The notes beneath the pieces were generated by a model. It searched no databases. It had not been told where the DNA came from and was given only the letters and a program-made list of their open reading frames with translations. Made by a program: the position numbers and the translations under genes. This document shows, one piece after another, positions 1-64,000 of a stretch of 64,000 nt of DNA (the stretch's first letter is position 1; every line of letters begins with the position of its first letter). The DNA is from Mycobacterium saskatchewanense (GTDB lineage Bacteria > Actinomycetota > Actinomycetes > Mycobacteriales > Mycobacteriaceae). Location: NCBI RefSeq assembly GCF_010729105.1, contig NZ_AP022573.1, positions 5,944,917-6,008,916 of the forward strand, read 5' to 3'.

Positions 1-1095
1 GTGCACGTCGTCACCCGCAAGGGCATGGGCTTCGCGCCGGCCGAGGACGACGAGGCAGAGCAGATGCACTCCTGCGGCGTGATCGACCCCGTCACCGGCC
101 GGGCCACCAAGGTCGCCGCCCCCGGCTGGACCGCCACGTTCTCCGACGCGCTCATCGGCTACGGCCGCAAGCGCCGGGACGTCGTGGCCATCACCGCGGC
201 GATGCCAGGTCCCACCGGGCTGACGCCGTTCGGGCAGCAGTTCCCCGATCGCCTGTTCGACGTCGGCATCGCCGAGCAACACGCGCTGACGTCGGCCGCG
301 GGGCTGGCGATGGGCGGCATGCACCCGGTGGTCGCCATCTATTCGACGTTCCTCAATCGCGCCTTCGACCAGATCATGATGGACGTCGCGCTGCACAAGC
401 TGCCCGTCACGATGGTGCTCGACCGCGCCGGCATCACCGGTTCGGACGGCCCCAGTCACAACGGCATGTGGGACCTTTCGGTGCTGGGCATCGTGCCGGG
501 CATGCGGGTCGCCGCGCCGCGCGATGCGACCCGGCTGCGGGAGGAACTGGGCGAGGCGCTCGATGTCAACGACGGTCCCACTGCGCTGCGGTTCCCGAAA
601 GGCGATGTGGGTGAAGACATCCCGGCCCTGGAGCGGCGGTCGGGCGTGGACGTGCTCGCGGTGCCGGCCGCCGGGTTGAACCACGACGTGTTGCTGGTGG
701 CGGTCGGCGCGTTTGCGTCGATGGCGCTGGAGGTGGCCAAGCGGTTGCACAACCAGGGCATCGGCGTGACCGTGATCGACCCGCGGTGGGTGCTGCCGGT
801 GTCCGACGCCGTCGTCGACTTGGCGGCGCAGCACAAGCTGGTCGTCACGTGCGAGGACAACGGCGTCAACGGCGGGGTGGGCTCGGCGGTGTCGGGCGCG
901 CTGCGGCGCGCCGAGATCGACACGCCGTGCCGCGACGTCGGGCTGCCGCAGGACTTCTTCGAGCACGCGTCCCGCGGTGAGCTGCTGTCCGACCTCGGGC
1001 TGACCGACCAGGACGTCGCCCGCCGGATCACGGGTTGGGTTGCCGCGCTGGGCAGCTACGAATCGAAGACCGAGATCCGCGAGGCCCTCGACTAG
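1..1095 (+). CDS. dxs: 1-deoxy-D-xylulose-5-phosphate synthase, 3' part (5' end outside window)
   Basis: Condenses pyruvate and glyceraldehyde 3-phosphate to DXP, the first step of the MEP isoprenoid pathway, using thiamine diphosphate in the cytosol. The 364 visible residues hold the pyrimidine-binding transketolase domain (about residues 40-200) with the conserved DVGIAEQHA segment, whose Glu92 should be the cofactor-activating glutamate, and [16 protein letters not shown]. The C-terminal transketolase domain with the [10 protein letters not shown] stretch follows. Family members are about 640 residues, so some 275 N-terminal residues lie upstream of base 1. The open frame runs through base 1, so the initial GTG is not the true start. 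It converges on rnd. Confidence 0.97.
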
Positions 1096-1096
1096 C

Positions 1097-1132
1097 AGGG
1101 GCCGGGCGCCGAGATCGACGTCGGCGGGCCCT
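1097..1132. terminator. Imperfect hairpin between convergent dxs and rnd
   Basis: The 36 bases between the two stop codons contain an imperfect inverted repeat: AGGGGCC and CGCCGA on the left match TCGGCG and GGCCCT on the right, around a short loop. There is no T-run, which is common for mycobacterial hairpins. Its position suggests a bidirectional transcription end. This is inference from position and dyad only. Confidence 0.35.
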
Positions 1133-2421
1133 CACTCGTCCGGCGCATCCGGTGGCCGCAGGGCCTCGGCCAGCGCCCCGACCACGAGCTCGCGCTGCCA
1201 TGGCCGCGCGTGGCCGGCGCGCAGGAACGCGTCGACGGCGCCTGCCCGGTCGGGCGCGTCCTCCCAGTCCCAGCACAGCCGCCGCACCAGGTCGGGCGAA
1301 ACCAGGTTCTCGGTGGGAATCCCGACCCGCTCCGACACCTCGGACAGCGCGGCCCGCGCGGCCTCGAGCCGGGCCGCCGCCTCCGGTTTGCGCCTGCTCC
1401 ACCGCGCCGCCGGGGGCGGCCCGTTCGGCGGCTCGACCTCCTCGGGTGGGCTCGGGTTCTTCCGGGCGGCTTCGAGGGCCGCCAGCCAGGTCGCCGCGCT
1501 GCGCCGTTGGTTGCGCCCGCCGAACACCGGCAGCGCGACCAGCTCCTCGATGGTTTTCGGGTCGGCGACCGCGGCGTCGATGATGGCGGAGTCGGGCAGG
1601 ATGCGGCGGGGCGCGATGTCGCGGCGTTCGGCGATCCGGTCGCGCGTCGTCCACAGCTCGCGGACCGCGGCCAGGGCGCGCCGGTCGCGCACCCGGTGGA
1701 TCCCCGACGTCCGGCGCCAGCGGTCCCGCCGCGCGGCGCCGTCCCTCAAGACGTCCCCCGTCTTGAACGTGCGCAGGTAGTCGAATTCCTGTGCGGCCCA
1801 ATCGGTTTTGCCCTGGCCGGCGAGCACCTCGGAGATCGCCGCGCGCAGCTCGATCAGCAGCTCGACGTCCAGGGCGGCGTAGTTGAGCCACTCATCCGGC
1901 AGCGGGCGCCTGGACCAGTCGGCGGCCCCGTGGCCTTTGGCCAACCCGAAACCCAGCAGCCGCTCGACCATGGTCGCGAGGTTCACCCGGTCGAACCCGG
2001 CCAGCCGCCCGGCGAGTTCGGTGTCGTAGAGGGCGGGCGGGCGCATGCCGAGTTCGGCCAGGCACGGCAGGTCCTGGTCGGCGGAGTGCAGGATCCACTC
2101 GTCGTCGCCGAGCACCTCGGCGACGGGCCGCAGCGCGGTCAACGGGTCGGCGCCGTGGCTGACGGGGTCGATGAGGACGGTGCCGGCGCCTGCGCGCCGG
2201 ATCTGGATCAGGTATGCCCGGTTGGAGTAGCGGAAGCCCGACGCGCGCTCGGCGTCCACCGCGAACGGTCCGTGGCCACCTGCCAGCAGCCCCGCGGCGG
2301 CCTCGATCTCGGGGACGCTCACCGATAGATCGGGGAGTCCCTTGGCGGGGTACAGCAGCGGTGTGGGCGGGGGTGTCTCGGGGTCGGTGCTGCCTTGGTC
2401 GCGGGTGTCCGGTTCGCTCAT
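1132..2421 (-). CDS. rnd: Ribonuclease D-like 3'-5' exonuclease with HRDC domain
   Basis: A DEDDy-family exonuclease expected to trim structured RNA 3' ends, as RNase D does for tRNA precursors. The 429-residue protein shows the exonuclease signature: FAVDAERA with Asp56 and Glu58, an Asp in LHSADQDL near residue 115, and the LNYAALD motif with Tyr181 and Asp185. An HRDC-type helical region follows in the C-terminal half. The frame is open further upstream, but that stretch is covered by the DUF3000 gene. I choose the ATG at 2421, whose product starts MSEPDTRD; it follows the DUF3000 stop by one base, indicating coupled translation. Corresponds to Rv2681. Confidence 0.93.
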   Translation of the reverse strand: MSEPDTRDQGSTDPETPPPTPLLYPAKGLPDLSVSVPEIEAAAGLLAGGHGPFAVDAERASGFRYSNRAYLIQIRRAGAGTVLIDPVSHGADPLTALRPVAEVLGDDEWILHSADQDLPCLAELGMRPPALYDTELAGRLAGFDRVNLATMVERLLGFGLAKGHGAADWSRRPLPDEWLNYAALDVELLIELRAAISEVLAGQGKTDWAAQEFDYLRTFKTGDVLRDGAARRDRWRRTSGIHRVRDRRALAAVRELWTTRDRIAERRDIAPRRILPDSAIIDAAVADPKTIEELVALPVFGGRNQRRSAATWLAALEAARKNPSPPEEVEPPNGPPPAARWSRRKPEAAARLEAARAALSEVSERVGIPTENLVSPDLVRRLCWDWEDAPDRAGAVDAFLRAGHARPWQRELVVGALAEALRPPDAPDE

Positions 2422-2422
2422 G

Positions 2423-3094
2423 TCAGGCGCGGGAGCGCGAGCTGAGGTCGGTGACCCCGGCCGGCGGCAGGCCCGCGGCATGCTCGAGCACGTCGCAGAA
2501 CGCCTCGACGTGCGCGCCGACGTCGGGGGTGGTGGCCGTCCACGACGCCCGCAGCTCGAGCTGGTGGGCGCGCGGCGGCCCGGAGATGTCGCCGTAGCGC
2601 ACCGACGTGGTGGCGGTGACGGTGCCGCCCAGCGCCGTGACGCGCTCGGTGCGCGCCTCGAGCGCGTCGTGCAGCCAGCTCCAGGCCACCTCGGGCAGCA
2701 GGGGATCGACGGCTTCGCTGGGATCCAGGTCGGCCTGGATGAAGGCGACCAGCCGCAGCGTGCCGTCCCAGGCGTCGGCGCCGTCGGGGTCGTACAGCAG
2801 GATGAGCCGGCCGAAGGCGTCACCCTCGGAGCGCTCGGGAATGATTTCGAGGTCGGGGTGCTTCACCTCGGCCCCCAGCGCGTAGCTGAAGGGCGCCAGG
2901 CGCTGCGGCGGGCGGATCGGCCCCAGCTCGATCTCCGGCCGCGGGGTGACGGCGTTCATCGCCGCCACCGCCTCGCGGAAGGGGGCCGGTTCGAGTGAGC
3001 TCACAGCGTCCGACGGTAGACCCATCGGTGGACACGCCGAAACAGGCGCGCCGATTCGGGCACCCGTCGCGACCAAGCCGTTATCCGGGCCCAC
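2423..3094 (-). CDS. DUF3000 domain protein
   Basis: A 223-residue protein of the actinobacterial DUF3000 family (Rv2680-like) of unknown function. The body contains the typical family stretches, for example PPQRLAPFSYALGAEVKHP and GDAFGRLILLYDPDG, and no signal peptide or membrane segment. It is directly upstream of rnd in the same orientation with a one-base gap, so the two are probably co-expressed. An alternative ATG at 3025 would remove 23 poorly structured N-terminal residues; the sequence does not settle the start. Confidence 0.85.
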   Translation of the reverse strand: MGPDNGLVATGARIGAPVSACPPMGLPSDAVSSLEPAPFREAVAAMNAVTPRPEIELGPIRPPQRLAPFSYALGAEVKHPDLEIIPERSEGDAFGRLILLYDPDGADAWDGTLRLVAFIQADLDPSEAVDPLLPEVAWSWLHDALEARTERVTALGGTVTATTSVRYGDISGPPRAHQLELRASWTATTPDVGAHVEAFCDVLEHAAGLPPAGVTDLSSRSRA

Positions 3095-3123
3095 CGGGGC
3101 CTTGCTGAGGCCGAAGTGCCTGC

Positions 3124-3945
3124 TCAGGGGGTACTTCCTCCGGTGAACCGGGCGGGGCGCTTCTCCCGGTGCGCCGCGAGTCCCTCCTGGACGTCCGGGC
3201 CGCTGAAACTGAGGAATTCCAGGCCGAGCGACGTTTCGAAGGTGGGCCCGAACATCCGGTACCAGGAGTTCAGGCTGTGCTTGGTCCAGCGGATCGCGTT
3301 CTGCGCGCCCTGCGCCAGGTTCTCGGCGAGCCGGGTGGCGGTCGGCAGGACGTCGTCGTCGTCGACGCAGGTGGACACGAGGCCGATGCGCTCGGCCTCA
3401 TCGCCGAGCAGCGTCTCGCAGGTCAGCAGGTAGTACTTCGCCTTGGCCATCCCGACCAGCAGGGGCCAGCAGATCGCGGCGTGGTCGCCCGCCGCGACGC
3501 CCAGCTTGGTGTGCCCGTCGATGAGTTTCGCGGTGCGGCCCGCGACCGAGATGTCGGCGAGCAGCGCGACCACCAGGCCCGCCCCGACGGCCGGTCCCCG
3601 GATCGCCGAGACCACCGGCTTGTCGAAGTTGACCATGTTGAGCACCAGGTCGCGCGCCTCCCGCATGATGCGGATCCGGCCCTCGTAGTCGCCGATGGTC
3701 TCGGCGATCAGGTCGAAGCTGCCGCCGGACGAGAAGGCCTTGCCCTCGCCGCGGACCAGGACCACCCGCACGGCGGGGTCGCGGGCGATGGCCGGCCAGA
3801 CGTCGGCCAGGTCCCGGTGCATTTGCGGGCCGACGGAGTTGAGTCCGGGGGAGTCGAGCACCAGCGTCAGGATGCCGTTGTCGCCCACTTCGCAGCGCAG
3901 GCTGGGGAACTCGGCGTAATCCACCGGGGGCTCGTTGACTGGCAC
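3124..3945 (-). CDS. echA15: Enoyl-CoA hydratase/isomerase family protein (EchA15-like)
   Basis: A 273-residue crotonase-fold protein, expected to hydrate or isomerise an acyl-CoA double bond in lipid metabolism. It shows the crotonase oxyanion-hole segments: [13 protein letters not shown] in the first half and the conserved [15 protein letters not shown]. The end [17 protein letters not shown] is typical of the family. I chose the GTG at 3945 because it leaves 47 bases to the divergent hemE start; an in-frame ATG at 3984 would nearly reach hemE. The position next to hemE matches EchA15 (Rv2679). Substrate unknown. Confidence 0.88.
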
Positions 3946-3992
3946 GGTCGTCGATACTACGCAGCGGCACCCACGTGGCAGCATTGAGGACG

Positions 3993-5050
3993 ATGGACAG
4001 CCCCACGCTTACTCGTCGCGACCTTCCGGAGTCGGCCTACCTGGCCGCCGTCACCGGCCGCAAGCCCGCCCGGATCCCGGTGTGGTTCATGCGGCAGGCC
4101 GGACGATCGCTCCCGGAGTATCGCGAGCTGCGGGCCCAGACCGACATGCTCGCGGCCTGCTTCGACGCCGAGCTGGTCTGCGAGATCACTTTGCAGCCGG
4201 TGCGCCGCCACGACGTCGACGCGGCGATCCTGTTCTCCGACATCGTGGTTCCGCTGCTCGGCGCCGGCGTCGACCTGGACATCGTCGCGGGCGTCGGGCC
4301 GGTGATCGCGTCGCCGGTGCGCACCGCGGCAGACGTCGACGCGCTGAAACCCCTCGACGCACAGCGCGTCCAGCCGGTGGCGGACGCGGTCAGCCTGCTG
4401 GTGGCCGCCCTGGGTGAGGTGCCGCTGATCGGGTTCGCCGGCGCGCCGTTCACGCTGGCGTCCTACCTGATCGAGGGGGGGCCCAGTCGTCACCACGCCC
4501 GCACCAAGGCGATGATGCTCGCCGAACCCGACAGCTGGCATGCGCTGTTGGAGAAGCTGACCGACATCACCGTCGGTTTCCTGCGGGCGCAACTCGACGC
4601 CGGGGTGGACGCCATCCAGGTGTTCGACTCGTGGGCCGGGGCGCTGTCGCTGGCCGACTACCGCGCCCATGTGGCGCCGCACAGCGCGCGGGTGTTCGCC
4701 ACGCTGGCCGAGTACGGCGTCCCCATGACCCACTTCGGGGTGGGCACCGCCGAACTCCTGGGCGCGATGTCGGCCGCGGGTGCCACGGTCGTCGGCGTGG
4801 ATTGGCGGACCGCGCTGGCCGACGCCGCCACCCGCGTGGCGCCCGGCACCGCGCTGCAGGGCAACCTCGATCCGGTGGTGGTGCTGGCCGGTTGGCCGGT
4901 GGTGGAGCGCGCCGCGCGGGCCGTGGTCGACGACGGGCGCCGCGCGGTCGACGCGGGCGCGGCCGGACACGTCTTCAATCTCGGCCACGGCGTGCTGCCG
5001 GAAACGGACCCCGGCGTGCTGACCGAGCTGGTGTCCCTGGTCCACTCCCT

Positions 5051-5054
<4 letters not shown>
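3993..5054 (+). CDS. hemE: Uroporphyrinogen decarboxylase
   Basis: Removes the four acetate carboxyls of uroporphyrinogen III to give coproporphyrinogen III, a cytosolic step of haem synthesis. The 353-residue product carries the URO-D signature [17 protein letters not shown] (residues 31-47), the ILFSDIVVP segment with Asp83 near the substrate, [11 protein letters not shown], and the C-terminal [14 protein letters not shown]. The start is the ATG at 3993 ([14 protein letters not shown]); a longer form from 3975 is possible. Its stop overlaps the next start as ATGA, so hemE and hemG are translationally coupled in a haem operon that continues to hemQ. Confidence 0.97.
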
Positions 5055-7853
<2,799 letters not shown>

Positions 7854-7908
7854 GGCGGGCTCGTCCGCTTTTGCGGCGTTTTGGCGCCGCCCTGGGCCCC
7901 CTTGGCGC

Positions 7909-7969
7909 CGCGACACATAAACGTCTGCGACGACACGCTGGAAAGCAACGCAGCCGTTTATGTCTCGTG
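7909..7969. repeat. 61-bp palindromic element, left copy
   Basis: A 14-base arm CGCGACACATAAAC (7909-7922) faces an inverted arm starting GTTTATGTCTCG (7956-7967), separated by exactly 33 bases. The spacer starts GTCTGCGACG and can pair further inside (CTGCG with CGCAG). A second copy of identical length and layout sits at 8849-8909, on the other side of the DUF559 gene. Function unknown; a mobile-element end or transcribed hairpin are both possible. Confidence 0.75.
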
Positions 7970-8002
7970 GATCCCTGCGCCGGGTACCGACGTCTTTCGG
8001 TT

Positions 8003-8860
8003 GTGGGCGACGTGTTCAAAGGCAGCGAGGCCGTGCGGCAGGGCCGGCTTACCCCGTATCGGCTGCGGACCGAGTTCCGGGCAGTCCTTCCCGACGTGTA
8101 TCTGCCGAGTCACGCCGCGCCGTCGCTGCGCGCCCGTTCGACGGCCGCGTGGCTGTGGTCGGGCCGTCGCGGCGTGCTGGCCGGACTCGCCGCCGCGGCG
8201 CTGCACGGCTCGTGCTGGGTCGACGACGACGAGCCCGTCGAGTTGATTTGGCGAAACCAGCACGCGCCGGTCGGCGTGCTGACCCGCAACCTGCGGGTGG
8301 GGCCCGACGAGGTCACCCGTGTCTCTGGGTTACCCGTGACCACCCTGGTGCGGACGGCTTACGACCTGGCCAGGAGGGCGCCGATCGGCGAGGCGGTGGC
8401 GCGGCTCGACGCGCTGATGCGGGCCACCCCGTTCCGCGTGGACGACGTGCTGTGGCTGGCGGAGCGGTACCCGGGTGCGCGTGGCCTGCGGCGGCTGCGC
8501 GCGGCGCTGCCGCTCGTCGATCCCGGCGCCGCGTCGCCCCGGGAGACCTGGCTGCGTCTTCTGCTGGTCGACGCCGGGTTGCCGGCCCCGGCCACGCAAA
8601 TACCGATCAACGAGGGCTGGCGAACGGTTGGCGTGCTGGACATGGGCTGGGAGCGGTACGGGGTGGCCGCCGAATACGACGGCGACCACCACCGCACCAG
8701 TCGCCGCCAGTACGCCCGGGACCAGTGGCGATCGCGCAAGCTGGAGGAACTCGGCTGGATCGTCATCCGGGTGATCGCCGAGGACAGGCCGGAGGACGTC
8801 GTGCGTCGCGTGCGCGCCGCGCTGATCCACCGCGGGTGCCCCGAGCTTCGCGAGATATAA
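8003..8860 (+). CDS. DUF559 protein (AbiEi-like N-terminus, Vsr-like endonuclease C-terminus)
   Basis: A 285-residue protein of the large mycobacterial DUF559 family. The N-terminal part (GSEAVRQGRLTPYRLRTEF, DVYLPS) looks like the winged-helix region seen in AbiEi-type antitoxins. The C-terminal part, from about residue 220, has the Vsr/PD-(D/E)xK-like layout VAAEYDGDHH, WRSRKLEELGWIVIRV and IAED. Nuclease activity is inferred, not shown. I prefer the GTG at 8003 (VGDVFKGSEA), which resembles starts of related proteins; the frame is open back to 7871 through the left palindromic element. The TAA stop lies inside the right copy of that element. It interrupts an otherwise conserved core gene order. 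Confidence 0.75.
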   Translation: MGDVFKGSEAVRQGRLTPYRLRTEFRAVLPDVYLPSHAAPSLRARSTAAWLWSGRRGVLAGLAAAALHGSCWVDDDEPVELIWRNQHAPVGVLTRNLRVGPDEVTRVSGLPVTTLVRTAYDLARRAPIGEAVARLDALMRATPFRVDDVLWLAERYPGARGLRRLRAALPLVDPGAASPRETWLRLLLVDAGLPAPATQIPINEGWRTVGVLDMGWERYGVAAEYDGDHHRTSRRQYARDQWRSRKLEELGWIVIRVIAEDRPEDVVRRVRAALIHRGCPELREI

Positions 8861-8909
8861 GTGTCTGCGACGCCCGTCGGCGAGTCGTATGTGTGGTTTA
8901 TGTGTCGCG
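8849..8909. repeat. 61-bp palindromic element, right copy
   Basis: The arms CGCGAGATATAAGT (8849-8862) and GTTTATGTGTCGCG (8896-8909) are separated by 33 bases, exactly as in the left copy at 7909-7969. The first 24 bases of the two copies match at 20 positions by eye, including GTCTGCGACG at the start of the spacer; the rest of the spacers differ. The stop codon of the DUF559 gene is built into the left arm, so gene and element end together. Confidence 0.75.
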
Positions 8910-8929
8910 ACGGCGCGGCGGAACGAACC

Positions 8930-9337
8930 CTATGAGCCCGTCGGCACCAGGCGCAGCGAGATCGAGTTGATGCAGTAGCGCTGATCGGTGGGCGTCGGGT
9001 AACCCTCACCCTCGAACACGTGCCCCAGGTGGCTGTGGCAGTTGGCGCACAGCACCTCGACCCGACGCATGCCCATCGAGTCGTCGGGGCGCAGGATGAC
9101 CGCGTCGGAGTCCGCCGGGTCGAAGAACGACGGCCAGCCGCAGTGCGACTCGAACTTCTCTGTGCTGCGGAACAATTCGGCCCCGCAGGCGCGGCACTGG
9201 TAGACGCCTTCGGTCTTGGTGTCGGTGTACTCACCGGTGAAGGGCCGCTCGGTGCCGGCCTGGCGCAGCACGTGAAACTCTTCGGGCGTGAGCTTCTGGC
9301 GCCACTCGGCATCGGTCAGCTGCAGCTTCGGATTCAT
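8930..9337 (-). CDS. msrB: Peptide-methionine (R)-S-oxide reductase MsrB
   Basis: Repairs methionine-R-sulfoxide in oxidised proteins using thioredoxin-derived electrons in the cytosol. The 135-residue product has the full MsrB layout: structural zinc cysteines in CRAC (Cys48, Cys51) and CANC (Cys97, Cys100), CGWPSFF with Cys66, and the catalytic Cys122 in RYCINS. Length is normal for a single-domain MsrB. Its start overlaps the 3' end of aftC by four bases, so it is probably translated from the same message. Confidence 0.97.
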   Translation of the reverse strand: MNPKLQLTDAEWRQKLTPEEFHVLRQAGTERPFTGEYTDTKTEGVYQCRACGAELFRSTEKFESHCGWPSFFDPADSDAVILRPDDSMGMRRVEVLCANCHSHLGHVFEGEGYPTPTDQRYCINSISLRLVPTGS

Positions 9338-10644
9338 GCATCCACGCTAGCGCGCCGGCGCCCGGCCGTCAGCCACGCTGGATCGATCCCCTCATCCAGC
9401 CGGTCCTCGGCCTTGGCGTCCAGATAGCGGAAGCACAGCACCGTGAACACCACGATGAGCAGGAGCGACCAGCCGTACGTGATCTTCAGGTAGTGCAACG
9501 CGCGGCCGTACCTCATCCACCGGTAGATCAGCCAGTCGTCCAGCGCCAGGAACCCGTAGACCCCGAGCCACGCCGGCCAGTTGCGGATCAGCGAGTTGGG
9601 CAGGACGACGGTCATCAGGAACGGGAACAGCATCATCGAGTAGTAGCCCTGGGCCAGCGAGAGCACCAGCCACGACCACAGCAGCAGCACGCCCGACGAG
9701 CTGGTGAACCAGAACAGCGGGTCGCGGGTGCGGTAGTAGCGGTACAGCAGCCACATGGCGCCGATCGCAATGAGCGTGAACAGGATTCGCAGGAACACGA
9801 TGAGCCACGTGGGCAGGCCGAAGTACACGCCGTTGCCCTCGATGGAGCTGTTGAAGTAGTCGCGCGTGCCCAGGATGTACGGCACCGTCTTGGTGAAGAA
9901 ATCCATCGGGTGGCTGACCAGCGGCCAGGCGGCCACGTTGATCACCACCGGCACCGCGACGGCGGGCACCAGCGCCCGCCACTGGCGATTGAGCAGCGGC
10001 AGCAACAGCAACGGCCCGAGCAGGGGTTTGAGCGTCAGAGTCAGCCCGATCGCGACGCCGGCCCACCACTGGCGGCTGACGCGCCCGTCCAGCAACCAGC
10101 GCAGGAACAGCATCTCCGCGAGCAGCACGCAGCCGTTGATGTTGGTGAACACCAGGGTGCTGGTCACGCTCTCGGTGCAGAACATGGCGAGCAGCAGGGC
10201 GGGCGCGGCCACGGACGACAGGGTGAACTTGAACATCCGCAGCAGCAGGTACCAGGCGACGAGGATCGCCACGGTGTTGATCAGCACGAACAGGTACCGC
10301 GACGGCGTGAAGGACAGATACCCGAACGGCGCCATCAGCAGCGTGCCGCCGGGCGGGTACAGGTAGTGCGGGTCGACGTAGTCGAAGTGCTCGTTGTAGA
10401 TGTCCCAGCCGCGCCGGAAGTTGAGCACCGCCCGATAGACGGGCTTGAAGTCGTCGGTGATGTTGCCGTTGAGCGTGAGGATGATGCTGCGGTGCAGCAC
10501 CGACATGATCGCCAGGGGCCACAAGACGGAGCGCACGATGGTCGCCGCGCTCGGTGCGCCGGTGCGGGGAGAAAAGGCGGCCAGCGCCCGCTCGCGCAAG
10601 CCGGTTCGGGTCGAGTCAGCTGCCGTCACCAGCGCACCGTACAC
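9334..10644 (-). CDS. aftC: Arabinofuranosyltransferase AftC (alpha-1,3 branching, GT-C fold)
   Basis: Adds alpha-1,3-linked arabinofuranosyl branches to arabinan of arabinogalactan and lipoarabinomannan, using decaprenyl-phosphoarabinose at the plasma membrane. The 436-residue protein has about ten hydrophobic segments. The first outside loop contains NITDDFKPVYRAVLNF and FDYVDPHYLYPPGG, including the acidic pair expected for a GT-C glycosyltransferase. Near-identity to Rv2673 is apparent throughout. The start may be the ATG at 10644 or the GTG five codons in. It overlaps msrB downstream by four bases. Confidence 0.95.
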   Translation of the reverse strand: MYGALVTAADSTRTGLRERALAAFSPRTGAPSAATIVRSVLWPLAIMSVLHRSIILTLNGNITDDFKPVYRAVLNFRRGWDIYNEHFDYVDPHYLYPPGGTLLMAPFGYLSFTPSRYLFVLINTVAILVAWYLLLRMFKFTLSSVAAPALLLAMFCTESVTSTLVFTNINGCVLLAEMLFLRWLLDGRVSRQWWAGVAIGLTLTLKPLLGPLLLLPLLNRQWRALVPAVAVPVVINVAAWPLVSHPMDFFTKTVPYILGTRDYFNSSIEGNGVYFGLPTWLIVFLRILFTLIAIGAMWLLYRYYRTRDPLFWFTSSSGVLLLWSWLVLSLAQGYYSMMLFPFLMTVVLPNSLIRNWPAWLGVYGFLALDDWLIYRWMRYGRALHYLKITYGWSLLLIVVFTVLCFRYLDAKAEDRLDEGIDPAWLTAGRRRASVDA

Positions 10645-10663
10645 CGGCGCCCCACTCCGAAAC

Positions 10664-12223
10664 TCAGGCGGGACAGTACGTGTCGGTCCCGGGTAGCTTG
10701 CCGCTGTCGAGGTAGCCGACGAGCGCGGGGACCGCGCAGGCCGAGTAGATGCTGGCGCCGTGTCCGATGCCCTGCCACATCACCCGCTTGCTCGCCGCGT
10801 TGGCGTTGATGATGGTGGCCGCGGTCGCGGCCACCCCTTCACTGCCGACGATCGGGTCGTTCTGCACCCCGGCCAGCAGAACGTCGACCTTGAGGTCCTT
10901 GGGCGCCGGCTGCGGCGAGCCGCTGGGCCAGTGCACGCACTTGACCAGGTTGAGCGCGGCGACGGTGCCGAACTGCGGGTAGAGCTTGCCCCAGGCGACG
11001 ACGAGTTCGCGCACCCGGTCCGGCGTCGGCCGGTTGATCGCGTCGCTGCAGGAGTTGACGAACTGGCCGTCGGAGTCCTGCACCGCGTCGGCGTGGTTGA
11101 TCAGGTTCGTCAGCTGGTTGGTGTCACCGGCGCGGGCCGTCGCCAGCGCGGCCCCGAGGCTGTTGGTGGCGCCGACGCGGCCGCCGGTGGGGAAGCCCAA
11201 CGCGACGGTGATGGCGCCGGCCACTTCGGCCACCGACGCACCGCCGGGGCCCCTGCCGGCGCGGGCGTCGGCCAGCAGCTGGCTGACGGCCCCCTTGGGG
11301 TCGGCGCCAAGCGGGCAGTTCACCGCGACGCACTGGGCGGCGAACGCGTCGAGCGCGGCCTGCTGGCCCTTGACCTGCTGCTCGGCGGCCGCCTCGGCGC
11401 TGACGCCCAGCGCCACTGGGGAGTCGAGGATCAGTCGCGCGACCTTGTCCGGGCGCGACGCGGCGTAGGTGAGGGCCACCTGCGCGCCGTTGCCGATCCC
11501 GATGAGTGCGACCGCCGGCACGTCCCACAGGGTGCGCAGCCGCTCGATGTCCGACGCGGCATGGGAGTTGTCGTACGCCGACGCGCCCGGCGCGATGGCG
11601 TCGGTGCAGTTCGTGGTGGCGGTGTTGGAGACGTCGGAGAGGTTGGCGACCGGGTCGTCGCCGCTCTGGAACTGCGCCTGGTCGCGCATCTCCTGGCGGT
11701 CGATGCGGTCGCGGCAGTCGATCGGGCTGGACATGCCGATCCCGCGGCGATCGACGGCGACAATGGGGTGGGCCTGCAGGACGTCCGCGCCCGCGCCGGC
11801 GAGCCACACCGGCAGCTGCGCCGACGACGGCAGGTCGGAGCCGGTGGTGAAGACCAGCGGCCCGGCGTCGCGCGGGGTCTTGGTCGAGCGGGCACGGACC
11901 ACGCCGATGGTGAGGCTCCCCGATCCGCCATTGACCGGGTCCAGGTCGGTGTCGTAGTTCGCGCAGTCGAGCTGGACGCCGGGCGCGGGGCGCACGGCCG
12001 CGTCGCCGAAGACCCGCGCCGTGCAGTCGTGCCAGGACAGGTCGTTCTTCGGTGCCGCGATCGGCGGCGGGCCGCTCGGGGGTGGCTTGGCGCTGGGCAC
12101 CCCCTGTGGGCGGGCCCCGGAATTGGTGGCGAAGCGCGGGTCCGCGGCCAGGCCCGGGACGCAGCCGGCCAGTACGGTCGTCACCGCCAGCAGGATGGCG
12201 GCGCGCGTGATCTGGCGACTCAT
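10664..12223 (-). CDS. Exported lipoprotein with alpha/beta-hydrolase (tripeptidyl aminopeptidase-like) fold
   Basis: A 519-residue envelope protein, Rv2672-like, annotated in relatives as a possible secreted protease. It starts with a lipoprotein signal peptide (lipobox VLAGC, Cys21), then a Pro-rich linker and a hydrolase-like body. The usual Asp and His positions are visible (LLAGVQNDPIVGS, WQGIGHGAS), but the nucleophile elbow reads GIGNG where a serine hydrolase has G-x-S-x-G, so the catalytic serine is missing. Either it is a pseudo-enzyme or it uses another residue. It lies between aftC and ribD in the same orientation. Confidence 0.85.
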   Translation of the reverse strand: MSRQITRAAILLAVTTVLAGCVPGLAADPRFATNSGARPQGVPSAKPPPSGPPPIAAPKNDLSWHDCTARVFGDAAVRPAPGVQLDCANYDTDLDPVNGGSGSLTIGVVRARSTKTPRDAGPLVFTTGSDLPSSAQLPVWLAGAGADVLQAHPIVAVDRRGIGMSSPIDCRDRIDRQEMRDQAQFQSGDDPVANLSDVSNTATTNCTDAIAPGASAYDNSHAASDIERLRTLWDVPAVALIGIGNGAQVALTYAASRPDKVARLILDSPVALGVSAEAAAEQQVKGQQAALDAFAAQCVAVNCPLGADPKGAVSQLLADARAGRGPGGASVAEVAGAITVALGFPTGGRVGATNSLGAALATARAGDTNQLTNLINHADAVQDSDGQFVNSCSDAINRPTPDRVRELVVAWGKLYPQFGTVAALNLVKCVHWPSGSPQPAPKDLKVDVLLAGVQNDPIVGSEGVAATAATIINANAASKRVMWQGIGHGASIYSACAVPALVGYLDSGKLPGTDTYCPA

Positions 12224-12237
12224 GCCGACCACAGTAG

Positions 12238-13014
12238 CTAGGCCTTGACGTATCGGGTGTAAAGGTAGCCGGCGTCGTCGGACAGGACGTGGGCGCAGCG
12301 CATCCGGGTGAGCAGCTGTCCCGGCCCCCCCGCGATGCGCCGGGCCGCGCCGCCGACGACGAAGGGCGCGATCGTGAGGCAGAGCTCGTCGAGCAGGTCG
12401 CGCCGGATGAACGACCCCAGCAGCGTCGGGCCGCCCTCGGTGAGGATGCGGCGCATGCCCCGCCCGCCCAGGGTCGCCAGGATGGCGGCCTCGTCCACCT
12501 GCCCGGGGTCGTCGCCCGAGCAGTCGACCACCTCGCACAGCCCGCCGAGCCTGCGGCTTGTCTCCTCGACGGCGGTCGCGCAGGTGAGCACCAGTGGCGG
12601 CACCTCGGTGCGGGTGAACACCGCCATCTCGCGTTCCAGGTGACCGGACCCGCTGACGATCGCGAGCTGCGGAACCTCGCTCTGGCCGCGCGCCTGCCGC
12701 TGCTGGCGCTGCGGGACGCTGAGGTGCGCGCCCGAGTAGCCCTCGATGCGGACCGTGCCCGCACCGACGACGATGACGTCGGCGAGTTCGCGCAGCAGGT
12801 TGAAGATGAGGCGGTCCCCGGGACCGCCCATGGATCCGCTGGTGCCGTCCGCGGTCGCCCCGCCGTCCAGGCTGGTGATGAAGTTGGCGCGCACCCACAT
12901 CTCGCGCGACACCGGGTAGTCGTACAGCGGGGGCAGTGCGGCGGCGTCGAGCGGCCGTACGGCCCCCAGCAGCGACAGCGGCGGCGTCTCGGGGATGGCC
13001 CCGGAGTCGGGCAT
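12238..13014 (-). CDS. ribD: RibD C-terminal-type pyrimidine/dihydrofolate reductase
   Basis: A 258-residue NADPH-dependent reductase-domain protein of the RibD C-terminal family, corresponding to Rv2671. The family reduces 5-amino-6-ribosylaminouracil phosphate in riboflavin synthesis; the M. tuberculosis protein is reported to have dihydrofolate reductase activity and to affect para-aminosalicylate susceptibility. Visible features are REMWVRANFITSLDGGATADG at the N-terminus, DVIVVGAGTVRIEGY for cofactor binding and ILTEGGPTLLGSFIRRDL. There is no deaminase domain, so it is not a full bifunctional RibD. It ends 14 bases before the lipoprotein gene. Confidence 0.88.
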   Translation of the reverse strand: MPDSGAIPETPPLSLLGAVRPLDAAALPPLYDYPVSREMWVRANFITSLDGGATADGTSGSMGGPGDRLIFNLLRELADVIVVGAGTVRIEGYSGAHLSVPQRQQRQARGQSEVPQLAIVSGSGHLEREMAVFTRTEVPPLVLTCATAVEETSRRLGGLCEVVDCSGDDPGQVDEAAILATLGGRGMRRILTEGGPTLLGSFIRRDLLDELCLTIAPFVVGGAARRIAGGPGQLLTRMRCAHVLSDDAGYLYTRYVKA

Positions 13015-13048
13015 GGGACCGATTGCAGCACGGCGCTACAGTGCGGGC

Positions 13049-14110
13049 ATGCACGGGTCCACTTCCGGCCGCGTGGCGCGTCTGGTGGATCGGCATCCGA
13101 CTGTGTCCCCCGAACGGCTGATCGCGCAGTTGCGCCCCCCGCCCACGTTCGCCGACGTGAGTTTCACGACGTATCGGCCCGACCCGGCGGAGCCGACGCA
13201 GGCGGCCGCGGTGACGGCGTGCGAGGACTTCTGCCGGGAGGCCGTGGAGCGGCGGGCGGGCCGCCGGAAACTCTTCGGCAAGCGGGCCGTGTTGCCCGGG
13301 GTCGGGCTATACCTGGACGGCGGGTTCGGCGTGGGCAAGACGCACCTGCTGGCGTCGGCCTACTACCAATTGCCCGGCGACGGGCCGGGGGCGGCCGGGG
13401 CCCCGACACCCAAGGCGTTCGCGACGTTCGGGGAGCTGACCCAGCTCGCGGGGGTGTTCGGCTACGCGGAATGCATTGAGCTGCTGGCCGATTACACCGC
13501 GGTGTGCATCGACGAGTTCGAGCTCGATGACCCGGGCAACACGACGCTGATCTCGCGCCTGCTCTCGTCGCTGGTCGAGCGCGGGGTGTCGGTGGCCGCG
13601 ACCTCGAACACTCTGCCTGAGCAGCTCGGCGAGGGCCGCTTCGCCGCCCAGGATTTCCTGCGTGAAATCAACACGCTGGCAAGCATTTTCACCACCGTGC
13701 GGATAGAGGGCCCCGATTACCGGCACCGCGGCCTGCCGCCGGCGCCGCAGCCGTTGTCGGACGTGGAGGTGGGGGCGCGCGCCGCCCGAACCCCGGGCGC
13801 GACGCTCGACGACTTCGACGCGTTGTGCGCGCACCTCGCCACCATGCACCCGTCGCGCTATCTCACCCTGATCGAGGGTGTGACCGCCGTCTTCGTCACC
13901 GGCGTGCACGGCCTCGACGACCAGAACGTGGCGCTGCGGGTGGTGTCGCTGACCGATCGGCTCTACGACGCCGGCATCCCGGTGGCGGCGTCCGGGGCAC
14001 CGCTGGACACCATCTTCAGCGCCGAGATGCTGGCCGGCGGATACCGAAAGAAGTACTTGCGGGCCATCTCTCGGCTGCTGGCGCTCACCGCGCAAGCACG
14101 CGAACCATGA
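13049..14110 (+). CDS. zapE: AFG1/ZapE-family ATPase
   Basis: A 353-residue cytosolic P-loop ATPase of the AFG1/ZapE family; E. coli ZapE works at the division ring, but the mycobacterial role is not established. Walker A is GGFGVGKT at residues 91-98 and Walker B is VCIDEFEL around 152-159, with a sensor-like ATSNT further on. The ATG at 13049 follows a divergent spacing of 34 bases from ribD. The 3' end overlaps the convergent GNAT gene by 26 bases. Corresponds to Rv2670c. Confidence 0.9.
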   Translation: MHGSTSGRVARLVDRHPTVSPERLIAQLRPPPTFADVSFTTYRPDPAEPTQAAAVTACEDFCREAVERRAGRRKLFGKRAVLPGVGLYLDGGFGVGKTHLLASAYYQLPGDGPGAAGAPTPKAFATFGELTQLAGVFGYAECIELLADYTAVCIDEFELDDPGNTTLISRLLSSLVERGVSVAATSNTLPEQLGEGRFAAQDFLREINTLASIFTTVRIEGPDYRHRGLPPAPQPLSDVEVGARAARTPGATLDDFDALCAHLATMHPSRYLTLIEGVTAVFVTGVHGLDDQNVALRVVSLTDRLYDAGIPVAASGAPLDTIFSAEMLAGGYRKKYLRAISRLLALTAQAREP

Positions 14111-14615
14111 CGTAGTCGTCCTCGATGCGCGTCCCCACCCGAAAGGTTCTGGTGCCGTCGACCACAAACCCGCTCTTGGTATAAAAGCGTTGCGCGCGAT
14201 GGTTTTGCTGGTTGACCCCCAGCCAGACGCGCCGGACGCCCCACCCTCTCGCGGTGGCCAGGGTGCGGTCCATCAACGCCGCCGAGACGCCGGCGCCGTG
14301 GTAGTCGGCCAACACATAGATCTTGGACAGCTCGGCGGTGTCCCCTTCGCGAACGAGCATGGCGTACCCGACGATTCGGCCGTCGTGTCTCGCGGTGAGG
14401 ATCGCCCGGCGCGGGTCGGCCAGGTATTCGGCGAACCGCTCGGCGGACAGGTTGGCCTCGATGAACGACGCGATGTTTTCAGCCGCCGTCCCGGGTGGGC
14501 ACGCCAACGGAAAGGTATGTGCGGCAACGGCCGCCAGTTCGCCGGTGTCGACGGAGCCCGGCGCGGCGAGGTCGACGGCAGGTGTCAGCGATTCGCCGCG
14601 GATCAAAGATTCCAT
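14085..14615 (-). CDS. GNAT-family N-acetyltransferase
   Basis: A 176-residue acetyl-CoA-dependent acetyltransferase (Rv2669-like) of unknown substrate. It shows the GNAT core: LTARHDGRIVGYAMLV on beta strands 2-4, KIYVLADYHGAGVSAALMD with the pyrophosphate-binding loop, and NQQNHRAQRFYTKSGF near the end. The ATG at 14615 gives MESLIRGESL; longer in-frame starts run into the next gene. It overlaps zapE by 26 bases at its 3' end and the exported-protein gene by 13 bases at its 5' end. Confidence 0.9.
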   Translation of the reverse strand: MESLIRGESLTPAVDLAAPGSVDTGELAAVAAHTFPLACPPGTAAENIASFIEANLSAERFAEYLADPRRAILTARHDGRIVGYAMLVREGDTAELSKIYVLADYHGAGVSAALMDRTLATARGWGVRRVWLGVNQQNHRAQRFYTKSGFVVDGTRTFRVGTRIEDDYVMVRVLAR

Positions 14616-15124
14616 TGGGCGAGGTGATAGCCCGTCGTCCGATCCAGCAGGACGACGGTGGAGACCGGGTCGCGGTAGGCGTCCCAATAGACTTCGCCGC
14701 GCACGATCGCCCCGTTGGGGGCGTTCACCAGCACATTGTCCAGCGAGTCGGGTGCGTCGTTCGGCTTCGGCTTGTAGGCGTCGGCGAATGGTGTCACCCC
14801 GGTGAAGCTGAAGTCTTTCCCCATGATGAACGCGTTGGGCACGCGGATGGCGCGGACCACCACGTCCGCGCGCTCGACGGAACTGCCGGGGAAGCCCCGA
14901 AAGGTGCCCTCGCGCGTGTAGCCGAATCCCGGCGGTGGGTCGCAGGGCGACACCCCGGTGACCGTGACGTCCGCGATGTAGGTGCCGTTGTCCACCCGCA
15001 ACGTGTCGCCGATGTGACCGATCGGTGCGTCACCGGCGTGAGCCCTGGGGGCGGCCATGCCCACCGCGATGACGCTCGCGCCGGCCACGAGAGCGGTGGA
15101 CAGGGCGATCAACCAGCGGTGCAT
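14603..15124 (-). CDS. Exported protein, Rv2668-like (possibly MPT63-like fold)
   Basis: A 173-residue protein with a Sec signal peptide: Arg3, a hydrophobic core over residues 5-24 and an AHA cleavage site before GDAPIGHIGD. The mature part is rich in valine and aspartate and has a beta-sandwich look (TLRVDNGTYIADVTVTGV, ADVVVRAIRVPNAFIMGK), which resembles the MPT63/DUF1942 class; I assign that only tentatively. It is probably secreted. The 3' end overlaps the GNAT gene by 13 bases, and it lies 44 bases downstream of clpC2 in the same orientation. Confidence 0.78.
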   Translation of the reverse strand: MHRWLIALSTALVAGASVIAVGMAAPRAHAGDAPIGHIGDTLRVDNGTYIADVTVTGVSPCDPPPGFGYTREGTFRGFPGSSVERADVVVRAIRVPNAFIMGKDFSFTGVTPFADAYKPKPNDAPDSLDNVLVNAPNGAIVRGEVYWDAYRDPVSTVVLLDRTTGYHLAQWNL

Positions 15125-15168
15125 CTTTGCTCCTCCCGCGCAGGACCTTCGCATGATCCCACACGGGG

Positions 15169-15906
15169 TCAGCCGTCCGCACCCACCGTCTTGCCGCCGG
15201 CCAGCGATTCCAGCGCGGCGGTCATGTCGACCTCCACGCGGCTTTTGTCGACGCCGGCCCGGTGCAGCGGTCCGCCGTCGTCTTCCGATTCGAGCAGCGC
15301 CAGCAGCAGGTGCTCGGTGCCGATGTAGTTGTGGCCGAGCCGCAGCGCTTCCCGGAAGGTCAGCTCCAGCACCTTGCGGGCCGGGCCGCTGAAGGGGATG
15401 AGCTGGGGCGGCCCGCCGGCGGCCGGTGGGAGCTTCACGGACGCGCGCAGGGCCTCGGTGTCCACCTTCTGCAGGTGCAGCAGGACGGTGGCGAGCGCGG
15501 CCTTGTCGCTGAGCAGACCGAGCAGCAGGTGGTCGGGAGTGATCTCGCCATTGCCGGCCTCGTGGGCGGCGTTCTGCGCCGCGACGACGGCGCCGCGGGC
15601 CCGCGGGGTGAAGCGCCCGAATCCCTGCTCGGGGTCCAGAGTGGTGGCCTCGGCCCGGGGGACGAACCGCTTCTGGGCGGCCTGCCTGGTGACACCCATG
15701 CTCTTGCCGATGTCGGTCCACGACGCTCCCGAGCGACGCGCCTGGTCGACGAAGTGGCCGATCAGGTGGTCGGCGATTTCGCCCAGGTGCTCGGCGGCCA
15801 GGACGGCGTCGGCCAGCTGGTCGAGCGCGTCGGCGTGTACCCGCTTGATGGCGTCGATGAGTTCGTCAAGGCGGACGGGGTAGGCGATGCGCGTCGAGTC
15901 GGCCAT
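15169..15906 (-). CDS. clpC2: ClpC2, Clp N-domain protein with helix-turn-helix
   Basis: A 245-residue protein lacking any ATPase module. Residues about 60-81 (WTDIGKSMGVTRQAAQKRF) look like a DNA-binding helix-turn-helix, and residues about 95-235 form a double Clp N-terminal repeat (FTPRARGAVVAAQNAAHE, ITPDHLLLGLL, YIGTEHLLLALL), like the ClpC1 domain bound by cyclomarin-type peptides. ClpC2 is known in mycobacteria as a small ClpC1-related protein that binds those peptides and represses its own gene. Two matching operator-like dyads lie directly upstream of the start, which fits autoregulation here. Corresponds to Rv2667. Confidence 0.93.
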   Translation of the reverse strand: MADSTRIAYPVRLDELIDAIKRVHADALDQLADAVLAAEHLGEIADHLIGHFVDQARRSGASWTDIGKSMGVTRQAAQKRFVPRAEATTLDPEQGFGRFTPRARGAVVAAQNAAHEAGNGEITPDHLLLGLLSDKAALATVLLHLQKVDTEALRASVKLPPAAGGPPQLIPFSGPARKVLELTFREALRLGHNYIGTEHLLLALLESEDDGGPLHRAGVDKSRVEVDMTAALESLAGGKTVGADG

Positions 15907-15908
15907 GC

Positions 15909-15954
15909 GTCAACGTTAGGTTGACGATGGCGCGGTTGTCAACCACGGGTTGAC
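15909..15954. promoter_or_regulatory. Two GTCAAC-N5-GTTGAC operators upstream of clpC2
   Basis: Perfect 6-base arms GTCAAC/GTTGAC with a five-base spacer occur twice, at 15909-15925 and 15938-15954, 29 bases centre to centre. The first starts two bases from the clpC2 ATG. The pair probably binds ClpC2 itself through its helix-turn-helix; the binder is inferred. Confidence 0.75.
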
Positions 15955-16014
15955 GGTGCGGGAATCCGGGAATGAGATGCGCGCCGGTCAGGACTCTGAG
16001 AGCATCGGACTGCT

Positions 16015-16344
16015 ATGAAAGCCCTCCTGGCGCCGGCCGTCCTCGCCGCCCTCATCGGTGCGGCTGTGCCCGCCTCCGCCGACGGCAACGACGACGCCTT
16101 CCTCGCCTCGCTGCAGGCGGCCGGCATCACCTACCAGGGCACCGATCGCGTCATCGCGGCCGGCAAATCGGTCTGCAAGATGGTCGACCAGGGCAAGCAG
16201 ATGGTGGATGTCGTCAAGACCGTGCAGAACCTCAACCCGGGCCTGCACGGGGACAACGCCGCCCGGTTCACCGCCATCGCCGCGAACGTGTACTGCCCGC
16301 AGGCGCTCGCGGTGGTCGCGGGCAAGCCCGGCGACGGGGCATAA
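16015..16344 (+). CDS. DUF732 small secreted protein
   Basis: A 109-residue mycobacterial DUF732 protein of unknown function. A Sec signal peptide (MKALLAPAVLAALIGAA) is cleaved near ASA before DGNDDAFLASL. The mature domain has the family pattern FLASLQAAGITYQG, GKSVCKMVDQGKQM and ANVYCPQAL, with two cysteines that could form a disulfide outside the cell. It stands alone, divergent from clpC2. Confidence 0.9.
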   Translation: MKALLAPAVLAALIGAAVPASADGNDDAFLASLQAAGITYQGTDRVIAAGKSVCKMVDQGKQMVDVVKTVQNLNPGLHGDNAARFTAIAANVYCPQALAVVAGKPGDGA

Positions 16345-16465
16345 CGTCATCCCGTTTTTACAGCGCCGCTACCGACGACTGGGTTAACGAAACCTTTCGT
16401 AAACATTTCGGCCATACGCTGCAGCAATTAACGGCCGGCCCACGTCTTAGTCGAGGATTCGAAAC

Positions 16466-17983
16466 TTGGAGTTCTTTCAGACGCAGGTGGTCGATCCGCT
16501 CAGCTACATCCTGAATACGCACGTACTCATCTATCTCTTGATCGGCGCCGGCCTTTATTTCACGGTCCGCACCCGATTCATTCAGGTCCGGTATTTCGGA
16601 CGCATGCTCCGGCAGGTCCGCAAGTCCCATCGGCAAGACGGTGGGATCTCCTCGTTCCAGGCGTTCTGCGTCGGCCTCGCGTCCCGGGTGGGCACCGGCA
16701 ACATCGCCGGCGTCGCCATCGCGCTGACGGTCGGCGGGCCCGGCGCGATCTTCTGGATGTGGGTGGTGGCGGCCGTGGGCATGGCGACCGCGGTGATCGA
16801 GGCCACACTCGCGCAGATCTTCAAGGTCCGATCGGGCGACGGCGCGTTCCGCGGCGGCCCCGCTTTCTACATCCAGCGGGGGCTGCGCTCGCGGGTGGGT
16901 GGCGTCATGTTCGCCGTGCTACTCGTGTTCGCGTTCTCGACGGCCTTCAACATGGTGGAGACCAACGCGATCAGCGGTGTCCTGAAGTCGTCGCACGGCG
17001 TCGACACCCGTTGGACAACGGTCGGTTTGGTTGTCCTGGCGGCGCCGATCCTGTTCGGCGGGGTCCGCCGGGTCGCCCGGTTCGCCGAGCTGGTGGTCCC
17101 GGCCGTGGCGGTGGCCTATGCGCTGCTGGCGCTCACGATCGTGGCGGTCAACGTCACGCAGTTGCCGACGGTGATCCAGGAGATCGTCGGCGGTGCGTTC
17201 GGAATCCGCCAGATGGCAGGGGGTTTTGCCGGCGGCATCGCGACGGCGATGCTCACCGGGGTGAAGCGCGGACTGTTCGCCTGCGAGGCCGGGATGGGCA
17301 GTTCCCCGAACATCGCGGGCGCGGCAACGGTGTCACATCCGGTGGAGCAGGGCCTCATTCAGTCGCTGGCCGTGTTTGTCGACACGATGGTCATCTGCAC
17401 GGCGACGGCGTTCATCGTGCTGATGTCGGGCCCCTCGGTCTACGATCCGGCCCACACGGGCTCGATCGCCGGCGCCAGCCTGACGGAGTCGGCGATCGCC
17501 GCGGGGCTGGGCTCGTGGACCACCGCGCTGATGACCGCGGTGGTCTTCGTCTTCGCGTTCGCCTCGGTGCTGAGCAACTACGTGGTCGCCGAGGCCAATC
17601 TGTTCTTCCTGGGCGGGCGGCACGTCGCCATCAACGCGCTCAAAGTCGTCACCCTCGTGGCCATCGTGTTCGGGGCGATGTCCACCCTGACGCTGGTGTG
17701 GGCGCTCGCCGACCTCGCGATGGCGATGATGGCCATCGTCCACCTGGTCGCCCTCTGCCTGCTGGGCAAGTGGGCGTTCGCGGCGCTGCGCGACTTCCAC
17801 CAGCAGGCCGCCCGCGGCGAACGTCCCGTGTTCATCGCGAGCCGGGCGGGGCTGCCCGGTCAACTGGACGGCGACATCTGGGCGGCCCCGGAGCCCCGGC
17901 CGGTCGGTGCGCTGCCGGAGTCGCTGCGGCTGAGCCGCCCCGCGCCGCGACGCTTGCGGCTGTCCCGCGCACCCGCGGCGTGA
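16466..17983 (+). CDS. Sodium:alanine symporter (AGCS family)
   Basis: A 505-residue inner-membrane transporter that should import alanine or glycine with sodium. It has about ten to eleven hydrophobic segments and AGCS signatures: ASRVGTGNIAGVAIALTVGG, GGPGAIFWMW, EATLAQIFKV and FACEAGMGSSPNIAGAA. The start is a TTG at 16466 with AGGA nearby; no in-frame ATG fits the conserved N-terminus (EFFQTQVVDPLSYILN). The C-terminal tail is basic and cytosolic. The gene is monocistronic, and its neighbour points the other way. Confidence 0.93.
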   Translation: MEFFQTQVVDPLSYILNTHVLIYLLIGAGLYFTVRTRFIQVRYFGRMLRQVRKSHRQDGGISSFQAFCVGLASRVGTGNIAGVAIALTVGGPGAIFWMWVVAAVGMATAVIEATLAQIFKVRSGDGAFRGGPAFYIQRGLRSRVGGVMFAVLLVFAFSTAFNMVETNAISGVLKSSHGVDTRWTTVGLVVLAAPILFGGVRRVARFAELVVPAVAVAYALLALTIVAVNVTQLPTVIQEIVGGAFGIRQMAGGFAGGIATAMLTGVKRGLFACEAGMGSSPNIAGAATVSHPVEQGLIQSLAVFVDTMVICTATAFIVLMSGPSVYDPAHTGSIAGASLTESAIAAGLGSWTTALMTAVVFVFAFASVLSNYVVAEANLFFLGGRHVAINALKVVTLVAIVFGAMSTLTLVWALADLAMAMMAIVHLVALCLLGKWAFAALRDFHQQAARGERPVFIASRAGLPGQLDGDIWAAPEPRPVGALPESLRLSRPAPRRLRLSRAPAA

Positions 17984-18001
17984 TCTCGGCGGTGTTGGCG
18001 C

Positions 18002-19021
18002 TCAGACCGCGCGGCCCTCGATGATGCCGAATCGCGACGCGGTCCGAACCACGCCGCTCATCGCGAAGCCGGCCCGCTCGAACAGGCTTCGGTACTCGCC
18101 TTCGGTGCGTTCGCGCCCGTCGTTGATCACCAGCATCTCCAGGTCCGTCCACTTGGCCGCGGATCCGGCGTCGCCGTCCTCGATGACCGCCTCGATCAGC
18201 AGCAGCGCCGCGCCCGGGGAGGCCGCCGATCGCACGTTGCGCAGGATCTGCACCGACTCGTCGTCGCCCCAGTCATGGATGATGTGCTTGAGCACGTAGG
18301 CGTCGGCGCCGGGCGGGACGTGGTCGAAGAAAGAGCCTTCGACGAGCCGAACCCGTTCGGCCACACCGGCTTCCCGTAGCAGCGGCGCCGCCCCGGCGAT
18401 CACCTCGGGCAGGTCGTAGAGGACGCCCTGGGAGTCCGGCGCCGCCCCCAGGATCGCCGCCAGCAGGCGGCCGTGACCGCCCGCGACGTCGACGATCGTG
18501 CGGTACGGCGTGAAGTCGTAGGCGTTCACGACGGGCCCGATCGCCACCCCGGACAGTCCGGTCATGGCGTCGTTGAAGATCTGGCCGAACGCGGGATCAT
18601 CTCCCAGGTAGTCGAAGAAGCTCTTGCCACGCAGCGCCGGAACGACCGACTTGCCGGTCCTGATCGCGTCGGTCAACAGGCTCCAGTGCTCCCGTTGCTG
18701 CCGCGCGCCGATGAACCGGGCCATCGGGGCCATCGAGACCGGGCCGTCCGTGCGCAGCAGGGCGGCCATCGGATTGAGCTCGTAGCGGCCGTCGTCGCGT
18801 TGCGCGAAGAGGCCCTTGCTGATCACGGCCCGCAGCAGCCTGCCCAGCGCGTCGGCGTCCGCGCCGACCCGGCCCGCCAACTCGTCGATCGCCAGCGGGC
18901 CGGCCGCGAGCGCGTCCGCGACGCCGAGGTCGGCGATCGCGGTGATGCCCTGCGCCACCCACGCGGCGAGGATCATTTCCTGCAACGCCTCGGCTGCGGC
19001 GTGTTCTTCGGGTGTGGTCAT
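18002..19021 (-). CDS. SAM-dependent O-methyltransferase (COMT-like, with dimerisation domain)
   Basis: A 339-residue small-molecule O-methyltransferase. Residues 1-95 form the winged-helix dimerisation domain (ITAIADLGVADALAAGPLAI, GRLLRAVISKGLFAQR). The C-terminal Rossmann part has motif I VDVAGGHGRLLAAIL, LYDLPEVI and the catalytic-base region LKHIIHDWGDDE. The substrate is unknown; relatives methylate phenolic or polyketide hydroxyls. It is divergent from the alpha/beta hydrolase, with 62 bases between the starts. Confidence 0.9.
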   Translation of the reverse strand: MTTPEEHAAAEALQEMILAAWVAQGITAIADLGVADALAAGPLAIDELAGRVGADADALGRLLRAVISKGLFAQRDDGRYELNPMAALLRTDGPVSMAPMARFIGARQQREHWSLLTDAIRTGKSVVPALRGKSFFDYLGDDPAFGQIFNDAMTGLSGVAIGPVVNAYDFTPYRTIVDVAGGHGRLLAAILGAAPDSQGVLYDLPEVIAGAAPLLREAGVAERVRLVEGSFFDHVPPGADAYVLKHIIHDWGDDESVQILRNVRSAASPGAALLLIEAVIEDGDAGSAAKWTDLEMLVINDGRERTEGEYRSLFERAGFAMSGVVRTASRFGIIEGRAV

Positions 19022-19083
19022 GGTGTGCCTCCGAGGTCGGTAACGTGTCGACGGGCGACGCTGTCCGTCGAAAGGGTCTGCGG

Positions 19084-20046
19084 ATGAGAACAGGGCTGGC
19101 GGCGGGAGCCGCGCTCGGGGCCACCGGCCTGGCGGGGTGGGCCGCGGCGCGGGAAATCACCACTCGCATCGGGCGGAACCCCGATCCCTTTCCACGCGAA
19201 CGGCTGATCGTCGAGCCCACCGGGGAGCGCGTCACCATCCCGCGGCCCGACGGCACCGAGCTGCACGCGCTGGTGGCGGGGGAGGGGCCGCCGGTGCTCC
19301 TGGTCCATGGCTACAGCGCCAACGTCGTGGAGTGGAACTTCGTGTGGGACGAGTTGCAGGAACGCGGCTTTCGGGTCATCGCCTTCGACCAGCGCGGTCA
19401 CGGGCGCTCCACCGTCGGCTCCGACGGGGTCGGATCGGAGCCGATGGCGGCCGACTTGGCCGCCGTCGCAGAGCATTTCGATGTTCGCGACGGAGTGCTC
19501 GTCGGGCACTCGATGGGCGGGTTCGTCACCATCCGTGCGGTTCTCGATCACGCCGGTTTGGCCGGGCGGCTGCGCGGCCTCGTCTTGTTCGCCACGTGGG
19601 CGGGTCGCATCCTGGACGAGGCGCCGCAGAACCGGCTGCAGATCCCGTTGCTGCAACTCGGCATCATGCAGCGGTTGATGCGCAACCGGACCGTGGCGAC
19701 GCTGTTCGGTACGGCGCAGTGCGGTGCGCGTCCGTCGCCGGTGATGATCTCGGTGTTCGTCGAGTTCTTCAACCGGCACATGGAACAGCACGGGCCGCTG
19801 CTGCCGATCGTGCGGGCGTTCTCCCGTGAGGACCGCTACCCGCGGCTGGGCGAGATCATGACACCGACGGTGGTGATGGTCGGCACCGCGGATCGCACGA
19901 CGCCGCCGAGCCATTCGCGCCGGCTCGCCGAGGGCATTCCCCGGGCGCGGCTCGTCTCGGTGCCCGACGCCGGACACCTGCTGAACTGGGAGGCGGCCGA
20001 CGAGCTCGTCGAGGTCGTCGAATCCTTTGCGCCGCAACGCGTTTAA
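19084..20046 (+). CDS. Alpha/beta hydrolase
   Basis: A 320-residue serine hydrolase of unknown substrate. The N-terminus (RTGLAAGAALGATGLAGWAA) is a signal or membrane anchor, so the enzyme is probably at the membrane. The fold motifs are all present: HGYSANVVEW for the oxyanion region, nucleophile elbow GHSMGG, acid GTADRTTP and His in DAGHLLNW. The ATG at 19084 follows an AAAGGG ribosome site; a longer frame from 19012 overlaps the methyltransferase start and is less likely. Confidence 0.9.
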   Translation: MRTGLAAGAALGATGLAGWAAAREITTRIGRNPDPFPRERLIVEPTGERVTIPRPDGTELHALVAGEGPPVLLVHGYSANVVEWNFVWDELQERGFRVIAFDQRGHGRSTVGSDGVGSEPMAADLAAVAEHFDVRDGVLVGHSMGGFVTIRAVLDHAGLAGRLRGLVLFATWAGRILDEAPQNRLQIPLLQLGIMQRLMRNRTVATLFGTAQCGARPSPVMISVFVEFFNRHMEQHGPLLPIVRAFSREDRYPRLGEIMTPTVVMVGTADRTTPPSHSRRLAEGIPRARLVSVPDAGHLLNWEAADELVEVVESFAPQRV

Positions 20047-20054
20047 TTTACCTT

Positions 20055-20070
20055 CGGCGGTGCCCCGCCG
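20055..20070 (+). terminator. Hairpin after the alpha/beta hydrolase gene
   Basis: CGGCGG-TGCC-CCGCCG forms a six-base G+C stem with a four-base loop, eight bases after the TAA at 20044-20046. No T-run follows. Position supports transcription termination, but this is weak evidence. Confidence 0.35.
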
Positions 20071-20179
20071 ATGCTCGCCGTAGCAAACCACAAATTTAAG
20101 CAATTGGCCTTCCGGCAGGGCCACTGTTTCCGCTATGTTGCGCGGGATACAGCAAACCCCACCGCGCCCGAAGGAGTCA

Positions 20180-20836
20180 ATGGTGACCAAGGTATCGGCG
20201 CGCGCGGCGGGTCTGATGGCGACGACTCTGGCCGTCGCCATGGCCCTGACCGGTTGCGGCGGAAACAAGTCGGCAAGCCCGTCGTCATCGACGTCCACAT
20301 CCTCGGCGTCGCCCGCGCCGGCGTCGTCCACGTCGGCGTCACCGGCTCCGAGCAGCGGCGCCGCCCAGCCGTCGGATTACAGCAACCTGTTGATCAAGGC
20401 CACCGACATCGTCGTGCCGGGCGACACCTTCACGCTGGTGCAGAGCGTGCCGGTGCCCAGCCCGGCGGGGGTCGACGGGCTCTTCATGAATCAGGCCAAC
20501 TCCCGCAAGATCGACGTCACCCTCTACGTCTACCCCGACGCGGGCGCGGCCGGCCAGGCCCGCGACATGGCGGCCCAAACCATGACCGACCCCGAGATCG
20601 GCGTGAAGGGTGGATCGCCGGGACCGATCGACGTGGGCACCAACGGCACGATGGCCATCGGGACCGCCAACAAGCACGACGGCCCGGTGTCCAAAGCGAT
20701 GGTGATGTTCGTCGAGGGAAAGGTGTTCGCCGACCTCGAATTCGAGAGCCCGCCGGGCGATCCCGTGCCGCAGGACTTCGTGCTCGACGTCGCCCGCAAG
20801 CAGGACGCGGCGATCAAGAGCGGGCTGCCCGCCTAA
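20180..20836 (+). CDS. Lipoprotein, unknown function
   Basis: A 218-residue lipoprotein. The signal peptide ends in the lipobox ALTGC, then comes a Ser/Ala/Pro-rich linker of about 40 residues and a globular domain (DYSNLLIKATDIVVPGDTF, KIDVTLYVYPDAGAAGQ, VMFVEGKVFADLEFE). Attachment to the outer face of the plasma membrane is expected. AAGGAG at 20171-20176 fixes the ATG at 20180. No function can be assigned. The gene overlaps the convergent CDF transporter by four bases. Confidence 0.85.
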   Translation: MVTKVSARAAGLMATTLAVAMALTGCGGNKSASPSSSTSTSSASPAPASSTSASPAPSSGAAQPSDYSNLLIKATDIVVPGDTFTLVQSVPVPSPAGVDGLFMNQANSRKIDVTLYVYPDAGAAGQARDMAAQTMTDPEIGVKGGSPGPIDVGTNGTMAIGTANKHDGPVSKAMVMFVEGKVFADLEFESPPGDPVPQDFVLDVARKQDAAIKSGLPA

Positions 20837-21756
20837 GAGGCGGCTCGCGCCGCCCACGTGAAGCTTTGCATCTCCGGGATCTTCGGCGCGAGCGCCGCGG
20901 CGACGGCGCGACCGATGCGATCGGTGTCCGCCAGCGAGGTGTCGGGATCGAGGAAGCCTTCCACCTCGACCCGTAGGGTCCGCCCGGTCCAGCGCGCCCG
21001 GGCGTGCGCGTGGCGCACACCCTGGACCGTGGCGGCGACCGTTTCGGCCGCGGTGACTACCTCCGGGTCGACGCCGTCGAGGAGGCGGTGGGCGATGTCG
21101 GCGGTGACCTCCCAGCCGACGTGGCAGATGAACCCGGTGACGACGATCCCGGCGACCGCGTCGGCCCAGCCCCACCCGAGGGCCACGCCGATCAGGCCGA
21201 GCATCGCTCCGGCCGAGGACAGGGCGTCCAGCCAGGAGTGCTTGGCGTCGGCCACCATGGTGGCCGAGCGGATGCGCCGGCCGACGGCCAGCTTGTAGCG
21301 CGCGACCAGCTGATTGCCGGCGATGCCCACCGCGGCCGCCGCGATGCCCCAGCCCACATGGCCCGTAGCGCCGTGACGGAGCAGCTTGGTCACGCTCTCG
21401 AAGCCGGCGACCGCCGCGCTGCCCCAGATCACCAGGGCCACGCCGATTCCGGCGAGATCCTCCGCCCGCTCGTAGCCGTACGGGTACCGGTCGGTGGGGA
21501 TCTTGCGGGAGGCCCGGAATCCGACGAATACCAGGGCGCTCGTCGAGACGTCCGACAGGTTGTGCAGCGCGTCGCCGAGCAGGGCGACCGACCCGGATAC
21601 GAGAGCGATGGCCAGCTCGACGAGCCCGGTCACGGCGAGTCCGGCGGCGCTGACGGCCACGGCGCGGTTGGCCTGGCGACGCTCGCCCGCGTCGTCGATC
21701 GCGATGTCGAGGGGAAAGCTGACGGCCGGGTCACGGACTCCGCTGATGACGTGCAT
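20833..21756 (-). CDS. Cation diffusion facilitator (CDF) metal exporter
   Basis: A 307-residue membrane protein expected to export Zn2+ or a related divalent metal by proton antiport. About six transmembrane segments precede a cytosolic C-terminal domain. The metal-site pairs are visible: DALHNLSDV on TM2 and DAKHSWLDALSS on TM5, each with His and Asp one helical turn apart, the H/D pattern typical for Zn-CDF proteins. The C-terminal domain (HAHARARWTGRTLRVEVEG) is shorter in histidines than many zinc sensors. Confidence 0.93.
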   Translation of the reverse strand: MHVISGVRDPAVSFPLDIAIDDAGERRQANRAVAVSAAGLAVTGLVELAIALVSGSVALLGDALHNLSDVSTSALVFVGFRASRKIPTDRYPYGYERAEDLAGIGVALVIWGSAAVAGFESVTKLLRHGATGHVGWGIAAAAVGIAGNQLVARYKLAVGRRIRSATMVADAKHSWLDALSSAGAMLGLIGVALGWGWADAVAGIVVTGFICHVGWEVTADIAHRLLDGVDPEVVTAAETVAATVQGVRHAHARARWTGRTLRVEVEGFLDPDTSLADTDRIGRAVAAALAPKIPEMQSFTWAARAAS

Positions 21757-21816
21757 GCGTCAAGGATGCCCGGTGCGCGCGTCGGCAATCAAACCCGCCG
21801 GATAAGTTGGTTGTCG

Positions 21817-22986
21817 ATGAAGATTGTGGTCGCCGCCTACGGGAGTCGCGGGGACGTCGAGCCCTGCGCCGCTGTCGCGCGCGAGTTGGCGCGCCGGGGT
21901 CATGACGTGCGGATGACGGCCCCGCCCAACATGCTGGGCTTCGTGGAGTCCGCTGGGCTCCCCGCGGTCGCCTACGGGGCCGACACCCGGGGTCAGACGG
22001 AGACGTTCGCGAACCTCATTGGCACAGTCCCCAATCCGATCGGCGCGTTGCCCGAGGTGCTGGCGAGCCTGACCGAAACCTGGTCGTCGAAAAGCGCGAC
22101 GCTGGCGTCGCTCGTGGATGGCGCCGACCTGTTGCTGGCGGGAATCAACGAGCAAGAGTTGGCTGCGAATGTTGCCGAATGGCAGGGTATTCCGGTAGCG
22201 GGCCTGCACTTCTTCCCGCCGCAGATTCTGTCGTTCGGGCCGCTGTACTCGGGCCTGCGGCAGCAGGCCGCGAACGCGCAGCGCCGAGCGCTCGGGCTGC
22301 CGGACGGGGTCGATGGTGCCGCCGCGTTCGTGGAGATCCAGGGCTACGACGAGTTCTGCGTGCCCGGCGTCGCGGCGACGTGGGCCGGCGCGGCCGCCCG
22401 ACGGCCCTTCGTGGGCGCGCTGACGCTGCAGCTGCCGGCGGACGACGACGACGAGGCGCTGTCATGGATCGCTGCCGGAGCGCCGCCGGTCTGCTTCGGA
22501 CTGGGCAGCACGCCGATCGCGGCGCCGGCGGACATGGTCGCCATGATCGGCACGGCCTGCGCGCTGGTGGGGGAGCGTGCGCTGATTTGCAGCGGCCCCA
22601 ACGATTTTCGCGATGTGCCGCGTTTCGACCACGTCAAGGTGGTGCGGTCGGTGAATCACGCGGCCGTGCTTCCGGCATGCCGCGCGGTCGTCCACCACGG
22701 CGGCGCCGGGTCGACGGCGGCGGGCCTGCGCGCCGGGATTCCGACCCTGGTCCTGTGGCTGTGGCTCGATCAGCCGATGTGGGCCGCCGCCCTGGAACAG
22801 CTCGGACTCGGGGCCAGCCGCCAGTTCACGGCCACCACCGCGGAATCGCTTGCCGCGGACCTCGAATCGATCCTCACCGCGGACTACGCCGCGCGTGCCA
22901 GCGACGCCGCCGCACGGATGACGCCGGCGGCCGACAGCGCCGCCAAGGCCGCCGAACTGCTCGAAGGCCTGGCCTGGGGCCGGTAG
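21817..22986 (+). CDS. GT1-family glycosyltransferase (UGT/MGT type)
   Basis: A 389-residue glycosyltransferase related to the rhamnosyl and other sugar transferases that decorate mycobacterial glycopeptidolipids and similar lipids. The N-terminal acceptor domain starts KIVVAAYGSRGDVEP. The C-terminal nucleotide-sugar domain has CFGLGSTP, VVHHGGAGSTAAGLRAGIP and LWLDQPMWAAALEQLG, the UGT signature. The ATG at 21817 was chosen because homologous starts read MKIVVAA; the frame is open far upstream, antisense to the CDF gene. The lipid or sugar substrate is unknown. Confidence 0.9.
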   Translation: MKIVVAAYGSRGDVEPCAAVARELARRGHDVRMTAPPNMLGFVESAGLPAVAYGADTRGQTETFANLIGTVPNPIGALPEVLASLTETWSSKSATLASLVDGADLLLAGINEQELAANVAEWQGIPVAGLHFFPPQILSFGPLYSGLRQQAANAQRRALGLPDGVDGAAAFVEIQGYDEFCVPGVAATWAGAAARRPFVGALTLQLPADDDDEALSWIAAGAPPVCFGLGSTPIAAPADMVAMIGTACALVGERALICSGPNDFRDVPRFDHVKVVRSVNHAAVLPACRAVVHHGGAGSTAAGLRAGIPTLVLWLWLDQPMWAAALEQLGLGASRQFTATTAESLAADLESILTADYAARASDAAARMTPAADSAAKAAELLEGLAWGR

Positions 22987-22989
22987 CCG

Positions 22990-23622
22990 TCACGTCGCAC
23001 GGCGCTCGTACACCGTCACGCGGTCGTGTTGGCCCCACCAGAGGACCGGCTGCCGGGAATCGACCTCCGACCACTCCGTATCCAGGATCTGGTGCATGCG
23101 GTCGTCACCGGTGGCGCCCCCGCGGCCGTCGCCTACGTAGATCACGCGCGCGCCCCGGTAGGCGGCCAAGATGCGGGCGCCGACGTCCTGGCCGTGCGGC
23201 GGCCACGACAGGAACAGCGTCCGGTCCGGGTGCAGCGCAACGGCTTCGGCGCAGTCCCTGGGCCGGACCCAGGCGTAGAGGTCGTCGTCGTGCCAGCCGT
23301 TGGTGACCAGCGCCGTCCCGGGGTTCAGGTCATAGCAGGCAACATCGACGTCGAGTTGGCCGAGTAGGTAGGCCCAGTAGCCCGTGCCCGCGATCGGGTC
23401 CACGAGGCCGCCGTTCGCGTGCTCGGCCACGAAGGTGACGGTTTCGGGGTCGGGAATCGTCCAGCAGTATTTCCGGACGAGCCGCTGCCGGTTGGGCGTC
23501 CGGGCCATGTTCTCTTCAACGCTGCGGTCCACGCTGAAATAGCCGACCACCGGATCACCACTGATCTTTTCGGTCTCCACGCAGTGCTTGACGGCGTCCC
23601 AGTAGGGATTGTGGATCATCAC
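22990..23622 (-). CDS. Hypothetical protein with methyltransferase-like core
   Basis: A 210-residue protein I do not recognise. The stretch LVDPIAGTGYWAYLLGQLD followed by VACYDLNPGTAL has the shape of a SAM-binding motif I and the acidic end of strand 2; FLSWPPHGQDVG and RVIYVGDGRGG continue a Rossmann-like pattern. There is no signal peptide or membrane segment. It converges on the glycosyltransferase with a three-base gap. Methyltransferase function is only suggested. Confidence 0.7.
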   Translation of the reverse strand: MMIHNPYWDAVKHCVETEKISGDPVVGYFSVDRSVEENMARTPNRQRLVRKYCWTIPDPETVTFVAEHANGGLVDPIAGTGYWAYLLGQLDVDVACYDLNPGTALVTNGWHDDDLYAWVRPRDCAEAVALHPDRTLFLSWPPHGQDVGARILAAYRGARVIYVGDGRGGATGDDRMHQILDTEWSEVDSRQPVLWWGQHDRVTVYERRAT

Positions 23623-24028
23623 TCGAGAACCCCCTCGGGCGGCCTTGCGTGCTCATTCTCGCAGCAAATGCGCCGTCGCGCCGCCCGAGTCGGGGGTCCG
23701 TCGAGTTGCGCACCGGGGGGGCGTACCTCAGACTTGGTGGATCGATTTCCGGGGAGAACACAAGGTAGGGCGAGAGGGCCGCGGTTCGCCGCGTAAGGCC
23801 GCGGCGAATCGCGTCATTCGTCCGATCTTGGGGGCCGCGCTCTTGGCGGTGCTGATCGCCCCGGCGGAGATGTCGAACGCGGTGCCGCTGGGATGCGGAA
23901 TCACCTGGACGCGGACCGGCGGGGTGTGGACCTACCTGCCAGACTGTTCGCATCCCACGCCGCCCCCGCGGGGCGGCCCGCCCACTGGACCCGAGACGCC
24001 CCCGCCCGATCCGCCGCCGGCACCGTGA
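23609..24028 (+). CDS. Small exported Pro-rich protein, start uncertain
   Basis: The frame holds a signal-peptide-like stretch (RPILGAALLAVLIAPAEMSNA) followed by a short mature part, VPLGCGITWTRTGGVWTYL, and a Pro/Gly-rich tail. Function unknown. The listed TTG at 23609 overlaps the divergent gene; TTG at 23645 or 23828 are alternatives, and no good ribosome site marks any of them. The stop overlaps the GTG of the next gene as GTGA, which supports real translation of this frame. Confidence 0.5.
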   Translation: MWIITREPPRAALRAHSRSKCAVAPPESGVRRVAHRGGVPQTWWIDFRGEHKVGREGRGSPRKAAANRVIRPILGAALLAVLIAPAEMSNAVPLGCGITWTRTGGVWTYLPDCSHPTPPPRGGPPTGPETPPPDPPPAP

Positions 24029-24543
24029 GCGAAATCAATTGCCGCCCAAAGGATGCGAAACCCCGGATCGCCAGATCGGTTACACCCGTCGTCGTGGCGG
24101 TCGCGATCGGTTGCGCCCAGGGCGGTAACCCTCCGACCGCCGTGGGCTCACCAAGCGTCACCGCGACGACCACCGCCCCCGCATCGGGCAACAACCGTTG
24201 CGCGCAAGCCGAAATCGGCCCGCAGCAATTCACGGGGGACTGGAACGAGCAGGGTGGTCCGACCGTCATCACCCTGGGTGCCGACGGCACGCTGGCATCC
24301 CGAGGTGGGAGTTCCAACGAATCCGGCACCTGGAGCTACCAGCCGTGGGCATCCACTCCCGGGAAGGACGCGATGCCCGCCGGCGAGGACAACGAATGTG
24401 TGCTGTGGCTCCATTGGGTCGTGCCCGCGCCGCCGACGGACCTGGTCTATGTCCCGCTGAGAATCACTGGCACCGCACTCGAACTCAGCTATGTCGGCCG
24501 CGGCAACACGGTGACGTGGGTGCGGCCGGGGAACGGTTCTTAG
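24025..24543 (+). CDS. Putative lipoprotein, unknown function
   Basis: A 172-residue product starting with GTG at 24025, which overlaps the previous stop by four bases. A basic N-region (RPKDAKPRIAR) and hydrophobic stretch lead to a lipobox-like AIGC, followed by a Thr/Ala/Ser-rich linker. The domain EIGPQQFTGDWNEQGG, ITLGADGTLASRGGSSNES, GTWSYQPW resembles small beta-rich exported domains. It is expected to be anchored outside the membrane together with the preceding Pro-rich protein. Function not recognised. Confidence 0.68.
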   Translation: MSEINCRPKDAKPRIARSVTPVVVAVAIGCAQGGNPPTAVGSPSVTATTTAPASGNNRCAQAEIGPQQFTGDWNEQGGPTVITLGADGTLASRGGSSNESGTWSYQPWASTPGKDAMPAGEDNECVLWLHWVVPAPPTDLVYVPLRITGTALELSYVGRGNTVTWVRPGNGS

Positions 24544-24598
24544 CGCCGAGGCCGCTCATCCGTTTAGCGAAACCGCCCGGCCGGGAACCCGTCTAGGC

Positions 24599-24808
24599 AT
24601 GGGTCGAATGATTCAGATAAGCGAAGAAACGCTGCTGGAAGACATCGAGCGACGCCTGATCGGGCAGTTTCCACGGGTTGCGGCGGAGGTGGTCGACGAG
24701 CTGGTCCGGCACGAGCACGCCCGGTTCACCGCGAGCCGGATCCGCGACTTCGTGCCGGTGCTCGTCGAGAAGAACGCGCGCGACCAGCTCAGACAGCGGT
24801 CGAACTAG
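24599..24808 (+). CDS. Small three-helix-bundle protein
   Basis: A 69-residue soluble protein of the short mycobacterial three-helix dimerisation family (ISEETLLEDIERRLIGQF, VAAEVVDELVRHEHARF, IRDFVPVLVEKNARDQL). All three segments look like amphipathic helices. The start could be the ATG at 24599 or the ATG at 24608. Function unknown; no obvious operon partner. Confidence 0.65.
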   Translation: MGRMIQISEETLLEDIERRLIGQFPRVAAEVVDELVRHEHARFTASRIRDFVPVLVEKNARDQLRQRSN

Positions 24809-24899
24809 GCCGCGGCGGCGTCAGCACTTCACCCGATCGACGCGCGCCGGAAACCCGCGGTAACCCCGTCGGCACCGGGCGTCGTGCGAGACTCCGCTC

Positions 24900-25130
24900 G
24901 TGACTTACGACGTGCACATCCGGACCGTCGACGGCTTCGTCGAATATCCCAATGCCTTCAGCTATGGCGTCACCGACGGCGTCCTGATGGTCGAGGCCGG
25001 GGAAGACGCCGAACACTCGGACAAGATCTTCTTCAGCCCCAACTACTGGTGTCAGTACGTGGTCGACCCCAACGGCGACGACCCCCTGAACCTCGATCTC
25101 GACGAGTTCGAGGACGAAGAGGAGGAGTAG
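24900..25130 (+). CDS. Small acidic hypothetical protein
   Basis: A 76-residue protein starting with GTG at 24900. The first 60 residues look like a small beta-rich domain (TYDVHIRTVDGFVEYPNAFS, DGVLMVEAGEDAE, KIFFSPNYWCQYVV); the last 16 are almost all acidic (LDEFEDEEEE). Function unknown. It lies upstream of the tRNA cluster on the other strand. Confidence 0.6.
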   Translation: MTYDVHIRTVDGFVEYPNAFSYGVTDGVLMVEAGEDAEHSDKIFFSPNYWCQYVVDPNGDDPLNLDLDEFEDEEEE

Positions 25131-25195
25131 GGCCGGGCGGGTAGCTCCCGGGGCGCCTGATCGCTACCGAAAGCGCCTCGGAATGCCGTGCAGGC

Positions 25196-25270
25196 TGGTG
25201 CGCGATACTGGGATTGAACCAGTGACCTCTTCCGTGTCAGGGAAGCGCTCTCCCGCTGAGCTAATCGCGC
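25196..25270 (-). tRNA. tRNA-Val (GAC)
   Basis: The minus strand folds into a cloverleaf with a GCGCGAT/ATCGCGC acceptor stem, D-arm GCTC...GAGC, anticodon arm CTTCC-CTGACAC-GGAAG (anticodon GAC) and T-arm around GGTTCAATCC. Discriminator A and an encoded CCA are present (25196-25199). Confidence 0.95.
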
Positions 25271-25283
25271 CGGGGTCAAAAGC

Positions 25284-25357
25284 TGGAGGTGGAGACGGGA
25301 ATCGAACCCGTGTGCACGGCTTTGCAGGCCGTTGCCTCACCACTCGGCCACTCCACC
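25284..25357 (-). tRNA. tRNA-Cys (GCA)
   Basis: The minus strand gives acceptor stem GGTGGAG/CTCCACC, anticodon loop in CGGCCTGCAAAGCCG (anticodon GCA), T-loop GGTTCGATTCC, discriminator T and an encoded CCA at 25284-25286. It follows tRNA-Gly in the same orientation. Confidence 0.95.
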
Positions 25358-25385
25358 GCTGGGATTGATGCCACTTGCACCTTCG

Positions 25386-25458
25386 AGCGGATGACGGGAT
25401 TCGAACCCGCGACCCTCACCTTGGCAAGGTGATGCGCTACCAACTGCGCTACATCCGC
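25386..25458 (-). tRNA. tRNA-Gly (GCC)
   Basis: The minus strand gives acceptor stem GCGGATG/CATCCGC, anticodon arm CACCTTGCCAAGGTG (anticodon GCC), T-loop GGTTCGAATCC and discriminator T. CCA is not encoded (CGA follows). It is the first gene of the three-tRNA minus-strand unit. Confidence 0.95.
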
Positions 25459-25639
25459 GCGCAACGGGCGAGATCGTCGCCCGGTGCGAAGCACGACGAT
25501 AGTCCACCCGAGCGGGCGCACACAAATCTCTTGGTCAGTTCGGCGTCGAGGCGACGCCGCGTCCGCCCGGCGACGCATGCGGCGCGTTTGGGGAGGCGGA
25601 TCTCGTGCTAGTCTTCGACCTCGTTCGCCTCTCGGCGCC

Positions 25640-25711
25640 GGTCCCGTGGCTCAGTGGAAGAGCGTCCGCTTCACACGCGGAAGGTCGCTGGTTCGATCCC
25701 AGCCGGGACCA
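25640..25711 (+). tRNA. tRNA-Val (CAC)
   Basis: Acceptor stem GGTCCCG/CGGGACC, anticodon arm TCCGC-TTCACAC-GCGGA (anticodon CAC), T-loop GGTTCGATCCC, discriminator A; CCA is not encoded. It is divergent from the other three tRNAs. Its 3' end faces a stretch of atypical sequence, a common place for mobile-element integration. Confidence 0.95.
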
Positions 25712-26200
25712 CCCTCTCTTACCTGCATGAACACGGTTTGTGCGCTGTACGGTTAGTTAAGCTTTTCCGGTAATGGCTGTATTGGCCAGCGGTGGAACTC
25801 GGCGGATCACCCCGATTGAATGACGCTGTCAGACGTGCCCAAAGCAAACAGTTCGCGCGGTGCCGGACGCGACCCAGAGTCAGTCTTTACTCCGGACTCC
25901 CAGCACTAAGAAAAATCCGAGCTCACCTGGTCCCACCACGCACTATCTCCCCGTTTCGCAGCGGCCCTAGGCATGCCGGTCTTACTGATAGTCGAGGTTT
26001 TCCGCGTGCGTGGGCACGCCGGTCCGTTGTCGCCGTTGGATGTTAGTCGTGGACGGCCTTTACTGGAGAGGTAGCAGCAGAATCGCAGCCCGCGGTTGGG
26101 GTCTGCGATCACCGAAAGTGATGAATCCGCGATGACCGGTAAGAAACGCGCACGCACAACCGAGGCCGCCATGAACCGTGGCCACGAGGGGAGTGTCACC
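25712..26200. other. Non-coding stretch after tRNA-Val
   Basis: About 490 bases with no convincing gene, and visibly less G+C-rich than the core (for example around 25730-25770 and 25900-25925). I see no integrase and no repeat of the tRNA 3' end inside the window. Frames open here on the minus strand are antisense continuations of the DUF5994 gene. Confidence 0.5.
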
Positions 26201-26722
26201 ATGGCGCCACAACAGGACCGAAGCGGTGTGGGTCGACACCCGACACCGCCCGAACACACGCCGCGGTTGCGGCTAAAACCCAAGGCGCCCCACACCGGGT
26301 ATGTCGATGGGGCATGGTGGCCGCACAGTGACGATCTGACCACAGAGCTTCCCGATCTGCTCGCGGTGCTCTCGGTGCGGCTCGGGCCCATCGACCGCGT
26401 GCTGTACAAGCTCAGCGACTGGGCGAACGCACCCACCAAACTCGCCACCGGCGGCCACGAGGTACGACTCGACGGATTCCGACTCCAGTCGCCAAACACT
26501 GTCGAAGTGCTCGGACTCAACGGCAACCGGATCGTTCTGCTGGTAGTCCCGCCCCATACCGAGCCGGACCGCGCACATGCCGCCATGATGGCCGCGGCGG
26601 CACCGGACGACGACTCGACCGTCGATGGCCTACTCATGATCAGCCTGCGAGATAGGGAATCGCTCACACAGAGAGCTGCCGCGCAAGAACGCTGGGACTC
26701 TGAAAGCGGAGCCGTGCGATAG
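26201..26722 (+). CDS. DUF5994 family protein
   Basis: A 173-residue mycobacterial DUF5994-type protein of unknown function. Family-like features are PRLRLKPKAPHTGYVDGAWW, PHSDDLTTELPDLLAVLSVR, GPIDRVLYKLSDW and a C-terminal helix of alanines (AHAAMMAAAAPDD). GAGGGGAG at 26186-26193 supports the ATG at 26201; the frame is open to 26096. It is soluble and has no gene partner close by. Confidence 0.78.
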   Translation: MAPQQDRSGVGRHPTPPEHTPRLRLKPKAPHTGYVDGAWWPHSDDLTTELPDLLAVLSVRLGPIDRVLYKLSDWANAPTKLATGGHEVRLDGFRLQSPNTVEVLGLNGNRIVLLVVPPHTEPDRAHAAMMAAAAPDDDSTVDGLLMISLRDRESLTQRAAAQERWDSESGAVR

Positions 26723-27240
26723 CTCGTAGGTCAGCGATACGACACCGAAATCGACCGGCCCTTCGCGGTTGCCCGTCAGTTTTGCTCTCGCAACACGCCC
26801 AATCTCGTAGGAGTTCGGCAGCAGCACAGGCGGTGCTGTGGTCATTCTTGTTGCGTTCGTTCGCCGAACACTTTGCCTTAGGTGACTGACCAGCCAAACG
26901 ATTCGGGCGGTTCCTCATTCCACATATCGGCGGTTTGCCAGAGGCGTTCGGCGACAGCGTCAATGGACGTTCGGGCGCGGTCGCCCGCATTGCCGCCGCC
27001 TTGTGGAATCGGGAATACGAATCGGCCGCTCTTCCCCTATTGTCAGATCGCAGAGAAGTCTTCGCGGCTGAGGGGCAGGCACCACCGCATTCATCGGCGT
27101 GCCGCACGGTTCGGTCATGCGGGCGTCACCGCCCGCACCTGAACAACAGGTAGCCTCTCGAGCTGCATGCGGCAGTACGGCCGCCGGCTGTTGCCCGCGA
27201 CCTGACAGACCTCGCGCAATCGACGGCTTGGCTGCTTGAC
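26723..27240. other. Non-coding stretch between DUF5994 and the Anbu operon
   Basis: About 520 bases without a credible gene. Short frames on both strands lack family features. The only structure I see is the hairpin at 27119-27136, placed to end the minus-strand operon. Confidence 0.45.
27119..27136 (-). terminator. Hairpin downstream of the Anbu operon
   Basis: GCGGGCG-TCAC-CGCCCGC: perfect seven-base arms and a four-base loop, about 105 bases beyond the stop of the transglutaminase-like gene on the minus strand. No T-run. Confidence 0.4.
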
Positions 27241-28056
27241 TTAACCGGTGGGTACCTCGTCGGTCCATACCTTGAAGCTCGTCAAGGTGTTGGGGCCGAA
27301 CGTGTTGCTGAGCGCGACGTCGGCGGCGTCGCGGCCACGCGCGATCAACACTCTGCCGATGCGCGGGGTGTTGTGGCGGGCGTCGAAGGTATGCCATTGG
27401 CCGCCGAGAAAGACCTCGAACCAGGCAGAAAAGTCCATCGGATCGTCCACTGGGGGCACACCGATGTCGCCGAGATATCCGGTGCAGTAGCGCGCGGGGA
27501 TGTTCATGCAGCGACACAGGGCCACGGCGAGATGCGTGAAATCGCGGCAGACGCCGGTACGGTCGTAAAAAGCTTCTAGCGCCGTCCGTGTCATCCGCGC
27601 GTGTTCGTAGCCGAACGTGAGATGTTGCTGAACGTAGTCGCAGATCGCCTGAACGCGGCCCCATCCGGTTGGCGTGTCCCCGAAGAGATTCCACGCTATG
27701 TCGGACAGCCGATCGGTTTCGCAATACCGGCTCCCGAGCAGAAAGACAAGGGTCTCCTCGGGTAGGTCCGGCACGGGAAGCTGTTGTGCGTGAGGAACAA
27801 TGGCGTCGGGGAGTCCAGTGTCGTTGACGAGCGCATCAGCCGAGACGCGCGTGCGGCCCTTGGGGGCAACAATGCGGGTGCACCAGTTGCCAAAGCCGTC
27901 ACGATAGGCTGCCATCGGGACGGGCGGGTCGACCACCAGGTCGTCGCGGCCGACCAGATCGGACACCCGAGTGAAGTGGACGTTGAGGTTGAAGATCATC
28001 GGGGTGGGCTGCGGGCAGTCGTAGATCATTTCGAAGCCGACGTGAATCTGCATCAT
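27241..28056 (-). CDS. Transglutaminase-like (cysteine protease fold) protein
   Basis: A 271-residue bacterial transglutaminase-like protein. The N-terminal half is a beta domain (HVGFEMIYDCPQPTPMIFNL); the core has the catalytic-cysteine segment TGVCRDFTHLAVALCR and the strand FSAWFEVFLGGQWHTFDARH. In the classic family the third position of that strand is the catalytic His; here it reads DFSAW, with Ser, while His occurs later in WHTFDARH. Such proteins often sit beside Anbu-type proteasome genes, and here it is the last gene of that set. The substrate is unknown, probably a peptide tag or amide bond. Confidence 0.85.
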   Translation of the reverse strand: MMQIHVGFEMIYDCPQPTPMIFNLNVHFTRVSDLVGRDDLVVDPPVPMAAYRDGFGNWCTRIVAPKGRTRVSADALVNDTGLPDAIVPHAQQLPVPDLPEETLVFLLGSRYCETDRLSDIAWNLFGDTPTGWGRVQAICDYVQQHLTFGYEHARMTRTALEAFYDRTGVCRDFTHLAVALCRCMNIPARYCTGYLGDIGVPPVDDPMDFSAWFEVFLGGQWHTFDARHNTPRIGRVLIARGRDAADVALSNTFGPNTLTSFKVWTDEVPTG

Positions 28057-28150
28057 TAGTCTCCGGTTTTCGCCAGGTGAGGTCGCGGACAGCTGTCGGC
28101 GCGGGTGGTGGGATGGGTTCTCACTCGGGCTAATTGACGCGGGGCGTGAA

Positions 28151-28861
28151 TCATGGCGCGCTCAGGCCGGCACATGCCGTGCGTAACGAATCGATCAGCT
28201 TGCGCCGCAACGTCGTCCAACGTCGGCCCGCGGCGAAAACGATGCCCTGGTTGACTTCCAGTTCGATTCCGACGTAGTCGCTCTGCGCGAAGCGCAGGCG
28301 CAAGTGCGAGGTCAACCCGTCTCCTTTGCCGGCATAGGGGTAATTGCGGCGTACGCGAAATTCCGGAGCGGATGCCGCGAGCGCTTCCTTCCAGCGGGCG
28401 CACACCTCGGCCTCCCCGGGCCGCCCGGGGTGGTACAGCAAGCCCACATCGGCGCCGCGCACCCTGCCGTCCAGCTCAGCGGCAAAGCTGTGCGACGAAA
28501 TGTGGATCGCACGATGCCCGCGTGACACCGCTTGCCTGACGAGACGCTCGACCTGCGCGCGATAGGGTCGGTAATGCTCGTCGACGATCTGCGCCCGGGT
28601 CTCGGCCGGCGCGCCGCGTGTCGCCGCCGAAAAAAGTTGTGGGTGGCCGATCGAGCGGTTGAGATCGATAAGCAGACGGCTGACAGTGGAAGCCACCAGC
28701 GGCGCCGTGAAGGCACTGGAGAGTGCCTTCGCCGTGACCAGCGAACCGGGGTCGTACCCGCGGTGGGAATCCAGCAGCGCCTTTTGTCCCCGAAACAGCC
28801 GCCGATAGGGCGCGGGGATCCGGTTGCCGCCGTGTTCGCAGCTGATGATGAAGGTATCCAT
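28151..28861 (-). CDS. N-formylglutamate amidohydrolase family protein
   Basis: A 236-residue metal-dependent amidohydrolase of the HutG/N-formylglutamate amidohydrolase family. Signatures are the N-terminal SCEHGGNRIPAPYRRLF, DSHRGYDPGS with metal-ligand His/Asp, LIDLNRSIGHP, ISSHSFAAEL and GIELEVNQG. There are no other histidine-utilisation genes nearby; instead it lies between the Anbu-like and transglutaminase-like genes, so a role in hydrolysing a peptide-like product is more likely. That role is inference. Confidence 0.88.
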   Translation of the reverse strand: MDTFIISCEHGGNRIPAPYRRLFRGQKALLDSHRGYDPGSLVTAKALSSAFTAPLVASTVSRLLIDLNRSIGHPQLFSAATRGAPAETRAQIVDEHYRPYRAQVERLVRQAVSRGHRAIHISSHSFAAELDGRVRGADVGLLYHPGRPGEAEVCARWKEALAASAPEFRVRRNYPYAGKGDGLTSHLRLRFAQSDYVGIELEVNQGIVFAAGRRWTTLRRKLIDSLRTACAGLSAP

Positions 28862-28876
28862 CGTCGTGATGATCCG

Positions 28877-29605
28877 TCACCACTGCAGCTCGGGTAAATG
28901 GCGAAACACATGCCGCACACCTTCGCCCCATTCGTGGCTAAGCGCGGTGAAATAGGGGTCGCCCTCATCGAATCGCCGCCGCCACTGCACTTCGAGGCTG
29001 TCCCGTTCGTAGCAGATCAGGTCGATCGGCATGCCCACTGACAAGTTGCTGCGCATGGTCGAATCGAAGGACACCAGCACACACTTCGTGGCATCTGCAA
29101 GGGGCGTGTGCTGCGTAATCACGCGGTCGAGGATCGGCTTTCCGTACTTGGTCTCACCGGTCTGAAAAAAGGGCGTGTCGGTCCCCGCTTCGATAAAATT
29201 GCCTTCGGCATAGGTCCGGAACAGCCGTATCGGCTCGCCGCTGATCTGCCCACCGACGATGAACGAGGCATCGAAACGGATGTTGTTCTCTTCCAGGTAG
29301 CCGGCATCGCGTTTCTCGATATCGCGCGTCGCGTCGGACACTAGCCTCACGACGTCGAACATCGTCCGGGCGCCCAACACATTGCTGGCCGCATCGCCGT
29401 CAGCGCAGCGCTGCGTCAATACGCTGATGACGGCCTGCGTTCCGGCCAGGTTTCCCGAACTCAGCAGAACGATAACGCGGTTGCCGCGACGCTCGAATAC
29501 CGTCATCTTGCAGAACTTGGCGAAGTTGTCGACGCCGGCATTCGTACGCGAGTCGGAAGCGAAAATCATTCCCTTGTCGAGCATTACGCCGATACAGTAC
29601 GTCAC
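28877..29605 (-). CDS. Anbu-type proteasome-like peptidase (BPH/HslV-related)
   Basis: A 242-residue Ntn-hydrolase of the Anbu class, which forms beta-proteasome-like rings. I choose the GTG at 29605 because the product then begins M-TYCIGVMLDKG, placing Thr directly after Met, where Met removal would expose the catalytic Thr1; an ATG four codons earlier (29614) would leave MPRV ahead of it. Conserved segments are MIFASDSRTNAGVDNFAKF, RVIVLLSSGNLAGTQAV and LRNHAVEDR-side residues FIVGGQISGEPIRLF. It heads a three-gene unit with the amidohydrolase (15-base gap) and the transglutaminase-like gene. Mycobacteria normally also have a true 20S proteasome elsewhere. Confidence 0.87.
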   Translation of the reverse strand: MTYCIGVMLDKGMIFASDSRTNAGVDNFAKFCKMTVFERRGNRVIVLLSSGNLAGTQAVISVLTQRCADGDAASNVLGARTMFDVVRLVSDATRDIEKRDAGYLEENNIRFDASFIVGGQISGEPIRLFRTYAEGNFIEAGTDTPFFQTGETKYGKPILDRVITQHTPLADATKCVLVSFDSTMRSNLSVGMPIDLICYERDSLEVQWRRRFDEGDPYFTALSHEWGEGVRHVFRHLPELQW

Positions 29606-29997
29606 GCGAGGCATGTTCTGGGCAATTGACCCCGCCGTTCGTAGTCGCACGTGCTTCTGACTGTGTGGCAGACGTGTAGGTGAGGGCGATTCCCAATCCG
29701 GATTTGATCCTGCCTCGATGTCTCCGCAAACACTAAGCCTACGCGTCTCGACGCGCGGCAGCACATAAAGGCGAACCACACAGCCCTGCGACCATTGCGC
29801 CAAGGGGGCATCCACTATCGAGGTGGCCTCCGATCCGGCCAAGTCGACTCCGGCCGCCGGGGCGGATAGTCGGGCCGAGATGGCCGTGGCCCCCTTATGC
29901 GGCGACATCGACCATGTCTCAATCTCCCGGCCAGGCGTGCTTCAGAGCTTCTTGAGGCACACCCAAGAAGGGAAGAGATGAGACGTCGGCGGGGCTT
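29606..29997. other. Upstream region of the Anbu operon
   Basis: About 390 bases with no convincing gene. The minus frame of the Anbu-like gene stays open to 29908, but that extension has no family match. The only feature seen is the dyad at 29948-29970. A promoter for the minus-strand operon should lie here. Confidence 0.4.
29948..29970. promoter_or_regulatory. Inverted repeat CTTCTTG-N9-CAAGAAG
   Basis: Perfect seven-base arms with a nine-base centre, about 340 bases upstream of the Anbu-like gene and 27 bases beyond the end of the broken hydrolase. It could be an operator or an RNA hairpin; nothing else identifies it. Confidence 0.4.
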
Positions 29998-30556
29998 CTA
30001 ACAAGGTTTTTGATTCGTCAGATCGGCGTTTGACGCTGTGGCCGCGATGAAGTCATCAATGATCTCCACCACTGCGGGTGGGGCCTCGACTTGCGGGAAG
30101 TGCCCGACACCGGGGGAGTACCTCAAGGCGGCTGCCGGGCACGGCGTCGTGAGCGGCGTAACCGTGGGCGACCGGAATGATGTGGTCCCGCTCAGCCCAA
30201 ATCACTGCTGATCAGCACCAGCCGCTCGCAATAATCGCGATGCTGATAGACAAACTGCACCGCGACACCGCCGCCGAGTGATTGGCCAACCACTGTCGCC
30301 AGGGTGATGCTGAGTTCATCGAGCAGGTCGCGCAGCCCGCCGCGAACGCACCCAACGAGTAGTCACCACGCGGCTTGGCCGATTCACCGTGCCCCAACAG
30401 GTCCGGCGCCACCACCCGATACATCTTCGACAACTCGGGGAATACCGCGCGCCAGGTGGCCGAACTTCCAGCCATTCCATCAATCAGCAACAGCGCCTCG
30501 CCGACTCCCGCGTCCCGTTAGGCGACACAGTCGCCGTGCAGATCGAGATACTTCAT
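29998..30556 (-). pseudogene. Alpha/beta hydrolase, broken
   Basis: Remains of an epoxide-hydrolase-like alpha/beta hydrolase. Reading from the ATG at 30556, the frame begins MKYLDLHGD and meets a TAA at 30518-30520. It continues LLIDGMAGSSATWRAVF and VAPDLLGHGESAKP, then shifts frame into GLRDLLDELSITLA and the nucleophile elbow VVGQSLGGG. A large internal deletion removes the cap region, after which the C-terminal part (IWAERDHIIPVAHGY, then GVGHFPQVEAPPAVVEII after another shift) runs to a TAG at 29998. At least one nonsense codon, two frameshifts and one deletion make it non-functional. It abuts an IS1380 remnant. Confidence 0.8.
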
Positions 30557-30559
30557 CTC

Positions 30560-31213
30560 GCTCACACCGAACCGCTCTCCGCCCCTTGGTCTTCGGGGTT
30601 GCGGCACATCGTCATGACACTCGCCCCAGGCCTTTTCGCCGTGCCCGGTCGTAGCATCGCCGCCAACGGCTCTCCGGTTCCGCCTTGGCCGTGATCGACG
30701 AACGCCAATCGGATGAAACCCAAAGCCGCGCTTGAAGTTCGGAGTTGCGCCTTCTTTTTCGGAATGCGCGCCGATCAGCGTGGCATCCAGATCAACCACC
30801 ACCTGACCTGCAGCAGGAGTCGGCGACTGGTGGCTCCACACGACGGCCCGCGCGGCCGCACGAGCCCCGCGGATCGCCGCAATCACCGCGCTCGGGTCAT
30901 CGCCGAGGGCATCGATCGGCCGGCTGATAGTGGGCTCGGAGGCCACCGGGCCGAACAACTCCGGCTGGGCGCGCAGCACCGCGGCATCAGCAACGCAGTC
31001 ACCACCAAGAGCGATCGTGATCGCTAGATCCAGCACCACCTTGCCCGGATCATGCACCGATCGCACCGGTCGCCACGGACTCAACCCGTCCGAGAGCCCC
31101 TTGGACAGGCCGCCGACCAAAGCGGACCTCAACAACAGCGCCGCGCCAGCCGACGAAATCAACGACTCGCCGCCGGATTCGACACCAACTCCACCGCAAC
31201 CGTTACGCTTCAC
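30560..31213 (-). mobile_element. IS1380-family transposase remnant
   Basis: The minus strand encodes the first half of an IS1380-type DDE transposase: VVLDLAITIALGGDCVADAA, VLRAQPELFGPVASEPTISR and VVVDLDATLIGAHSEKEGA, which carries the first catalytic aspartate. It then goes GFGFHPI, followed by a frameshift into FVDHGQGGTGEPLAAMLRPG, after which the sequence runs into the hydrolase pseudogene. The C-terminal half is missing, and I see no intact terminal inverted repeats, so the element is dead. Beyond its start (31214-31433), the plus strand has a short open tail (GNWTFDKPIFPCWTGTSVHY) that may be the end of a disrupted gene I cannot name. Confidence 0.75.
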
Positions 31214-31433
31214 CTACGGAGTGCCTTTCAGCTATCCGGAAACTGGACCTTCGACAAGCCCATTTTCCCCTGCTGGACAGGCACTTCCGTGCATTACACG
31301 CCCGCCGTCAACTACGCACCACGAAAGATCGAGGCTAGGGACGCCGACAACGACGGCTTTATGTCCTGGTGCTCAACGTAACTGGACCATATAGAATTGG
31401 GCGCGACAATATGAATTTACGAGAAAGTCGAAT

Positions 31434-32453
31434 GTGACAGAGGAAGCAAGCCCTCCGCGCGCTACAACCTCAAGGACCTCCCCGTTCGACTCGACCGTGG
31501 ATTCCGCCGCATCGATGCCGGCGATCTATGTCGAAGCCAATGGCGAGTTGGCGGTGCGGCAGCTGGCCGTGCCCACTCCCAAACCCGGCCAGTTGTTGCT
31601 GCGAACTGTCGTCTCCGCGTTGTGCGGCACCGACCTGCACCGCTTCCGCGGGGCGCGCTCGTACGGCAACGACACCGACGTCTTCGGCCATGAGTCGGTC
31701 GGTGTGGTCGAGCGCTGTGACTCCGGTCGATTCGCCCCCGGCGATCGGGTTCTCCACGTGCCCTTCCCCACCGATGGCAGGGTCTTCGCGCCTTACCAAC
31801 TCGCTTTGGAGAGCAACGTCGTGCCGGTTCCCGAGGGCCTGCCGTCGGAGCTTGGCGTCTTCGCCCAGCAACTCGGCACGGTCATCTATGCCCTGCGCAA
31901 CTTTTGGCCGTGGCCTCAGCCGCCTCGGCGGGCCTTCGTCGCCGGCGCCGGTCCTGCCGGCCTGCTGTTCATCCAGTTGCTCCGCGAGCGCGGTTGCGAG
32001 CAGATCTACGTCGCCGAGCCCAACGAGCACCGCCGTCAGCTGGCGGCATCCTTTGGTGCCGTCCATGCTGACGCCACCACCGCCCAGGTCGAGCTAAGCG
32101 TGGACGCCTCCGGCATGCGCGGTGTACGCGCTGAGTGCTGGCAGCGCACCGCGCCGCACGGCACGATCGGGATCTATGGACTTCCCGACGACGAACCCGG
32201 CCAGCTGGAGGTCTCGGTCCTGGGCCTGGTGGCCAAGAATCTACGCTTCGTCGGAGCCATCGGCTCACAGGCCGAGCCTGGCCTGGTGTCCTTCCGAGAA
32301 GCGATTGATCTGCTCGTTGCACGCCGCATCGAGGTCGACCGGCTCATCTCCAACCGCATCAGCCTGGAGGAACTTCCGCAGATCGCGCTGCGCGCAGCCC
32401 ACGTCGAGGACGACATCGTGAAAGTGCTGGTCGTCTTAGCCACATCGGCTTGA
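31434..32453 (+). CDS. Zinc-type alcohol/threonine dehydrogenase-like oxidoreductase (MDR family)
   Basis: A 339-residue medium-chain dehydrogenase/reductase, expected to oxidise an alcohol or polyol with NAD(P). The catalytic zinc ligands are visible as Cys in SALCGTDLHRF and His-Glu in FGHESVGVV. The Rossmann domain begins RRAFVAGAGPAGLLFIQLL. The usual four-cysteine structural zinc loop is not apparent. The start is the GTG at 31434, preceded by GAGAAAG at 31421-31427. It stands alone between the IS remnant and a gene-poor stretch. Confidence 0.85.
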   Translation: MTEEASPPRATTSRTSPFDSTVDSAASMPAIYVEANGELAVRQLAVPTPKPGQLLLRTVVSALCGTDLHRFRGARSYGNDTDVFGHESVGVVERCDSGRFAPGDRVLHVPFPTDGRVFAPYQLALESNVVPVPEGLPSELGVFAQQLGTVIYALRNFWPWPQPPRRAFVAGAGPAGLLFIQLLRERGCEQIYVAEPNEHRRQLAASFGAVHADATTAQVELSVDASGMRGVRAECWQRTAPHGTIGIYGLPDDEPGQLEVSVLGLVAKNLRFVGAIGSQAEPGLVSFREAIDLLVARRIEVDRLISNRISLEELPQIALRAAHVEDDIVKVLVVLATSA

Positions 32454-33299
32454 CTTACAGACCGCGCATTCGGCGATGTTGTTCTGTCTCGTAGCACACC
32501 ACATCCAGTGAATTGCTCGCTAATGTCCAGTGGAGCACCGGGACCGACGGTCCTACCGGGACCGCTGCCGAATCAAGTCGATGGCCGCACTGCGGCGCCG
32601 GCACGACCGCAGCCGGAGGCGTTCGACGATCACCGCATCCGTCGGCTACCCGTCGAGGCCATCGACGAGAAGTCCGCCCGCATGGCCGTCACCGAAACAG
32701 ACGACTGGCAACGGCGACTCGTCAGCCATGGCCAGCTGGTACTCGAGGTCCCGTTCGACCCCCGCCCTGTGAAGCGTCGAGATTTTCTGATTGGCGGGTT
32801 GCCGACGTAGGAGTGGTCGCCCGCGGCATCTTCGGTATGCACAGCTAGGCACGGACCGAAAGATGGGTCGGACAATGGCCCTGTCCGGGTCGGCGGTGTC
32901 CGGGGTTCATCGTCGAATTCGGCAAGTTCGAGGGGTCCAGCGACGTACACGGCCGCTACATGGTGCGATTGGACGACAGCGTTGCCAGGCATCGCTGACG
33001 TTCTCACCGCGTCTGCCGCAGGACACCGGCTTCTCGGATCACCTCCATCGACAGCGTCCGGTAGCCGTATTTCTCGAAAAGCACCGTGACGGTGTCGGCA
33101 GTGCCGCCGATAACGACTCCCGGGCCCCACTCGCGATGCTCGACGGTGCTGTTGACCGATATTGCCGGCCGCCGTTCATGGGCGGATGCTTCAACCCATC
33201 CCGGCGGGGTGCACCTACGACGCCCGGTTCCCCGGGGGCGGCACCCCGCACTGGCACCAACCGCAACAGTCGCCCAGATAACTGGTTAGGTTTGCACTT
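32454..33299. other. Gene-poor stretch upstream of the SpoIIE gene
   Basis: About 850 bases with no intact gene. Plus-strand frames at 32508-32810 and around 32905-32998 (FIVEFGKFEGSSDVHGRYMV) look like protein-coding debris I cannot name. The minus strand at 33004-33192 carries a RecQ-like tail fragment, listed separately. The promoter of the SpoIIE gene must lie near 33240-33299. Confidence 0.45.
33004..33192 (-). pseudogene. RecQ helicase C-terminal fragment
   Basis: On the minus strand an open stretch reads STVEHREWGPGVVIGGTAD and VTVLFEKYGYRTLSMEVIRE, then VLRQTR and a TGA at 33004-33006. This matches the short C-terminal domain found at the end of actinobacterial RecQ-type helicases. 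A possible zinc-cluster scrap (GDCCGWCQCG) lies just upstream near 33250-33290 in another frame. The helicase body is absent, so it is a gene remnant. The assignment is from motif memory only. Confidence 0.45.
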
Positions 33300-35873
33300 A
33301 TGGACAGCGAGCGGAACGAATCCGGGTTCACCGGCGGGATGGGCCGGCGCCAGCTCGTGGACCGGGTCCATGAGCAGCTCGACGACCTTCGAGCCGCTCG
33401 CGACCAGATGGAACAACTCGTCAAGGTCATTGTCGAAATCGGCGCCGACCTGGACTTGGACGTGACGCTGCATCGCATCGTCGGCGCGGCGATCGAGCTG
33501 ACCGGCGCCCACTTCGGCGCCCTCGGCATCCGCGGCCCCGACGGCGCCATGGTCTCTTTCATTCATGCGGGCATCGATGAGGACACGGCGCGGCGATTCG
33601 CCGACTTGCCGGTGGGCCAGGGTGTGCGCGTCGACGACCTGAGCGCCGACCCGCGGGCCACCGGGCTGCAGGGCGACGAGCCGTCGGTCCGGGCACTGCT
33701 GGGTATGCCCATCACCGTCCGGGCCGCCGATTTCGGCACCCTTTACCTTGCCGACGACCGCCCCGGCGTCGTGTTCTCCTCCTCCCAGGAGAGCGCCGTG
33801 CGGGCGCTGGCCTCGGCGGCGGCGGTCGCCATCGACAACGCGCGACTCTTCGAGCGAGAGCGCGAATCGGCGAAATGGACCAAGGCCAGCCGCGAGATCA
33901 CGACGGCGCTGCTGTCCGGCGACCCGCAGATGGGGCCGCTGCAGCTGATCGTGAACCGAGCGCTGGAGTTGGCCGGCGCAGAGCAGGCGATCCTGCTGGT
34001 TCCGAGCGAGCCGGACCTGCCCGCCGCCGACGTCGACACCCTCGTGGTCGCCGCCACCGCGGGCCGGTACTCGCTGGAGGTGATCGGTCGGCAAGTCCCG
34101 ATGGACGCCTCCACCACGGGTGGCGTCGCGCGTCGTGGCACACCGCTCATCACCGACTCGTTCCAGTACCCGATCGAGGGGTTCACCGACGTCGGTGAGC
34201 GTTCCGCGATCGTCATGCCGCTGATCGCCGACGAAGCGGTGCTCGGCGTCATCGCGGTCGCGCGCAACCGGCAGCAGCCCCCGTTCGGCGACGACTACCT
34301 GGAGCTGGTCAGCGACTTCGCCCGGCACGCAGCCATTGCACTGGCCCTCGCGGCCGGCCGCGAACATGCGCTCAATCAGCAACTCGCGCAAGCCGATACG
34401 GTTGACGACGCGCTGCGGACCGCGACGGAGGAACTGCGCCGATTGTGGCGGGCTCGCCGGGTCCTGGCGGTCACCTTCCACAACCGCGGCGCCTCCGCCG
34501 AAAGTAGCAACGGCGCACCGGAACTGGTATCGGTGGGCGAGCCGACCCGGTGGGACGAGCTGCCCTCCCGGACGAGGGAGATGCTCACCTCGCTGCGCGA
34601 CGGCGACCTTCTCACGCCCCACATCACGACGTCCGGGACGGCGGGCATCGCGCTGCAGCATCCCGACGGCGTGCTCGTCGTCTGGATCGATCTCGCCGAA
34701 GAGCGGCTGTTCACCCTCGAGGACCAGACGCTGCTGACCGTTCTGGCGGGCCGTCTCGGGCAGGGCCTGCACCGGGTGCACCAGGTCGACCAGCAGCGCG
34801 AGACCGCGCTGGCGCTGCAGCACGCGATGCTGGGCCCCGCGGACCTCCCGCCCGGATTCGCGGTGCGCTACCAGGCCGCCAGCCGGCCGCTGCAGGTGGG
34901 CGGCGACTGGTATGACGTCGTGGACCTGGACGACGGGCGCATCGCGCTGATCGTCGGCGACTGCGTCGGCCATGGCCTTGCCGCGGCCACCGTGATGGGT
35001 CAGCTGCGCAGCGCCTGCCGCGCGCTCCTGCTCGACAACGCCAGCCCGTGTGCCGCTCTCGCGGGGCTGGACCGGTTCGCCGCGCGGCTGCCCGGTGCCC
35101 AGTGCACCACCGCCGTCTGCGCGGTGCTCAACCCCGAAACGGGGGAACTGGTCTACTCCAGCGCCGGGCACCCGCCGCCCATCCTCGTTCTCGCCGACGG
35201 CACGGCGCAGACGCTGGAAGACGGCCACACCATTCCGCTGGGCATCCGGCCCGCCTGGCCCCGCCCCGAAGCGCGCGTGACCATTCCGGCCCGCGCGACG
35301 CTGCTGCTCTACACCGACGGTCTGGTCGAGCGGCGCCGCAGTCCGATGGAGGAGGGCATGGTCCGCGTCTCGGACCTCGTCCAGGAGGGTCGCGGGTCCC
35401 GGCTGGAGGACCTGGCGAACCAGATCATGTTCGATCTCGCGCCCAGGGGCGGCTATCAGGACGACGTCGCGCTGTTGCTGTACCGCCATCCCGCGCCGCT
35501 GGAGATGAATTTCCCTGCCGACGCCAGCCATCTTGCCCGCACCCGGGCGGCCCTGCGCAAATGGTTGACCCAGGCGCGGGTGGACCCGGACCTGACCCAC
35601 GACGTTCTCATCGCCGCCGGGGAAGCCGTCGCCAACGCGATCGAGCACGGTCATCGCTACAGACCCGAGGGCACCATCACCCTGAGCGCGACCGCGCTGG
35701 TCGACCACGTGGAGCTCACCATCGCCGACACCGGCACGTGGAAGACGCCGCAGCCCGCCATGAACCCCCATCGCGGCCGGGGGATCACCCTCATGCGGGC
35801 GCTCATGCACGACGTCGACATTCACCCCCACACCGACGGGACCACGGTCCACCTATCCGCGAGGATCGCCTGA
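33300..35873 (+). CDS. GAF-domain SpoIIE/RsbU-type phosphatase with C-terminal anti-sigma kinase domain
   Basis: An 857-residue cytosolic signalling protein. Order: short coiled-coil-like N-terminus, GAF domain (about 50-180), second GAF (about 195-350), third weaker GAF-like domain (about 355-495), PP2C/SpoIIE phosphatase (about 510-715) with GGDWYDVVDLDDG and VGDCVGHGLAAATVMG, and an RsbW-like HATPase domain (about 735-857) with N-box AAGEAVANAIEHGHRY and G-box NPHRGRGITLMRAL. This joins opposing anti-anti-sigma phosphatase and anti-sigma kinase activities in one chain, as in Rv1364c. The ATG at 33300 is used. Its stop overlaps the STAS gene start. Confidence 0.93.
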   Translation: MDSERNESGFTGGMGRRQLVDRVHEQLDDLRAARDQMEQLVKVIVEIGADLDLDVTLHRIVGAAIELTGAHFGALGIRGPDGAMVSFIHAGIDEDTARRFADLPVGQGVRVDDLSADPRATGLQGDEPSVRALLGMPITVRAADFGTLYLADDRPGVVFSSSQESAVRALASAAAVAIDNARLFERERESAKWTKASREITTALLSGDPQMGPLQLIVNRALELAGAEQAILLVPSEPDLPAADVDTLVVAATAGRYSLEVIGRQVPMDASTTGGVARRGTPLITDSFQYPIEGFTDVGERSAIVMPLIADEAVLGVIAVARNRQQPPFGDDYLELVSDFARHAAIALALAAGREHALNQQLAQADTVDDALRTATEELRRLWRARRVLAVTFHNRGASAESSNGAPELVSVGEPTRWDELPSRTREMLTSLRDGDLLTPHITTSGTAGIALQHPDGVLVVWIDLAEERLFTLEDQTLLTVLAGRLGQGLHRVHQVDQQRETALALQHAMLGPADLPPGFAVRYQAASRPLQVGGDWYDVVDLDDGRIALIVGDCVGHGLAAATVMGQLRSACRALLLDNASPCAALAGLDRFAARLPGAQCTTAVCAVLNPETGELVYSSAGHPPPILVLADGTAQTLEDGHTIPLGIRPAWPRPEARVTIPARATLLLYTDGLVERRRSPMEEGMVRVSDLVQEGRGSRLEDLANQIMFDLAPRGGYQDDVALLLYRHPAPLEMNFPADASHLARTRAALRKWLTQARVDPDLTHDVLIAAGEAVANAIEHGHRYRPEGTITLSATALVDHVELTIADTGTWKTPQPAMNPHRGRGITLMRALMHDVDIHPHTDGTTVHLSARIA

Positions 35874-36199
35874 TGCCCACATCGCTCACTCTCGACACCG
35901 CGCGCCGCGCCGACGGCGAACTCGTGCTGACCGCCGCGGGAGAGATCGATCTGAGCAACATCGACACGTTCACGCGGGCGCTCAGCACGGCCCTCACCGA
36001 GACCGCCGGCGGCGTCGGGCCGCTCACCGTGGACCTCAGTGGTGTGGAGTACCTGGACAGCGCCGCCATCAACGCCCTGTTCGCGCATGCCGAGCACATC
36101 CACCTCATCGCCCGGCCCCGCCTCATCCGGGTCTTCACGATCAGCGGGCTGACGGAACTGACCACCATCGAACCCGCGCCGCCAGCAGGGGAATCCTGA
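35873..36199 (+). CDS. STAS-domain anti-anti-sigma factor
   Basis: A 108-residue single STAS domain. The phosphorylatable serine is in YLDSAAINALF, after the GEIDLSNIDTF strand-helix region. Such proteins bind an anti-sigma kinase when unphosphorylated and release a SigF/SigB-type sigma factor. The ATG at 35873 shares a base with the preceding TGA (TGATG), so it should be made together with the SpoIIE/HATPase protein, its probable phosphatase and kinase. Confidence 0.93.
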   Translation: MPTSLTLDTARRADGELVLTAAGEIDLSNIDTFTRALSTALTETAGGVGPLTVDLSGVEYLDSAAINALFAHAEHIHLIARPRLIRVFTISGLTELTTIEPAPPAGES

Positions 36200-36242
36200 C
36201 GCGGGTTGCGGTAAGTGGGTGACTCCTGCTGTCATCTCATGC

Positions 36243-36350
36243 ATGTCTGCCGTGCAGTGGGTGTTCGTCGGAGTCGGGCTCGTGCTGGAGGGGGTCATCG
36301 CGTGGGCCTGGTTGACCAGCACGCCGAAGCGGGGCGGTGGGCGCGGATGA
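36243..36350 (+). CDS. 35-residue single-pass membrane protein
   Basis: A short frame giving MSAVQWVFVGVGLVLEGVIA followed by WAWLTSTPKRGGGRG: one hydrophobic helix of about 22 residues and a basic cytosolic tail, which obeys the positive-inside rule for an N-out protein. Its TGA overlaps the ATG of the next gene (ATGA at 36347-36350). The start may be this ATG or the one four bases earlier in another frame. Function unknown; size, topology and coupling suggest a real micro-protein. Confidence 0.5.
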   Translation: MSAVQWVFVGVGLVLEGVIAWAWLTSTPKRGGGRG

Positions 36351-36637
36351 GCAACCAAGAGGGCATCGGGGTGCTGAAACTCGAATGCGCGCAGGCCCAC
36401 CCTGTCGGCCGGATCCTCAAAGAGGCCCCGCACCAGTCCGTGATGTACGACCCGGGCGTGGCCGTGGGTCCGCGGCGCTTCTGGCCGGACGAGGACGACC
36501 AGCCTCAGTTCAAAACGCGTTGCCGCTTCTGCGACAAGCCGCTGGGCGAAGCCACCGCAACGCTGCAGGCCAAGCTTGCCGCGCTGGTCACCGACGCGTC
36601 CCAGACGATGGCGATCGTCACGCTGCCCTATCTGTGA
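36347..36637 (+). CDS. Small protein with CxxC zinc-knuckle-like motif
   Basis: A 96-residue soluble protein. It contains a CRFCDKPLGEA segment (one CxxC pair) and an earlier single cysteine (LKLECAQAH), so a zinc site is possible but incomplete. Conserved-looking parts are GVLKLECAQAHPVGRILKE and RRFWPDEDDQPQFKTR. The ATG at 36347 overlaps the stop of the preceding 35-residue frame. Function unknown. Confidence 0.65.
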   Translation: MSNQEGIGVLKLECAQAHPVGRILKEAPHQSVMYDPGVAVGPRRFWPDEDDQPQFKTRCRFCDKPLGEATATLQAKLAALVTDASQTMAIVTLPYL

Positions 36638-36704
36638 TCGCCTTTACCGAAACAGCTACAGTAGCGACCTTGGGTGCGCATCGCACCGACGCGAGAGGAG
36701 CTCC

Positions 36705-37532
36705 GTGGCGACATCGAACGGCGGTCCCCGTCCTCCCGGGGGCGACTTTCTCGGCACCCCGTACCTGACGTTCGAGCGCCACGGGCCGATCGCGGTCTGC
36801 ACGATCGACCGCCCGGAGGCGCGCAACGCGCTGACGCCCGCGATGTACTTCGGAATCCGTTACGCGGTCGGCCGTCTCAATGAGGACCCCGACCTGGCCG
36901 GGCTCCTGATCACCGGGACCGGGGACGTCTTCGCGCCCGGCGGTGACATGGGCGGCGGGGGAGGCGCCGACAACTGGATCACCTTCGGCGCCGCGCTCGG
37001 CATGGATGTCACCCCGTTCGACGCGGTGCGGACCTCCGGCAAGCCGATCGTCTCGGCCGTCAACGGCCTGTGCCAGGGCGGCGGTTTTCAAATCGCCCTG
37101 TGCAGCGACCTTTCCGTGGTCAGCGAGCGGGCGACGTTCCGCGTGCCCGAATTGTTCCGCGGCTACGCCGACACCTACTACAGCCAGATGCTCACCCGGG
37201 TGATCGGCCCGGTGCGCACCCGCGACCTCATGTTCACCGGACGGGTGCTCACCGCCGCCGAAGCCCTCGACTGGGGCCTGGTCGCCCGGGTCGTACCGCA
37301 TGACGACCTGCTGGAGGTGGCGAAAGACGTTCTGGCGCAATGCTGCCGGACCGCGCCGCGCGCCCGGGGTGTGATCAAGTCCAGCATCGACAGCTACCTC
37401 GGCCTGTACGACCGCATAGGCATGACGAGCAGCCTCACCGACGCCGAGGCCAGGGAGGGTTTCCGGGCGTTCAAGGAGCGCCGCTCGCCCGACTGGGTGC
37501 ATCCCGGCCTGCGGATCGACGGACGGCTGTGA
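36705..37532 (+). CDS. Enoyl-CoA hydratase/isomerase family protein
   Basis: A 275-residue crotonase-fold enzyme, probably acting on 2-enoyl-CoA or a related thioester. Oxyanion-hole loops are GDVFAPGGDMGGGG and VNGLCQGGGFQIALCSDLSV; the helix around PELFRGYADTYYSQML carries the usual active-site position. GAGAGGAG at 36693-36700 marks the GTG start at 36705 (VATSNGGPRPP). It is not in an operon with its neighbours; the next gene converges. Substrate unknown. Confidence 0.9.
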   Translation: MATSNGGPRPPGGDFLGTPYLTFERHGPIAVCTIDRPEARNALTPAMYFGIRYAVGRLNEDPDLAGLLITGTGDVFAPGGDMGGGGGADNWITFGAALGMDVTPFDAVRTSGKPIVSAVNGLCQGGGFQIALCSDLSVVSERATFRVPELFRGYADTYYSQMLTRVIGPVRTRDLMFTGRVLTAAEALDWGLVARVVPHDDLLEVAKDVLAQCCRTAPRARGVIKSSIDSYLGLYDRIGMTSSLTDAEAREGFRAFKERRSPDWVHPGLRIDGRL

Positions 37533-37652
37533 TCGCTCAGCCGTGGTCACGCCGAGCTGCCCTGCCTGGCGCGGTCTGGATTCCGAAAGTCGTTGAGCCG
37601 CAAGGACCAGACGCCCGCGGGGTCGACTTGAGCGTCGCGCAGGCAGTCGGGT

Positions 37653-38702
37653 TCACGGCCGCTGCGGAACACGCCGGTAGCGCCCCGGGGGCACGCCGCG
37701 CCAACGCTGGAATGCCCTGGTGAAACTGGCGCTCTCGGCGTAGCCGAGGCGACCGGCGATTTGCTCGACCGAAAGGTCGGTTGTCGCCAGCAACTCGGTT
37801 GCAAGTGCTTCCCTGGTCTCGTCGAGCAACTGCTGATACGACGTGTTGTCCGCGGCAAGCCGGCGTCGCAGGGAACGCTCGGACAACCCGAGGCCCAGCG
37901 CGACCTCCTGGATGGGAGGAATCCGCCGAGGATCGCGGAGCATGCGGGCCTGCACGGCGGAAGCGAGACCACCGCGTCGCTGCCTGCGCTGCAACAGGTC
38001 TTCGCAATGCTGCGCGCACATCCGTGCCGTCACCGGATCCGACGTGGGCAGCGGTTGGTCGAGTTGCTGCCGAGGGAACACCACCCTGGTCACCGGCTGG
38101 CCCGCGGCGACCGTCAGCCCGGGGAACACGTCGGCCAGCACCCTGCACCTGGCTTCATCGAGGTTGGACTCCACGCACGTGCCCGCCCCGGTCGTGAACG
38201 CATCCCCGAAGGAGACGAGCAGGATGTGCAGAATGGCGCTCAGATCCCGCTCTGTCAGAAACGTCCGGATGTCCGAGGGGATCTCGGCGTCGTCCACGGT
38301 CAACACCGCGACCTGCCCCGATTCGGTCAGCCGCATCCGGACAAACGCCGACGACAGCGTCACGAACTGCAGTGCGGTGGTAATGGCTTCGCGCAGCGTC
38401 GCACTCGACAACATGGCAAACCCGTAAATCCCCATGCTGGCCACCGTGTAGCGGCAGCCCACTTCGATGCCGAGGCCGGCCACGTCACCAACGGCCGCGA
38501 CGAGATTGCGGGCAATCGCCAGCTCCTCGTCGGCCTGCACCAGGGCGTCCAGGTCTTCCAGCACGGGCGGCGTCAATCTTGTGCCGGCCAGCATCGTCTC
38601 GATCGGCACACCGTGCGTGCTTCCCGATGCGACCAGGCCGCGGCTACCGGCTGCCGAGCGCGGGAAGTCCCACGACACCCGTGCCGTGCCGATACCCGCC
38701 AT
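37653..38702 (-). CDS. AraC-family regulator (VirS-like, with N-terminal arabinose-binding-type domain)
   Basis: A 349-residue transcription factor. The N-terminal 200 residues match the AraC N-terminal sensor domain seen in VirS/OruR proteins (GLGIEVGCRYTVASMGIYGF, LSSATLREAITTALQF). The last 100 hold two helix-turn-helices (EVALGLGLSERSLRRRLA and VEQIAGRLGYAESASFTRAF). The ATG at 38702 starts three bases from a GGCCGA-N13-TCGGCC dyad that also precedes the divergent monooxygenase and, in a second copy, the hydrolase at 40149. Regulation of both genes and itself is likely, as VirS controls the mymA operon in M. tuberculosis. Confidence 0.9.
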   Translation of the reverse strand: MAGIGTARVSWDFPRSAAGSRGLVASGSTHGVPIETMLAGTRLTPPVLEDLDALVQADEELAIARNLVAAVGDVAGLGIEVGCRYTVASMGIYGFAMLSSATLREAITTALQFVTLSSAFVRMRLTESGQVAVLTVDDAEIPSDIRTFLTERDLSAILHILLVSFGDAFTTGAGTCVESNLDEARCRVLADVFPGLTVAAGQPVTRVVFPRQQLDQPLPTSDPVTARMCAQHCEDLLQRRQRRGGLASAVQARMLRDPRRIPPIQEVALGLGLSERSLRRRLAADNTSYQQLLDETREALATELLATTDLSVEQIAGRLGYAESASFTRAFQRWRGVPPGRYRRVPQRP

Positions 38703-38704
38703 CT

Positions 38705-38729
38705 GGCCGAATTTATCAGGGAATCGGCC
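38705..38729. promoter_or_regulatory. Dyad GGCCGA-N13-TCGGCC, copy A
   Basis: Perfect six-base arms (38705-38710 and 38724-38729) between the AraC gene start and the monooxygenase start 105 bases away. The whole segment to the start codon, including CAAGGAGGCGA, recurs upstream of the hydrolase gene (copy B, 41286-41310). Candidate binding site for the AraC regulator. Confidence 0.65.
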
Positions 38730-38809
38730 GGTTGTGCCCTGTTGCGCCCGGCGTCCGGCACCCAAACTTTGAAGACGAAGACCGCGTCGGCGTCGCAAGG
38801 AGGCGAAGG

Positions 38810-40174
38810 TTGTCCGACCAACTCCCGCAGGTATGCATCATCGGTGCCGGCTCGTCCGGACTTCCCGCCGTCAAGGCGTTGCTGGACGCCGGAATCCCCT
38901 TCGACTGCTTCGAGAAGTCGAGCTGCGTCGGTGGGTTGTGGGTCTACGACAATCCGAACGGACTCTCGGGCGCCTATCGCGGGCTGAACTCGAACGCGCC
39001 CAAAGGTTTGATGCAGTATTCCGAGTACCCGTTGCCACGCCGCTACCCGGGCTATCCGTCGCACTGGGACTTCGCCGAGTACTTCCACGATTACGCCGAA
39101 CACTTCGGCCTGCTGCCCCACATCACGTTCAACACCACCGTCGAGCACGTCGAGCAACTTGCCGACGATTCGATGGAAGTGACGTTGTCCGACGGATCCC
39201 GGCGCCGCTATGACTGTGTGCTCGTCGCCAACGGACATCACTGGTCGCCACGCTGGCCGGAGCCGGCTTTTCCCGGCACGTTCGGCGGCACGCAGATGCA
39301 TTCCCACAGCTACCGGACCGCTGCGATAGCCGACGGCAAGCGCGTCGTCGTGGTCGGGATGGGCAACAGCGCGATGGACATCGCCAGCGAGGTGAGTCTG
39401 CTCGCCGAGCGCACGTATCTGTCCGCGCGCACCGGAGTCCCGATCGTGCCGAAGTATTTCTTCGGCCGCCCGGCACCCGTATGGGTTTTCCGGTTGTTCT
39501 CCTTCGGCCTCGGACAGCGGTTGCTGGACGCGGCCTCCCGGCTGATGGAAGGCCGGCCGGAGGACTTCGGCTTACCTAAGCCGATATGCCGGGTCGGTCA
39601 AACGCATCCGAGCGGGTCGGATCAGCTCTTCACTGCCTTGAGGCGCGGACGCGTGCAGGCCAAACCGAATCTGGCTGAACTTCGCGGCGATTCGGTCAGG
39701 TTTGTCGACGAGACGATCGAGAAGGTGGATCTGATCATCTACTGCACGGGATACAAGATCGAGTTTCCGTTCTTCGATCCCAACTACATCAGCGCGCCCA
39801 ACAACGAGATCGGGTTGTTCAAGCAGGTGTTCGACCCCGATCATCCCCGAGTGTTCTTCGTCGGGCTGTGCCAACCGCTCGGCAGCATCCAACCGCTGGC
39901 CGAGCTCCAATCCAGATGGATCGCCGAGTACCTCACGGGCCGCTACGCCTTGCCGGACCCGAAGAAGATGCGCCAGGAAATTGCCGCCGATCGGCAGTGG
40001 CGGGCCAAACGATTCGTCAAATCGCCGCGCAACACGATCGAGATCGACCACTTCCAATACACCCGAGCAGTCCGAGCCGAGATACGCGCGGGCCGGCGTC
40101 GAGCATCCGGTCGGCTCCCCGTCACCGCGGTCGCGGGCACCGAAGCGATCAGGGTCCGAGATAGCGCCGGATGA
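38810..40174 (+). CDS. Flavin-containing monooxygenase (MymA/Baeyer-Villiger-like)
   Basis: A 454-residue FAD/NADPH monooxygenase, expected to insert oxygen into a ketone or heteroatom of a lipophilic substrate. The FAD motif is CIIGAGSSGLPAVKALL near the N-terminus, followed by WDFAEYFHDYAEHFGL, and the NADPH motif VVVVGMGNSAMDIASEV is central; YCTGYKIEFPF near the C-terminal third matches the late FMO motif. The start is the TTG at 38810 behind AAGGAGG (38797-38803). The divergent AraC regulator suggests a mymA-type locus. Its 3' end overlaps the convergent hydrolase by 26 bases. Confidence 0.9.
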   Translation: MSDQLPQVCIIGAGSSGLPAVKALLDAGIPFDCFEKSSCVGGLWVYDNPNGLSGAYRGLNSNAPKGLMQYSEYPLPRRYPGYPSHWDFAEYFHDYAEHFGLLPHITFNTTVEHVEQLADDSMEVTLSDGSRRRYDCVLVANGHHWSPRWPEPAFPGTFGGTQMHSHSYRTAAIADGKRVVVVGMGNSAMDIASEVSLLAERTYLSARTGVPIVPKYFFGRPAPVWVFRLFSFGLGQRLLDAASRLMEGRPEDFGLPKPICRVGQTHPSGSDQLFTALRRGRVQAKPNLAELRGDSVRFVDETIEKVDLIIYCTGYKIEFPFFDPNYISAPNNEIGLFKQVFDPDHPRVFFVGLCQPLGSIQPLAELQSRWIAEYLTGRYALPDPKKMRQEIAADRQWRAKRFVKSPRNTIEIDHFQYTRAVRAEIRAGRRRASGRLPVTAVAGTEAIRVRDSAG

Positions 40175-41045
40175 AATCCACCTGCTCTGCGATCAGCGCC
40201 TCAAATGCCGGGCCCGCAACGTCGAAGTGGGCCGCGTCGGCATGCCGGCGCAGTTCGCCGCGTTGCGCGGCCTGAATGGCGAGATGAGGAGGCGCATTGA
40301 GATCGCGGTCGGCTACCTGCACGAGCAATGGAGTGGAGACGCGTCGCGCATGGTGGCGCACCCGAACGGTCACGGCGGCGAACAGGAACCGCGCAGCGAC
40401 CTCGTTCCGCCACGAGGACGCTTCTGCCGCGAGGTGGCGATAGCCGGCCTCGGCATCCGGGCTGGCGAGCATCGCCGCGGTACCCGATGGTCCGACGGCC
40501 GGCACCAGCACGGGAGACCGATCACGCACGGAAGCGGCCACGTCTCGCACGGCTGCAAGAGCAAGACCTGCTGTGCCCCTGGCCCCCCAGAACCGTAAGT
40601 ATGCGGGCATCGCCCGGACCGCATCGATGAACGGCGCCATCGCGATCGTTGCCGCGATACCGCTGGTGCACGCGGAAAGGCGGATGACGTGGGCGCCCGA
40701 CAGCGAATACCCCCAGAGCACAACGGGTCGCGTGCCGGGAAGGGACCCCGCCATCGCCACGACCGCTTGGTAATCGGCGCGCTGCCAAGCGGGGCTGACA
40801 ACCTGCCGCGGCGCCCCACCGGACTCGCCGAACCCGCGATAATCGAACGCCAGCACACCGATTCCGGCGTCGGCTAGCGCGGACGCGAATCGATTCAAGC
40901 CCGCGTCGTGGGTGCCGGCGAAGCCATGGCCCATGACGACGATCGGGGTCGGCCCGCGCGTCGGTGCCAGCGGTTCGTACCGGAACACCGCGATCTTGTC
41001 GCCTTCGAGACGACACCATAACCGGCTGACGTCGACTCGCGTCAT
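40149..41045 (-). CDS. Alpha/beta hydrolase
   Basis: A 298-residue hydrolase with the motifs VVMGHGFAGTHDAGL (oxyanion side), nucleophile elbow WGYSLSG, acid VADRDLNAP and His in ADAAHFDVAG. It could hydrolyse an ester or lactone made by the convergent monooxygenase; that link is inferred from shared upstream DNA. The ATG at 41045 overlaps the stop of a short upstream frame (41042-41206) as ATGA. A small cap region is present between elbow and acid. Confidence 0.88.
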   Translation of the reverse strand: MTRVDVSRLWCRLEGDKIAVFRYEPLAPTRGPTPIVVMGHGFAGTHDAGLNRFASALADAGIGVLAFDYRGFGESGGAPRQVVSPAWQRADYQAVVAMAGSLPGTRPVVLWGYSLSGAHVIRLSACTSGIAATIAMAPFIDAVRAMPAYLRFWGARGTAGLALAAVRDVAASVRDRSPVLVPAVGPSGTAAMLASPDAEAGYRHLAAEASSWRNEVAARFLFAAVTVRVRHHARRVSTPLLVQVADRDLNAPPHLAIQAAQRGELRRHADAAHFDVAGPAFEALIAEQVDFIRRYLGP

Positions 41046-41206
41046 CGCGCCGTTGGCCGCGTGGCCGCATGGCACCGAAGTCGCGACGCCGCATGACAAC
41101 CAACCAGGCGTGGCCAGGCACCTCGGCGCCCATGCCGTGTGTCAACCGCGGGCAGCGCCGCGGCATCGGGGGTCCTCTGCACCGGCCCCGGGAGTCGGCA
41201 GGCCAC
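41042..41206 (-). CDS. Possible 54-residue leader ORF before the hydrolase
   Basis: GTG at 41206 lies six bases after a strong AAGGAGG (minus strand, 41212-41218) and reads VACRLPGPVQRTPDAAALPA, then an Arg-rich stretch, ending in TGA overlapping the hydrolase ATG. The composition is not convincingly protein-like, but the start signals and ATGA coupling are good. It could be a coupling peptide or the scar of a deleted first gene. Confidence 0.35.
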   Translation of the reverse strand: MACRLPGPVQRTPDAAALPAVDTRHGRRGAWPRLVGCHAASRLRCHAATRPTAR

Positions 41207-41285
41207 GGTCGCCTCCTTGCGATACTGATGCGGTCTTGGTGTCCAAAGTCTGGGCGCGGACGGCCGCCGCGGCCAGCGCATGGGC

Positions 41286-41310
41286 GGCCGAATTCTTGAT
41301 AAGTTCGGCC
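41286..41310. promoter_or_regulatory. Dyad GGCCGA-N13-TCGGCC, copy B
   Basis: Same arms and same 13-base spacing as copy A (38705-38729), in the opposite orientation. Distance to the next start codon is 104 bases here and 105 in copy A, and the intervening DNA matches by eye along its length (for example AAGACCGC and CGCAAGGAGGCGA). Probable site for the same regulator. Confidence 0.65.
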
Positions 41311-41671
41311 AAAGCGCATACGGCACGGGATCTCACCCACGCGCAACGTCGTCCCAGCATCGCCGCGAAGCTATTGCCGCACAGTGGGAGTGGCTTCGAA
41401 GATGCGCAGCGGGGAGTCCGTCACGCCGATGCGATCGGGGGATTTGTTTGGCGGTGCTCACCGGGGCGTTGTCACCGCCGAGGTGGACGGGGGCGCGCAT
41501 CGGGGCCGGCAGCACGAACCCCTGACGCCGGGATTGGTGAGGACTGCCGGCGACGTCAACGACGTCGCCGACGGTCGTGGCGGCCACACCGTCGGCGATA
41601 CCCCCTTGCTTTCCCTTCCATTCGCCTGCTACACATAAGTGAATACTCCCTAGTCTTGTTTTGGAGGCCTT
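41311..41671. other. Intergenic stretch upstream of the beta-oxidation operon
   Basis: About 360 bases without a gene I can support; frames on both strands lack family features. The TTGGAGG at 41661-41667 is the ribosome site of the thiolase gene. The plus-strand operon promoter should lie near 41600-41650, where the sequence becomes A+T richer. Confidence 0.4.
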
Positions 41672-42859
41672 GTGGTCCATCGTGTCATGGTGGCCGGTGT
41701 CGGAATGATCCCGTTCACCACCCCCAGCCGCACCGAGTCATACCAGGTAATGGCCGAGAGCGCGGCCCGCGCGGCGTTGGTCGATGCCGCGGTTGAGTAC
41801 CCGTCGGTGCAGCAGGCCTACGTGGGTTATGTGTATGGAGATTCGACATCGGGACAAGCAGCCCTCTATGGGCTGGGCCAGACCGGCATCCCCGTGGTCA
41901 ACGTCAACAACAACTGCTCGACCGGTTCCACGGCGCTGTGGCTGGCGCGCCAGGCCATCGAGAACGGTGCGGCCGACTGCGTCCTGGCGTTGGGCTTCGA
42001 GCAGATGCAACGCGGCGCCCTGGGCTCCATGTGGACCGACCGGCCCAGCCCTTTCACCCGCTTCGACGACGTCACCCGCGCCGCACAGGGGTGGGACGAG
42101 GCCGCTCCGATGGCCGCCCAGTACTTCGGCGGGGCGGGCCGCCAGTACGCCGAGAAGTACGGCACCGATCCCTCGACGTTCGCGCGCATCTCCGTCAAGG
42201 CCCGCCGGCACGCAAAGAACAACCCCTACGCGGTTTTTCGGGACGAGGTCACCGTCGAGGAGGTGCTGGCGTCACCGCACATCTACGGGCCGCTGACGAG
42301 GCTGCAGTGCTGCCCACCGACCTGCGGCGCCGCGGCCGCGCTGCTGGTCAGCTCGGAGTTCGCCCGCAAGCACGGATTGTCGCCGCAGGTTGCCATCAAG
42401 GCCCAGGCGATGGCGACGGACTTCCCCTCGACGTTCGCCGGGGCTGACATGATCAAGGTCGTGGGCTATGACATGGCCAAGGCCGCGGCCGACCGGGTCT
42501 ACGAATCCTCCGGTGTCGCACCGGAAGACATCCGGGTCGTGGAGTTGCACGACTGCTTCACCGCCAATGAGTTGCTCACCTACGAGGGCCTCGGCCTGAC
42601 CCCCGAGGGCACCGCGGAGAAGTTCATCCTCGACGGTGACAACACCTACGGAGGGCGCGTGGTGACCAACCCGTCGGGCGGGCTGTTGTCCAAGGGGCAC
42701 CCCCTCGGGGCGACGGGCCTTGCCCAGTGCGCCGAACTGGTGTGGCAGCTGCGCGGTCAGGCGGGGGCACGGCAGGTGGACGACGTCAGCGTGGCGCTGC
42801 AGCACAACATCGGGCTGGGCGGAGCTGCCGTGGTCACCCTGTACGAGAAGGTGGTCTGA
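41672..42859 (+). CDS. SCP2-type thiolase (non-specific lipid-transfer protein family)
   Basis: A 395-residue thiolase-superfamily protein, likely a thiolase or retro-aldolase cleaving a branched or steroid-like acyl-CoA. The nucleophile Cys is in NVNNNCSTGSTAL; ELHDCFTANELLTYEGLGL and SGGLLSKGHPLGATG provide the other family motifs including the C-terminal His. The start is GTG 41672 behind TTGGAGG. It is the first gene of a plus-strand set running through two hydratases, an SDR, an acyl-CoA dehydrogenase, a ligase and a regulator, with small gaps throughout. Confidence 0.92.
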   Translation: MVHRVMVAGVGMIPFTTPSRTESYQVMAESAARAALVDAAVEYPSVQQAYVGYVYGDSTSGQAALYGLGQTGIPVVNVNNNCSTGSTALWLARQAIENGAADCVLALGFEQMQRGALGSMWTDRPSPFTRFDDVTRAAQGWDEAAPMAAQYFGGAGRQYAEKYGTDPSTFARISVKARRHAKNNPYAVFRDEVTVEEVLASPHIYGPLTRLQCCPPTCGAAAALLVSSEFARKHGLSPQVAIKAQAMATDFPSTFAGADMIKVVGYDMAKAAADRVYESSGVAPEDIRVVELHDCFTANELLTYEGLGLTPEGTAEKFILDGDNTYGGRVVTNPSGGLLSKGHPLGATGLAQCAELVWQLRGQAGARQVDDVSVALQHNIGLGGAAVVTLYEKVV

Positions 42860-42861
42860 CC

Positions 42862-43374
42862 GTGGCGATCGACAAGGGCGTCATCGGGACCGCCCTGCCC
42901 GCGACCACGCTGACCGTCGAGCGGGCGCGGCTGCGCTTCTTCGCCAAGGCGATCGGCGAGGCCAACCCGGTCTATCACGACGTAGAGGCGGCCAAAGCGG
43001 CCGGGCACCCGGACATTCCGGCGCCACCGACCTTCCTGTTCTCGGTCGAATTGGAGGACCCGGACCCGTTCGCGTTCCTGGCATCGCTGGGCGTCGACCT
43101 GCGGATGGTGCTGCACGGGGAACAGTCCTTCACCTACCACGCGATCGCCTATCCCGGCGACGAACTCGTCGCCACCCCGCGCATCAGCGACGTCTACGCC
43201 AAGAAGGGCGGGGCGCTCGAGTTCGTCGTCAAGGACACCGCGATCGCCCGGGCCGACGGGACGCCGATCGCCGAACTCCAATCGGTCATCGTCGTCCAGA
43301 ACCCCGGAGTCGTCCAGAACCCCGGAGTCGTCCAGAACCCCGGAGTCGTCCAGAACCCCGGAGTAACGCCATGA
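42862..43374 (+). CDS. MaoC-like dehydratase, N-terminal (FAS1-DH) type subunit
   Basis: A 170-residue hot-dog-fold protein of the MaoC_dehydrat_N type, which in mycobacteria usually pairs with a separate MaoC catalytic subunit. Core features are ARLRFFAKAIGEANPVYHD and PAPPTFLFSVELEDP. The C-terminus carries four tandem VVQNPG units encoded by an exact 18-base repeat, absent from a typical member. GTG at 42862 follows the thiolase stop by two bases, and the TGA overlaps the next ATG (ATGA), so the two hydratase subunits are translationally coupled. Confidence 0.9.
   Translation: MAIDKGVIGTALPATTLTVERARLRFFAKAIGEANPVYHDVEAAKAAGHPDIPAPPTFLFSVELEDPDPFAFLASLGVDLRMVLHGEQSFTYHAIAYPGDELVATPRISDVYAKKGGALEFVVKDTAIARADGTPIAELQSVIVVQNPGVVQNPGVVQNPGVVQNPGVTP
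43291..43362 (+). repeat. 18-bp tandem repeat, four copies
   Basis: GTCGTCCAGAACCCCGGA occurs four times with no mismatch (43291, 43309, 43327, 43345). The length is a multiple of three, so copy changes lengthen or shorten the protein by VVQNPG without shifting frame. It lies eight bases before the next start codon. Confidence 0.97.
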
Positions 43375-43781
43375 CGCTCGCCGAATCCGTCACCGTCGGA
43401 ACCGAACTGCCGCCGCTTGCGGTCGAACCGATCTCCCGGCTGACCCTGGCGTTGTTCGCCGGCGCTTCCGGCGATCACAACCCGATGCACGTCGACATCG
43501 ACGCCGCCAAGTCGGTCGGCCTGCCGGACGTCTTCGCCCACGGGATGCTGTCCATGGCCTACCTGGGCCGGCTGTTGACGAACTGGGTTCCCCAGCAACG
43601 CATCCGCTCCTACCGGGTCCGGTTTGCGGCGATCACCCCGGTGCACGGCCAGCCCACCTGCACCGGCCGGGTGACCCGGATCGACGACGTCGGGGGTGAG
43701 CGGCAGGCAACCGTCGAACTCGCCGTGCGGCTGCCCGACGGCACCACCACCCTCACCGGCGAAGCGCTTGTCGCCATCTAG
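43371..43781 (+). CDS. MaoC-like hydratase, catalytic subunit
   Basis: A 136-residue MaoC/R-hydratase. The hydratase motif is GASGDHNPMHVDIDAAKSVG, holding the Asp and His dyad, followed by DVFAHGMLSMAYLGRLL. With the preceding subunit it should form a HadAB/ChsH-like heteromer hydrating trans-2-enoyl-CoA. The ATG overlaps the preceding stop by four bases. The SDR gene follows after 19 bases, matching the next step of beta-oxidation. Confidence 0.92.
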   Translation: MTLAESVTVGTELPPLAVEPISRLTLALFAGASGDHNPMHVDIDAAKSVGLPDVFAHGMLSMAYLGRLLTNWVPQQRIRSYRVRFAAITPVHGQPTCTGRVTRIDDVGGERQATVELAVRLPDGTTTLTGEALVAI

Positions 43782-43800
43782 CTGAAAGGCTCTGTCTGAC

Positions 43801-44628
43801 ATGGGAACTCTGGACAACAAGGTCGCGATCGTGTCCGGCTCGGGCCGGGGCATCGGTCGCGAAATCGCCGTCAAGCTGGCCGGCGAAGGGGCGCGCGTCG
43901 TGGTGAACGACCTCGACGCCGACCCGGCCGCGGAGACCATTGCCGCCATCGAGGCGGTCGGCGGCAAAGCCGTCACCTGCGTCGGCAGTGTCACCGACGC
44001 CGGGTTCGGGGAACGGTTCGTGCAGACCGCCGTCGACACGTTCGGCGGCCTGGACATCATCGTCAACAACGCGGGCTACACCTGGGACTCGGTGATCCAG
44101 AAGATGACCGACGAGCAGTGGGACGCGATCCTGGACGTGCACCTCAAGGCGCCGTTCCACATCCTGCGGGCCGCGCAACCGGTCATCAGCGGACTTGTCA
44201 AGAGTGCCAAGGCATCCGGCGAACCGGTGCCGTGCCGCAAAGTGGTCAACATCTCGTCACTGGCCGGCGTGGGCGGCAACGTGGGGCAGGCCAACTACTC
44301 GTCGGCCAAGGCCGGCATCCTCGGCCTCACCAAGGCCCTGGCCAAGGAGTGGGGCCGCTACAACGTCACGGTCAACGCGGTGGCATTCGGATTCATCAAA
44401 ACCCGGCTCACCGAGGCCGCGGCCGGCGGGAGCACGATCACCGTCCAGGGCCGGGAGATCGAGGTCGGGGTCAACCCGGGCCTGCTCGCCGCGATGGAAC
44501 AACTGATCCCCCTGGGCCGGGCCGGCACCCCCGCCGAGGCGGCCGGTGCCGTGTACCTGCTGTGCACGCCAGAATCGGACTACGTCAGCGCGCAGACCCT
44601 GGTCTGCGGCGGCGGAGTGAACATCTAG
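43801..44628 (+). CDS. Short-chain dehydrogenase (3-hydroxyacyl-CoA dehydrogenase-like)
   Basis: A 275-residue SDR. NAD(P) motif GSGRGIGREIA at the N-terminus, NNAG in the middle, catalytic Ser in NISSLAGVGG and Tyr-x-x-x-Lys in NYSSAKAG. The position after the paired hydratase suggests oxidation of the 3-hydroxyacyl-CoA, though SDR sequence alone does not fix the substrate. An eight-base gap separates it from the acyl-CoA dehydrogenase gene. Confidence 0.92.
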   Translation: MGTLDNKVAIVSGSGRGIGREIAVKLAGEGARVVVNDLDADPAAETIAAIEAVGGKAVTCVGSVTDAGFGERFVQTAVDTFGGLDIIVNNAGYTWDSVIQKMTDEQWDAILDVHLKAPFHILRAAQPVISGLVKSAKASGEPVPCRKVVNISSLAGVGGNVGQANYSSAKAGILGLTKALAKEWGRYNVTVNAVAFGFIKTRLTEAAAGGSTITVQGREIEVGVNPGLLAAMEQLIPLGRAGTPAEAAGAVYLLCTPESDYVSAQTLVCGGGVNI

Positions 44629-44636
44629 GAGTAGAC

Positions 44637-45785
44637 GTGAGCGCGACGCATCGTTCCCCATGGGTCGACGACGAGGTCGCCGACCTCAAACAGATGGCGG
44701 CCAAGTTCTTCGAAACCGAAGCAGTCCCGAACCGGGAACGGTGGGAACGGCAGAAGTGCGTTGATCGTGACTTCTGGCTGGCCGCGGGCCGGTTGGGGCT
44801 GTTGTGCGCGTCGATCCCCGAGGAATACGGCGGGGGTGGCGGAACGTTGGCGCACGACTTCGCCGTCTTCGAGGCGCAGGCCGAGTGTGGCGACAGCGGC
44901 TTCGGTAACCATGTCCACAGCGGCTTGGTGGCGCACTACCTGCTCGCCTACGGAACGGAGGAGCAGAAGCTGCGGTGGCTGCCCAAGATGGCGACCGGCG
45001 AATACATCGGGGCGATCGCCATGACCGAGCCCGGTGGCGGCTCCGATCTCAAAGCCCTGCGCACCACCGCGATCCGCGACGGCGACCACTACCGGTTGTG
45101 CGGATCCAAGACCTTCATCTCCAACGGAGCCAGCGCCGACCTGATCGTCCTCGTGCTCAAGACCGACCCGTCCGCCGGCGCCAAGGGCGTCTCGCTGCTG
45201 GTCCTGGAAACCGCCGGCGCCGAGGGGTTCCGGGTGGGACGCGTGCTGGACAAGCTGGGCATGAAGGCTCAGGACACCGCGGAGCTGTTCTTTGACGACG
45301 TGCGCGTTCCCGTCGGCAATCTGCTCGGGGAGGAGGGCGCCGGGTACGGCTATGCGATGAAGCAGCTCGCCCACGAGCGCCTGGTCGTTGCGATCACGGG
45401 GGTGTCGACGCTCGAGACCGCGGTCGCGGAAACCATCGCCTACAGCAAACAGCGATCCGCCTTCGGGGCGGCCCTGATCAACCTGCAGCACACGCGCTTC
45501 GAGCTCGCGGACTGCGCGACCATCGCGAAAGTGGCGCGCACGTTCGTCGACGACTGCATCGTCAAGCACCTGCGCGGCGAACTCGACGCCGTCACGGCGT
45601 CGATGGCCAAGGCGTGGGTCACCGACATGCAATGCGCGGTCATCGACCGGTGCCTGCAGCTGTTCGGCGGCTACGGGTACATGCTCGAGTACCCGATCAC
45701 CCGGATGTACGCCGATTCGCGGGCGCAACGAATCTACGCCGGCACCAACGAAGTCATGAAAGAGTTGGTCGCGCGTTCGCTGTGA
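44637..45785 (+). CDS. Acyl-CoA dehydrogenase (FadE)
   Basis: A 382-residue flavoenzyme for the first oxidation of beta-oxidation. Motifs are GAIAMTEPGGGSDLKAL, GSKTFISNGASAD, LAHERLVVAITG and the C-terminal QRIYAGTNEVMKELVARSL. The IYAGTNE form (Ala where many have Glu) puts this in the isovaleryl/long-chain type, where the catalytic Glu sits in the HERLV helix instead; that Glu is present. Start is GTG 44637, nine bases after the SDR stop, with GGAG ahead of it. Confidence 0.93.
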   Translation: MSATHRSPWVDDEVADLKQMAAKFFETEAVPNRERWERQKCVDRDFWLAAGRLGLLCASIPEEYGGGGGTLAHDFAVFEAQAECGDSGFGNHVHSGLVAHYLLAYGTEEQKLRWLPKMATGEYIGAIAMTEPGGGSDLKALRTTAIRDGDHYRLCGSKTFISNGASADLIVLVLKTDPSAGAKGVSLLVLETAGAEGFRVGRVLDKLGMKAQDTAELFFDDVRVPVGNLLGEEGAGYGYAMKQLAHERLVVAITGVSTLETAVAETIAYSKQRSAFGAALINLQHTRFELADCATIAKVARTFVDDCIVKHLRGELDAVTASMAKAWVTDMQCAVIDRCLQLFGGYGYMLEYPITRMYADSRAQRIYAGTNEVMKELVARSL

Positions 45786-45808
45786 ACCGCCGACGCACGG
45801 GAGACGCA

Positions 45809-47349
<1,541 letters not shown>

Positions 47350-47350
<1 letters not shown>

Positions 47351-48546
47351 TGGGTAGCGGTCGGCCGTCCCCGCCCAGTCCACCAGCCCGGGGAACGCGG
47401 CCCCCAAACCGGCGCCAGCTGATCATCGAAGCGGCGGCAACGCTGTTCTGCGACAAGGGATACGGCAACGTTTCGATGGGCGACGTCGCCGACGCCGTCG
47501 CCGTCGGCCCGTCGGCGCTCTACCGGCACTTCCGGAGCAAACAGGCGCTGCTGGTCACGGTGATCGAGGACGCGCTGGGCACCCTGGATGAGGCCCTGCA
47601 GGGGGCTGACGCGTCGGCGGACCTGGCCCGAGTCCTGGCGCGCCTGGTGCTGGATCATCGCACCGTCGGCGTGCTCTGGCGGCGAGAAGGCCGCCACCTG
47701 ACCGAGCAGGACCGCAAACGACTGAACCGGGTCGCCCGGCGGATCGGCGATCGACTCGCCCAACATATTCGAACCCGGCGACCCGAAGTGACGGCCCCGC
47801 AGGCCGACCTGCTGGCATGGTGTGCCCTCGGCGTCGCGAACAGCGTTTCCTTCCATCGTCTTTCGATGCCCGAACCGGGGTTCACGGCGCTGCTGGCCGA
47901 GTTGATCTCGGTGCCGATGCGCGCAGACGCCGACTCGCCGGGCCGGGCGGCCGGCGCAGAGCCCGGCGGCGCGCTGGGCGCCCGCTCGCGCAGGGAGGCG
48001 ATCCTGTCGGCGGGCGCCGCGCTGTTCGCCGAGAAGGGCTTCTCGGGCGTCAGTGTCGACGACATCGGCGCCGCCGTCGGGATCGCCGGACCCAGCGTGT
48101 ACAACCACTTCGCATCCAAGACCGACATCCTGGTGGCGGCCATGTTCCGCGGCAACGAGCGCCTCTGGATGGACTTCAACCGCGCCGTCGCCGACGCGCG
48201 GGACGCGTCGGAGACCCTGCGCCGGGTTGTGCTCAGCTACCAGGCCTTCGCGTTCGCCAACCCCGACCTCGTCGAGATCCTGATCACCGAGGCCGCGCAT
48301 CTGCCGGCGTCCGACAGTCACAGCGCCAGGGCCGCGCAGCGCGCCTACATCGACGAATGGGTGCACCTGGCGCGACAACCGCACCCGGGCTGGACAGTCA
48401 CCGAGGCCCGCATCCGGGTGCAGGCGGCCCAGATCATGATCAACGACATCGTGGTGATGCCGCGGCTGCGCACGCGGGAGGGAGTCGAGGCCGTGCTGGC
48501 CGGCATCGCGGTCGCACTGCTGGGCGCGGGTGCGGCCGGGACCTGA
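47350..48546 (+). CDS. Tandem TetR-family regulator (two fused TetR units)
   Basis: A 398-residue protein holding two complete TetR units in one chain. Unit 1: HTH at about residues 20-68 (IIEAAATLFCDKGYGNVSMG, VAVGPSALYRHFRSK). Unit 2: HTH at about 215-265 (ILSAGAALFAEKGFSGVSVD, VGIAGPSVYNHFASK), each followed by its own helical ligand domain. A linker of about 20 Gly/Ala/Arg-rich residues joins them. It is the last gene of the beta-oxidation set, overlapping the ligase stop by one base, so it probably represses the cluster in response to an acyl-CoA. Confidence 0.93.
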
Positions 48547-48553
48547 GTCGCGC

Positions 48554-50110
<1,557 letters not shown>

Positions 50111-50207
50111 GGTTCTCCGATCGTCAAGCCCGTGGTCAACGGCCTTGATCAAGGCTAGCGACCCCGTGTGCACCCCCGGCGGAGAGCCAGTCTTCGCCCG
50201 CCGTCAG

Positions 50208-50783
50208 TCAGAGGGAGCGGATCATCATGCCGCCGTCCTCGACGGCCTGGGGGGTCGCGTTGTTGTTCTGCCGGAAGTCGATGAAGGCCGACAGGTGGTT
50301 GGAGGGGTTCAGGAGCTCGGTGAAGGCGCCGAGGACGGGAATTGGACCCTGTGGCGCCGAGACGTCGGCGGTGTAGTCGACGGAGATTTGCTGCTGGAAG
50401 TCGGCGCTCTGCGCCGGTCCCGGCGTGGGAGCGTCCACATTGTGCAGATTGGTCAGGCCGGTCGACGCCGCGTAGTGGTCTATGTCGTTCTGCAGGATGG
50501 CCGCGATATCCGCCCCGTCGGCCGGTTTGACCGCGACCCGCAGCTGGGCGCTGCCGTCGGTCTTGCTGATCGCCACCCAGTTCGGGCCTCGATGGCCGAC
50601 TGCCCAGCCCGGCGCCGGGCTGATCGACACCCCATCGGCGATGTCGACCGGTCCGTCGGAGGCCAGCGCCACGCCGATGGGGATCGTCGCGGAGGCGGCG
50701 AGGGCAAGGCCCGTGGCGGCGGCGGAAATTGCCAGCGTGCGGGCCAAGTGGCCCAGTCCGGGCGATATCGGCGATGTGGTCAT
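50208..50783 (-). CDS. Exported protein of unknown function
   Basis: A 191-residue protein with a long N-terminal export signal (hydrophobic LAISAAATGLALAASATIPI) and a globular part starting DIADGVSISPAPGWAVGHRG, a motif seen in families of mycobacterial exported proteins that resemble LpqN-like domains. No lipobox Cys follows the signal, so it is secreted or membrane-anchored. It is a single gene between the ligase and a divergent SDR. Confidence 0.75.
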   Translation of the reverse strand: MTTSPISPGLGHLARTLAISAAATGLALAASATIPIGVALASDGPVDIADGVSISPAPGWAVGHRGPNWVAISKTDGSAQLRVAVKPADGADIAAILQNDIDHYAASTGLTNLHNVDAPTPGPAQSADFQQQISVDYTADVSAPQGPIPVLGAFTELLNPSNHLSAFIDFRQNNNATPQAVEDGGMMIRSL

Positions 50784-50968
50784 GGTTCGACTCCTGTCAA
50801 CTCGGCGGTTGCTGATCCGCCACCCGTTTCACTCTCGCATCGCCGCGGATCGGAGTCCAAGACAGTGTCGAAATCACCTGATTCACGGGGTTTATCGGCG
50901 ATTCGGCGGGACAGGTGGTCCGAGAGAAATCCGTTGTGCGCTAGGCGGCCGCACGCCGGTATGTCAGC

Positions 50969-51766
50969 ATGACTGCCATGGTGAACGCCGACCGCGCCCA
51001 CTCCCGCACGTTCGTCGTGACCGGCGTGGCGTCCGGGATCGGGCTGGCCACGGCGCGGCGGTTGCTGGCCGCCGGCGGCACGGTCATCGGGGCCGACGTG
51101 GCGTCCCCGCCCGATCTCGGGGCCGACTTCCACCTCGTCACCGCCGACGTCACCGACGAGGCCGCGGTCGCCGCCGTGTTCGCCGCCGTGCCCGACCGCC
51201 TCGACGGCGTCTTCCACGCGGCCGGCGTCGCGGGCGGTGGGCCGGTCCACCTGCTCGATCGGGACGAGTGGAACCGGGTCATCGGCATCAACCTCACCGG
51301 CACCTTCCTGGTGGCCAAGGCGGCGCTCGCGCGGATGATCGAGCAACCCCGCGTCGACGGCGAGCGCGGCTCGCTCGTCACCGTCGCCAGCATCGAAGGC
51401 CTGGAGGGGACGGCCGGCGGCAGCTCCTACAACGCGGCCAAGGGCGGCGTCGTCCTGCTCACCAAGAACATCGCGCTCGACTACGGTCCCAGTGGCATCC
51501 GGGCGAACGTCGTCTGCCCGGGTTTCATCGATACACCCATGGCGCAGAGTGTCTTTCGGTTGCCGGGGATGGAGGGCCCACTCGCCTCCATCACCGCCGA
51601 GCACGCCCTGCGACGGCTCGGCCGGCCCGACGAGGTCGCGGCCATGGCGGCGTTCCTGCTCTCGCCGGACGCCTCCTTCGTCAGCGGGCAGGCCATCGCC
51701 GTCGACGGCGGGTACACCGCGGGTCGCGATCACGGTGTCGTCAAACTCTTCGGCTTTCCCGACTAG
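50969..51766 (+). CDS. Short-chain dehydrogenase/reductase
   Basis: A 265-residue SDR oxidoreductase. The cofactor motif is [17 protein letters not shown]; the catalytic Ser is in [11 protein letters not shown] and Tyr/Lys in [11 protein letters not shown]. The late [12 protein letters not shown] and [15 protein letters not shown] segments are typical. The start may be ATG 50969 or ATG 50978. Substrate unknown. The catalase-family gene follows after 17 bases in the same direction. Confidence 0.9.
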
Positions 51767-51783
51767 CGCCTTACGATTCCCGC

Positions 51784-52716
51784 ATGGTTACTCCGGACGA
51801 GGCGATCGAGGCGATCCGCGGCACCGGGGGAGCGCAGCCCGGCTCCCGCGCCCTGCACGCGAAAGGCACGCTCTACCGCGGCCGGTTCACCGCCGGCCCC
51901 GAGGCGGCGAAACTGTCCCGCGCGAAGCACCTGGACGGCTCGGCGGTCCCGGCGCTGTTCCGGTTCTCCAACGGGTCGGGCAACCCCACCCAGCGTGACG
52001 CGCTGCCCGGCGTGCGCGGGTTGGCGGTGAAGCTCACCCTGCCCGACGGGTCGACCACCGACGTCTCGACGCAGACCGCCCGGTTGTTCGTGTCGAGCAC
52101 GCCGGAGGGATTCGTCGATCTGCTCAAGGCGATGCGCCCCGGCCTCACGCAGCCGCTGCGCCTGGGCAAGTACTTCCTCACCCATCCGCGCCTGCTGGGG
52201 GCGCTGCCCGTGCTGCGCGACGCCAACAGGGTTCCGGAGAGTTACGCCACGGTCTCCTACCACGGGCTGCACGCCTTCCGCTGGGTCGCCGCCGACGGCA
52301 GCTCCCGATTCGTCCGCTACCACCTGCGCCCGGCCGCGGGCGAGCACTTCCTCGACGGATCGGCCGCGCGGCGCCGCGACCCCGACTTCCTGCATCACGA
52401 GCTCAACCACCGCCTCGCCGGCGCGCCGGTGCGGTTCGACTTCGTCGTCGAGATCGCCGGACCGAACGACTCGACGATCGACCCGTCGGCGGCGTGGCGC
52501 GGCTCCGAGAAGGTCGTCGTCGGCAACTTCGAGATCACCGGGCTCGACACCGAGCGCGAGCACGGCAACGACATCGTCGTCTTCGATCCCATGCGGGTCA
52601 CCGACGGCATCGAGGCCTCCGACGACCCGGTCCTGCGGTTCCGGACCCTCGCGTACTCGGCGTCGGTGAAGCTGCGCACCGGGGTCGACCGGGGGGCCGA
52701 AGCCCCCCCGGTGTGA
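51784..52716 (+). CDS. Catalase-family peroxidase (small, KatE-related)
   Basis: A 310-residue haem protein of the small catalase-related family. The distal His is in RALHAKGTLYRGRF, the substrate-channel region in FRFSNGSGNPTQRD, and the proximal haem-ligand Tyr in FRTLAYSASVKLR. It lacks the N-terminal arm and C-terminal domains of full catalases, so peroxidase rather than strong catalase activity is expected. No signal peptide is seen, so it is probably cytosolic. Confidence 0.88.
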   Translation: MVTPDEAIEAIRGTGGAQPGSRALHAKGTLYRGRFTAGPEAAKLSRAKHLDGSAVPALFRFSNGSGNPTQRDALPGVRGLAVKLTLPDGSTTDVSTQTARLFVSSTPEGFVDLLKAMRPGLTQPLRLGKYFLTHPRLLGALPVLRDANRVPESYATVSYHGLHAFRWVAADGSSRFVRYHLRPAAGEHFLDGSAARRRDPDFLHHELNHRLAGAPVRFDFVVEIAGPNDSTIDPSAAWRGSEKVVVGNFEITGLDTEREHGNDIVVFDPMRVTDGIEASDDPVLRFRTLAYSASVKLRTGVDRGAEAPPV

Positions 52717-52765
52717 GAAAAGTCGCCCGCCCGCGGGGTTGGTGACGCACCACCCGCGCCGACTA

Positions 52766-53563
52766 ATGTGGTCGGAAGTGCTGCTCTCCCACATGATTTT
52801 GATCGCGCTCGCCGGCTTCGCGGCCGGCGCCATCAACGCCCTCGTCGGCTCGGGAACCCTGGTGACGTTCCCGACGCTCGTCGCGTTGGGCTACCCACCC
52901 GTGACGGCCACGATGTCCAACGCGGTCGGCCTGGTGGCCGGCAGCGTGTCCGGCACCTGGGGCTATCGGGCCGAACTGAGTGGTCAGTGGGACCGGCTGC
53001 GCTGGCAGATCCCGGCGTCGCTGGCGGGCGCGGTGGTGGGCGCGTTCCTTTTGCTGCACCTGCCCGAGAAGGTGTTCGCCGACATCGTGCCGGTGCTGCT
53101 CATTCTCGCCCTGGTGCTCGTGGTGGTGGGCCCGCGGATCCAGACCTGGACGGCCAAGCGGGCCGAGGCGCAGGGGCGCTCGGCTGAGCACACCACGGCC
53201 GCGCGGATGGCGGTGCTGGTGCTCGGCACGTTCGCCGTCGGTGTCTACGGCGGCTATTTCACCGCGGCGCAAGGCATCTTGTTGGTCGGCGTGATGGGTG
53301 TGTTGTTGCCCGAATCGGTGCAGCGCATGAACGCGGCCAAGAACCTGTTGACGCTTGTTGTCAATTTCGTTGCCGCGCTGGCCTATTCGATTGTGGCCGA
53401 AGGCCGGATCAGCTGGCTGGTTGCCGCGCTGATCGGGGCCAGCTCGCTCGTCGGGGGAATCATCGGGGCGCGATACGGGCGCCGGCTGTCGCCGAAGGCG
53501 TTGCGCGGCACCATCGTGGTGGTGGGCCTGATCGGGCTGTACCGGCTGCTCGCGGTGGCCTGA
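52766..53563 (+). CDS. TauE/SafE (TSUP) family permease
   Basis: A 265-residue membrane protein with about eight hydrophobic segments in two repeats. The repeat signatures are GFAAGAINALVGSGTLVTFP and GVYGGYFTAAQGILLVGVMG. The family moves sulfite, sulfonates or other small anions; substrate here is unknown. The frame opens at GTG 52739, but the ATG at 52766 (MWSEVLLSHMILIALAG) places the first helix close to the N-terminus. Confidence 0.88.
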   Translation: MWSEVLLSHMILIALAGFAAGAINALVGSGTLVTFPTLVALGYPPVTATMSNAVGLVAGSVSGTWGYRAELSGQWDRLRWQIPASLAGAVVGAFLLLHLPEKVFADIVPVLLILALVLVVVGPRIQTWTAKRAEAQGRSAEHTTAARMAVLVLGTFAVGVYGGYFTAAQGILLVGVMGVLLPESVQRMNAAKNLLTLVVNFVAALAYSIVAEGRISWLVAALIGASSLVGGIIGARYGRRLSPKALRGTIVVVGLIGLYRLLAVA

Positions 53564-53566
53564 ACC

Positions 53567-54661
53567 TCACCCCAGCGTCGCGACCCTGAGCTGCTCGACG
53601 ACGTCCATCACCTTCCCGCGCTTCCGCCACGCCCGCAGCTGGCGTATCGCCCCGTTGCCGTCAGCGGCAATCCGGTCGAGTTCGCCGGTGACGCGGTCGT
53701 ATTCGCCCAGCACCTCCAGCGCCGGCCGCACCCTTGACACCAGCGCCCCCAGCTGTTCCCGCGCCGGCACCGCCCCGCGGCCGCGGATCAGGTCGAGCGC
53801 GTCGCCGGAGAGCCCGTCGTGGGCCGCCTTCCAGTACGCCGCCCGCAGGGCGCCGGGGGGCAGCCGACCCAGCTGGTCGCCCTCGTCGGGAGCGTCCAGC
53901 GCCGTCATCACCGCCGCCCGGATCAGCGTGGCGATGAGCACCGTCTCGGCGACGGTGGCCGGCACGTCGGCGACCCGCACTTCGACCGTCGGGAAGTTCG
54001 CCGAGGGCCGCACGTCCCAATAGATCATCTTGGGGTCCAGGATCACCCCGGTGTCGACGAGCATCCGCACCGCTCGGTCGTAGTCGTCCGGCGAGGGGAA
54101 GAACGGCGGCGCCCCGGCGGCAGGCCAGCGCCGCCACAGCACGCTGCGCCAGCTCGCGTAGCCGCTCTCGGCGTTGCGATACAGCGGCGAATTGGCCGAC
54201 AACGCGAGCAGCGACGGCAGCCACGGCCGCAGCCAGTTGCTGACGTGGACGGCGGCGGCCCGGTCGGGGACCTGGACGTGAACGTGGCATCCACAGATGC
54301 CCTGCTCATGGGCGACCATCCCGTACTGTTCCCCGATCCGCCGGTAGCGCGGAGTGTCCGTCACCGGGAACTCGTGCGGCGTGGCGGGGGGAAGCCCGGA
54401 GGCCAGCAGCGTGACGCCTGCGGCCTCGGCGGCCTGCGCGGAGACGCGGCGCAGCCGGGCGAGCTCCTCTTGCAGTTCCGCGCTGGTCGACATCACGCTG
54501 GACGTGGTCTCCACCTGGCAACTGCTCAGTTCCACCTGCAGCTCGATGCCCAGGCGCTCGCCCTCGGCGGCCACCGCGGCGTTGCGCGGGGCGGGTTCAC
54601 CGGTGCGCGGGTGGACGAGGAGGAATTCCTCCTCCGCACCGAAGGTGGGAAGGTCGCTCAT
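53567..54661 (-). CDS. YbdK-type carboxylate-amine (glutamate-cysteine) ligase
   Basis: A 364-residue protein of the type 2 glutamate-cysteine ligase family, known for weak gamma-glutamylcysteine synthesis in E. coli YbdK; the mycobacterial role (Rv0433-like) is unsettled because these bacteria use mycothiol. Visible motifs are TFGAEEEFLLVHPRTGEP at the start with the metal-binding glutamates, GICGCHVHVQVPD, and WDVRPSANFPTVEVRVADVP. Length is standard. It converges on the TSUP permease with a three-base gap. Confidence 0.93.
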   Translation of the reverse strand: MSDLPTFGAEEEFLLVHPRTGEPAPRNAAVAAEGERLGIELQVELSSCQVETTSSVMSTSAELQEELARLRRVSAQAAEAAGVTLLASGLPPATPHEFPVTDTPRYRRIGEQYGMVAHEQGICGCHVHVQVPDRAAAVHVSNWLRPWLPSLLALSANSPLYRNAESGYASWRSVLWRRWPAAGAPPFFPSPDDYDRAVRMLVDTGVILDPKMIYWDVRPSANFPTVEVRVADVPATVAETVLIATLIRAAVMTALDAPDEGDQLGRLPPGALRAAYWKAAHDGLSGDALDLIRGRGAVPAREQLGALVSRVRPALEVLGEYDRVTGELDRIAADGNGAIRQLRAWRKRGKVMDVVEQLRVATLG

Positions 54662-54699
54662 CAGGCCGAATGCACCGGATCAGTGGCCCGGCCGGTACG

Positions 54700-55152
54700 T
54701 CACCAGCGAGCGGCCGCACCGAGCGCCGAGTCGACGGTCGGGTAGATCGGCAGCGCGCGGTTGAGCCCGCACGCGTCGACGATCCGGGTGACGATCGGCT
54801 CGTGGCTCACCAGGCGCAGCTCGACGCCGCGCTCCCGGCAGCGCCGGGCCTCGTCGGCCAGGGCGGCGAAGGCGCAGCAGCCCATGAAATCGAGTCCCGT
54901 GACGTCCACGATGAACGGCCCGGGCGCGATGACCACGGTGGCGGCCTCGCTGACCAGCTGGCGCCAGGTGCGCTCGTTGCACGCGTCGACCTCCCCGCCG
55001 GCGTTGATCAACACCGCCGGGCCGAAGCGATCGGTCGTGGCCCGCAATGTGCTGCCGGGGTCGCCCAGTTCGTACACCAGCCGCGTGCTGAGCTTCAGGG
55101 GCGTGCTGGGTATCGGTTCTGCTATGACCGGGCTCATGGTGGACTCCCTCAT
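54700..55152 (-). CDS. STAS-domain protein, phosphosite altered (Rv2638-like)
   Basis: A 150-residue STAS-domain protein. The domain is recognisable from PAVLINAGGEVDACNERTW and VVIAPGPFIVDVTGLDFMG, but the segment that normally carries the phosphorylatable Ser (D-S-S/A) reads GCCAFAAL, with cysteines. It therefore may not follow the usual kinase/phosphatase switch. The start may be ATG 55152 or ATG 55137. Next to dedA, as Rv2638 is in M. tuberculosis. A TetR gene is divergent. Confidence 0.85.
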   Translation of the reverse strand: MRESTMSPVIAEPIPSTPLKLSTRLVYELGDPGSTLRATTDRFGPAVLINAGGEVDACNERTWRQLVSEAATVVIAPGPFIVDVTGLDFMGCCAFAALADEARRCRERGVELRLVSHEPIVTRIVDACGLNRALPIYPTVDSALGAAARW

Positions 55153-55237
55153 TGCCCGGCGTGGGTACGCCGAAACGGTTGTCCGTCCTGCTGTTTGAAG
55201 ACCGACTTCGCATAGTGCGAATCTCTGTTGTATAACG

Positions 55238-55255
55238 AGACAGGGCGGTCTGTCT
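55238..55255. promoter_or_regulatory. Dyad AGACAG-N6-CTGTCT before the TetR gene
   Basis: Perfect six-base arms with a GGCGGT centre, 35 bases upstream of the TetR ATG at 55290, in the gap between the TetR and the divergent STAS gene. TGTATA and TATACA flank it on the two sides. A good candidate TetR operator for autoregulation. Confidence 0.6.
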
Positions 55256-55289
55256 ATACAGCCCGGCTAAGAGTACGGTGAGGCTGGCT

Positions 55290-55907
55290 ATGACGACCCA
55301 CAATGTCGCTCCCGCCGCGTCGGCGCGGGAACGCATTTTGGCCGCGGCGTATGAGCTGTTCAGCCGGCGTGGGATTCGCGCTGTCGGCACCGACGAGGTG
55401 ATCGAGCGCGCCGGGGTGGCCAGGGCAACGCTGTACCGGCACTTCGCCACCAAGAACGACCTCGTGCTGGCCGTGCTGCAGCGGCGCGAACAGGTCTGGA
55501 CGCACGGCCTCATCGAGGAGCAGTCGCGGCAGCGGGGCACCACACCGGAAGAGCAGCTGTTGGCGATCTTCGACGTCATGCACGACTGGTTTCAACTGCG
55601 CGACGGCTTCGAGGGGTGCTCGTTCATCAACGTGCTGCTCGAGCTGGGGGCGGATCACCCGGTCGGGCAGGCGTGCATCGCCCACATCGACCACGTGCGC
55701 GACATCGTGCGCCGGCGCGCCGCCGCGGCGGGGCTGACCGACGTGGAGGAGTTCGCCTCGTCGTGGCACATCCTGATGAAGGGTGCCATCGTCCTGGCGG
55801 CGGTGGGTGACGCGGACGCGGCGTTGCGGGCCCGCAAGATGGGTAGCGCCCTCATCGGCGAGCATCGGCCAATCTCGGCGGCGGATCCCGGCGAGGCGGT
55901 GAGCTAG
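55290..55907 (+). CDS. TetR-family regulator
   Basis: A 205-residue TetR repressor. The DNA-binding unit is RERILAAAYELFSRRGIRAV followed by GVARATLYRHFATKNDLVLA; the C-terminal ligand domain (CSFINVLLELGADHPVGQA) resembles the YcdC/TetR_C subgroup. The ATG at 55290 is preferred over the GTG at 55278. A dyad lies upstream. It converges on dedA with a seven-base gap. Confidence 0.92.
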   Translation: MTTHNVAPAASARERILAAAYELFSRRGIRAVGTDEVIERAGVARATLYRHFATKNDLVLAVLQRREQVWTHGLIEEQSRQRGTTPEEQLLAIFDVMHDWFQLRDGFEGCSFINVLLELGADHPVGQACIAHIDHVRDIVRRRAAAAGLTDVEEFASSWHILMKGAIVLAAVGDADAALRARKMGSALIGEHRPISAADPGEAVS

Positions 55908-55914
55908 ACCGGGC

Positions 55915-56571
55915 CTAAACAGTGGAACTGTCGGTCTTGCGATCGTGCTCGGCCTCCAGCTCGGTGATCGCGCGCGCGGTGCGTTCGCGCAGCGCGAAGG
56001 CGGCGATCAGGCCGAAGACGATCGCGACCACCAGCGCGACCCAGGAGAACCGCTCCATCCACCGTTCGGCGGCCATCCCCGCGAAATACACCAGGGCCGT
56101 CGTGCCGCCCGCCCAGCAGATGGCCCCCGAGACGTTCGCCGCCAGGAACCGCGGGTAGTGCATGTTCAGCGCCCCCGCGAGCGGCCCGGCGAAGATCCGC
56201 AGTAGCGCGATGAAGCGGCCGAAGAAGACCGCTCGCACCCCCCAGCGGTTGAACAACCGCTCGGCGAGCGCGACGTGTCCGGGCCCGAAGTGCTTGGGGA
56301 ACCGCTGGCCCAACCGATCGAACAGCGGCATGCCGAACCGACGCCCGATGGCGTACCCGATCGAGTCGCCGACGACGGCGCCGATCACCGCGGCGAGGCC
56401 CACGCCGACCGGGTTGACGGCCAGGTCGTGCTGCGACGACATGAGCGCCGCCGTCACGAGCACGATCTCGCCCGGGAGCGGGATGCCCAGGCTCTCGACC
56501 CCGACGACCCCGCACACCACCAGGTAGACCGCGAGCGGCGGGACCGACTGCAGCAAGGCCTCCACGTTCAT
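55915..56571 (-). CDS. DedA-family membrane protein
   Basis: A 218-residue DedA/VTT-domain protein, related to flippases and proton-motive-force maintenance proteins; the mycobacterial Rv2637. Five or so hydrophobic segments; family signatures are SLGIPLPGEIVLVTAALMSS, GDSIGYAIGRRFG and FFGRFIALLRIFAGPLAGA, where the Arg and Glu residues are functionally important in other DedA proteins. The ATG overlaps the end of the upstream SGNH gene (ATGA), so the two are coupled. Confidence 0.93.
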   Translation of the reverse strand: MNVEALLQSVPPLAVYLVVCGVVGVESLGIPLPGEIVLVTAALMSSQHDLAVNPVGVGLAAVIGAVVGDSIGYAIGRRFGMPLFDRLGQRFPKHFGPGHVALAERLFNRWGVRAVFFGRFIALLRIFAGPLAGALNMHYPRFLAANVSGAICWAGGTTALVYFAGMAAERWMERFSWVALVVAIVFGLIAAFALRERTARAITELEAEHDRKTDSSTV

Positions 56572-57407
56572 GGGTCAAGGATGCCCGACCGTCGGGCATC
56601 CCGCGTCGTATTCTCTTCGTCCGCGGTGCGGAACGGCTCCAATCGCGGGCGCTTGGGCTCGCGCCCGTCCGCCGACGAGAGGCCGCGCATCCTGCGCCAG
56701 ATCCAGGGAAAGAAGGCGTCCTGCGTCCAGCGCAGCTGCCCGTAGGCGGTGGCGGGCAGCGACAATCGCGCCGGGTTGACACTCGGTTCGGCCCAATCGT
56801 GGTTGCTGCCAGGCAGACTCAGTGCCTCGGCGGCCGCGGCGGCGAACAGGATGTGTCCCTTGGTGGACGCGTGCACCCGGTCGATGGCCCAGGTGTCGAG
56901 GTCGCGCATCGACGCGGCGCCGTACAGGTCGACGAGCCGGAAGCCGTAGCGCTCGGTGGCCCCGCGGATCGCGGCGTTGATGCGGGACAGCCGCCCCGAC
57001 ACCAGCCGGCCGAGCGGCAAAAACTGCGCGACGTTGGGGAACGTGGTCGTCGCGACCGTCGCCCCCGATTCGGCGAGGGCGGCGTAGAGCTGTTCCAGGT
57101 CGCGCAGGGCGGGACCGAACGACCGGCCGGGCTGGATGACGTCGTTCATTCCGACGCACACCGTGACCAGGTCCGGTCGCATCGCCAGTGCCGGGGGGAC
57201 CTGCTCGCGCAGCACGTCGCCGATCCGCTTGCCGCGAATCGCGAGGTTGGCGTAGTGCAGGCCCGGGTGCAGCGCATCGATCATGGCGGCGAGCCGGTCC
57301 GCGAACCCCAGCAGGCCGACGACATCGTCGCCGTCCCACAACCCCTCGGTCTGGCTATCTCCCAGGGCGACGTATCGGCGATATCCGGCGTGACCAAGCC
57401 CGCGCAC
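56568..57407 (-). CDS. SGNH/GDSL-family hydrolase
   Basis: A 279-residue lipase/esterase-fold hydrolase. Block I is YVALGDSQTEGLWDG with the catalytic Ser, block II has NLAIRGKRIGD (Gly), block III is VGMNDVIQPG (Asn), and block V is DRVHASTKGH with the Asp and His. No signal peptide is evident, so it is likely cytosolic. It is upstream of dedA and overlaps it by four bases; the divergent acyl-CoA synthetase starts 112 bases away. Confidence 0.9.
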   Translation of the reverse strand: MRGLGHAGYRRYVALGDSQTEGLWDGDDVVGLLGFADRLAAMIDALHPGLHYANLAIRGKRIGDVLREQVPPALAMRPDLVTVCVGMNDVIQPGRSFGPALRDLEQLYAALAESGATVATTTFPNVAQFLPLGRLVSGRLSRINAAIRGATERYGFRLVDLYGAASMRDLDTWAIDRVHASTKGHILFAAAAAEALSLPGSNHDWAEPSVNPARLSLPATAYGQLRWTQDAFFPWIWRRMRGLSSADGREPKRPRLEPFRTADEENTTRDARRSGILDP

Positions 57408-57430
57408 GATGCCGAGACTAGTTTGGTGGC

Positions 57431-57477
57431 GGCGACTCGCGTCGCCCGGCTTCGCCGCGCCTCGCGATCATCGCGAG
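57431..57477. promoter_or_regulatory. Two palindromes between the SGNH hydrolase and acyl-CoA synthetase genes
   Basis: CTCGCGAT-C-ATCGCGAG at 57461-57477 is a perfect 17-base palindrome. GGCGAC-TCGC-GTCGCC at 57431-57446 is another perfect dyad. Both lie in the 111-base divergent promoter region, fitting operators controlling one or both genes. Regulator unknown. Confidence 0.6.
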
Positions 57478-57518
57478 CGGCAACGTGGCGCGCCGTCGGC
57501 CCGTGGTGAGGAGTGTCC

Positions 57519-59192
57519 ATGCAGGACGTCGAGTTCAACCTCGCTGAGGTGTTCGCGGCGGTGGCGGCGGCCAACCCGGACCGGGACTGCATCGTGTTCG
57601 GCGACCGCCGGTTCACGTTCGCGCAGACCGACGCGCGTGCCCGCCGCTTCGCCCGCGCGCTGAACCAGTGGGGCCTCGGCGCGCACCGGGAGCGCTCCGA
57701 GCTGGCGCCCCACGAGTCCGGCCAGAGTCACCTGGGGCTGTACATGGCCAATGGCAACGAGTACCTCGAGGCCATGCTCGGGGCGTACAAGGCGCGGGTC
57801 GCGCCGTTCAACGTCAACTATCGGTACGTCGCCGACGAACTGGTGTACCTGCTCGGCAATGCCCGCGCGGACGCGGTGATGTACCACGCGCGTTTTGCCC
57901 CGACGCTGGGCGAGGCGCTGCGCACCATGGGAGCCGACATACGCCTCATCCACGTCGACGACGGGTCCGGCCACGATCCGCTGCCCGGCGCGGTGCGCTA
58001 CGAGGATCTGCTGGCCTTCGAGACCGGGGGGGTGTCCGACGAACCGCTCGACCTCACGCCCTCGCCCGACGACCTCTACATGCTCTACACCGGCGGCACC
58101 ACCGGGATGCCCAAGGCGGTGCTGTGGCGCCAGCACGACATCTATCTGGGCGCCATGGGCGGCCGCAACTTCGGCACCGGCGAAGTGGTGACGAGCCTGG
58201 CGGAGATCGTCGAGCGGTCGAGGCCCGAGGGGCCGGGCTCGATGACGGTGGCGCCGCTGATGCACGGGGCCGCGCAGTGGGCGGCCTTCGTCAACCTGTG
58301 CGGCGGGCGACCGTTCGTGATGGCGCCGACCACCACCCACTTCGATCCGGCCGAGGCGTGGGCGCTGGCCAGCCGCGAGCGGGTGGTCTCGCTGTCGATG
58401 GTCGGCGACGCCTTCGGGCGGCCGCTGCTCGACGAGCTCGAGGCCGGCGATTACGACCTGTCCGGGTTGCTGATCCTGATCACGGGCGGGGCGGCGCTCA
58501 GCGCCCCGCTCAAGCGGCGATTCGTCGAATTGCTGCCGCAGCTGACGATCCTCGACGCGGGCGGTTCGTCGGAGTCCGGCTCCCAGATGGGTCAGGTGTC
58601 CAGTCGCGCACAGGCCGCCTCGGGCCGGTTCGCCCCCAATCCGGGTGCCGTGGTGGTCAGTTCGGACATGACGCGGATCCTGTCGCCCGGCGACGACGAG
58701 ATCGGCTGGCTGGCCCAGCAGGGCCGGATACCGCTCGGCTACCTCGGGGATCCGGAGAAGACCGCTCGCACGTTCCCGGTGATCGAGGGGATCCGGCACT
58801 CGGTGCCCGGCGACCGGGCCCGCTGGCACGCGGACGGCGGGATCGAGCTGCTGGGCCGTGACTCGGTGACGATCAATTCCGGTGGGGAGAAGATCTTCGC
58901 CGAGGAGGTGGAGGCCGCGGTCGGGCGGCACCCCGCCGTCTACGACGTGGTGGTGACCAGCCGGCCCAGCGTGCGGTGGGGCAACGAGGTGGTCGCCGTC
59001 GTCCAGCTGGCCAATGGTGAGCAGGCCGACGGTGACGGCCTGGCCGACGCCATCATCGCCGAGGCAGCCCGCCACATCGCCCGCTACAAGCTGCCCAAGG
59101 CGATCGTCTTCCGTGACCGGTTGCAGCGGTCGCCGTCCGGAAAGGCCGACTACCGGTGGGCGAAAGCAGTTGCAGCGCAGGCTGATCAGTGA
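57519..59192 (+). CDS. Acyl-CoA synthetase (FadD19-like)
   Basis: A 557-residue ANL ligase resembling FadD19-type fatty acid/steroid side-chain CoA ligases. Motifs are YMLYTGGTTGMPKAVLWRQH, GGAALSAPLKRRF, GSSESGSQMG, GDRARWHADGGIELLGRDS and SGKADYRWAKAV with the catalytic Lys. TGAGGAG at 57507-57513 supports the ATG at 57519 (MQDVEFNLAEVF); a GTG two codons earlier is an alternative. Substrate not determinable from sequence. Confidence 0.92.
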   Translation: MQDVEFNLAEVFAAVAAANPDRDCIVFGDRRFTFAQTDARARRFARALNQWGLGAHRERSELAPHESGQSHLGLYMANGNEYLEAMLGAYKARVAPFNVNYRYVADELVYLLGNARADAVMYHARFAPTLGEALRTMGADIRLIHVDDGSGHDPLPGAVRYEDLLAFETGGVSDEPLDLTPSPDDLYMLYTGGTTGMPKAVLWRQHDIYLGAMGGRNFGTGEVVTSLAEIVERSRPEGPGSMTVAPLMHGAAQWAAFVNLCGGRPFVMAPTTTHFDPAEAWALASRERVVSLSMVGDAFGRPLLDELEAGDYDLSGLLILITGGAALSAPLKRRFVELLPQLTILDAGGSSESGSQMGQVSSRAQAASGRFAPNPGAVVVSSDMTRILSPGDDEIGWLAQQGRIPLGYLGDPEKTARTFPVIEGIRHSVPGDRARWHADGGIELLGRDSVTINSGGEKIFAEEVEAAVGRHPAVYDVVVTSRPSVRWGNEVVAVVQLANGEQADGDGLADAIIAEAARHIARYKLPKAIVFRDRLQRSPSGKADYRWAKAVAAQADQ

Positions 59193-59234
59193 TGGCGCGC
59201 TCGACGTGCCCCGGCAGGGATATAGGCGACCTCA

Positions 59235-59264
59235 CGAAGCGATATCGGGTGCGCTATCGCTTCG
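59235..59264. promoter_or_regulatory. Long inverted repeat before the permease
   Basis: CGAAGCGATA and TATCGCTTCG form perfect ten-base arms around a ten-base loop, 43 bases after the fadD stop and 35 before the permease start. It could be a fadD terminator or an ArsR-type operator for the permease gene. Confidence 0.55.
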
Positions 59265-59298
59265 GTGATTTACCTGGCGCTACCCGGAGGGCGCGGCC

Positions 59299-60360
59299 GT
59301 GACGGAACTGGCGAGCGCGCGAGACGTGCGGGCCCGTGCGGCGCTCGCGATCGGTGTCGTGGTCACCCTGGCGGTGTTCGTGGTTGGGCTGGCGTGGGCG
59401 AAGTGGACGCCGTACGCCGCCAAAGCCCTGGAGGCCCGGCAAACCCATCACTGGCCGGGGTCCAACATCCTCATCGCGGGCGGAGTCCGCCCGGGGGACG
59501 GTCCGAGCTGGCACGCCGCGACGACGTTCTTCCACGCGTACCTGGCCTCGATCTGGCCGGCCCTCGTCGTCGCGTTGTTGATGAGCGCGTCGGTGCAGGC
59601 GCTGGTGCCGCGAACGTGGTTGCCGCGCTTGTTGAATCGGCGGCGCGTGCTGTCGCGCGCTCGCCGGCGCGGTAGCCAGCACGCCGTCGATGATGTGCAC
59701 GTGTTGCACCGCCCCGGTCGCGATCACGCTGCGGCGCAACGGCGTCGACCGCGCCGCCAGCGTTGCCTACTGGCTCGGCAACCCGCTGCTCAACCCAGCG
59801 GTGCTGGTCTTCTTGCTCTTCGTTGCTCCCTGGCAGTGGACGCTGACCAGGCTCCTGGTCGGCACCGCGGCGGTGGTCGGCGCCGCCGTGGCGGTGGGAC
59901 TGCTGACGCGCCCACACGGAACCGGGCCGTCGGCGTCCGACACCGCGCCGGCGCGTGACTCGGAGGCGCCCGCACGCAGGTTTGTGGGGGCACTGCTGCG
60001 GCTGTGTCTGATCCTGTTACCGGAATACGCGGTGATCGTGCTCGCCCTCGGCGCGCTACGGGGCTGGCTGCTCGCGGGTACCCGGCTCCCGCACCACGGT
60101 CTGCTGATCGTCGTGCTGGCGGCGATCGTCGGCACGCTCATCGTCATCCCCACGGCGGGGGAGATCCCGATCCTGCAAAGCCTTGCGCTGCTGGGGTCTC
60201 GTCGGGGACGATCGGCGCTCTGCTCGTCACGCTTCCCGCGGTCAGCGTCCCGGGCGCCGTGATGGTGGCGCGCGGTCTGGGGTGGAAGGCGACGACGACC
60301 GCCGCGGCCGCCGTCGTCGCGGCCGGGTTGCTCGGGGCGGCGGTGCTGAGCCTGGTGTGA
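59299..60360 (+). pseudogene. COG0701-type permease (ArsP-like) with two frameshifts
   Basis: About 354 residues if both shifts are joined. Frame 1 gives the N-terminus and first membrane spans (ALAIGVVVTLAVFVVGLAWA, ASIWPALVVALLMSASVQAL). Near 59650-59662 the reading moves to frame 2, where MMCTCCTAPVAITLRRNGVD gives the conserved Cys-rich loop and LPEYAVIVLALGALRGWLL follows. Near 60195-60203 it returns to frame 1 for GTIGALLVTLPAVSVPGAVM to the stop. Relatives export metal(loid)s or organoarsenicals. Two compensating shifts mean it is a broken gene, or the sequence has errors here. Confidence 0.75.
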
Positions 60361-60399
60361 GCGGCGCAGCCGGCGCATCGGGTCGGCGCCGTCGCTGTC

Positions 60400-60839
60400 A
60401 TGCCGAAGAAGGCTGAGCAGCCCGGGCCGGCGTTGACGGGCGTGGCGTTCGCGATCTTCGGCCGCATCGACATTCAGCGGTCCGCCGCGGCGGTCGTGCG
60501 CGGCCTCAGCGAGGAACCGCGTGAAATGGTCCGCGTCGGAATGCTCGACGGCGCCAACGTCCGGTTCGTCGCCGCGGTCGAGGCCCGGCCGCGGTGCGGG
60601 TCGCCTCCCGGCTCGGGCGCGAGCTGTCGCAGATCCGCGAGCGCGGCTGCGCCGTCAATCGCGAGGAGGGCGAGGACGGGGTCGCCTCGGTTGCGGTTGC
60701 GATCCCGACCGGCGGGCCCGGCCTGCGGCTCGCGCTCAACGCCGCCGCGCCGCTGAACCGGCTCGATGTGTGGCGCTTTCCCGCGGTGGCCGCCGCGCTC
60801 ACCACGGCCGCCAAAGCCATTGGGGACCAACTGGGTTGA
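60400..60839 (+). pseudogene. IclR-family regulator remnant
   Basis: Two frames together encode part of an IclR effector domain: ALTGVAFAIFGRIDIQRSAA with EMVRVGMLDGANVRFVAAVE in frame 1, then LGRELSQIRERGCAVNREEG and SVAVAIPTGGPGLRLALNAA in frame 3. The N-terminal helix-turn-helix and the middle of the effector domain are missing, and the join near 60590 is out of frame. It is a decayed gene. Confidence 0.65.
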
Positions 60840-60848
60840 GGTGTCGCC

Positions 60849-61628
60849 TCACCGGCGCGCGAAAACGTCGTCGAGGGTCACGGTGCGCAGCCCGCGGGCG
60901 CGGATGATCTCCCGCAGCTGCCCGTAGACATGGGTGACCGGCGGGTGGTTGAGGTGGCCGATCACGATGTTCTGCGCGACGAACGACTGGTACGCGAGCG
61001 CGACGATCCGGTCCTCGGGCAGCAGCGCGGAATCGTGCAGGTCGCCCGACCACAACGTGGGATTCTGATAGCCGAGGCCGGCGGCCACCGCGTCCACCGC
61101 GGCGTTGTGGTGACCATAGGGTGGCCGGAAATAGGGGGTGGCGTCCACCCCGTACGTGTTGCGCAGAAACGCGTCGGTGCGGCGGAGCTCGTCGGCGACC
61201 TGGCCCGGCGCCAGCCTCGTCAAGTCCGGGTGCGTCCAGGTGTGGTTCGCCAGCTGAATCTGCCCCGCATCGACGAGTGGCCGCAGCAGGGGGGCGTTCT
61301 CGGTCCAGGAGCGGTAGGCGCCGGTGACGAAATACGTGAGCCGCACGCCGGTGTCCTTGGCGAACTGCGTGTAGAGGCGCACCACGTCGGAGTTGGCACC
61401 GTCGTCGACCGTCCAGGCCAGCAGATCGCCGTTGCCGGGCAGCCTCTTCAGTACGGCACCGCCCGGCAGCGCCACCCGCGATCCCGGGGCCGGGGTGACC
61501 GGCCCGGGTGCGGTCCCGTGCACGTCACCGCGCGCTACCGGCGTCACGGTTTCGCCCGCGCACCACGAGGCGCCCGCGAACCCCGCGGCCAGCGCGACGA
61601 GGAACCGCCGCCGGGCCAGTTCGCTCAC
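60849..61628 (-). CDS. Tat-exported polysaccharide deacetylase (NodB-like)
   Basis: A 259-residue NodB/PgdA-type deacetylase, removing N- or O-acetyl groups from a glycan at the cell surface. The twin-arginine signal peptide is ELARRRFLVALAAGFAGASW. The metal-site motifs are TVDDGANSD (Asp-Asp), ANHTWTHPDL (His-x3-His) and the substrate loop FRPPYGHHN. GTG at 61628 with GGAG ahead is chosen; the open frame upstream is not protein-like. It is the one intact gene in the broken stretch at the right end. Confidence 0.9.
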   Translation of the reverse strand: MSELARRRFLVALAAGFAGASWCAGETVTPVARGDVHGTAPGPVTPAPGSRVALPGGAVLKRLPGNGDLLAWTVDDGANSDVVRLYTQFAKDTGVRLTYFVTGAYRSWTENAPLLRPLVDAGQIQLANHTWTHPDLTRLAPGQVADELRRTDAFLRNTYGVDATPYFRPPYGHHNAAVDAVAAGLGYQNPTLWSGDLHDSALLPEDRIVALAYQSFVAQNIVIGHLNHPPVTHVYGQLREIIRARGLRTVTLDDVFARR

Positions 61629-61783
61629 GTCTTTGCTCCTGGGTTTGCGGGTCGGACCTGAGAGGTTACGTCCCCGGCCGACGCGCGCCGGGCACATCCG
61701 CCGGGTGGCGCGCGCTCGATACGAGCCTGTGACGTCCACGAGATGCGTCGGAAGCTGTTGATTCGCAAGGTGTCCGCGACAAC

Positions 61784-62629
61784 TCATGCGTCACCGTGCC
61801 GGCCGTGAAGGTTGCGGTGCAGCCAGGTCGCCAGGTTTTCGACGTCGGGCACCAGGCGCCGGGTGGCGTCGAAGTCCGCTCGATAGGAAGGTGATTGGGT
61901 GAACCACCGAAACATCGTCTTCTGATCGTCGTCATCGCCGAGCACATCCAGCGGGGCCTCGGTGTAGGTCGCCCTCGTGCCGACCTGGGCGCCCACGCGT
62001 TCGGCGATCTGCGAGCCGGTCAGTTCGTCGCCGGCGATCTCGATCGCCTGTGGGGCCGAATGGGGCCGCAACAACATTGCCGCAGCGACCTTTCCGATAT
62101 CTCGCACCGAAACCATCTGTAGCGGTATGCCGTCGGGAAGTGGCGCCGACACGGCGACGGGCCGCTCATCGGTGCGTATCATCTGGCTGAGATTCTCCAT
62201 GAAAAATGTCGGCCGGACGAACGCGACCGGGACTTCGCCGTCTTCCAGGAACTCTTCGATCCGGCGCTTGCTCTCGAAGTGCGGGATCCCGGTGTGGCGC
62301 TCCGCGCCGCCCACCGAGCTATACACCAGGAACGGCAGCGCCGGCGGCGGCGGCTTCTGCGATGACGCGGCCGCGTTCGACTTCGCCGTCGGTGCCGTCC
62401 GGTCCGGCAAAGGTGGTCATGGCGAAGGCGACTGGCTCCATCGAAGGCGCGGCGCACCGAGTCGCGGTCGTTGAGGTCGGCCGCCACGACTTCGGCGCCG
62501 CGGCCCAGTTCGACACCGGCGTCGCTTTGCGGATCGCGCGTCACCGCGCGCACCGCGGCGCCGCGCTCGTAACCCCAGCACGACCGCCGATCCCTGCTGT
62601 CCGGTTGCGCCGATCACGGTGATGGTCAT
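61784..62629 (-). pseudogene. NmrA-family NAD(P)-binding oxidoreductase, frameshifted
   Basis: From the ATG at 62629 the N-terminus is MTITVIGATGQQGSAVV, a classic Rossmann start. The sequence then shifts to the frame of GAAVRAVTRDPQSDAGVELG and AADLNDRDSVRRAFDGAS, shifts again to FAMTTFAGPDGTDGEVERG, and finally to LPFLVYSSVGGAERHTG and the rest, ending at 61784. Three frameshifts in about 850 bases preclude a functional product. The intact relative would be a quinone or NADP sensor/reductase. Confidence 0.78.
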
Positions 62630-62652
62630 CGATGCCTCCCCTTGAGGTGTAG

Positions 62653-62670
62653 TTGCTGCTATTGCAGCAA
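62653..62670. promoter_or_regulatory. Palindrome TTGCTGC-N4-GCAGCAA
   Basis: Perfect seven-base arms, 24 bases upstream of the NmrA-like start. Typical of an operator for a small repressor; the regulator is not in the window. Confidence 0.5.
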
Positions 62671-62680
62671 GCCGTGCTCT

Positions 62681-64000
62681 TCATCGTTCGAGACCCCGAT
62701 GGAACCGGAAGACGCGGCGGGGATCAAGTGCGATCTTGACGGCCCGCAACCGATTGAAGTCGGACGTTGACATCGACTCGCCCGCATCGAGCTGACCATC
62801 CCGAAAGGACGGAGCGGTCCGGCTGGTGTTTGCGGCCCGACTCGCGACGCCTACGGCGCGAAGCGACTCGTCCACCAAGTCGCGCGTATCCCCGTCGGCC
62901 GCTGCGCCCACGGCGTGGAGCAGGAACGGTGCGGGGACGCTTGTCAGGGCACCGTCGACGTCGGTGGGTCCGCAGTCGGTGTGACGCAATTCGATCATGT
63001 TCAAACCGCCGCGCCGGCCCGCGGGCAGCGTCGAACGTCGCGGCGATGGCGTCTGTCGCGTTGTCGCCCAGCCATATTCCGATGCCCTGGCCGGCAGCCG
63101 CGGGCGGGTCGAGATGGATCGCGGACAGGAAGCCACGTCGCCGGGACCGGTGGTGTCCACAACGGGCTGCGCGGCGCTCGTAACAGGGTCGCGCATGCCG
63201 TCCAGAACGGCTCCGCCGTCTGGTGATGCATAGGAGAGGTGGACAACCGGCGTGCCCAGCAGTTCGTCGGGAAAAGGGCCCTCGGGTGGGAGTTTCAACA
63301 CCGATAGCGCACTGGTGACCGAAGCGCTCACGCGAGCGGTAGCGTTCGCCCACGCGGCGATTACCGCCGGCAGGTCGTCGGCACGCCACAGCAGGTAGCC
63401 GGTCCACAGGTCGGTCACCGGGACGAGGTCGATCTCGACCGCGGTGGCGATGCCGACGGGTGCCCCGCCGCGAAACGCCCATAGCGCTTCGCGGTCGATC
63501 GGATCGGACGCGTCGGGGGCGGCCCGGCGAATTCGGCCTTCGGCGTCGACGTAATCGACCGAGCGCAGCGTGGCCGCCGCGAGGCCGTGCTTGCGCACAA
63601 ACCAGCCGACCCCGCCACCGAAGATGTAGCCGGCCACCCCAACCGTCGGCGACGTCCCGCTGAGCCCGAGAATTCCATGCGGGGCAGCGGCTTTCTGGAC
63701 GGCCGGCCACATCGCGCCCGCGCCCACGTATGCAAGACGTCGCGTCGGGTCAACGGTGACGTCGGTCAACGCCGACGTGTCGAGCAAGACGTCGTCTCCG
63801 AGGACCGGCTCACCCGCTCCGTGGCCCGTGGCGAACCACGACACGACCGCCGAGGCGCGAAACCACAGCCACAGCGGAGGCCAGCTGGTTTGCCGATCGC
63901 GGCCGCACCGCCGCGCTGGGCGCTTGTTCGTGGCTGGAGTTGTCCGGACTGGTGGCGTCCGCGTACTCATCATCGCCGGGCGCGTAAACGGCGCCGGGAA
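62681..64000 (-). pseudogene. FAD-linked oxidase (berberine-bridge type), frameshifted, 5' end outside window
   Basis: A PCMH-type FAD oxidoreductase. From the right edge inward, one frame reads GAVYAPGDDEYADATSPDNS and AVRPRSANQLASAVAVVSRL. A shift near 63840 leads to WFATGHGAGEPVLGDD, the FAD-binding LSGTSPTVGVAGYIFGGGVG and the middle of the protein. Near 63095-63120 the sense moves to another frame (FLSAIHLDPPAAAGQGIGIW), then returns near 63020. The berberine-bridge-type C-terminus FNRLRAVKIALDPRRVFRF ends at 62681. At least three frameshifts; probably non-functional. Confidence 0.78.

Follow-up and report, generated by a model that had tools for sequence, protein, structure and literature searches.

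The known partnerships between an enzyme and a dispersed palindrome, such as REP/RAYT and IS200/IS605, use HUH single-strand transposases. Homing endonuclease genes and the mycobacterial 13E12 repeats resemble the locus described here in having a solitary nuclease gene of selfish look, but their nuclease fold differs from that of the present family, and the presumed recognition site here is itself a dispersed palindrome. The Vsr, DUF559 and MTES_1575 nucleases are like this family in that their nuclease region is C-terminal and holds an invariant set of E, D and E residues, but they are not known to have a dispersed palindrome partner. We know of no palindrome-dispersing system with a related enzyme.

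According to two accounts (PMC3116915, PMC3733652), REP/RAYT systems carry palindromes beside or around one enzyme gene with further copies elsewhere, each enzyme has its own flavour of palindrome, and the enzyme is largely inherited vertically; the present system is alike in these respects. It differs from REP/RAYT as outlined there in its enzyme (putatively AbiEi-like plus PD-(D/E)XK-type instead of an HUH tyrosine transposase), in palindrome length (~57-61 bp), in copy number (tens, not hundreds), and in the absence of the conserved GTAG end tag from family A, the palindrome family of our locus (other palindrome families were viewed by eye only). Because no HUH transposase was found in 50 members of the protein family and family A has no GTAG tag, the nuclease-palindrome system is not a REP/RAYT member. 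TIRYTs and TIRtrons (PMC3733652) also have an enzyme gene flanked by repeats that may be dispersed in the genome as well, but they combine a tyrosine transposase with terminal inverted repeats, whereas direct and inverted orders both occur here.

PMC7319586 describes AbiEi as binding two inverted repeats of 23 bp with 3 bp between them, and Rv2827c as binding pairs of inverted repeats with a 13-bp gap. The present unit resembles AbiE type IV toxin-antitoxin systems, as presented there, in its AbiEi-like region and in geometry (23-bp repeats with a 13-bp gap, compared with 24+13+24 here), and by analogy the repeat geometry of AbiEi may be linked to the half-sites of family A. It differs in having no partner toxin gene within the unit, in its joined nuclease domain and in its genome-wide palindromes: AbiEi lies beside a DUF1814 toxin gene in the AbiE layout, whereas the neighbours here are an Rv2675c-like gene and msrB. 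Stem-loop repeat families are known from M. tuberculosis, e.g. Myt-1, 72 bp with 75 members (PMC2267715). Among titles and abstract openings of the open-access literature, nothing was found that joins this gene family to palindromes, and the partnership of enzyme and repeat looks previously undescribed.

The unit in the window

The window, a stretch of 64,000 nucleotides from Mycobacterium saskatchewanense, contains the following features around the unit.

7102..7853, plus strand: conserved left neighbour, presumably Rv2675c-like
7909..7969, plus strand: left (5′) 61-bp palindrome of family A, arms 7909-7922 and 7956-7969, 33-base spacer
8000..8860, plus strand: putative AbiEi-like/PD-(D/E)XK-type nuclease gene, 286 aa, by profile matches and residue conservation
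8543..8680, plus strand: presumed nuclease active-site region, codons E182 (8543), D214 (8639), E225 (8672) and D227 (8678)
8849..8909, minus strand: right (3′) 61-bp palindrome of family A, opposite orientation, decayed, holding the stop codon of the gene (8858-8860)
8930..9337, minus strand: conserved right neighbour, presumably msrB

The labels of the two neighbours follow an earlier note on this DNA. The two genes are convergent, and the nuclease unit fills the gap between them. The nuclease gene is solitary between its palindromes; its GTG start was our choice, the reading frame being open from 7871. The left copy consists of the arm CGCGACACATAAAC, 33 bases opening with GTCTGCGACG, and the arm GTTTATGTCTCGTG; the right copy, 940 bp away, consists of CGCGAGATATAAGT, 33 bases again opening with GTCTGCGACG, and GTTTATGTGTCGCG. 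The element pattern matched twice in the window, at the places given in the earlier note, against a mean of 0 in 100 shuffles, and the TAA stop codon is part of the right palindrome, as that note had also described. Its claim of identical architecture held for the layout of 14-base arms around 33 bases and needs qualification otherwise. The right copy is decayed, with 4 of 14 arm positions unpaired and a DNA fold z of -0.70, compared with -2.84 for the left copy. Furthermore, the element is directional: the central GACACGCCG, whose equivalent at 7932-7940 in the left copy reads GACACGCTG, sets the direction, and the two copies face opposite ways though both open with GTCTGCGACG.

The best Pfam match of the window protein was REase_MTES_1575 (E 8e-8; 32.6 bits, curated cut-off 38.2), followed by DUF559 (E 0.007; 16.6 bits, curated cut-off 20.6), so that the name DUF559 given to the gene earlier is a loose one, as both matches lie under their cut-offs. 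Four of the eight DUF559 matches in the window's genome are above the cut-off, that of the window protein not among them, and the stretches fetched around the seven others (L051-L055, L057 and L058) yielded no family A element. PADLOC AbiEi profiles matched within residues 18-164 (best E 4e-9). A Pfam scan of 50 members (E up to 0.01) returned MTES_1575 in 50, DUF559 in 42, AbiEi_1 in 6, DUF5768 in 1, and no transposase family. Residues E182, D214 and E225 are invariant in 50 rows and D227 is conserved in at least 90%; from knowledge of the fold, we take these four to be the PD-(D/E)XK active-site residues. Judged by sequence, the window protein putatively combines an AbiEi-like part with a nuclease of PD-(D/E)XK type. 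Matches to the sequences of solved structures were all weak (best E 0.0016, lactate dehydrogenase, residues 37-134) and were set aside.

Dispersal of family A and bracketing of one gene family

With up to 3 mismatches allowed, the 24-base half of the element matched 20 times in the window's genome (G000; a single contig of 6.0 Mb), compared with 0 for the reversed pattern, and with up to 1 mismatch the 14-base arm matched 51 times, compared with 2 for the reversed control. At least 31 distinct elements were read, a lower bound because only part of the places with a 14-base arm match were read; 8 further rows were shifted readings of the same sites. The spacer measured exactly 33 bases in 31 of 31, though 25-41 were allowed. 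Only the two window copies were found beside such a nuclease gene. The family A pattern (up to 3 mismatches) occurred in 35 of 198 Mycobacterium genomes, and reversed-pattern controls in none of the 198.

All 30 distinct neighbouring family A pairs lying 0.5-2 kb apart in the fetched loci enclose a homologue of the window gene, with a start-to-start spacing of 930-933 bp in 27 pairs and of 940, 958 and 965 bp in the others. Many of these loci had been chosen with the gene as query; the fair subset comprises the 9 pairs reached from the palindrome alone, all of which enclose a homologue (L001, L061, L063, L067, L073, L076, L083, L084 and L087). Six further pairs, spaced 120-193 bp, are gene-free tandem copies, and one pair 9.4 kb apart encloses no such gene. 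Solo palindromes in tandem with spacings of 120-193 bp were seen at L049, L012, L016, L017 and L071.

The earlier note had named wide occurrence of the element without a DUF559 gene as an argument against a link between the two. Taken literally, this is what the 31 elements of G000 show, yet 30 of 30 spaced pairs bracket a relative, and solo copies do not by themselves break the link because REP-type systems show the same.

The layout of a nuclease gene between matched palindromes, which the note had compared to REP-associated elements, extends to many loci and palindrome families. Matching sequences at both gene ends (score of at least 40) were detected in 72 of 103 related Mycobacterium loci. 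They comprise 43 of 63 loci in a first set (after removal of 6 duplicate loci), 24 in direct and 19 in inverted order, and 29 of 40 more distant genes (42-57% identity) in a second set, 15 direct and 14 inverted. In most of the 43 loci the matching stretch ends at the palindrome, and ends can be near-identical (L122, 62/62; L149, 96%; L163, 97%; L124, 97%). In a shuffle control, 0 of 515 reached a score of 40 (maximum 36); among 40 other genes of the window 1 passed, at exactly 40, and the nuclease gene itself passed. The 31 loci below the matched-pair threshold include many with a 5′ palindrome only. Across the order, 249 genomes were searched and 136 had matches, 29 of them in the same genus; bracketing was counted in Mycobacterium loci. 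A search of phages returned no relative, and six plasmid records had distant matches (identities 32-40%).

Palindrome families mostly follow nuclease branches

Protein identity and palindrome similarity were correlated over 72 loci (Mantel r 0.74, 0/999 permutations) and again over 73 rows (r 0.71, 0/999), after addition of the palindrome-reached units L083, L084 and L087 and omission of two rows with stops; both sets include orthologues at shared loci, which overstates the strength of the correlation. Below 55% protein identity, 20 of 1696 pairs had a palindrome family in common. Family A also occurs on a second nuclease branch (L067/L091, L083, L084 and L087), 54-58% identical to the window protein, with L083, L084 and L087 81-84% identical to L091, and the pairing is therefore not one to one. 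Overall, palindromes mostly follow nuclease branches.

Of the 23 genomes with a close homologue (~68% identity or more), 18 contained family A, compared with 17 of the 175 without; the threshold was set after seeing the data, and such genome-level associations ignore shared ancestry. Family C had 22 copies in 11 of 198 genomes. Eight of the 22 sit 34-49 bp ahead of the stretch of a family gene covered by the match. Of the 11 genomes, 9 contain a gene with 70% identity or more to the C-type gene (16 such genomes among the matches listed). The pattern was built from 6 of those 8 gene-adjoining copies, which makes the test partly circular; once the 6 are set aside, a family gene adjoins 2 of the 16 copies that are left, and a gene of at least 70% identity is present in 3 of 5 genomes. 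The presence/absence test for family C thus gives weak support to the pairing of palindrome and nuclease. Other palindrome families with TATCCACAG-like stretches near the 5′ end of the nuclease gene were seen at L361, L371, L378, L380, L381 and L386-L388.

A proposed nuclease-palindrome module

At slightly better than even confidence, we favour a module of nuclease and palindrome that would operate in the manner of REP/RAYT systems but with an unrelated enzyme. In such a module, the AbiEi-like part would be a DNA-binding module, and the protein would recognise its own palindrome as a bipartite inverted site, with half-sites of ~24 bp around the 13-base conserved centre. The nuclease part would cut or nick at the palindrome, and subsequent repair or joining would let the palindrome be copied, rarely, to new places. 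New copies would be best tolerated at the 3′ ends of genes, where a stop codon can come from the TAA of the arm. In this scheme the bracketed gene would act as a rarely moving, vertically inherited source, and solo palindromes would be its non-autonomous copies. The observations themselves comprise the bracketing, the rigid spacing, the general match between palindrome and nuclease branch, the dispersal, the gap seen both empty and with alternative occupants, and the conserved acidic residues. We infer binding of the palindrome by the protein, its cleavage, and copying driven by cleavage. More tentatively, and at somewhat less than an even chance, such nuclease-driven, HUH-independent palindromic elements may be genus-wide, each branch recognising and copying its own ~60-bp palindrome, and the diversity of the nuclease paralogues may account for much of the intergenic palindromic repeat content of mycobacteria.

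A restriction-type nuclease partnered by a dispersed palindrome of its own would, if true, be a second, independent enzyme-palindrome solution. It would account for many of the palindromes scattered between genes in mycobacteria, and would provide a function for a large nuclease family that has been little studied and whose homologues (E up to 1e-20) are found in 197 of the 198 Mycobacterium genomes searched. Dozens of proteins, each paired with a predicted cognate DNA, offer testable pairs.

Occupancy and history of sites

Comparison of empty and filled sites, which the earlier note had proposed, found nearly empty, solo and filled gaps, and no clean target-site duplication in close species. 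The gap between Rv2675c and msrB was nearly empty in six loci (2 bp in L185, 6 in L190, 15 in L188, 15 in L192, 20 in L191 and 37 in L178), and the intergenic bases of such gaps do not align. It held a solo palindrome of family A (L175), family B (L187), family C (L180, L182 and L183) or other kinds (L184 and L189), and elsewhere a unit in truncated form (L173) or a complete one, on one strand or the other. In L186 (G030) the gap measures 734 bp with no nuclease match; it may take other inserts. In a tree of 37 proteins, the same-strand units at this gap formed one clade (15 rows, 97/94), as did the opposite-strand units (8 rows, 84/93). One entry plus an inversion and two entries are both possible, followed by vertical descent. 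Of the minimal mobile unit suggested earlier, the dispersed palindrome stands, but the unit itself rarely moves, with one clade per orientation and vertical descent at this gap.

The site of a solo element of the window's genome (G000:5850818) held, in other genomes, family A palindromes, other palindromes, or a single base between aligned flanks (G263 and G365). No clean target-site duplication was found at this site (30 loci, G000 included) or in three close species, M. interjectum, M. terramassiliense and Mycobacterium sp. 852002-50816, which are 93.5-95.5% identical over the fetched loci. At L210, L213, L219 and L223, 10-14 bases of the 3′ end of the right-hand gene recur beyond the palindrome at the 5850818 junction; possibly the gene end was duplicated or replaced by the insertion, or this is a long target duplication. 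In L211, L212, L215, L216, L218 and L220-L222 the gap holds another, shorter palindromic repeat, GTGGCGATCGCGAGCGCGGCG...GGGTCGCCAC, which was not noticed beside the nuclease genes of this analysis, and in L227 a further type, GCAGACGCAAA...TTTGCGTCTGC.

In the three close species, 44 elements outside the unit were compared (9 groups in all three species, 4 in two, and 8 alone at first). Thirty-six of the 44 lie at a site common to at least two species, and copying of the palindrome is therefore slow. L286 and the 5′ palindrome of the unit in its own genome differ at 2 of 61 positions, compared with 8 for the next best of the 44 elements, and L286 is on this comparison likely a recent copy of that palindrome. 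L286 was rejected as one side of an empty/filled pair: the sisters hold ~1.07 kb there without nuclease similarity, and L286 therefore represents a replacement or a deletion. L256 and L273 were rejected as single-genome insertions, a diverged palindrome being present in both sisters (L256) or in one (L273). L269 carries family A where its sisters L291 and L292 (~94-95% identical species) carry a different palindrome, and the end of the left-hand gene changes along with the palindrome family. By eye, the palindrome of the sisters resembles one beside the nuclease gene L052 of the window's genome.

These sites bear on whether the unit is a homing-type selfish gene, whose nuclease cuts lone palindromes so that repair copies the gene in or beside them and duplicates the palindrome, solo copies being targets or scars. 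Such a gene would account for near-identical ends, often in direct repeat (24 direct and 19 inverted of 43), for lone palindromes and palindrome-gene-palindrome units at the same gap in different species, and for the replacement of one family by another at L269. We nevertheless consider it unlikely: the units at Rv2675c-msrB descend vertically, one clade per orientation, none of the sites compared was occupied by a solo palindrome in one species and by the corresponding filled form in a near sister, and simple duplication does not predict inverted pairs.

Gene context of the palindromes

The palindromes could also be operators through which the AbiEi-like domain autoregulates its own gene, with scattered copies serving as a regulon or as decoys and the nuclease serving defence or toxicity. 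AbiEi proteins autoregulate via inverted repeats (PMC7319586), the window protein matches the PADLOC AbiEi profiles, and many family genes have a palindrome a short way upstream, sometimes as the sole one. However, 72 of 103 loci have a second copy at the 3′ gene end, and the same gap holds different palindrome families in different species. Among 29 elements of the window's genome, the window's two included, 9 were in convergent gaps compared with 3 in divergent ones by a crude gene call, which also argues against operators, and we regard this role as improbable.

Structure of the palindrome

Family A consists of two inverted half-sites of ~24 bases around a 13-base centre (24+13+24); its consensus starts with CGCGAC and finishes with CTCGCG. 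A 61-row alignment puts the unpaired centre GACACGCCG among its most conserved parts; the rows were picked with a consensus that includes the centre. Covariation of the arms was modest: the score was reached by 1 of 500 shuffles, pairs changed on both sides were matched by 84 of 500, and further pair types by 320 of 500. A hairpin score of at least 13 in a flank was found for 20 of 40 family genes compared with 0 of 41 window genes; these counts are lower bounds on both sides, as the filter discards early mismatches (first four pairs), including the window gene's own palindrome. An Rfam search of six loci returned no family at threshold and two sub-threshold matches, both away from the element.

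The palindromes could instead belong to the host as bidirectional terminators or RNA hairpins, spread by other means, with the nuclease genes as passengers. Strong hairpins in many flanks and palindromes of several families in one convergent gap would fit this view. It nevertheless seems very improbable: one gene family is bracketed by 30 of 30 spaced pairs, sequence conservation extends to the unpaired centre (in rows picked with a consensus that includes it), the palindromes mostly follow the nuclease branch, and the Rfam threshold was reached by no family in the six loci.

L267 and L268 (G438:C10:42685 and 78134) lie 35 kb apart and carry identical palindromes whose flanks match in inverted order, an inverted duplication or an assembly effect. 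Over 185 family A elements, gathered from all loci by consensus score, arm pairing was high, but positions 6 and 56 were almost never paired. The mismatch was C-C in 129 and C-T in 46 (175 of 185 elements), in a set that leans toward it because the consensus has C at both positions. With a pattern allowing C or G at these positions, most copies showed the same mismatch by eye (uncounted). Vsr-type nucleases act at mismatches, and a kept C-C or C-T mismatch in an otherwise well-paired arm is of interest in this respect.
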